Shown here: one piece after another, positions 1 through 22,623 of the stretch
Numbering within the stretch: the stretch's first letter is position 1
Layout: each line of letters opens with the position of its first letter
Virus record (IMG/VR): IMGVR_UViG_3300020159_000975
Span: 1-22,623 of that record
Length of the DNA: 22,623 nt
From: a virus
Strand: one strand, 5' to 3'
The notes under the pieces: generated by a model
Databases searched by the model: none
Seen by the model: only the letters and a program-made list of their open reading frames with translations
What the model was told of the DNA's origin: nothing
Position numbers and translations under genes: made by a program

Positions 1-2
1 AA

Positions 3-212
3 ACTGATGTAGAGATGTTGGAGTTTGACCACTTGCACTCAAAGAAGTTTGACATTAGTAACGGCGTACTTAAAGGTGTGAGTATGCACTTGCTAAAGAA
101 GGAACTTGCTAAGTGTGTAGTGTTATGTTCCAATCACCACCGCAAGAAAACACACGCTGAACGCAACACTTGGTTGCACAGGCTCGCAAAAGAAGATACA
201 AAAAGAAAATAA
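3..212 (+). CDS. HNH endonuclease, C-terminal part (5' end outside window)
   Basis: The reading frame is open from the first bases of the window, so the gene begins upstream; an internal ATG at 15 is unlikely to be the start. The visible residues show the end of an HNH nuclease: an LEFDHLH motif (the His/Asp pair of the beta-hairpin), then KCVVLCSNHHRKKTHAER, where the CxxxH-H pattern fits the last His/metal-binding helix. HNH enzymes nick or cut DNA with one metal ion. In many tailed phages one lies beside the terminase or cos end and helps packaging, which would make this the edge of a late region, but no terminase is visible here. It could also be a homing-type or host-derived HNH protein. 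A terminator follows directly. The family call is firm, the role is not. Confidence 0.75.
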   Translation, partial: TDVEMLEFDHLHSKKFDISNGVLKGVSMHLLKKELAKCVVLCSNHHRKKTHAERNTWLHRLAKEDTKRK

Positions 213-215
213 ACT

Positions 216-260
216 AAAGGGGGAATGGGTTGCAAGTTGCAACCTGTTCCCCCTTTTTTT
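216..260 (+). terminator. Rho-independent terminator after the HNH gene
   Basis: A long inverted repeat starts four bases after the HNH stop codon: GGGGGAA pairs with TTCCCCC and an inner GGTTGCAA pairs with TTGCAACC around a minimal loop. It is followed by a run of seven T. The left arm is preceded by AAA, so a weak reverse function is possible. It separates the HNH transcript from the integrase gene. Confidence 0.85.
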
Positions 261-301
261 GTTTTGTTGCGCCATAAGTTACTCGCTGGTAGGTTGTCCT
301 T

Positions 302-1705
302 ATGGCTTATGCAATCAAACGCAAAGGGCGATTTACCGCCTATTATCGCCAAGACGGAAAAGTCAAATCCGTAGGCACTTACTCATCTAGGGCTAAAGCA
401 CTTAACGCTGGATTACTTGCCGAAGAAGGCGAGTTTAATCTAATGCCCGAAAACCAAAAGACATTCAACGATTACCTAGCCAAACTTTCGGCGGCGAATG
501 ACATCAGAGTAATCACCCGTAAGAATTACATTACCCTTCTAAAGAAGTATGCCCAACCTTCTTTAGGGTCTAGGCGCATCTCCGCCATAACCAAGAAAGA
601 CATAAAGAACCTGCTGGACAATCTCGCAACTAAAGGGATTAGCCCAAGCACAATCTCACACCTAAAGACTTCTTTAGGTTCTCTGTTCAGGCTCGCCGTT
701 GATGATGACGCAATAGCCACAAACCCCACCCACCGCATAAGACTAAGCACGCCCAAGCCTGACCCCACCTACACCCTAGAGCCTAAAGACTTTCAGGCTA
801 TCTTAAAGAACTTACCCACAGACGGAAGCGTTCTTTTAGCCCAGTTTCTCATAGCCTCTGGTTGCCGATACGGAGAAGCCACAGAACTCAGAGTCAAAGA
901 CTTTAACTTCCAATCCAAAGAGGTCTATGTCAGGCGCACAGTCTCAGATGTAGGCTACGCGTACCAGCCCGCAGGGACAAAGTCCGAGGGGACAAGATTT
1001 CTCATTGTTCCAGCAACCAAGAACGGCAATAAGAGAACTGTTGTTCTTAGCTCAGCTCTAGTAGCAGAGATAAAGAAGTTTGTAAAGGCAAAAGCCCTAG
1101 CAAAAGAAGACCTGCTCTTCTCAAAGCACCTGGTTGAGAAGAGGAGTAAAATAGAAAGCCCTACCACAAGCGTAGTAGGGAAGCCTTACACCATTGGAAG
1201 CAGGACATTCCAACACGCAACAGCGTATTCGTACAATGTGGGCGGTTGTAGGTGTCAGGTATGTAAGGAAGCGGTCAGGGAGTACCGCAATCACTATAGA
1301 AAGGACAAGGGAAAGGGCAAGGTAGAAAGTCTTAGCAAAAGCGATAGCAGAAGCCATAGCGAAAGCCTTAGCAAAAGCGAAAGCCTTAGCAAAAGCCATA
1401 GCAAAAGCCATAGCAAAAGCCATAGCAGAAGCCATAGCAGAAGCCATAGCGAAAGACACCTACCTCGTGACAAGTGGCGAGCCATTTGGAACGAAGCCAT
1501 CAACAAGTCAGGGATTGGTTGGTATCCCACCACTCACGACCTACGGCACGCTAACGCTACTCAGTTGTTAAAGAACGGGGTAGATGTGCACGAGGTTAAA
1601 GAGCGGTTAGGTCACCAGTCAATCGTAACTACGGAGAGATACCTGCATCGTATCCGCCACCAGCAGTCAAACGCAGCCGAGGTTGTGAATGACTATTTGG
1701 AGTGA
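302..1705 (+). CDS. int: Tyrosine recombinase (phage integrase) with inserted Cys-rich module and Ser-X repeat tract
   Basis: Site-specific recombinase that would integrate phage DNA between attP and attB. After a short Lys/Arg-rich N-terminal arm-binding-like region and a SAM-like core-binding domain (about 50-150), the catalytic domain shows ASGCRYGE (Arg189), HDLRH (His412, Arg415), LGHQ (His438) and the nucleophile Tyr447 in TERYLH. At 467 aa it is longer than usual because residues about 280-390 are inserted between box I and box II. The first part holds FQHATAYSYNVGGCRCQVC, the GCRCxxC motif widespread in actinobacteria and their phages. The second part, residues 343-384, is 21 Ser-X dipeptides. 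The frame stays open throughout, so the enzyme may be functional. A GGTAGG sequence lies about 8 bases before ATG. The stop codon overlaps the ribosome-binding region of the next gene. No att core could be recognised. Confidence 0.93.
   Translation: MAYAIKRKGRFTAYYRQDGKVKSVGTYSSRAKALNAGLLAEEGEFNLMPENQKTFNDYLAKLSAANDIRVITRKNYITLLKKYAQPSLGSRRISAITKKDIKNLLDNLATKGISPSTISHLKTSLGSLFRLAVDDDAIATNPTHRIRLSTPKPDPTYTLEPKDFQAILKNLPTDGSVLLAQFLIASGCRYGEATELRVKDFNFQSKEVYVRRTVSDVGYAYQPAGTKSEGTRFLIVPATKNGNKRTVVLSSALVAEIKKFVKAKALAKEDLLFSKHLVEKRSKIESPTTSVVGKPYTIGSRTFQHATAYSYNVGGCRCQVCKEAVREYRNHYRKDKGKGKVESLSKSDSRSHSESLSKSESLSKSHSKSHSKSHSRSHSRSHSERHLPRDKWRAIWNEAINKSGIGWYPTTHDLRHANATQLLKNGVDVHEVKERLGHQSIVTTERYLHRIRHQQSNAAEVVNDYLE
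1328..1453 (+). repeat. AGCNNN hexamer tandem repeat inside integrase (21 units)
   Basis: Twenty-one in-frame hexamers, one AGT-led and twenty AGC-led, in which the second codon is only AAA, CAT, AGA, GAA, CTT or GAT. It encodes (Ser-X)21 with X = Lys, His, Arg, Glu, Leu or Asp, resembling the SR/SK-rich tracts of RNA- or DNA-binding proteins. Some 12-base units (AGCCATAGCAAA, AGCCATAGCAGA) recur exactly, pointing to recent slippage or unequal expansion. The same repeat type recurs at 2234-2280. Confidence 0.95.
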
Positions 1706-1707
1706 TT

Positions 1708-2232
1708 ATGAAACTAACAACAAAAGGAAAGATAGTGTTTGGGTCGCTATTTACAGCGATGTTTCTATTGGTAGGAATGTTGGCTTTACCGCCAGCAGTT
1801 AGCCCAGAGAAAGCACAAGCACAAGCAGTAGAGCAAGAAACGCAAGAAGATGTACTAACCAAGTATGTCAATGCAGATGACTTAACTGACCCTCAGTTAG
1901 TAGAGTTACTGCAAGCCGTAGGCTTCAAAGGTCAAGACCTTAAAGAAGCGTGGGCTATTGCGAAGAAAGAATCACATGGTAATCCGCTATCACATAACGG
2001 TAATCGTAAGACAGGAGACAACTCCTATGGTCTATTCCAAGTCAATATGATTGGTTCATTAGGTGATGCAAGGCGAGATAAGTTCAATTTGGCTTCTAAT
2101 GCTGAACTGTTCAACCCTGTGGTCAATGCCCAAATCGCTTATCACATGAGCGGTGGAGGTAAAGACTGGAGCGCATGGAAAGGTACTGAGACTGATGTTG
2201 TGAAACGTTGGTTAAAGAAGTTCCCTTCTTAA
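1708..2232 (+). CDS. Secreted lysozyme-like lytic transglycosylase
   Basis: Predicted peptidoglycan-cutting enzyme of the lysozyme/SLT fold. Residues 1-40 are an export signal: a Lys-containing start (MKLTTKGK), a hydrophobic segment from about 10 to 28, and a likely cleavage site near AQA. The catalytic domain has the usual glutamate in AIAKKESHGNP (Glu88) followed by the NSYGLFQVNM signature near 110-118 and a typical YHMSGGGKDWSAW end. The ATG at 1708 is preferred over the in-frame GTG at 1702 because GGAG at 1699-1702 sits five bases upstream; that signal lies within the end of the integrase gene, so the two are coupled. A secreted enzyme next to an integrase may be a lysogeny-expressed factor acting on the host wall rather than the main endolysin. 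It could also act in lysis through signal-dependent export. A terminator follows. Confidence 0.85.
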   Translation: MKLTTKGKIVFGSLFTAMFLLVGMLALPPAVSPEKAQAQAVEQETQEDVLTKYVNADDLTDPQLVELLQAVGFKGQDLKEAWAIAKKESHGNPLSHNGNRKTGDNSYGLFQVNMIGSLGDARRDKFNLASNAELFNPVVNAQIAYHMSGGGKDWSAWKGTETDVVKRWLKKFPS

Positions 2233-2233
2233 G

Positions 2234-2280
2234 CATAAGTCGTAGCCAAAGCACAAAGCAAAAGCCATAGCAAAAGCAGG
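2234..2280 (+). repeat. Second, partly decayed AGCNNN hexamer tract (non-coding)
   Basis: Immediately after the transglycosylase stop, AGC or AGT recurs every six bases for about eight units (AGCATA, AGTCGT, AGCCAA, AGCACA, then with one extra A AGCAAA, AGCCAT, AGCAAA, AGCAGG). Bases 2257-2277 are identical over 21 bases to 1388-1408 in the integrase tract. It lies between a stop codon and a terminator and is not in any convincing reading frame. Confidence 0.8.
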
Positions 2281-2291
2281 CGCATAATGGA

Positions 2292-2324
2292 AGCCCCCTC
2301 AGAAATGAGGGGGTTTTCTTTTTG
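2292..2324 (+). terminator. Rho-independent terminator after transglycosylase gene
   Basis: An 8-bp perfect stem, CCCCCTCA with TGAGGGGG, is capped by a GAAA tetraloop and followed by TTTTCTTTTT. It closes the integrase-transglycosylase transcript. Confidence 0.92.
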
Positions 2325-2356
2325 TGTTACACTCAGAGAAGGAGAGGGGGTAGTCA

Positions 2357-2515
2357 ATGGCAAAGCACCATGACAAAGTTGCAGCAGCACTAGCAACAAG
2401 AATTGCAAATATGCCTAAAGGCGAAGGTTACAAAAAGCCTGGAAGTATGAATCCAAGAAAGACTGGGTTTATGAGTATCAAGGCTAATGAAGCCAAAAGA
2501 ATTTTAAGTAAGTAA
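2357..2515 (+). CDS. Small hypothetical protein, 52 aa (moron-like)
   Basis: Unrecognised microprotein, too short for many gene callers. It has a very strong ribosome-binding site, GGAGAGGGGG at 2341-2350, seven bases before ATG, and is bracketed by two GAAA-tetraloop terminators, which supports it as its own transcription unit. The protein is basic (MAKHHDKVAAALATRIANMP at the start, ending AKRILSK), with no Cys, no hydrophobic segment and a helix-prone N-terminus. A KGEGYKKPGSMNPRKTGF stretch in the middle looks flexible. A self-contained unit of this kind fits the moron pattern: an extra gene often expressed from a prophage. No function can be given. Confidence 0.7.
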   Translation: MAKHHDKVAAALATRIANMPKGEGYKKPGSMNPRKTGFMSIKANEAKRILSK

Positions 2516-2520
2516 GGATA

Positions 2521-2549
2521 AGCCCTGAGAAATCAGGGCTTTTTCTTTA
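2521..2549 (+). terminator. Rho-independent terminator after the 52-aa gene
   Basis: AGCCCTGA and TCAGGGCT form a perfect 8-bp stem with a GAAA loop, then TTTTCTTT. It starts five bases after the stop codon and nearly abuts the ATG of the next gene at 2561, leaving no room for an ordinary promoter and ribosome-binding site. Confidence 0.9.
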
Positions 2550-2553
2550 TCCT
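2548..2553 (+). promoter_or_regulatory. Possible -10 element for a leaderless mRNA
   Basis: TATCCT fits the TAnnnT -10 pattern common in actinobacteria and ends seven bases before the A of the ATG at 2561, the right distance for transcription to start on the start codon. No matching -35 is visible. This is inferred mainly because the downstream gene has no Shine-Dalgarno and sits right behind a terminator. Confidence 0.3.
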
Positions 2554-2560
2554 TGTATCT

Positions 2561-2950
2561 ATGTCAATCCCGTTAGCGACTTCATACCATGCAGGAGACC
2601 GCTCTTTTGAGCGAGATGTGGATTATCGTCTTGCTTCAAATGTAGTAAAAAGCGGTCGTCAAACAATACAAGAAAATGGAAACATTCTTCACGAAGACCG
2701 TGACCCAGACAATATTGACCATGTCATTAAGGTAATTACAACACCTCACCCAAAAAAGATTGTTACAGTCATTAGAGACAAGACTCGCCCTTTTGCAGAA
2801 GAGCAAGCAAGAGCAAAAGCAGAGAAAGCTGCAAAAGGAGAAAAGAAAGTAAAAGAAGATACAACCGCTGCTCGTAAAGCAGCACAGAAAGCAAGGAAAC
2901 AAGCACGTTCTGCAGCGGCTAGTAACAAACAGCCAAAAGGCAAGAAGTAA
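2561..2950 (+). CDS. Small basic protein with DUF4258-like N-terminal domain
   Basis: 129 aa in two parts. Residues 1-70 (HAGDRSFERDVDY, then NVVKSGRQTIQENGNILHE, then KKIVTVIRD) follow the H-x-x-DR...G...VVT layout of DUF4258-type domains, whose fold is related to BrnT/RelE-like toxins; this is a resemblance by eye, not a search result. Residues about 78-129 are an Ala/Lys/Arg-rich tail with no hydrophobic segment, likely a helical or disordered nucleic-acid-binding extension. No ribosome-binding site precedes the ATG, and the previous gene's terminator ends about 12 bases upstream, so it is either leaderless or translated from read-through RNA. Like its neighbour it stands alone between terminators, which fits a moron. 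It could be an RNA-targeting toxin-like or superinfection factor; no partner antitoxin is recognised apart from the adjacent 52-aa gene. Confidence 0.7.
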   Translation: MSIPLATSYHAGDRSFERDVDYRLASNVVKSGRQTIQENGNILHEDRDPDNIDHVIKVITTPHPKKIVTVIRDKTRPFAEEQARAKAEKAAKGEKKVKEDTTAARKAAQKARKQARSAAASNKQPKGKK

Positions 2951-2952
2951 AG

Positions 2953-2990
2953 GAAAAGCCCCTATAGTTTATTTACTATAGGGGCTTTTC
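2953..2990. terminator. Bidirectional terminator between converging arms
   Basis: A perfect 16-bp stem (GAAAAGCCCCTATAGT with its complement) around the loop TTATTT gives a T-run at the 3' side on both strands. It ends the + strand DUF4258-like gene and also the whole minus-strand series, whose last gene stops at 2991. Confidence 0.95.
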
Positions 2991-3080
2991 TTAATCTCTA
3001 CATGAATAACAAATGCCGTCAGAAGATTCTTTTGGAAGTTCTTCAAACTCTTCAAAGCACTTTAAACACTTTATCTTCAT
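2991..3080 (-). CDS. 29-aa zinc-ribbon microprotein coupled to RNR
   Basis: A tiny gene below usual size cut-offs. The ATG overlaps the RNR stop codon by four bases (ATGA), the coupling used elsewhere in this series, and the stop is directly followed by the bidirectional terminator. The protein begins MKIKCLKCFEEFEELP and ends GICYSCRD: two CxxC pairs 16 residues apart, a minimal zinc ribbon, with an acidic middle. Four correctly spaced cysteines in 29 residues are strong evidence for a real product. The role is unknown; it could bind RNA or act on a protein partner, and its position makes the RNR a candidate. It uses the preceding gene's ribosomes rather than a clear Shine-Dalgarno. Confidence 0.7.
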   Translation of the reverse strand: MKIKCLKCFEEFEELPKESSDGICYSCRD

Positions 3081-5194
3081 TGCGTGTCCTTGATTAATTT
3101 GACCTCACAAGCGTCTGTTGTGCAGTAAGCCTCTCCGATAGCATCGGCTGCCATACCTGCATACACGCCTGATAAGTCAATCGGCATTAGATTCATACGA
3201 CCTTCTTCATACTCCTCAGATGTAATCTGTGTGTAAGGCATCTGTGGGTAAGTCATGTTACCCATTGGTAGGAAACTAATCGTCTTTAGCTGACCATCGT
3301 GCATGTGCAAGATAGAAGCAATAGAGTCTGACTCCTTCTCAGGGTCAAAGGTTACGGTTACAGAGACAGAATTATCTGACCAGTAACGCTGTACAACTAC
3401 AGCAAGTGCAACCTTCTCGTGGACTGAAACTTCTTTCTCTGCTCTCTTAGCATTAGTCTCTATTGGGAAGAATACAACGCTTGTCGTTTCTGGAGATTCA
3501 GAGGCTGGTTCAACTCTGTAGTTTGCCATCTTAAATAGCGGAAGCATTGGGTCAGAGTTTGCAAAGCGGATTGCTCTGTTAAAGAACTTACCGCCTGATG
3601 CCCAGTGAACTCCAGGAGATTCACCAGCAAGGATAGACACAGTTCCCGATGGCTTTACTGTAGTCATCTTGATTGACTGACGGATTCCAAGCCACTCAGA
3701 GTAAGACTCGTCATACTTCTTTACGACTTCGTAGCCAGTGTTTAGCCAGTCACGCAATACAGTCCAACCGTTGTTGTCTGCAAAGTTAGCGATACCAGAG
3801 ATTGAAGTTCCAATACGGCGATTACGCTGCATGATTGCATTGGTCTCTTCCCAATGAGTTGGTAGGAGAGTTACAGTCTTGGCATAAAGGTAAGCAAACT
3901 TCAATGTTCTTTTGAAGTCATCAATATCCTCGTGACGATTCAAGTAAGTCTCAACAAGTGTGCAACACTCGTAAGATTCAAGAGACTGCTCAGCGCAAGG
4001 GTTGTACCCAGTAACACGCCAGTCCTTGTTGTTAGGTGGGTCAATCAAGCGACCATACTTGCGTGATACATCCATCCACACAACTCCAGGCTCACCGTTA
4101 CGAACAATGCCGTCAATAATCTTAGAGAAGTCTGAACCGACTTTAGCCTCTACAGAGTTGTTAGACATCCAAGCCCAGCCTGGGTTGGCAGGGTCGTAGG
4201 AGTTACGCTCAGGAAATACATCAGCGTTCTTTAGGTTTAGGAAAGTCTCGTCGTCAATCTGACCGATGAGAAGTTCTGCGCTACGGCGTACATTCCCTGA
4301 AACAACACAAACACCAATCATGTTTCCAATGTCTGCGATGTCAGTCTTAGACAACTTCTCACCAGCACGACCAGCAAACATCTTGCTGATGTGGGTGTGC
4401 AGTCTTAGAAGAGGTTCGTGTCCTGCGGCTGTTCCACCAAAGGTTTTGATTGGTGCACCTGCTGGGCGGATTTCTTCGTAATCAAATACTGGAGTCTTCG
4501 TATCTGGCTTGAGGTAGGAATTGATGAGGGCGGCTGTAGATTCAACCCACCCTTCTCTGGTGTCAGGGATTTTATATTCGTAAGTTTCTTTTGGTTCATA
4601 GATTGTGAAGTCCTTATCTGCTCCCTTGTCATCAAAGCCAACGCCCACTCCGAGCATTGAGGCTTCCATAAGGAAAGCGAATGGTTTTGCTGGGTCTGTC
4701 TTTACCATTGACCCAGTAGATACAAACGCACAGTTCTGCAAAGCAGCAGAGTTGCGTTGCTCATTAACGAGTGGGGTACCCATTACCCATAGTCCACGTC
4801 CAGGTGGAGTCCACTTCAGGTTGAAGAGACGGTCAAATGCTTCTTTAGCCGAGGCTGCTGCTTTAGCGTCAGACCAAGGAAGTCGCTGACGCTTGGCGTG
4901 GTCTTTCTGTAGCGAGTACATACCGTTGATGACACGCTCACATACATCTACCCAAGTCTCCTTAGTACCATCTGCCTTCAGGCGTGAATAGGTACGGAGA
5001 AAAGTGATTTCTCCAACTGAGTTTCCAGCGGCATCCCTATACCCAAAAGGAGCCTTCTTGTCCTTGTACGAAGCGACGAAGTCATTTGTTAATTCAAAAG
5101 AAAACAGACCCAATTCCTTACCACCATTTCTATGTTTGTGTAAATACCCCTCAACAGGGAGACCTATTGTGCCGTGGCGAAACCTACCACGCAC
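3077..5194 (-). CDS. nrdJ: Adenosylcobalamin-dependent (class II) ribonucleotide reductase
   Basis: Reduces ribonucleotides to deoxyribonucleotides with a B12 cofactor, so it needs no oxygen-dependent partner subunit. The sequence follows the monomeric Lactobacillus RTPR type: LRTYSR near the N-terminus, TPPGRGLWVMGT, a redox cysteine in LQNCAF (about 155), NPCAEQSLESYECC (about 397-410) with the thiyl-radical Cys and second redox Cys, VKPSGTVSILAG, and a C-terminal shuttle pair CTTDAC (691/696). About 705 aa is normal. The start is uncertain: GTG 5194 lacks a clear Shine-Dalgarno, and an in-frame TTG at 5113 preceded by GGTGG would give MGLFSFELTNDF, closer to where relatives appear to begin. 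It follows the TGT-like gene after an 81-base gap holding two palindromes, and overlaps the zinc microprotein gene. It supplies dNTPs for phage replication; host B12 supply would limit it. Confidence 0.95.
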   Translation of the reverse strand: MRGRFRHGTIGLPVEGYLHKHRNGGKELGLFSFELTNDFVASYKDKKAPFGYRDAAGNSVGEITFLRTYSRLKADGTKETWVDVCERVINGMYSLQKDHAKRQRLPWSDAKAAASAKEAFDRLFNLKWTPPGRGLWVMGTPLVNEQRNSAALQNCAFVSTGSMVKTDPAKPFAFLMEASMLGVGVGFDDKGADKDFTIYEPKETYEYKIPDTREGWVESTAALINSYLKPDTKTPVFDYEEIRPAGAPIKTFGGTAAGHEPLLRLHTHISKMFAGRAGEKLSKTDIADIGNMIGVCVVSGNVRRSAELLIGQIDDETFLNLKNADVFPERNSYDPANPGWAWMSNNSVEAKVGSDFSKIIDGIVRNGEPGVVWMDVSRKYGRLIDPPNNKDWRVTGYNPCAEQSLESYECCTLVETYLNRHEDIDDFKRTLKFAYLYAKTVTLLPTHWEETNAIMQRNRRIGTSISGIANFADNNGWTVLRDWLNTGYEVVKKYDESYSEWLGIRQSIKMTTVKPSGTVSILAGESPGVHWASGGKFFNRAIRFANSDPMLPLFKMANYRVEPASESPETTSVVFFPIETNAKRAEKEVSVHEKVALAVVVQRYWSDNSVSVTVTFDPEKESDSIASILHMHDGQLKTISFLPMGNMTYPQMPYTQITSEEYEEGRMNLMPIDLSGVYAGMAADAIGEAYCTTDACEVKLIKDTQ

Positions 5195-5227
5195 TTGTTA
5201 ACTTTGTTTACTTCAGAATCTATCCGC

Positions 5228-5243
5228 ACAGGGTGAACCCTGT
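5228..5243. promoter_or_regulatory. Palindrome upstream of RNR (site 1)
   Basis: ACAGGGT-GA-ACCCTGT is a perfect 7-bp inverted repeat with a 2-base centre in the gap before the RNR gene. It lacks a T-run, so a protein-binding operator or small hairpin is more likely than a terminator. Its centre is 23 bases from a second palindrome with the same ACAG/CTGT ends. Confidence 0.45.
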
Positions 5244-5251
5244 TTCAACTT

Positions 5252-5265
5252 ACAGTAGGTACTGT
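5252..5265. promoter_or_regulatory. Palindrome upstream of RNR (site 2)
   Basis: ACAGTA-GG-TACTGT is a perfect 6-bp inverted repeat with a 2-base centre. It shares the outer ACAG/CTGT and the 2-base spacer with the site at 5228-5243, which suggests a pair of half-related operators. It overlaps the start of an ACTGTTATCAGA repeat. Confidence 0.4.
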
Positions 5266-5274
5266 TATCAGATA
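5261..5274. repeat. ACTGTTATCAGATA repeat, copy 1 of 3
   Basis: The 12-base core ACTGTTATCAGA occurs here in the gap before RNR and at 5864-5875 and 5921-5932 inside the TGT-like gene. Copies 1 and 3 agree over 14 bases. The coding copies both translate as SDNS on the other strand, so coding repetition may explain those two, but not the intergenic one. Confidence 0.5.
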
Positions 5275-5275
5275 G

Positions 5276-6781
5276 TTAATCTTCTATTGAAGACTGAATA
5301 ATTTTGGTTACGGTATCTTCTTTTAGCGTCTCAGGTAACTCTCTCAGAGCTTGAGCTTTGTCTCCGAAGATAGCCGAGAGCACTCCACCCGAACCTTGAC
5401 GCTGAGCTGTAATCTGAATGAACTCTTTATCCGATGCCATATCGTTAACTTCTTTAACCATTTTGATAAGGCGGTCAACTTCCTGAGACACGTTAGGGTC
5501 TGCATATCCGCCATTCATTTCTTCAGCAAAACGCATAAAAGCAACTCTTTGACCCTGCATTTCAATCATTGAAGTCATTAAAGCCTTGAGTTGGTCTTTG
5601 GTCTTTACTTCAATTGGCAGGTTAAAAGCACAGGTGTTCTGTGGCTTGAAGGCTGGACAGTTGGCAGCTACAAAGCAAGTATCACATTGCCTTAAAGAAG
5701 TTTGTTGGGTTTGTACGACTGGGATGTCCATCAAGACGTCTTTGCCGTTGTCATCTGTTTCAACCACGGTCTTCATCTTGTACCCAAAAACAGGTAGGTT
5801 CTGTACCTCTGAAGGGTCTCTTTGGACTACTTCTTGGCGCTCAAGTTTCCGCATCTCGGTGGTACTGTTATCAGAAAGTACCCCCCCTAGTTCCATCAAA
5901 CCACTCATGAGTGGGGTGTCACTGTTATCAGATACTTTACCTTCTTTACCACCATCAATGATGTGGAAGTTAGGTGTTTTCTTGTCCATTGATGCCTCTA
6001 ACTGTAGGTATGACCAGACCGCAACTCTAGTCGCTTCAAGGGTGTTATCTTGGCTAAACCCCAAATAGTCTAACCCTGCCTTCTCCACAATGCGCTTGTA
6101 GCGAGGGCGTGCTTGGTCTTTCATACGCTTTGGGTAGCGCTTAATTTGGGCGCCATCCCACACGATTGTTTCGCCTCTACGCATTGGTGAAAGCCACGAC
6201 AATGTGCTGGCAGTGCTAAATGGTACCTGTCGGATGTTGTCTGGTTTGGCGCAGGCTAGGGCGTGGTACTGAGTCCCAAACTGCCTCTGATAGCCCCGTG
6301 TGAGGGCTGCTAGGCTGGTTACAGACTCAATCTCGTCGTTGGGTATAACTACGTTCTGGTAGGTCTGAGACATCAGTTTGAGGGATGGGAGACCGTACTC
6401 TTCGTGCCAGACTACCCAAAACTTTGGGTCGTGCTCGTAGAAAGGGCGTTGGGCTTCTACCCATTCCTTGCCCAGAACCATAGAGTCAAACTCCATAAAA
6501 GCTGTTGCTCTCTCAGAGTTATCCACAAGGAACTCTTGGTAATCAGCGGCTAAAGAAGTTAGTTCTTCTTTTGACAACCCTGCTTTGTCAGCTTGAGCTG
6601 CACCAGACTCAATGAATACCTGGGTGTCTGCGTCAAAGTGCTCGCTAATTAACCATCTTTTGGTGGTAGGCAAACCTCTTTTGCGTAAAGTCCAAAAGTT
6701 GAGTCCCATTGACTCAACCTTTGAGCCAAAAAGAAGATTGCGATTGGAGCCTACTTCAGCCCCGCTAAAGATGACACGCAT
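5276..6781 (-). CDS. TGT/DpdA-like TIM-barrel protein with C-terminal Cys cluster
   Basis: 501 aa. Residues 1-260 resemble the phage branch of tRNA-guanine transglycosylase-like proteins that includes DpdA, which swap a base in DNA or tRNA: VIFSGAE at the N-terminus, VFIESGAAQA (equivalent to the DSGAF strand), MEFDSMVLG, FWVVWHEEYG (equivalent to PVFH), QYHALACAKPDN, and FSTASTLSWL (equivalent to YSVDSTSW). The acids expected in the two key motifs are Glu58 and Ala191, so catalysis may differ. After a variable linker a CxxC-x5-C-x8-C cluster (366, 369, 375, 384) could bind zinc or Fe-S, followed by a helical region. The start is the ATG at 6781 in TGATG with the HAD gene; an upstream TTG is less likely. 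No preQ0 genes (folE, queC/D/E) are in view. Homology is judged by eye; an unrelated TIM-barrel role is possible. Confidence 0.5.
   Translation of the reverse strand: MRVIFSGAEVGSNRNLLFGSKVESMGLNFWTLRKRGLPTTKRWLISEHFDADTQVFIESGAAQADKAGLSKEELTSLAADYQEFLVDNSERATAFMEFDSMVLGKEWVEAQRPFYEHDPKFWVVWHEEYGLPSLKLMSQTYQNVVIPNDEIESVTSLAALTRGYQRQFGTQYHALACAKPDNIRQVPFSTASTLSWLSPMRRGETIVWDGAQIKRYPKRMKDQARPRYKRIVEKAGLDYLGFSQDNTLEATRVAVWSYLQLEASMDKKTPNFHIIDGGKEGKVSDNSDTPLMSGLMELGGVLSDNSTTEMRKLERQEVVQRDPSEVQNLPVFGYKMKTVVETDDNGKDVLMDIPVVQTQQTSLRQCDTCFVAANCPAFKPQNTCAFNLPIEVKTKDQLKALMTSMIEMQGQRVAFMRFAEEMNGGYADPNVSQEVDRLIKMVKEVNDMASDKEFIQITAQRQGSGGVLSAIFGDKAQALRELPETLKEDTVTKIIQSSIED
5864..5875. repeat. ACTGTTATCAGA repeat, copy 2 of 3
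   Basis: Inside the TGT-like gene, encoding part of VLSDNST on the minus strand. It matches copies 1 and 3 over 12 bases. Confidence 0.45.
5921..5934. repeat. ACTGTTATCAGATA repeat, copy 3 of 3
   Basis: Inside the TGT-like gene, encoding part of KVSDNSD on the minus strand. It matches the intergenic copy at 5261-5274 over 14 bases. Confidence 0.45.
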
Positions 6782-7275
6782 CAATCAGACCAGAGTTCAG
6801 CCACTGTATCTTTTGGTCTTTGTGCTTGCTCTGAGCGGGCGATGTTTACTTTGTTAATAGACTCTTCAATGTCCGACCAGCGTCGTACCTTCTTTGGGGC
6901 ATCTGGTCGGTTCTCAACTGATGCAAAATTAGGGTGGCTAAAGAGGACTGCTGGGACTCTTTGTTCTGTAAAAACCCAGGCACACATTGTTGGGTCAGAA
7001 TCTACATACATCTCAATCGGAGCTCTGGAACGAGAGATAGTGAACTGTCTCTTCTTTAGGTCCTCACCTGCCAGCTCAAAAGAAGAATCAATTAGGTCGT
7101 CGTAGTTAATGATTCCGTGCGACTGTAACCATTGCTTAGCGTCTGCTTCTTTGCGAGAAGTCATGATTGCAACACGGTTATTGATATTTAGGGCGTAGTA
7201 AAGCGCCACTCCTGCACGGATTGGTTCTCCAGAATCCGAGCTTAGTACGCCGTCTAGTGATACGAGTATGTTCAT
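6781..7275 (-). CDS. HAD-superfamily-like protein, catalytic Asp apparently missing
   Basis: 164 aa with the layout of a small HAD phosphatase or nucleotidase: MNILVSLDGVLSSDSGEP at the N-terminus, a motif II-like VAIMTSR (about 34-41), and a motif III/IV-like region at about 87-94 (IEMYVDSDPTMC) followed by VPAVLFSHPNF. In active HAD enzymes the first strand reads hhhDxD; here it is VSLDGVL, so the nucleophile position is Ser10 and only the second Asp12 remains. The fold may be kept for binding rather than hydrolysis, or another acid may serve. It starts directly after the nucleotidyltransferase stop (no gap) with AAAGGG upstream, and its TGA overlaps the next ATG by one base, so the three genes are almost certainly co-translated. 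A role in nucleotide or base-modification chemistry is inference from context. Confidence 0.6.
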   Translation of the reverse strand: MNILVSLDGVLSSDSGEPIRAGVALYYALNINNRVAIMTSRKEADAKQWLQSHGIINYDDLIDSSFELAGEDLKKRQFTISRSRAPIEMYVDSDPTMCAWVFTEQRVPAVLFSHPNFASVENRPDAPKKVRRWSDIEESINKVNIARSEQAQRPKDTVAELWSD

Positions 7276-8208
7276 TTATCCCTTTGCTCGGTATGTTGCT
7301 GCTCTTCTAATTAGGGTCTGAGTATCTGGCAGGTCAATGCCGTAAGTTTCATCTGCTTGTTGTGCTTTGTATGCTGACCAGTACTCAGACATCTTTCGTA
7401 GGGCAGGTATGGTTCCGTACTTCTTTCCAGCCTGCCATCTATAGTTGTAAAAATCTGCATAGCCTTCACCTTCTGTACGGAAGGCAAACTTGCGTGCTCC
7501 GTGAATGTCTTCGTACATTGCTGAGCCCTGGGTAAGAGCTGCGTGTAGGCGTGCCTCTGCGTTACGACGTGCTGGGTCGTTCTGTGCCCCCTGCACATCA
7601 GTTAGTGCCTTGGTGTAGCGTGTAACAATTTCTGTTGCCTTTGCCAAGTCACGTTTTGCAAACTCATCCCATACACGGTTCTCTGGTGCGGTGGTTTGTT
7701 CAGGATGCACTGTCCACTCGTTGTGGGTTAAATCGTAGGCTGCGTAAGGGTTGATGGTGCGAATATCAGTAGCACCTGGGTTTACGTAGAAAGTGACTTC
7801 GTAGCCGTTCCAGTCTTGTGTTTGTGGTTGTAGGTGATTGCGGAAGTCTTCGTTCAACATACGACTAATCTCTACATCACCAAGACCAGTAAACTCTGGG
7901 TGTGCTCTACGGAACTGAATGTAGTTAACCCCAATAAGGACATCTAAATCTCCAGGCTGACGTGCTGCTGACCATTGGTATGAAACTCCAGAGCCTGCAA
8001 TCCACACGTGTGCCCATAGGTTTGGGTTACGGTACTTCTCGTTTAAGAACCCAAAAAGAAGATGAAGGATTCCATTACGAACCCATCCCTTTAAAGTTTT
8101 TTCTGAGAATAACTTGGGGTCTAACTCTGTTTCAGGGGCAGAAAAATAGGAAGTAGCAGTTCCCTGAATGTGTACAGGGCTTGAGTTACTTCCTAAGTTC
8201 TTAAACAT
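7276..8208 (-). CDS. Nucleotidyltransferase-fold protein
   Basis: 310 aa. Residues 68-94 (HVWIAGSG, then GDLDVLIGV) carry the signature of the pol-beta-type nucleotidyltransferase superfamily: a GSG turn (72-74) and the metal-binding pair Asp87/Asp89. A third acid would be expected on a nearby strand; Glu137 in GYEVTFYVN is a candidate. The C-terminal half is helical with TRYTKALTDVQGA and RKMSEYWSAYK segments and may bind substrate. Such enzymes add nucleotides to RNA, proteins, small molecules or antibiotics; the target cannot be named. It is first in the compact nucleotidyltransferase / HAD-like / TGT-like set. AAGG sits just before the ATG. Confidence 0.65.
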   Translation of the reverse strand: MFKNLGSNSSPVHIQGTATSYFSAPETELDPKLFSEKTLKGWVRNGILHLLFGFLNEKYRNPNLWAHVWIAGSGVSYQWSAARQPGDLDVLIGVNYIQFRRAHPEFTGLGDVEISRMLNEDFRNHLQPQTQDWNGYEVTFYVNPGATDIRTINPYAAYDLTHNEWTVHPEQTTAPENRVWDEFAKRDLAKATEIVTRYTKALTDVQGAQNDPARRNAEARLHAALTQGSAMYEDIHGARKFAFRTEGEGYADFYNYRWQAGKKYGTIPALRKMSEYWSAYKAQQADETYGIDLPDTQTLIRRAATYRAKG

Positions 8209-8227
8209 AGCCTTAGTTTAGAGCGTA

Positions 8228-8515
8228 TTAAGCTTTTGTTGGGTCTATCCCACGTTCAGATAATGCTTCTGCAATCTTTGCACGCTGTTGCTCACTAGGA
8301 TGTACAGGCTGTAGAGCATCAACTACGGCTTTAGCAACACGTTCAGCCAGTAAAAAGTCGTCAATTTCTGAGACTAATTGCTTGCTAGTTTGATAGATGT
8401 CGTAGGTAGTAGCGGTACGCGTCACGTTCTCAGTGACAGGCACTGTTTCAAGTGTTCCGTCTGACTTCATTATTACAGAGTACGCTGCTTGAATCTTTGG
8501 TGTTTCTTCAGTCAT
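8228..8515 (-). CDS. Conserved hypothetical protein, 95 aa
   Basis: Unrecognised, but it looks like small proteins common in actinophages: an N-terminal strand segment (AAYSVIMKSDGTLETVPV), a TATTYDIYQTSKQLVSEIDD helix and VAKAVVDAL, and a C-terminal basic/acidic helix. The fold is likely alpha/beta, with no Cys, signal or membrane segment. Its ATG overlaps the stop codon of the upstream gene (TAATG), so it is probably co-translated with the 182-aa Cys-containing protein. A 19-base gap separates it from the nucleotidyltransferase gene. Confidence 0.75.
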   Translation of the reverse strand: MTEETPKIQAAYSVIMKSDGTLETVPVTENVTRTATTYDIYQTSKQLVSEIDDFLLAERVAKAVVDALQPVHPSEQQRAKIAEALSERGIDPTKA

Positions 8516-9063
8516 TAGTTTAGTCCTAACAGTTTTTGTTTACGTTGGTTTACGGCAATAGATACTGGGCAGAAGTTACAGAGGTATGTCTTTGGACCTG
8601 CTTCATCCTGGTAACGACCCATACCCTCTGCTTTACGTTCTTTTGCAGTATTAGGGATGAGTAGTTTCTCTTTGATTTGCCAATCAGAACAACCGTCTTT
8701 TGGCTTGTTATGCTGTTGGTAGCACTTCATTGCGTCGTCTAGGAACATAGAGCGAGAGTCGTAAAAGGTGTCGTCAACTTCGGCAAGACCTTTAGAGCCT
8801 CCGCCTTTAATTTGACGAATGATTTCTTTCTTGGACTCTGTCTTTGCCCAAGCACGCAATGGAAGAACAAACAACTTGCCTTTGTGTGGCTCGCCTGATG
8901 GAAAGACGTGTGATTCACACGCAATTGCTAACAGGTGGTCTTGTTCTGGAGCGCCATCGTATGGCGGAAGTTCGTCTAATGAATCGCAGACAAGACAGTA
9001 CAACAACCGAAACATCGGTTCTTTGTCCATCTTCTTTTCACCCAGAATAGGTACGTTACTCAT
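8515..9063 (-). CDS. Conserved hypothetical protein with paired CxxC motifs
   Basis: 182 aa with a clear ribosome-binding site (AAGGAG six bases before ATG). One CxxC lies near the N-terminus (YCLVCDSLDELPPYDG, about 23-26) and another near the C-terminus (YLCNFCPVSIAVNQR, about 163-166), which may join to hold one zinc ion. The middle has HLLAIACESHVFPSGEPHKGK and a YDSRSMFLDDAMKCYQQHN helix. A single metal site bridging the ends suggests a compact nucleic-acid-binding or scaffold protein. I do not recognise a named family, and the function is unknown. It is coupled to the next gene by TAATG. Confidence 0.8.
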   Translation of the reverse strand: MSNVPILGEKKMDKEPMFRLLYCLVCDSLDELPPYDGAPEQDHLLAIACESHVFPSGEPHKGKLFVLPLRAWAKTESKKEIIRQIKGGGSKGLAEVDDTFYDSRSMFLDDAMKCYQQHNKPKDGCSDWQIKEKLLIPNTAKERKAEGMGRYQDEAGPKTYLCNFCPVSIAVNQRKQKLLGLN

Positions 9064-9100
9064 TATGCTCCTTATAGTAGTCCGAATATCCTAGCGGAAG

Positions 9101-9328
9101 TTACTTGCTTTTACGCTTTTGCATCCGATTAAATTGGTTTTTATTTGGGTCACGAGGTGGCGTGTTTCCAGAGGCAGCGGCTTTCTTTACTGGTTTCTGC
9201 GGATTTCTGTTACTTTCAAAGAAAGCACGGTTTTTTGCTTTTCCCCCAGCACGTCGGTCGTTAAATAAGTTGTGAGGTTGGTTACGTTCAAATTCACCAG
9301 GGTCTGGTGCACCCACAGCGGTTTTCAT
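9101..9328 (-). CDS. Small basic hypothetical protein
   Basis: About 75 aa, rich in Asn, Lys, Arg and Pro, with no Cys or hydrophobic segment; mostly disordered in appearance (NPQKPVKKAAASGNTPPRDP, ending MQKRKSK). The ATG at 9328 overlaps the preceding stop as TAATG, a junction used repeatedly here; an in-frame GTG at 9340 with AAGGG upstream is the alternative and adds four residues. First of the small-protein block from the left, last to be transcribed. Function unknown; charge suggests nucleic-acid or capsid-interior binding. Confidence 0.65.
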   Translation of the reverse strand: MKTAVGAPDPGEFERNQPHNLFNDRRAGGKAKNRAFFESNRNPQKPVKKAAASGNTPPRDPNKNQFNRMQKRKSK

Positions 9329-9720
9329 TATTGATTCCACAACCCTTGCTCTGCTGAGTCAGCCTTTGCTTTGCGCTTTTCTGCACGACGTTCCATCGTC
9401 TTTTCACGCTCACTCTTAACACCGATTGCACGGCGAGTAACTGCTTGTTTTTGTGCAGTAGTTGGACTGTGATAAACATCTGGGTAATGCCAGCCACCTT
9501 CGTGGTGTACAGCCAAAGGTGTGTTAGAACGTGGGTCGTTGACTGTGTAGTCAATGTTCTTTAAACCCTTTAATGCTTCTGAGAACTGAGTTCCAGATAA
9601 CCAACCGTGTGAGCGGGGTGCTCCTGGGTGGCCTTCAAAGTTGTTGCCTTTAAAAGGTACACGCTCTGCAATGTATGGGCCAGCATTTTTGTTAGAAGTT
9701 CTGTACATCATCTTAGCCAT
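9328..9720 (-). CDS. Small hypothetical protein, 130 aa
   Basis: N-terminal half has aromatic and glycine-rich stretches (GPYIAERVPFKGNNFEGHPG, HGWLSGTQF, HHEGGWHYPDVYHSPT) and looks folded; the last 40 residues are a highly charged Arg/Lys/Glu helix (SEREKTMERRAEKRKAKAD) likely to form a coiled coil or bind nucleic acid. The ATG lies two bases after the previous stop in TAATCATGG, with AAGGAAAG inside the end of the upstream gene as ribosome-binding site. No family recognised. Confidence 0.7.
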   Translation of the reverse strand: MAKMMYRTSNKNAGPYIAERVPFKGNNFEGHPGAPRSHGWLSGTQFSEALKGLKNIDYTVNDPRSNTPLAVHHEGGWHYPDVYHSPTTAQKQAVTRRAIGVKSEREKTMERRAEKRKAKADSAEQGLWNQ

Positions 9721-9722
9721 GA

Positions 9723-9941
9723 TTACTTCTTTCCTTTAGGGTAAGTGCGTGTTGCATACAACGAGGTTGAACCGTTTACTTTTTTTGGAGTTTTGCGCTC
9801 TTCATTGTGACGTTCTGCTGTGCAACCTTCTTTTGCTACACACATGTCAAAAACAGGCCCGTAGTTATCTCCGCCCACGGAGTACCACTCGTGCTTGTGT
9901 TTAGGCACGGAGGCTTTAGACCTACGGTCATTAAACTCCAT
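9723..9941 (-). CDS. Small Cys/His zinc-binding-like protein, 72 aa
   Basis: The core reads KHKHEWYSVGGDNYGPVFDM followed by CVAKEGCTAERH. The pattern H-x-H...C-x5-C-x4-H gives a plausible single zinc site, followed by a basic tail ending TYPKGKK. Such H..C..C..H miniproteins are frequent in actinophages but uncharacterised. It is joined to its neighbours on both sides by TAATCATGG junctions with two-base gaps. Likely a nucleic-acid or protein-binding adaptor; no specific function can be claimed. Confidence 0.7.
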   Translation of the reverse strand: MEFNDRRSKASVPKHKHEWYSVGGDNYGPVFDMCVAKEGCTAERHNEERKTPKKVNGSTSLYATRTYPKGKK

Positions 9942-9953
9942 GATTACTTACCT
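9938..9953. repeat. 16-base gene-junction repeat, copy 1
   Basis: CCATGATTACTTACCT here is identical to 10147-10162; a shorter CCATGATTACTT recurs at 9717-9728. On the coding strand it reads AGGTAAGTAATCATGG: ribosome-binding site, stop codon and next start in one block. Confidence 0.75.
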
Positions 9954-10150
9954 GGGTTTACCTGGTTTGGAAACTCAGATGTAATGAAACCATAACCGTA
10001 AAAAGGGTGAAGTGACTGACGGTTATCAAGCGTTGCTTCGTCACCATTACCAGGAATTACCTCTGTGTCTGGGCGAGCTTTGCGATACTTACCATCTGTT
10101 GCACCGCTGTTTAGTGATGCGTTCATTGAGCGTGATGAGTTAACAGCCAT
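9944..10150 (-). CDS. Small hypothetical protein, 68 aa
   Basis: No recognised domain. The sequence has Ser/Asn-rich ends (MAVNSSRSMNASLNSGATDG) and a short aromatic patch (HPFYGYGFITSEFPNQV) near the C-terminus. Neutral, no Cys, no membrane segment. Support comes from its exact fit in the series: two-base gaps to both neighbours, both with the same TAATCATGG junction and an AGGTAAG ribosome-binding sequence overlapping the preceding stop codon. Confidence 0.65.
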   Translation of the reverse strand: MAVNSSRSMNASLNSGATDGKYRKARPDTEVIPGNGDEATLDNRQSLHPFYGYGFITSEFPNQVNPGK

Positions 10151-10162
10151 GATTACTTACCT
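10147..10162. repeat. 16-base gene-junction repeat, copy 2
   Basis: Identical to 9938-9953 over 16 bases and placed in the same way between stop and start codons of neighbouring small genes, implying that these junctions arose by duplication or are kept for coupled translation. Confidence 0.75.
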
Positions 10163-10575
10163 TGCTTTCTTTTTGCTGCCGCTTTTTTCATTTGAGCGTT
10201 AAACTTCTCGCCTGATTTTTTGCTGTAAGAGTCTGCCCAAGCTTGGCCTTTCTTAAGGCGTGCTTCTTTCTTTGAACCACGTTCTGCTTGAACTGTTTTA
10301 CCAACTTGCATTGAGCCACCAAATAAACGTGTCATTGGCTTGTTAACTTTAAATTGTGCATCTGAATTAGCAGCTTTAAGCCCGCGCTTATTTGCCTTTG
10401 CTTCTTTTTTAGAGATAGGGGCTTCTGCATCTCTGTTTTCTTTACGTGCTTGACGTGCGCCCTTTAGAGACTTGCTATCTAATGGCTTACCATCAGGGGA
10501 TTTAACAGTGACGTTCTCACTTACTTTGTATGACTTGCGGTCTGCACTCATACCTGGTTTTGGGTTGTTTGCCAT
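10153..10575 (-). CDS. Small highly basic hypothetical protein, 140 aa
   Basis: Very rich in Lys, Arg and Ala with few aromatic residues (DRKSYKVSENVTVKSPDGKP near the start; MKKAAAKRKQGK at the end). No Cys, signal or membrane segment. The composition is like histone-tail or DNA-compacting proteins, but also like ribosomal-protein-type low-complexity sequence, and no family is recognised. The ATG overlaps the upstream stop by one base (TAATG). It may bind phage DNA or RNA; this is inference from charge only. Confidence 0.7.
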   Translation of the reverse strand: MANNPKPGMSADRKSYKVSENVTVKSPDGKPLDSKSLKGARQARKENRDAEAPISKKEAKANKRGLKAANSDAQFKVNKPMTRLFGGSMQVGKTVQAERGSKKEARLKKGQAWADSYSKKSGEKFNAQMKKAAAKRKQGK

Positions 10576-11492
10576 TATTGTCCTTTCCTTGGACCAGAAC
10601 GCTCACCGCGAGCTTGTTCTGCAATTCTGCCTTCTTCAAGTCTACCAAGAACGATGCCTCTGTGAATCTTAAGTGCTTCAGGTAATTTATCGCTTCCATG
10701 GTGCTGCTGGATGATTGTACGACCTAAACCTAAGTCTCTATGAAGAGATTTGTTTCCAATTTGACCAATATGACCGTGTAGAACATTAAACGCTTCGTGA
10801 GCAGTATGGTGCTCAATAGAGCCCTTATCTGTGGTTGCCATAGTGTCTAAGTGACCTAGTGCTTCATGAGTTGCTTTAGCCACAATCTTGTGAGGATGAG
10901 CAAACCCACCTAAATTTTTACCACTTTGTGAGCCGCGTAAACGGGAAGGAAGAATTATCTGTTCAACTGCTGGACGACCTGCAGGAGTCATCTCTGATGG
11001 ACCTGCTTCGGGAAGGTCTGTCCTACGACGTTGGTCGTAGACTTGCTCTGCGTTTTCAGGGGTTACACGAACTACCTCACCGTCAAGTTTTCCTACTTGT
11101 CCTGGCTTTGGCTTAGCAATTGGTGTTTGTTTCTTTTGTTTACGAGGCTTAACAACAACCAACTCGCCTTTTTTAAACTTTCTTATTACTGGGTCAGCAG
11201 ACCGTCGTGTAACTGGTTTACCAAGAGGAGTTACAGGAGCTTTTTCAGCTCTTCCTGTTACAGGGTTACGTGCAGCTTTGCGTGCAGGTTTAGGTTTCTT
11301 TTTCTTGGCTGTTTTTGGAGCAGGGGAGTCAACTTTTGTAGCAACAACATCTTCAACACTTGTAAGCTTATCTTCTTCAGCTTTTTGAGCTTTTGCTTTT
11401 TCAGCTGCTGCAAGTTCGTCAGCCGAACCTTTTAGGCGCTTTGATTCATCTGCACTTAACGGTCTTGCTTTGCCTTTTTCGTCTCTAGGCAT
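10575..11492 (-). CDS. Bipartite protein: Lys/Ala/Pro-rich linker plus His-rich helical domain
   Basis: 305 aa, the longest of the block. Residues 1-130 are charged and disordered (runs such as PAPKTAKKKKPKPARKAARN) with a possible small beta element near GELVVVKPRKQ and GKLDGEVVRVTP. Residues about 190-280 form a helical domain with many histidines (HKIVAKATHEALGHLDTM, EHHTAHEAFNVLHGHIGQIG, IIQQHHG), possibly a metal site. No family is recognised. The layout suggests a nucleic-acid-binding tail tethered to a folded helical head, as in some virion-internal or nucleoid proteins, but that is a guess. It is coupled to the next gene by TAATG and separated from the upstream zinc-ribbon gene by two bases. 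Confidence 0.75.
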   Translation of the reverse strand: MPRDEKGKARPLSADESKRLKGSADELAAAEKAKAQKAEEDKLTSVEDVVATKVDSPAPKTAKKKKPKPARKAARNPVTGRAEKAPVTPLGKPVTRRSADPVIRKFKKGELVVVKPRKQKKQTPIAKPKPGQVGKLDGEVVRVTPENAEQVYDQRRRTDLPEAGPSEMTPAGRPAVEQIILPSRLRGSQSGKNLGGFAHPHKIVAKATHEALGHLDTMATTDKGSIEHHTAHEAFNVLHGHIGQIGNKSLHRDLGLGRTIIQQHHGSDKLPEALKIHRGIVLGRLEEGRIAEQARGERSGPRKGQ

Positions 11493-11494
11493 AA

Positions 11495-11695
11495 TTAAAC
11501 CATTTTCCGCTTTATACGGTCAGACATCTTTTGTGAGTAGCAAGAGGCACACATACCCTTGCTGTGCAACACCTGTACTGGATTCATAATAATTCCGCAT
11601 GTTGGGCATGGGTGTGAGCCCTTGTAACGGGTTGCATTCTCAGCAATCTGACGTGCTTGAATTTCCATCATGAATGAGCCGTCTCCATCATCCAT
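11495..11695 (-). CDS. Small zinc-ribbon protein, 66 aa
   Basis: Two zinc knuckles, CPTCGIIM (about 30-33) and MCASCYSQK (about 49-52), separated by roughly 15 residues, then a basic helix (SDRIKRKMV). This is a classic four-cysteine zinc ribbon of the kind that binds RNA, DNA or polymerase subunits. The N-terminus (MDDGDGSFMMEIQARQIAEN) is acidic then helical; ATG codons at residues 9 and 10 are possible later starts. It has two-base gaps to both neighbours. The target is unknown. Confidence 0.75.
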   Translation of the reverse strand: MDDGDGSFMMEIQARQIAENATRYKGSHPCPTCGIIMNPVQVLHSKGMCASCYSQKMSDRIKRKMV

Positions 11696-11697
11696 AG

Positions 11698-11892
11698 TTA
11701 TTTCTCCTCTGGCTTATGCCAAGACGTCATTCCCTTTGGGTAATCTAACTTACCTTTTGGAGTGTTGCGATTAATGCCGTGCCCTGTCGCAAACGCTGTG
11801 TATAAAGGCTCGCTTGATGCTGGACGACCACTACGGTCTACAGGACCTTTTGCCCATCGTTTTGCCCAGTTGGATGCGTTGCTATTACCCAT
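11698..11892 (-). CDS. Small hypothetical protein, 64 aa
   Basis: No recognised domain. Trp-containing basic N-terminus (NASNWAKRWAKGPVDRSGRP) and a Gly/Pro/Lys-rich C-terminus; no Cys or membrane segment. Its status as a gene rests on position: TAATG overlap with the upstream gene, and two bases to the next start. Could be a small virion or host-interaction protein. Confidence 0.65.
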   Translation of the reverse strand: MGNSNASNWAKRWAKGPVDRSGRPASSEPLYTAFATGHGINRNTPKGKLDYPKGMTSWHKPEEK

Positions 11893-12254
11893 TAGATACC
11901 CCCTAATTCATTACGAGATGCGGCTTGGAAACCTGCTGGACCACCTGAGAACCAGGATACACGTGGCTCTGCGTAAACTCTGTCTATAGTTACAACATCA
12001 TCAATTCCTGGTTGTCCACGGAATCCATAACCAAAACGGTCAGGAAATAAACGAATTTGTGGCAGTGGTGGACGAACCATTGCTTGGATGTCTTTACCAG
12101 GAACGTTCATAATCATTAGCGCTTGAGTTGTTAAGCGCTCCATATTAGACGTGAATGGTCCGTTGTACTGCCAACGCTTTGCGACTTGGTCAGGCTGGAT
12201 TGGTGCACGCCACGGCTTTGTATAATCGTAATTGCCATCAAATTTTTGCGTCAT
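11892..12254 (-). CDS. Hypothetical protein, about 120 aa
   Basis: Looks folded: Trp/Tyr/Pro-rich N-terminus (NYDYTKPWRAPIQPDQVAKR), a helical middle (TSNMERLTTQALMIMNVPGK) and a C-terminal part with RLFPDRFGYGFRGQPGIDD and PRVSWFSGGPAGFQAASRNE. No family recognised. The ATG at 12254 is preferred because it overlaps the preceding stop in TAATG; an in-frame GTG at 12263 would overlap the upstream gene by ten bases. Composition (Gly, Pro, aromatic) differs from the Lys-rich neighbours and would suit a structural or surface role. Confidence 0.7.
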   Translation of the reverse strand: MTQKFDGNYDYTKPWRAPIQPDQVAKRWQYNGPFTSNMERLTTQALMIMNVPGKDIQAMVRPPLPQIRLFPDRFGYGFRGQPGIDDVVTIDRVYAEPRVSWFSGGPAGFQAASRNELGGI

Positions 12255-12787
12255 TATCGCCACGCTGGTTTCAAGTATGCAAGCATTGCTTGACGACGCT
12301 CATTAATTTCTGCTGGAGATGTGGCAACAGTATTTGCTTTACCGTCGTTAACAAGGTGAGGTGCTGGAAGTAGTGCTACCTGTGGCGTACTACGCAATGA
12401 TTGATACACATTAACTCCGTTTACATTCACGTAAGCAGATTTCATCTGACGTTCAATTCCAGACATTGGGTTAATTCCATCAGGCCAGAAGTACATAGAT
12501 GGCTCAATGCGCTCACCTTTGTGTACACCGCGTTGATACGCTTTCTGGTTGACACGAGACTTGATACTATCCAACAAACGGTCATCACGACGTGAGCGGA
12601 TAGTGCCAAGGTATCCATCAGGATACTCGGCAGATGGAACACGTCCCACGCCAATGCGGGACGCATCCATAGGGTCACGGGCTACAGAAGTTCCTGAACC
12701 ACCCTGGTTGTTGTACCCATACACACCGCCAGCCCCAAGGGACTGCCAGTTCTGTGATGGTGAAAAGTTGTTTACTCCACCTGGCAT
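12254..12787 (-). CDS. Conserved hypothetical protein, 177 aa
   Basis: The N-terminal 40 residues are Gly/Asn/Ser-rich and flexible. The core (PSAEYPDGYLGTIRSRRDDR, then AYQRGVHKGERI, MYFWPDGINPMSGIE) looks like a conserved compact domain that I believe recurs in actinophages without a named function. The C-terminus is helical (SPAEINERRQAMLAYLKPAW). No Cys, signal or membrane segment. TAATG overlaps link it to genes on both sides. A virion-associated role is possible but unproven. Confidence 0.75.
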   Translation of the reverse strand: MPGGVNNFSPSQNWQSLGAGGVYGYNNQGGSGTSVARDPMDASRIGVGRVPSAEYPDGYLGTIRSRRDDRLLDSIKSRVNQKAYQRGVHKGERIEPSMYFWPDGINPMSGIERQMKSAYVNVNGVNVYQSLRSTPQVALLPAPHLVNDGKANTVATSPAEINERRQAMLAYLKPAWR

Positions 12788-13347
12788 TAGTTAACCTTCG
12801 GTGGACGTGGCTCGGTAATACCGTGACGTTTACGTGCTGCTTCGTTACGGATATTACGCATATTGTGCATATTCCAAACTGCATCTTCGTTGCGAGAAAT
12901 CATTTTCTTTTCAGCAGTCTTCTTGTATTTGTGTCCTGTAGACAAATCAAGTTGAACGCCTTTTTCTTTTGCCTTAGAGTCAACCCAACTACCCATTACC
13001 GCTTTAGAGTCAGTTGCATGTCCTTGCAAACGCAAGAAATGAGACGCAAACTGCTGTGCACTTAAACTTGGGGATTTAGTTCCTGTACTTTCAAACGCTG
13101 TGTCAACTGGGTGACCACTGAGTTTAGATGGCTCTTTTCCTACTAAAAATACTTTTTCACCAGGCTGAATAACATTGCCGCTGGTCAGGTTAATTGAGGC
13201 TCCACCGTAGTGATTTGTGGAGTCAATAAACTCTTGAGCTCCTTTTGGATTACTAGCTAACAGGCGTGTTTCTTCTTTAGTGTAGCTTGGGCGTGAACTT
13301 TCCTTCACTTGCGCTGCTACGCTACGTCCGTCACTGTTAGGAATCAT
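12787..13347 (-). CDS. Hypothetical protein, 186 aa
   Basis: First gene left of the divergent 50-base gap, so probably led by its own promoter; AAGGA stands ten bases before ATG. The protein has a helical N-terminus (TKEETRLLASNPKGAQEFID), a central region with strand-like INLTSGNVIQPGEKVFLVGK, a TKSPSLSAQQFASHFLRLQG helix and a basic His/Arg/Asn-rich C-terminus (NMHNMRNIRNEAARKRHG). No family recognised. The short beta portion could be a small SH3-like or OB-like fold. It shares a TAATG junction with the next gene. Confidence 0.7.
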   Translation of the reverse strand: MIPNSDGRSVAAQVKESSRPSYTKEETRLLASNPKGAQEFIDSTNHYGGASINLTSGNVIQPGEKVFLVGKEPSKLSGHPVDTAFESTGTKSPSLSAQQFASHFLRLQGHATDSKAVMGSWVDSKAKEKGVQLDLSTGHKYKKTAEKKMISRNEDAVWNMHNMRNIRNEAARKRHGITEPRPPKVN

Positions 13348-13397
13348 GTTACTATTTTCCTTCTTAGAGCGCTAAATGTCTGTATAAAGGAGACCAA
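13348..13397. promoter_or_regulatory. Divergent intergenic region with likely promoter(s)
   Basis: The only place within the right-hand series where two genes point away from each other (13347 minus, 13398 plus). The 50 bases hold an AAGGAG ribosome-binding site for the plus gene (13387-13392) and AAGGA for the minus gene. GAGCGCT at 13368-13374 contains the palindrome AGCGCT. No standard -35/-10 pair stands out, so promoter placement is inferred from geometry only. Confidence 0.35.
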
Positions 13398-13559
13398 ATG
13401 TCAGTAGACGTTGTTGCCGTAGATTTTAATCCGACTATTTGGGCTGTCTTTTGTGAACTATGTGCCTCGTACATCGGTGAACCAACTCAAGAAGATGAGT
13501 TAGTTGACCGAATGTACGAAGAACATTGCGCCCTCCATGGGCTTGTTCCTGAGAACTAA
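13398..13559 (+). CDS. 53-aa Cys/His microprotein on the opposite strand
   Basis: Too short for many gene callers but well supported: AAAGGAG five bases before ATG, and a sensible protein. It starts MSVDVVAVDFNPTIWAV, then has FCELCASYIGEP, an acidic helix (QEDELVDRMYEEH) and CALHG. The CxxC plus a later H-x-C-x2-H cluster gives four or more zinc ligands; overall acidic, unlike the basic neighbours. It runs against the surrounding minus-strand genes and ends by overlapping the convergent gene by four bases. A lone counter-strand gene with its own signal may be expressed at a different time, for example as a small regulator or anti-host factor. No family recognised. Confidence 0.7.
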   Translation: MSVDVVAVDFNPTIWAVFCELCASYIGEPTQEDELVDRMYEEHCALHGLVPEN

Positions 13560-13810
13560 CCTTTTAAGAAATTTGCTCCAGCGTCTGACTTTGGAAGCGG
13601 CGTTGACCCAGCATCCTCAAAGTTCAACGTACTACCAGCAGTTTGACGAGAGAGTGATGCTCCCCTTCGTGGACGCCAAGCAGTCTGTTGACCAACAGTT
13701 GTGTTAGTTGACTTGCTTAATGACAGAGGAGCTTCAGTCTCAACGTGGTATTGCGTAGGCTTGCCTGTGAGACTGTTAGCACCAAACTCTTCTGAAGAAA
13801 GAAATGACAT
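13556..13810 (-). CDS. Small Ser/Thr-rich hypothetical protein, 84 aa
   Basis: Low-complexity sequence rich in Ser, Thr, Gly and Ala (PLSLSKSTNTTVGQQTAW, then RPRRGASLSRQTAGSTLN), with no Cys, signal or hydrophobic segment; likely flexible. The ATG is one base after the upstream stop (TAAATG), supporting coupling. It ends with TAG overlapping the + strand microgene's stop. Its composition resembles the next gene to the right, suggesting a shared role or origin. Confidence 0.6.
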   Translation of the reverse strand: MSFLSSEEFGANSLTGKPTQYHVETEAPLSLSKSTNTTVGQQTAWRPRRGASLSRQTAGSTLNFEDAGSTPLPKSDAGANFLKG

Positions 13811-13811
13811 T

Positions 13812-14264
13812 TTAGTATGACGCGCTATTTCCGTCGTTAAAGTTGGGTGTTTGACGACCAGCTACTGAACGAATAACTCTGCCACTTGACATCGTTGCTG
13901 ACGCTGCTGGGTCATACCCTGCAGGAAACTTTACGGAGATACGATGACGAGCACCCATACGCTCTGACTGTGCTGCATTACCTGCAGAAACATTTGAACG
14001 GTTTGCTTTTCCACCCGCTGTTGGGTCTCCAGCTTGTGTGTTCTTCTTTGCAACTTTAGTTCCACGTGATGGTGCAGATGGTGCAAGCTTTGCAGCATCC
14101 ATACCCATATAACGACGTGGTGAAGTTGCGTGTTCTGCAGAAGCTAAAATTTCTTCTGTTGTTGGAATATTTTTATTCATACTCTTACCTGCTGACTCTA
14201 GATGCGATGTAGGGGCGCCCATACGACGACGCATTGCGTGACCCATGTCTGACCAATTTGCCAT
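13812..14264 (-). CDS. Hypothetical protein, 150 aa
   Basis: Starts MANWSDMGHAMRRRMGAPTS after a good AAGGAG ribosome-binding site. Mostly polar, Ala/Gly/Ser/Arg-rich with a basic middle (SRGTKVAKKNTQAGD) and a short structured segment (GARHRISVKFPAGYDPAAS, then GRVIRSVAGRQTPNFNDGN). The last part shares Gly-Arg-Gln-Thr and Asn-Phe residues with the downstream 84-aa protein (SRQTAGSTLNF), hinting at related short motifs. No family recognised. A 36-base gap separates it from the SpoVS-like gene, so it heads the small-protein block. Confidence 0.7.
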   Translation of the reverse strand: MANWSDMGHAMRRRMGAPTSHLESAGKSMNKNIPTTEEILASAEHATSPRRYMGMDAAKLAPSAPSRGTKVAKKNTQAGDPTAGGKANRSNVSAGNAAQSERMGARHRISVKFPAGYDPAASATMSSGRVIRSVAGRQTPNFNDGNSASY

Positions 14265-14300
14265 TCTAACTCCTTGCCTTGGTATAAGGATACGACGAAT

Positions 14301-14591
14301 TTAGCTTGCTGTAATGTGAAAAACGATTGCAGAAATCTCACCGTCTCGTGACTCAATCGTTGTAAACCCTGGCTTATCTGTTAAATCCATACCACGAGGG
14401 GCTACGTACCCACGAGCAATGGCAATGGCTTTAACTGCTTGGTTTACTGCTCCTGCACCAACAGCACGAAGTTTTACTTCACGCTTATCGTAAATGGCAT
14501 GGGCAATGGCTGAGGCTACGCTTTGCGGATTGGAGCTTGCGCTTACTCGCAAAAACGGCTCTTCTGTTGATATTTCTGGTGTGTTACTCAA
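14301..14591 (-). CDS. spoVS: SpoVS-family (Alba-like) nucleic-acid-binding protein
   Basis: Residues 12-94 match the stage V sporulation protein S family closely: FLRVSASSNPQSVASAIAHA, then VGAGAVNQAVKAIAIARGYV, APRGMDL, and a closing FTTIESRDGEISAIVFHI strand pair. SpoVS proteins are small Alba-like dimers thought to bind nucleic acids and, in Bacillus, affect septation and spore coat completion. The length (96 aa) is normal with a short extra N-terminus. The start is TTG at 14591 with AGGA about eight bases upstream; no better ATG precedes the conserved domain. In a phage a chromatin-like or gene-regulating role is likely. It lies between the RuvC-like gene and the small basic-protein block, with gaps of 53 and 36 bases. 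Confidence 0.9.
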   Translation of the reverse strand: MSNTPEISTEEPFLRVSASSNPQSVASAIAHAIYDKREVKLRAVGAGAVNQAVKAIAIARGYVAPRGMDLTDKPGFTTIESRDGEISAIVFHITAS

Positions 14592-14644
14592 TTGTTAGTC
14601 CTTTGGTTTGGTTTGGTGTGCCACTCCCGAACTAAAGGATAGGT

Positions 14645-15232
14645 CTAAAACCGCGCTTGGTCTCGGTATTTAGGGTCTGACATTTGCTCAGCTACTGCCT
14701 TTTCAACTTCGTTAATTGAAAATTTTCCTACAAGGCGTGCCAAAGCGTAGGAATCTGCAGCATTGTCGTCGTTAAACTCCACGCCCCATCGCTTGTAAAT
14801 CTGTAACAACATCTCTTGTTTCTTGGCGTTTCCCTTACCAGATGCGTACTTTTTTAGCGTCATTGGCGGAACTTTAAGGGGGAATCTACGTGGGTCCTCT
14901 TCACCGTACATATCGTAAATTGCTAAACGTACTGTTGCTGAAAGTTCTCCAAGAACTAACGCCGCTTGGCTTGCAAGGACTGTTCCTTCCATTGCTAAAT
15001 CTACAACGTCTAAATCGTGTTCTTCTAAATACATTAAGTGGTCTGTTAACCATTGACGGATATCTACAAGGCGCTCAATTCCAAAGTAAGGAGATTTGTA
15101 TACCCAAGTGATGTGTTTCTTTGGGTCGTCTAGTGATAGTGCAGTTAACGCAAACCCTGTAAGGGATTGGTCAATACCGATTGACACCTTGCCTGCAGTG
15201 TTTAATCCGCCGTCTATTACCTTAGTTGTCAT
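14645..15232 (-). CDS. RuvC-like Holliday junction resolvase
   Basis: 195 aa with an RNase H-like fold and the four acids expected for RuvC-type resolvases: Asp21 in VSIGIDQSLTGFAL, Glu82 in DLAMEGTVLAS, and Asp156 and Asp160 in NDDNAADSYALA. A GKGNAKKQEM segment (about 132-141) matches the DNA-contacting loop before the last acids. It would cut four-way junctions made during recombination or packaging. The start overlaps the dNMP kinase end by 11 bases. Its placement with RecA and two PD-(D/E)XK nucleases gives a full recombination set. The N-terminus has a short extra tail of 16 residues. Confidence 0.85.
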   Translation of the reverse strand: MTTKVIDGGLNTAGKVSIGIDQSLTGFALTALSLDDPKKHITWVYKSPYFGIERLVDIRQWLTDHLMYLEEHDLDVVDLAMEGTVLASQAALVLGELSATVRLAIYDMYGEEDPRRFPLKVPPMTLKKYASGKGNAKKQEMLLQIYKRWGVEFNDDNAADSYALARLVGKFSINEVEKAVAEQMSDPKYRDQARF

Positions 15233-15761
15233 AAGCGTGAGAGTCCATTCTTGTGTGGACTAGTAACTCTAGTTCCTCAAGCGTGCCTCCGTTGCTTAAA
15301 ATCTTATCTACTTTGTATCCATCTAAATCTGACTCAGAAATGTGAGTATTAACTGCTGCAACTCCTGGGCGTTTAACCCGCCACAGTTGACCACCACGTT
15401 GTTTGATGCACTCAGCTTCATTTAAAAACCTAACATCAGAAATAACAATGTTATCTTTGGAGTTAAGGTCTTTTAGTGCTTGATAAATCCAAAAGTCATC
15501 CCCAAATGTTTTACGAGCACCTACCCCTAAACTTTGAAGCAAGTGCCGTATTTCAGGAAACAAGATTTTTGCTTGGTCCCAACCATAAGCACTAACAACG
15601 CTTTCAACCCTAAACCCATCTCTAATCAAAGGGTTTGTTTCAATTAACAACTCTCTAATCTTGTCTGCAAATGCAACGCGGGTGTACCCGTAGTTTTGAA
15701 CAAGACTATTTGCAACACTGTCCTTACCTGATTGTGCGTAACCTGTTAGGCCGATAATCAT
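15222..15761 (-). CDS. Deoxynucleoside monophosphate kinase
   Basis: Phosphorylates dNMPs to dNDPs using ATP, supplying phage DNA synthesis. The P-loop is GYAQSGKDS (residues 7-15) directly after the first beta strand MIIGLT; later motifs are VAFADKIRELL (substrate side), LLQSLGVGARKTFGDDFWI, and NIVISDVRFLNEAECIKQRG, the typical pattern of T4 gp1-type kinases. 179 aa is normal for the family. It overlaps the upstream gene by ATGA and the RuvC-like gene by 11 bases. Partners in dNTP supply here are the class II RNR and host NDP kinase. Confidence 0.88.
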   Translation of the reverse strand: MIIGLTGYAQSGKDSVANSLVQNYGYTRVAFADKIRELLIETNPLIRDGFRVESVVSAYGWDQAKILFPEIRHLLQSLGVGARKTFGDDFWIYQALKDLNSKDNIVISDVRFLNEAECIKQRGGQLWRVKRPGVAAVNTHISESDLDGYKVDKILSNGGTLEELELLVHTRMDSHAYDN

Positions 15762-16228
15762 GTGGAGAACTTATCCTTTCGTGTTGCACGGAAATCATTT
15801 GTACGGCGAGTAATCTCACGAGACACCAGCGCAACATCTCGCTCAAAGTTGTTTGCTACAACCTCAACCATTTTGCGGTAAGCGTAGGCGTGTGTAAGTT
15901 GGTCTTCTAAATCCATAATCTTTGGGTCAGCAGCAACTTGAGCCTTGATAAGAGTAACTCTCTCACCTTTAACTTTTGAGTTGTCTTTAGCTAAAAACAA
16001 TTGAGCTTCTAAAGAATCTTTCTTTTTGTTCAGTACGTGCTCATCTACCTGACATGCAGCTAACTGACCTGCAACAAAGTTAGACCACGCTGTTAGTTGA
16101 GTAAACAATGCGCTAAGTTCATCGCTGTCTAACACTGAAATATCTCGTGGCATTTTTGGTTGCTCTGATTGGTCAGGCCACATACTAATGTTTTGTTCTA
16201 ACATCTTCTTTACTGCAAGTCCTGACAT
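15758..16228 (-). CDS. Helical hypothetical protein, about 156 aa
   Basis: No named family, though similar helical proteins lie beside RecA/Cas4-like genes in actinophages. From the ATG at 16228: MSGLAVKKMLEQNISMWPDQ, a polar linker, then long helices (DELSALFTQLTAWSNFVAGQ; DSLEAQLFLAKDN; LTHAYAYRKMVEVVANNFER) with heptad-like spacing, ending in a basic REITRRTNDFRATRKDKF tail. Likely a coiled coil that binds DNA or a nuclease partner. The longer frame to 16303 would overlap the Cas4-like gene by 65 bases, so the ATG ten bases after that gene's stop is preferred. Confidence 0.75.
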   Translation of the reverse strand: MSGLAVKKMLEQNISMWPDQSEQPKMPRDISVLDSDELSALFTQLTAWSNFVAGQLAACQVDEHVLNKKKDSLEAQLFLAKDNSKVKGERVTLIKAQVAADPKIMDLEDQLTHAYAYRKMVEVVANNFERDVALVSREITRRTNDFRATRKDKFST

Positions 16229-16238
16229 TGGCCCTAAA

Positions 16239-17096
16239 TTAAGCACCCCAACCCTCCAAATCCACAACTGAGTTACAAGATTTGCAACCATCGGAATTAA
16301 CATTGCACTCAGGCATCTTACCTTCGGTAACTGCTTTCATCAGTTTCTGTGCACTAAAGAAGATTCGCTCAACCATTTCGTAATCAGCTTTAACTGTAAA
16401 TTCTTTTGTAGCTTGGTCTGCTTTGTTCTCGTACAAGAACACAATCTCCTTTGGAGCTTTATCTCCGTACATACGGTGTGCTAATTCTAGATACATCTGG
16501 CCCTGCAGTAAGTGACTACGGAATGGGCGACGGATGTTGTTGAATGCTTTGGCAATATCTCCGCCAGCATCTGCGAGGATGTCTGGAGCTTCAAAGCGTA
16601 GGGTTCCTGCGCCAATAGACTTAATTTCAATTAAGCAGTCATCTCCGATGTCTTTAATCCAACCATCTGTGTGACCTGCAATGCGTAGGTTGTCATCTAC
16701 AAGGGTAACCTCTCGGTACTCCATAACGTCTTCACGACCACAGTCTTTGCAAGCTGGGGAAATACCTATCGTCATTACTTGGCAGGCTAAGCACTCAAAC
16801 TTCCCATAGAGAACGTTCATCTCTTGGAATCTCTTCTGCCATTTAGCGTGGATGTAGTGTCCTTCGTCAAAAATGTTTTGCAATCTTAGGTTTGGTTTAT
16901 CTCTCTTCGCTTCTCCACCCGTTAACAGATGATAGGCATAACGGTGACACCAGTCAGGTTTGACTATCTCTGACGGGTGGAGTACATCTTGGCGACGGTC
17001 GTCTAACGGACGGCGCATAAGGTGCCGTTCAACATCACCCAATAAGCGTGTTGTCGTCTTCTTTGCATCTAAGAACTTCTTAAGTTCTGTAGCCAT
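16239..17096 (-). CDS. Cas4/RecB-like PD-(D/E)XK exonuclease with Fe-S and zinc cysteines
   Basis: 285 aa DNA end-processing nuclease. The active site is visible as GHTDGWI (Asp144), LIEIKS (Glu157, Lys159) and the later QGQMYLEL (about Gln198-200). A Cys at 50 (PDWCHRYAYH) plus Cys264, 271 and 274 near the C-terminus match the four-cysteine Fe-S layout of Cas4/AddB-type nucleases. Between them is a separate zinc knuckle (CLAC at 102-105, CKDCG at 116-120), inserted before the catalytic strand. It would resect DNA ends for RecA-mediated recombination. Although related to CRISPR Cas4, no cas1/cas2 or repeat array is present, so this is a phage replication/recombination version. AAGGA precedes the ATG, one base after the whiB stop. 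Confidence 0.88.
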   Translation of the reverse strand: MATELKKFLDAKKTTTRLLGDVERHLMRRPLDDRRQDVLHPSEIVKPDWCHRYAYHLLTGGEAKRDKPNLRLQNIFDEGHYIHAKWQKRFQEMNVLYGKFECLACQVMTIGISPACKDCGREDVMEYREVTLVDDNLRIAGHTDGWIKDIGDDCLIEIKSIGAGTLRFEAPDILADAGGDIAKAFNNIRRPFRSHLLQGQMYLELAHRMYGDKAPKEIVFLYENKADQATKEFTVKADYEMVERIFFSAQKLMKAVTEGKMPECNVNSDGCKSCNSVVDLEGWGA

Positions 17097-17097
17097 G

Positions 17098-17430
17098 TTA
17101 GTCCTTACTGAAAATAAACTCCTTAAGAGTCATCTTCTTAGCGAATGATTTTTTCCACTTACGTATTAAAGCATTTCTTTCTCTGTGGCTCAATCCTCCC
17201 CAGATTCCGTGTGGTTCGTCACGAGTGACCGCATCCCACAAACAATCTTTTAGTACAGGGCATGGACTTTTACCGTTTTCACCAAGGCAATAAACCTTAG
17301 CTTTATCAGCAATTAATTTGTATCGGTCCTTATCTCTTGGAGGGTAGAAGATGTCTTCTTCATCCTGGGTTTTAGGAGCGGCTCCAAAGCAACGTGCTTT
17401 GGACCACCATGGCGATTCATTTTCATACAT
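17098..17430 (-). CDS. whiB: WhiB-family transcriptional regulator (variant Cys spacing)
   Basis: 110 aa. The four Fe-S cysteines are Cys14 (ARCFG), Cys48, Cys57 and Cys63 (YCLGENGKSPCPVLKDC), followed by EPHGIWGGLSHRERNAL (GIWGG turn, 75-79) and a basic C-terminal DNA-binding tail (RKWKKSFAKK). Typical Wbl proteins have C-x2-C-x5-C here; this one has C-x8-C-x5-C because six residues are added. Wbl proteins act with the host primary sigma factor; a phage relative (WhiB of TM4) alters host septation and exclusion, so this one may reprogramme host transcription or its own genes. AAAGGA lies 12 bases before the ATG, longer than usual. A strong marker for an actinobacterial host. Confidence 0.92.
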   Translation of the reverse strand: MYENESPWWSKARCFGAAPKTQDEEDIFYPPRDKDRYKLIADKAKVYCLGENGKSPCPVLKDCLWDAVTRDEPHGIWGGLSHRERNALIRKWKKSFAKKMTLKEFIFSKD

Positions 17431-17433
17431 ATA

Positions 17434-17751
17434 TTAAGCATCCTTTAGACGGTCCCTCATCTCTAGAAAGTCGTCTTCAAGAAGAATCACGTAATTCTCC
17501 CCATCTAAATGAACGCCCAGTACTGGCATACGTCCATCAAGGATGGCCTCTGTCGTTATTTTTTTCAACACCTCTGACTTTACAGAAAAAGATTTCTTCC
17601 CCGTAAACTTGTGCTCAATCAAGAGGTCGCTTGACCGAACATCTCCCTTGTGGGACCAAAACGCTCCAGATGCAGCCATAGTTTTACCGCCAATTTTCTT
17701 AGCAAGTCTTTTTTCGTGCTTCTGGGATTGTTTTTGTCCTTCAGTCTTCAT
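17434..17751 (-). CDS. PD-(D/E)XK endonuclease, Holliday-junction-resolvase-like
   Basis: 105 aa. The pattern is that of a minimal archaeal-Hjc/RecB-type nuclease: an N-terminal Glu in a basic helix (QKHEKRLAKKIGGKTMA), SGAFWSHKGDVRSSDLLIEH with the catalytic Asp and the Glu-x-Lys pair (IEHK), then basic FTGKKSFSVKSEVLKKI and a VLGVHLDGENYVILLEDDF strand pair. It would cut junctions or branched DNA, or act as a nicking enzyme. The ATG at 17751 overlaps the recA stop by 11 bases; a longer frame to 17898 runs deep inside recA and is not credible. Possibly coupled to recA. It is a second junction nuclease in addition to the RuvC-like gene. Confidence 0.75.
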   Translation of the reverse strand: MKTEGQKQSQKHEKRLAKKIGGKTMAASGAFWSHKGDVRSSDLLIEHKFTGKKSFSVKSEVLKKITTEAILDGRMPVLGVHLDGENYVILLEDDFLEMRDRLKDA

Positions 17752-18787
17752 CAATTGCCAATGGTGCTGCATCTGATGAAAGTACCGCTGTTTGTATTGC
17801 TTCTTTAAGGTCAACTTCTTCGCGGATGCTTGCAATGACGGACTCAATGCCCTGCCACTTACGCTCACCGTGATAGAACCAACCACCTTTGCGTTCAATA
17901 ACGCCCATAATTACACCTAGAGAGGCGATTTCTTTAGCGAAATCAAACTCCCCAGGTTCACAGGCACCACCTGGTGCAAAGTAGAAATCAAAGTATGCAA
18001 CACGCTGTGGTGGTGCAGTTTTATTTTTTAATGTACGGACAACAATTTGCTGTCCTACTCGTACCTTGTTTGTTCCTGAACCAATTTCAATCCATTCCTT
18101 ACGGCGTACTTCGCAACGAGTAAAGAACGCATAGTTCTTTCCTTCTCCTCCAGGAGTTGTGCGAGGGTCACCGTGCATAACACCAATCTTCATTCGGTAC
18201 TGGTTGATAATCAACCCAAGCACAGGACGCTCATCCTCGGTTAGGGAACGCTTCATTGCTGTACCAACTACACGGAAAAACTTGTTCGTAAGTAGTGCGC
18301 CACGACCAACGGTTGCCTCACTCATATCCTTTTCCATTTCTGGCATTGGAGAGAGTGCTGGAAGTGAGTCAATAACAATTGCATCTACTGATTTAGATTC
18401 TGCAAACTCAATGACTGCTTGGTATGCCTCTTCCATAATAGAGGTTTCAATAACAATAACGCGAGACGTGTCTACTCCACACATTGCTGCATACTCTGGT
18501 ACCCACTGCTCAGCAGCAACCCAAACGGTTGTGTAATCAGGGTTTAATGCTTGATTCGCCGCAATAGTCTTAAGAGCGAGAGCTGTCTTGCCGTGCGACG
18601 GTTCCCCAATGAGTTCGTTCCATTGATTGCCAGGGAAACCACCGCCCAATACAAAATCAAGGGTAGTAGAGCCACTAGTAATACGAGGGATGATATCACT
18701 ACGAATATCTGACGCCATAACAACAACGTCGCCTTTAAACTTTTTGTTAAGTTGTGCAATAAGTTTGCGTGCTTCAGCATTTATCAA
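17741..18787 (-). CDS. recA: RecA-like recombinase
   Basis: 348 aa strand-exchange ATPase. Walker A is GEPSHGKT (61-68) after ITSGSTTLDFVLGGGFPGNQ; Walker B is DAIVIDSLPAL (Asp140). Later regions (EATVGRGALLTNKFFRVVGT; VLGLIINQYRMKIG; then GDPRTTPGG) correspond to the DNA-binding loops and the conserved Gln/Asn sensor. It looks like the phage-specific RecA branch rather than a bacterial copy. The start is TTG at 18787, overlapping the preceding stop (TTGA), with GGGAG eight bases upstream; an ATG at residue 24 is possible but would trim the N-terminus. Works with the SSB, Cas4-like nuclease and junction nucleases. The acidic tail (AIDED) is overlapped by the next gene. Confidence 0.93.
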   Translation of the reverse strand: MINAEARKLIAQLNKKFKGDVVVMASDIRSDIIPRITSGSTTLDFVLGGGFPGNQWNELIGEPSHGKTALALKTIAANQALNPDYTTVWVAAEQWVPEYAAMCGVDTSRVIVIETSIMEEAYQAVIEFAESKSVDAIVIDSLPALSPMPEMEKDMSEATVGRGALLTNKFFRVVGTAMKRSLTEDERPVLGLIINQYRMKIGVMHGDPRTTPGGEGKNYAFFTRCEVRRKEWIEIGSGTNKVRVGQQIVVRTLKNKTAPPQRVAYFDFYFAPGGACEPGEFDFAKEIASLGVIMGVIERKGGWFYHGERKWQGIESVIASIREEVDLKEAIQTAVLSSDAAPLAIDED

Positions 18788-19158
18788 TTTACTCTCCCAA
18801 TAATTCCCTGTGGATTCCAGTTACTTTGAACATCATTACCTTGCGCAGATTTTGCACTGCCTTCAACCTTAGCTCCAGTCAACGAGCCGTAACGACTGCC
18901 TGCCTGTGTTATTGGGTACCCACAGTCATAACACCTTGCTGCAGCGTTCTGCACTGCCATGTAGTTGTTGCCACCGCACTCAGGACAAGACTGAGTTTGA
19001 CTGGCGCTTTGTGCTTTAGAAAGCGGTTGAGTGTATGCGGGTTGTGGCATTGGAGCCATAGGCTGTTGTGACGGTGGCATTGGTACGTCTGCAGGACGTG
19101 CAACTGGCTGTGCGGGTTGCGCACCAAGTTGTTTAGCCCACCAATCAGCATTACTCAT
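18784..19158 (-). CDS. Pro/Gln-rich protein with C-terminal-half zinc ribbon
   Basis: 124 aa. Residues 1-55 are a Pro/Gln/Ala-rich flexible arm (PPSQQPMAPMPQPAYTQPL) after a short Trp-containing head (MSNADWWAKQLG). Residues about 58-80 form a zinc ribbon, CPECGGNNYM and RCYDCGYP. The tail is polar and ends near WNPQGIIGRVN. It overlaps polymerase (ATGA) and recA (TTGA) by four bases each, so it is made together with both. A flexible arm plus ribbon suggests an adaptor within the replication complex, for instance binding SSB or polymerase; no experimental relative is known to me. Confidence 0.75.
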   Translation of the reverse strand: MSNADWWAKQLGAQPAQPVARPADVPMPPSQQPMAPMPQPAYTQPLSKAQSASQTQSCPECGGNNYMAVQNAAARCYDCGYPITQAGSRYGSLTGAKVEGSAKSAQGNDVQSNWNPQGIIGRVN

Positions 19159-21155
19159 TTAGCTTCTCCCCACTTGTCTACAATCTTTACATCAGCAATA
19201 AGTGGAACAGTAATCTCTGGAAGGTTAATGCCTTCCATAGATAGACGAATTGCTTCGGCTGTTTCTTCTGCTAAATCTTCACGAGCAACTGTAACGAGTT
19301 CATCGTGTACCGTCAACACCACATTAACATCTGGCTCATCTACAAAACAAGAGTGGGCTCTAACAATGGCAAGTTTCATCAAATCTGCTGCAGAACCCTG
19401 AATAACAGTGTTAAATGCTTGTCGGTCTGCTCTACTGCGGAGTCCTTTATCTGTGGACTTTAAGTCAGGGATGTAACGACGACGACCGAAGACCGTCTCC
19501 ACAAAAGGAGTTGGAGATTGTTGACTGGCTAATCGTGTGACTTTTGCTTTGTACTTAGCAATGTCGTTAAACCTATCTGTAAAATCATTCAGAAGTTTTC
19601 TTGCTGCTTCCACGGTTAAGTTAAGAGAAGAGGCAATCTTGTCAGGCCCTACACCGTAGGTCATTGCTAGAACTAATACTTTACCTGCTTTACGGTCAAG
19701 TCCAACGGTATCGCCAATGGTTGTGTAGATGTCTTTACCGTTTAAATAGTTGTCCATCATAATCGGGTCGTTAGAAAACGACGCAACAATTCTTGGTTCA
19801 ATCTGAGAGTAATCAGCAACTACTAACTTATAACCTTTAGGTGCTACAAAGAGATTACGAATCAACTTTCCATACTGACCACTGCTTGGAATGTTTTGTA
19901 GGTTTGGGTCACTACTGGAGAAACGACCTGTCTCTGCTCCGTGTGATTTGAAACTTGTGTGTACTTTGCCGTTAATTAAAAGCGATTTCTTTTCAAGAAT
20001 GCGTGACTTACCCGCATTAGTACGAACAATGTCTCCGCCTAAGTACGGCATTACGTATGTAGTCATAAGCTTATTTAAATCTTGATACTCAAGAATAGCG
20101 TCAACCAACTCATCCTTGGCGCGGTAAAACTCTAATGCGTCTGATGAAACAGAGTACTGGTTAATAGTTAACGGTAACCTTGCGGCTAACATATCTTGAC
20201 CTTTAGTAGTTAATGCAATCTTAATCTTGATATTGGGCGTAATGCCGCGACCACCTTCTTCTTTAGGTGAGAACAATATCTTTTGTTTTTCTTGTACAGA
20301 GTTCATAGGAAATGGTTTACCTGCAAGCCTGTATGCACGAGCAACTGCTGCATCAATATCTACATCAAGTCGTTTTTTTAAATTAGTTAGCTCTTCAACA
20401 TCAACGGTTGCTCCAGCCAACTCCATGTCACATAGGGCGCCAACAATATCCATCTCTAATCCCCATACACGAGCAAGGCTTCCAGTTAATCTAGGGGCTA
20501 ACTCTTTATACAACTTCCAGGTAACCTCAGAGTCAAACCCTGAGTAGTGTGCTACCTCTGAAAAGGAATGGACCTCAACCATTGCGCCAATACCTTTTTC
20601 AACTTTAATCTTTAGGTACTTTTCAGCACAGTCTTTTAGCCCTAGCTTTCCACGATTACGGTTATCAATAACAAACGCAGCCATCAAAGTATCAAAGAAA
20701 GGCTTCTTCGGTACTACGCCTCGGTAATACTTAGCAATTGATTTAAGGTCAAACTTAATGTTATGACCAACCTTTAACTGGTCACTAAAGAACAAGGGCT
20801 TCAATGCTTTAAACACATCTCCTGGCAATAACTGCTCTGGTGGCGCATCAAATACTGGCGTCCACTTAGCTTGATTCTTTGAGTAGTCTGTTTCTTTTAG
20901 CTCTTTACCTGCAGCAACTTTCTTTTGACCACTTAAAAGTAATTCTTTATCCCACTGTAAGAAGTCTCCGTTAGGGTGACCCATAGGGATTACATCTGTA
21001 CGACCATCAGTAGCAAGTGATAGCCACAACACATCATTAACAACGGGTTGGATTCTATTTTCTCCAACTGTTTCTACGTCAAATGCAAAACCATTTACCT
21101 TGGAGTAAAACTCAACAAGTTCTTGAAGTTGTTTCTTGGTTGTAATTATATTCAT
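19155..21155 (-). CDS. polA: DNA polymerase I (family A) with 3'-5' exonuclease
   Basis: 666 aa replicative polymerase. The N-terminal DEDDy proofreading domain shows GFAFDVETVG (Asp26, Glu28), VGHNIKFDLKSI and HYSGFDSEVTWKL. The polymerase domain has TGRFSSSDPNLQNIP, motif A (VVADYSQIEPRIVASF), motif B (RKAGKVLVLAMTYGVG, O-helix, Lys then Tyr) and motif C (LTVHDELV, about 617). There is no 5'-3' nuclease domain, as usual for phage polymerases. The O-helix carries LAMTYG at the position of the Phe/Tyr that discriminates sugars. GAGGGG stands seven bases before the ATG. A strong 14-bp hairpin lies 22 bases upstream of the start. It overlaps the zinc-ribbon gene by four bases. Confidence 0.97.
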   Translation of the reverse strand: MNIITTKKQLQELVEFYSKVNGFAFDVETVGENRIQPVVNDVLWLSLATDGRTDVIPMGHPNGDFLQWDKELLLSGQKKVAAGKELKETDYSKNQAKWTPVFDAPPEQLLPGDVFKALKPLFFSDQLKVGHNIKFDLKSIAKYYRGVVPKKPFFDTLMAAFVIDNRNRGKLGLKDCAEKYLKIKVEKGIGAMVEVHSFSEVAHYSGFDSEVTWKLYKELAPRLTGSLARVWGLEMDIVGALCDMELAGATVDVEELTNLKKRLDVDIDAAVARAYRLAGKPFPMNSVQEKQKILFSPKEEGGRGITPNIKIKIALTTKGQDMLAARLPLTINQYSVSSDALEFYRAKDELVDAILEYQDLNKLMTTYVMPYLGGDIVRTNAGKSRILEKKSLLINGKVHTSFKSHGAETGRFSSSDPNLQNIPSSGQYGKLIRNLFVAPKGYKLVVADYSQIEPRIVASFSNDPIMMDNYLNGKDIYTTIGDTVGLDRKAGKVLVLAMTYGVGPDKIASSLNLTVEAARKLLNDFTDRFNDIAKYKAKVTRLASQQSPTPFVETVFGRRRYIPDLKSTDKGLRSRADRQAFNTVIQGSAADLMKLAIVRAHSCFVDEPDVNVVLTVHDELVTVAREDLAEETAEAIRLSMEGINLPEITVPLIADVKIVDKWGEAK

Positions 21156-21177
21156 TTAATACCCCTCAAATTAGTGT

Positions 21178-21216
21178 GTAGTAGGGGCCTGGAAACGGAA
21201 GACAGGCCCCTACTAC
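21178..21216 (-). promoter_or_regulatory. Strong leader hairpin before the polymerase gene
   Basis: A perfect 14-bp stem (GTAGTAGGGGCCTG with its complement) around an 11-base loop sits between the SSB-like stop and the polymerase ribosome-binding site. On the transcribed strand it is not followed by a T-run, so a simple terminator is unlikely. It could set the SSB-to-polymerase ratio by stabilising the upstream mRNA end, by acting as a processing site, or as a factor-dependent attenuator. Confidence 0.75.
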
Positions 21217-21226
21217 GATGGAAGTT

Positions 21227-21877
21227 TTACGCTATTGAACGTGCGATTTCAAGAAGTTCAGAGCGAGGGGTCTCTCGGACAACTTCATCTGCTGTAAATA
21301 ATTCAGCAGATGCAATCTGTTCGTTAACGTTTTCAAGGTCTAACTTCCATTCCTCGGCAAGGTCACGACCACGTACATAGTTGAGGGTGTACTGTGTCGT
21401 TGGGCCTGTTCCCATGCGAGAAATTTCCCAGAACTCACGGTCAAGTGGTCCCTTACGCTCATCGTCATGAGCTTTCTTAATCTGACGAGCCAATGATGGT
21501 GGAGCAGTTAGAACCTGCACACCTGTAGTCTCGCCAACAAGAACGAGAATGTTAAAAGCAAATTTGCCACGAGGCTTATCCCCAAGGATGTCGCAAAGTG
21601 GGCAGGTGTCTCCAATACATACAAAGGACTTCTTACCCTTTGGACGTTCAATCCAGTGCTGCTCGTAAGTAGCAAATGGACGGTCTTGGAGGAACTTGAT
21701 GAGCTGTGGCTCATCTGAGAAACGGAAATCAGTTGGGAACTCTGAGTTGTCTGTCTTTAACAGAGCATCTACTGCATCCCAACCTTCTTGTACGGTTGTT
21801 CCAACCTTTGGCTGGATTGTTTCGCTGTCTTCAGCGAGATATGTGTCTGCATCAACTGACGGTTTTGCAATCGGCAT
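21227..21877 (-). CDS. gp32-like single-stranded DNA-binding protein with zinc site
   Basis: 216 aa. His74 followed by Cys87, Cys92 and Cys95 (QHWIERPKGKKSFVC, then IGDTCPLCDILG) makes an H-x12-C-x4-C-x2-C site, and the next strand FAFNILVLVGETTG matches the zinc-then-WANILVVKDP arrangement of T4 gp32. The remainder has TQYTLNYVRGRDLAEEWKLD, as in the OB-fold core, and an acidic C-terminal third for protein contacts. This supports an SSB that coats replicating DNA and pairs with the polymerase transcribed next. AAGGA is seven bases before ATG. The assignment rests on pattern and position. Confidence 0.65.
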   Translation of the reverse strand: MPIAKPSVDADTYLAEDSETIQPKVGTTVQEGWDAVDALLKTDNSEFPTDFRFSDEPQLIKFLQDRPFATYEQHWIERPKGKKSFVCIGDTCPLCDILGDKPRGKFAFNILVLVGETTGVQVLTAPPSLARQIKKAHDDERKGPLDREFWEISRMGTGPTTQYTLNYVRGRDLAEEWKLDLENVNEQIASAELFTADEVVRETPRSELLEIARSIA

Positions 21878-21899
21878 TTGGTTCCTTCGGTAATGAGGC

Positions 21900-22376
21900 C
21901 TAACGGCTCTCGGTGGATGTGATGTCCTTCCAGCGGCTAATTAGTGCCTCTGTAAGGTCTTCGTGCTGGCCCCACTCTACACGAGCAGTGCCTATCAAGC
22001 CTCTCTTGGCGAACTCGTCAACAGTGGCTTCAATTAGCGCTCTAGTGTACACCCGATTGCCGCCAGTTTTCTTTCCACCAAGTGTCTTGGAACGAAGTCT
22101 GTACGGCGCTCTAGGTATGTAACCTTTGCGCTCCCATAAACGGATAGTCACAATTTGTTTTTCCAAAGCCAGTGCTAATGCACCAATTGTAAAAACCTCT
22201 GTGTCTTCTCCGCCTAATCGTTTGATGATTGGGTTTGCATCCCAACCATTTGTTTCTCCCGCCTTACGACGAGAAACCTTTGGGTCCGCCTCACGGCGTT
22301 TCTTTTTGGAGCCAGGGATGTACTCTAAATCGGCAAATGCCTTTTCAATTTCGTCCTGCCCTCTTAATCCAGCCAT
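21900..22376 (-). CDS. MerR-like helix-turn-helix DNA-binding protein
   Basis: 158 aa. Residues 61-115 read VFTIGALALALEKQIVTIRL followed by WERKGYIPRAPYRLRS and a GGNRVYTRALIEATVDEFAK helix: a winged-helix MerR/excisionase-type DNA reader with a long wing. The first 50 residues are basic and flexible (SKKKRREADPKVSRRKAGE). No effector-binding domain follows, so it probably binds DNA constitutively as a regulator, replication initiator accessory or excisionase-like factor. It is far from the integrase, which makes the last less likely. Its ATG is one base after the previous stop (TAATATG). Confidence 0.8.
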   Translation of the reverse strand: MAGLRGQDEIEKAFADLEYIPGSKKKRREADPKVSRRKAGETNGWDANPIIKRLGGEDTEVFTIGALALALEKQIVTIRLWERKGYIPRAPYRLRSKTLGGKKTGGNRVYTRALIEATVDEFAKRGLIGTARVEWGQHEDLTEALISRWKDITSTESR

Positions 22377-22377
22377 A

Positions 22378-22623
22378 TTACTTCTTTAGCACCAATGCCC
22401 AAGTAATTGATTGCGGATACATTTCATCTACTTCTTCTTCAGTAAGGACATCTTCGTAAAGAGCAGCCATAAGAGCATCTTCATCTACTACACGAATTGT
22501 TTTATACAGCACATCTTCAAGTCCGTGTTTAGTAATAATGTCTTCTGCTAGTGCCTCGTCAATCTTGCGAGATACACGGCGTTGTTTAACTACTGAGGAG
22601 TAACCTTCTACTTCTTCTGGAAG
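22378..22623 (-). CDS. Conserved hypothetical protein, C-terminal part (5' end outside window)
   Basis: The last 81 residues of a gene that begins beyond the right edge. The visible part is alpha-helical and acidic: VVKQRRVSRKIDEALAEDII, KHGLEDVLYKTIRVVDEDAL, MAALYEDVLTEEEVDEMYPQ and a hydrophobic end (SITWALVLKK). No Cys or motif is recognised. It sits one base upstream of the MerR-like gene. Candidates such as a small replication accessory or sigma-like factor cannot be tested on this fragment. Confidence 0.7.
   Translation of the reverse strand, partial: LPEEVEGYSSVVKQRRVSRKIDEALAEDIITKHGLEDVLYKTIRVVDEDALMAALYEDVLTEEEVDEMYPQSITWALVLKK

Follow-up and report, generated by a model that had tools for sequence, protein, structure and literature searches.

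Gene block at the locus and its conservation

The window analyzed here is a 22,623-nucleotide stretch of viral DNA, which is the whole of the 22.6-kb record IMGVR_UViG_3300020159_000975. The genes of interest lie on its minus strand (Table 1), and the core of the block is formed by three of them, coding for a predicted nucleotidyltransferase (NTase), a HAD-like protein, and a TGT-like protein. The HAD ATG directly follows the NTase stop with zero gap and the TGT ATG overlaps the HAD stop by one base (TGATG), just as the sequence-only reading of this DNA had described. That reading also had the three genes leading into the ribonucleotide reductase (RNR) gene, which does start 81 nt downstream of the TGT-like gene, at 5194, but is not a fixed neighbor, as it is present at 111 of 120 loci and missing at L001 to L003 (all Streptomyces phages), L159, L162, L177, L185, L204, and L224.

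Table 1. Genes of the block and its downstream neighbor in the window
Feature	Position	Strand	Basis or remark
TGT-like protein, 501 aa from ATG (502 aa from TTG at 6784)	5276..6781	-	ORF
HAD-like protein, 164 aa	6781..7275	-	HAD by motif only
Predicted nucleotidyltransferase (NTase), 310 aa	7276..8208	-	GS...DxD...E motif only
Variable small protein, 95 aa, between Cys-rich and NTase genes	8228..8515	-	ORF
Cys-rich protein, 182 aa, fourth conserved block member	8515..9063	-	Present in 89/89 loci
Class II ribonucleotide reductase (RNR)	3077..5194	-	Frequent, non-fixed downstream neighbor

Linkage was counted over 135 distinct genes related to the TGT-like gene, using only loci with enough flank. 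The HAD gene was upstream of the TGT-like gene in 111/111 loci and the NTase gene in 93/94 (the exception being L162), and, starting from the other end, the TGT-like gene was downstream of the NTase gene in 113/113. These counts place the linkage beyond chance, so the block is real and strongly conserved across many relatives, and the co-occurrence in related phages that the sequence-only reading had proposed to check was found. A fourth gene absent from that reading, coding for the Cys-rich protein and located two genes upstream of the trio, is equally conserved. The small protein encoded in between shows ~37 to 97% identity among the matches listed, and some relatives carry extra genes within the block that look like unrelated insertions. 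The copies in Streptomyces chromosomes have RNR-like, RecA-like, LysM-like, and HNH-like neighbors (by reading translations), and in two Streptomyces prophages the block adjoins a serine recombinase (read by eye). The idea that these copies are satellites or defense islands was dropped because their surroundings look like the end of large prophages.

The partner proteins were largely silent in database searches, with no usable match for the block proteins in Pfam, NCBIfam, PADLOC, or PDB sequence searches, whose HMMER filters can miss weak ones. The window NTase had no match in Pfam, where the only hit to its family was DUF6932 (6 of 27 members, best E value of 0.011), and the best PDB match (E value of 0.11) was a zinc-finger protein. 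The five columns of the GS...DxD...E motif are intact in 115/115 proteins, 13 short NTase fragments (and 4 short HAD fragments) having been left out of the motif counts. The invariance of this motif is in agreement with the GSG...DxD nucleotidyltransferase called earlier, and the 310-aa protein is predicted to be of the Pol-beta type. The NTase alignment (A4) held 26 of 52 representatives plus the window protein; the nine rows dropped from it without individual test are all in the count of 115 and have the same motif. Alignments A1 and A2 held 37 of 43 and 37 of 47 representatives, respectively, plus the window protein. In the HAD-like protein, for which no meaningful Pfam match was found in 38 members, the first Asp of DxD is replaced by Ser in the window and both Asp residues are kept in only 6/120 proteins; judged by this motif, it is degenerate in most relatives.

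Fold and active site of the TGT-like protein

The 501-aa protein consists of a barrel (residues ~1 to 265), a disordered linker (~268 to 330), and a C-terminal module with a CxxCx5Cx8C segment (366 to 384) followed by two long helices (395 to 422 and 429 to 450). The protein matches PHROG_887 with an E value of 1.2e-58 and, at the profile level, four phage DpdA proteins with 2.9e-16. When the AlphaFold model of residues 1 to 274 was compared with solved structures, TGTs made up 50/50 of the best rows (Z of 16.3 to 17.1, 254 to 271 residues aligned), although they topped the list only in a second-look alignment of Foldseek's own candidates, as plain Foldseek against the PDB placed generic TIM barrels first (E value of ~2e-3). 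Barrels are common, and a Z of 8 was reached by 846/1,000 chains. Profile matches and modeled fold agree with the TGT-like barrel of the sequence-only reading, rather than with an unrelated family, and by this model-based assignment the N terminus is a TGT/DpdA-type barrel.

Active-site residues were counted in 131 proteins, namely, the window protein and 130 distinct relatives with a length of 420 aa or more, shorter ones being left out (distinctness was computed slightly differently from that of the 135 relatives used for linkage). The Asp of the SVDSxSW motif, which we take from what is known of TGTs to be the nucleophile, is kept in 4/4 DpdA proteins from phages with preQ0 genes, used as controls, and in 0/131 of the family, where the column contains Ser (124), Thr (4), or Ala (3). 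The Asp of the DSG motif, presumably catalytic as well, is Glu in the window and Asp in 19 of the 130 proteins with a residue at that position. Glu97 and His173 are kept in 131/131 and Asp99 in 123/131. The loss of catalytic Asp residues from both the TGT-like protein and the HAD pair leaves the ordinary base chemistry suggested for these two proteins by the sequence-only reading without support.

The remark that no preQ0 gene is nearby was borne out for QueC, the only preQ0 gene searched, which matched in 0/12 related records (these may be fragments, and host supply is possible) against 3/3 records of phages whose DpdA motif is intact. Four gut-phage contigs show a different arrangement: the module is encoded by a gene of its own, which immediately follows an intact-motif DpdA gene and is itself followed by a QueE-like gene, and QueC precedes the DpdA gene in the contigs that extend far enough (3/4). 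With the DpdA of Bacteroides phage BS162P1 as the query two contigs were found; with the gut-phage module as the lone query no relative was confirmed.

The protein could still be an enzyme, i.e., a diverged TGT/DpdA-like protein acting with the NTase in an unknown phage DNA modification that dispenses with the usual Asp nucleophile. The retention of Glu97, His173, and mostly Asp99, the intact NTase motif, and the gut phages that pair the module with an intact-motif DpdA beside preQ0 genes all speak for this, as does Salmonella phage 7-11, which has DpdA alone and, according to PMC6884629, a little dADG in its DNA. Against them stand the complete loss of the nucleophile, the scarcity of the DSG Asp, the lack of QueC matches, and the degenerate HAD-like partner, and we consider continued catalysis unlikely.

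The C-terminal module and actinophage small terminases

The small-terminase-like module of the 501-aa protein had been missed by the sequence-only reading. Its four Cys residues are kept in 131/131 proteins of the set used for the active-site count, and Streptomyces prophage copies without the Cys segment also occur. Aligned with hhalign to the C termini of small terminases, the module gave an E value of 1.6e-8 over 141 columns, compared with 0.013 for the best of 100 column shuffles; with the Cys segment cut, the E value was 6.7e-4 over 100 columns, compared with 0.0047 for the best of 100 shuffles. The helix-only significance came after both profiles had been enlarged, one with two gut-phage modules and the other with terminases, an enlargement chosen after a first, nonsignificant result in which the smaller profiles without the Cys segment gave an E value of 0.036, no better than 30 shuffles (down to 0.0017). 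The enlarged terminase profile has 19 rows, nine of them IMG/VR copies or relatives of phages already included, and leaves out ReqiDocB7, neither of whose two products has the Cys motif.

A module-type gene is located directly upstream of TerL in 11/11 actinophages opened, the TerL-adjacent proteins coming from Gordonia, Rhodococcus, and Tsukamurella phages; in Trogglehumper, the module stands alone as a 199-aa protein. In the model of a Woes-type small terminase, residues ~6 to 265 adopt a TGT fold, with TGTs in 50/50 best rows (Z of 10.3 to 10.8; a Z of 8 was reached by 190/1,000 chains). The module-bearing protein of Gordonia phage Woes is gp6. The window protein thus has the same domain order as the PHROG_6902-type small terminases and a C-terminal module homologous to theirs (by hhalign, with a TGT fold in both models). 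At the sequence level, the N-terminal similarity to Woes-type proteins is marginal (E values of 0.014 to 0.03), and the global N-terminal comparison gave no support (E value of 0.62). In the viral library, the window model matched the protein of Gordonia phage Jumbo annotated "Terminase small subunit" (5.4e-6), a label given to actinophage proteins from the position of their genes and from similarity.

Over six whole records, the PHROG_6902 profile matched only the TGT-like gene, in 4/6 (E values of 3.8e-4 to 6.6e-3, three of the four being close relatives), and missed two; matches with an E value of ≤1 appeared in 3/14 control genomes. PHROG_16015 gave 0/12 records at an E value of ≤1 and none in the control genomes either. 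The TGT-like gene does not adjoin TerL but lies ~30 to 42 kb from it, with the record read as a circle, which is an assumption. Its counterparts in the Streptomyces phages BRock (terminal repeat of 221 bp) and GiJojo encode gp36 and gp181, respectively. Around TerL in GiJojo, ten proteins had no match to a small-terminase family and the annotation gives no small terminase among the features up to base 108,490, and in G009 the pair of genes that immediately precede TerL matched uncharacterized families only. In two of the four gut-phage contigs TerL is ~50 kb from the module, so a place next to the terminase is not a constant feature of module genes.

Possible function and known relatives

A worn-out base-swapping enzyme with a packaging-protein-like tail suggests an old enzyme reused for DNA recognition. 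We put at about even the chance that the 501-aa protein is a pseudoenzyme, made of a degenerate DpdA-type barrel and a Cys-rich helical module, in which the dead barrel has been reused to recognize DNA in the manner of a small terminase. Unable to exchange a base, the barrel would grip phage DNA, and the helical module would oligomerize and hand the DNA to the packaging motor, if packaging is indeed its role. It may act jointly with the HAD remnant, probably a structural partner, and with the motif-intact NTase, which could have a part in repair or in the processing of ends.

The four conserved genes could instead encode a DNA-binding complex outside packaging, e.g., for replication, end protection, anti-restriction, or late gene regulation, which the conservation of the block as a unit, its distance from TerL, the adjoining serine recombinase in two prophages, and the NTase, found in 0/11 terminase-slot phages, would all fit. 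The architecture held in common with proteins of the terminase-small-subunit slot and the want of another candidate near TerL in GiJojo and G009 make this a rather improbable reading. The usual label for such genes, "queuine tRNA-ribosyltransferase," implies that the protein modifies tRNA of the host or the phage. Such a role would fit the TGT fold and the many tRNA genes of GiJojo, but we hold it to be very improbable given the lost catalytic Asp, the clear profile match to phage DpdA, the lack of a QueC match, and a window without any tRNA gene. Equally hard to credit is a diverged DpdA that has nothing to do with packaging and whose module resembles terminases by convergence on a zinc knuckle and helices: much of the sequence signal does lie in the Cys segment and was lost without it in the first profiles, but with the richer ones the helical part alone went beyond 100/100 shuffles, both N-terminal domains have a TGT fold, and the strict four-Cys conservation is unlike decay.

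Extending the small-terminase-like reading, we tentatively propose, at somewhat less than even odds, that a DpdA/TGT barrel, once its chemistry was gone, turned into the small-terminase DNA-recognition domain of many actinobacterial phages, with one branch in the classical slot before TerL and the other having moved into the NTase block, the catalytic gut-phage DpdA with its separate module representing the ancestral state. If this proposal is true, base modification and genome packaging are linked in evolution. What we have is a large DpdA-like family without the catalytic Asp that is built on the same general plan as annotated small terminases. If the small-terminase-like reading is right, a new fold is added to the small-terminase repertoire, "queuine tRNA-ribosyltransferase" labels on such genes mislead, and the BRock-like Streptomyces phages, which are culturable, gain a small-terminase candidate.

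Among known systems, phage DpdA, the 7-deazaguanine DNA transglycosylase (Hutinet et al. 2019, PMC6884629), resembles the 501-aa protein in the N-terminal barrel (PHROG_887, DpdA profile, and TGT fold); the family studied here differs in the missing nucleophile, a DSG Asp mostly changed to Glu, the lack of QueC in the searched genomes, and the extra C-terminal module. The same paper describes many phages with DpdA-like genes and no precursor genes, and leaves open whether these have diverged in function. Its third group, singleton DpdA without preQ0 genes, is similar to our family in that a DpdA-like gene occurs without genes for the precursor. The QueC-DpdA-module-QueE cassette of phage BS162P1 and related gut contigs also brings together a DpdA-type barrel and a Cys/helix module, but as two separate genes, with an intact Asp motif and QueC. 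Finally, the annotated small terminases of Gordonia, Tsukamurella, and Rhodococcus phages (PHROG_6902 and PHROG_16015) have N-terminal sequences barely like that of the 501-aa protein and are encoded directly upstream of TerL, whereas the 501-aa gene belongs to the NTase/HAD-like/Cys-rich block; they share with it the homologous C-terminal module and, in the Woes-type protein that was modeled, an identical domain order in which the TGT-fold barrel comes first.

Block layout and conservation in related phages

In the window, a virus record of 22,623 bases, the gapless gene order described in the sequence-only reading is present as proposed, with a zero-base junction between the nucleotidyltransferase (NTase)-like and HAD-like genes and a one-base overlap (TGATG) between the HAD-like and TGT-like genes, and a class II ribonucleotide reductase (RNR) gene lies 81 nt beyond the latter. 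We also count as a block member a Cys-rich 182-aa gene, relatives of which occur in Streptomyces phages and prophages too. Upstream of the block is a series of small, strongly basic proteins with no family assignment. The window also encodes RecA and a family A DNA polymerase, so the block sits amid replication genes here. The integrase gene near the left end (Pfam Phage_integrase, 2.4e-22), followed by a lysozyme-like (SLT_3) gene, indicates that the phage may be temperate.

Coordinates of the block and of associated features in the window and in relative loci
Record	Feature	Position	Strand	Remark
Window	NTase-like gene	8208-7276	minus	first of three in series
Window	HAD-like gene	7275-6781	minus	middle of three
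Window	TGT-like gene, 501 aa	6781-5276	minus	last of three
Window	Cys-rich 182-aa gene	8515-9063		upstream of the three genes
Window	Small basic proteins	9101-10575	minus	series
Window	RecA gene	17741-18787
Window	Family A DNA polymerase gene	19155-21155
Window	Phage integrase (lysozyme-like gene after it)	302-1705	plus	near left end
L002	Low-complexity protein	6790-7956		Streptomyces phage
L001	Low-complexity protein	7008-7838		Streptomyces phage
L003	Low-complexity protein	7196-7954		Streptomyces phage
L031	Intra-block extra gene	6646-7503
L048	Intra-block extra gene	6472-7503
L024	Intra-block extra gene	6977-7513
L120	Intra-block extra gene	9425-10144
L257	DpdA gene of gut phage MT835482	4518-6716		apparent intein

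At least 135 distinct TGT-like genes, told apart by a 300-base mid-gene stretch, were found in IMG/VR loci and three Streptomyces phages. Each scan took the best 80 matches, so the sample is biased to closer relatives and the loci are not independent events. Where there was enough flank, and among the matches listed, the HAD-like gene was upstream of the TGT-like gene in 111/111 loci and the NTase in 93/94 (the exception being locus L162), which bears out the expected co-occurrence in related phages. Among the same kind of matches, the Cys-rich gene was upstream in 89/89 and the RNR downstream in 111/120, and the reverse count placed a TGT-like gene downstream of the NTase in 113/113. In GenBank, the phages with relatives of each of the three genes form one set of five Streptomyces phages, 112-116 kb in size (BRock [two records], Alone3, LuckySocke, GiJojo, and pSt2308), and the hosts of the IMG/VR contigs are probably actinobacteria, judging from their named relatives. 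The three Streptomyces phages opened carry one extra gene between the HAD-like and TGT-like genes. In the Streptomyces phage loci L001-L003, a low-complexity protein with a conserved C terminus occupies this place. Extra genes inside the block of four other loci code, as read by eye from translations, for low-complexity, secreted nuclease-like, and methyltransferase-like products.

Five bacterial contigs (one Terracoccus and four Streptomyces) also hold relatives, with the NTase present in 4/5, the four Streptomyces. In these four genomes the protein was matched as two parts, with a middle that had no match; the two copies aligned lack the four Cys and retain the helical end. In two copies read by eye the end of the block adjoins a serine recombinase, and the neighbors of the Streptomyces block look like a large prophage.

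The TGT-like barrel and its active site

PHROG_887, named queuine tRNA-ribosyltransferase, covers nearly the full length of the 501-aa protein (1.2e-58), and the N-terminal profile of the family matches four phage DpdA proteins (2.9e-16). In the AlphaFold model the barrel is well supported through roughly residue 265 (pLDDT of 68-94 when averaged over ten residues, mostly >80), followed by a disordered linker and a less confident C-terminal part. Plain Foldseek ranks generic barrels first, and 846/1000 aligned chains reach Z 8, so a barrel alone is unremarkable; it is the TGTs, however, that take the 50/50 best rows in the second-look structural alignment (Z 16.3-17.1), and the predicted fold thus agrees with the TGT-like barrel first proposed.

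The family was aligned with four active-site controls, the DpdA proteins of phages that have preQ0 genes. At the nucleophile position, 4/4 controls have Asp, while the 131 family members have Ser (124), Thr (4), or Ala (3). The Asp of the DSG motif, which together with the nucleophile we take from TGT work to be the catalytic pair, survives in 19 members and is replaced by Glu in 102; a further 6 have His, 3 have Ser, and 1 has a gap. From this alignment we conclude that the TGT/DpdA active site is gone in the family. Glu97, His173, and the four Cys are invariant (131/131), a strict retention that resembles selection. QueC was not matched in any of the 12 records carrying the degenerate form and was matched in 3/3 records with an intact DpdA motif. 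Hutinet et al. 2019 (PMC6884629) list 76 phages that have DpdA but lack the precursor genes, report no modification in Orion and a little dADG in 7-11, and leave open a functional divergence of such DpdA.

As for the partners, NTase residues Gly72, Ser73, Asp87, Asp89, and Glu137 are conserved in 115/115, and the searches lent the assignment no structure or family support beyond this motif; the HAD-like protein keeps both Asp in 6/120. The NTase profile matched 1/16 records (BRock) and 0/11 of the terminase-slot phages described below, so its role is particular to the present clade.

A C-terminal module related to small terminases

The C-terminal module (a four-Cys segment and two long helices) retrieved annotated small terminases weakly when 113 of its residues were the query (E of 0.2-0.3), and a BRock query retrieved more (e.g., Rhodococcus phage Mbo2, 2e-2). 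Conversely, small terminases matched PHROG_887 in its C-terminal part by hmmscan (Tsukamurella phage TIN4, 7.1e-4; Woes, 5.7e-3; Mbo2, 0.055). A module-bearing gene lies directly upstream of the large terminase (TerL) in 11/11 actinophages opened, chosen out of match lists (Mbo2, TIN4, and Woes, and for diversity Reynauld, Orchid, GMA3, Demosthenes, ReqiDocB7, Gmala1, Jumbo, and Trogglehumper); in ReqiDocB7 the annotation splits it into two genes, and in Trogglehumper it is reduced to the module alone. According to PMC4524720, the small terminase of some Gordonia phages was named from this position, with similarity as added support in some of them. The module profile aligned with that of small-terminase C termini across 141 columns at E 1.6e-8, where 100 column shuffles gave 0.013 at best; minus the Cys segment it aligned across 100 columns at 6.7e-4 (best of 100, 0.0047). 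An earlier, smaller comparison without that segment gave a non-significant E of 0.036, against 30 shuffles that reached 0.0017.

The N-terminal sequence similarity between the 501-aa family and the Woes-type small terminases is marginal. A Woes-type model from a nine-sequence alignment (mean pLDDT 63, barrel blocks 61-90) had TGTs in its 50/50 best rows at Z 10.3-10.8, above the Z 7-8 at which, according to the tool, models lacking a clear match usually peak; 190/1000 chains reached Z 8. Matches of this model in the viral library were led by the terminase small subunit of Gordonia phage Jumbo, together with unnamed or uncharacterized phage proteins; queuine ribosyltransferases came next (1.2e-4 and 1.5e-4), and the 501-aa model of the window also retrieved the Jumbo terminase (5.4e-6). 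With a TGT fold in both N termini and related modules, the models point to the same architecture, i.e., a TGT-type barrel, a linker, and a Cys/helix module, the terminases modeled being of the Woes type. Among the titles and abstract openings of the papers listed (most subscription journals lying outside the scope), none described a small terminase linked to TGT, DpdA, a TIM barrel, or queuine, nor did the passages covered of PMC7824862 and PMC8651126.

Genomic position, proposed role, and the gut-phage cassettes

In BRock, GiJojo, and six IMG/VR contigs (G001-G006, 95-100 kb each), the TerL match shares the strand of the TGT-like gene and is located ~30-39 kb downstream of it, across record ends where needed; in contig G010 it is ~42 kb away. 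These distances assume circular records, which may be fragments. BRock, according to its announcement, is a myovirus, and its direct terminal repeat measures 221 bp. Ten GiJojo proteins surrounding TerL had no small-terminase family match, and the two genes immediately upstream of TerL in contig G009 matched only families of unknown function. Over whole records, the sole match of the small-terminase profile PHROG_6902 was the TGT-like gene, in 4/6 records (E 3.8e-4 to 6.6e-3), three of them close relatives, and at E≤1 it also matched 3/14 control genomes; a second such profile, PHROG_16015, matched 0/12 records and no control genome.

Considering the predicted fold, the lost catalytic residues, the conserved linkage, and the shared architecture, the best-supported mechanism is recognition of DNA with no exchange of a base, most likely at packaging. 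The 501-aa barrel would recognize DNA and exchange no base, this recognition would serve packaging, and the protein would act as a partner of the NTase; we infer DNA binding, the packaging role, and this partnership alike.

Four records, those of Bacteroides phage BS162P1 and gut phage MT835482 plus two contigs from IMG/VR, show a different arrangement, in which a separate module gene directly follows a motif-intact DpdA, with a QueE-like gene behind it (translation read by eye). QueC precedes DpdA in three of the four cassettes; the contig of locus L310 begins too near the gene to show it. TerL is ~50 kb off in BS162P1 and MT835482. The MT835482 DpdA gene carries an apparent intein immediately past the catalytic SSDS motif. 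Given this gut-phage arrangement of two genes with an intact motif, as against one fused protein in the window, the pairing of barrel and module may predate both the terminase slot and the loss of catalysis, or it may have arisen more than once.
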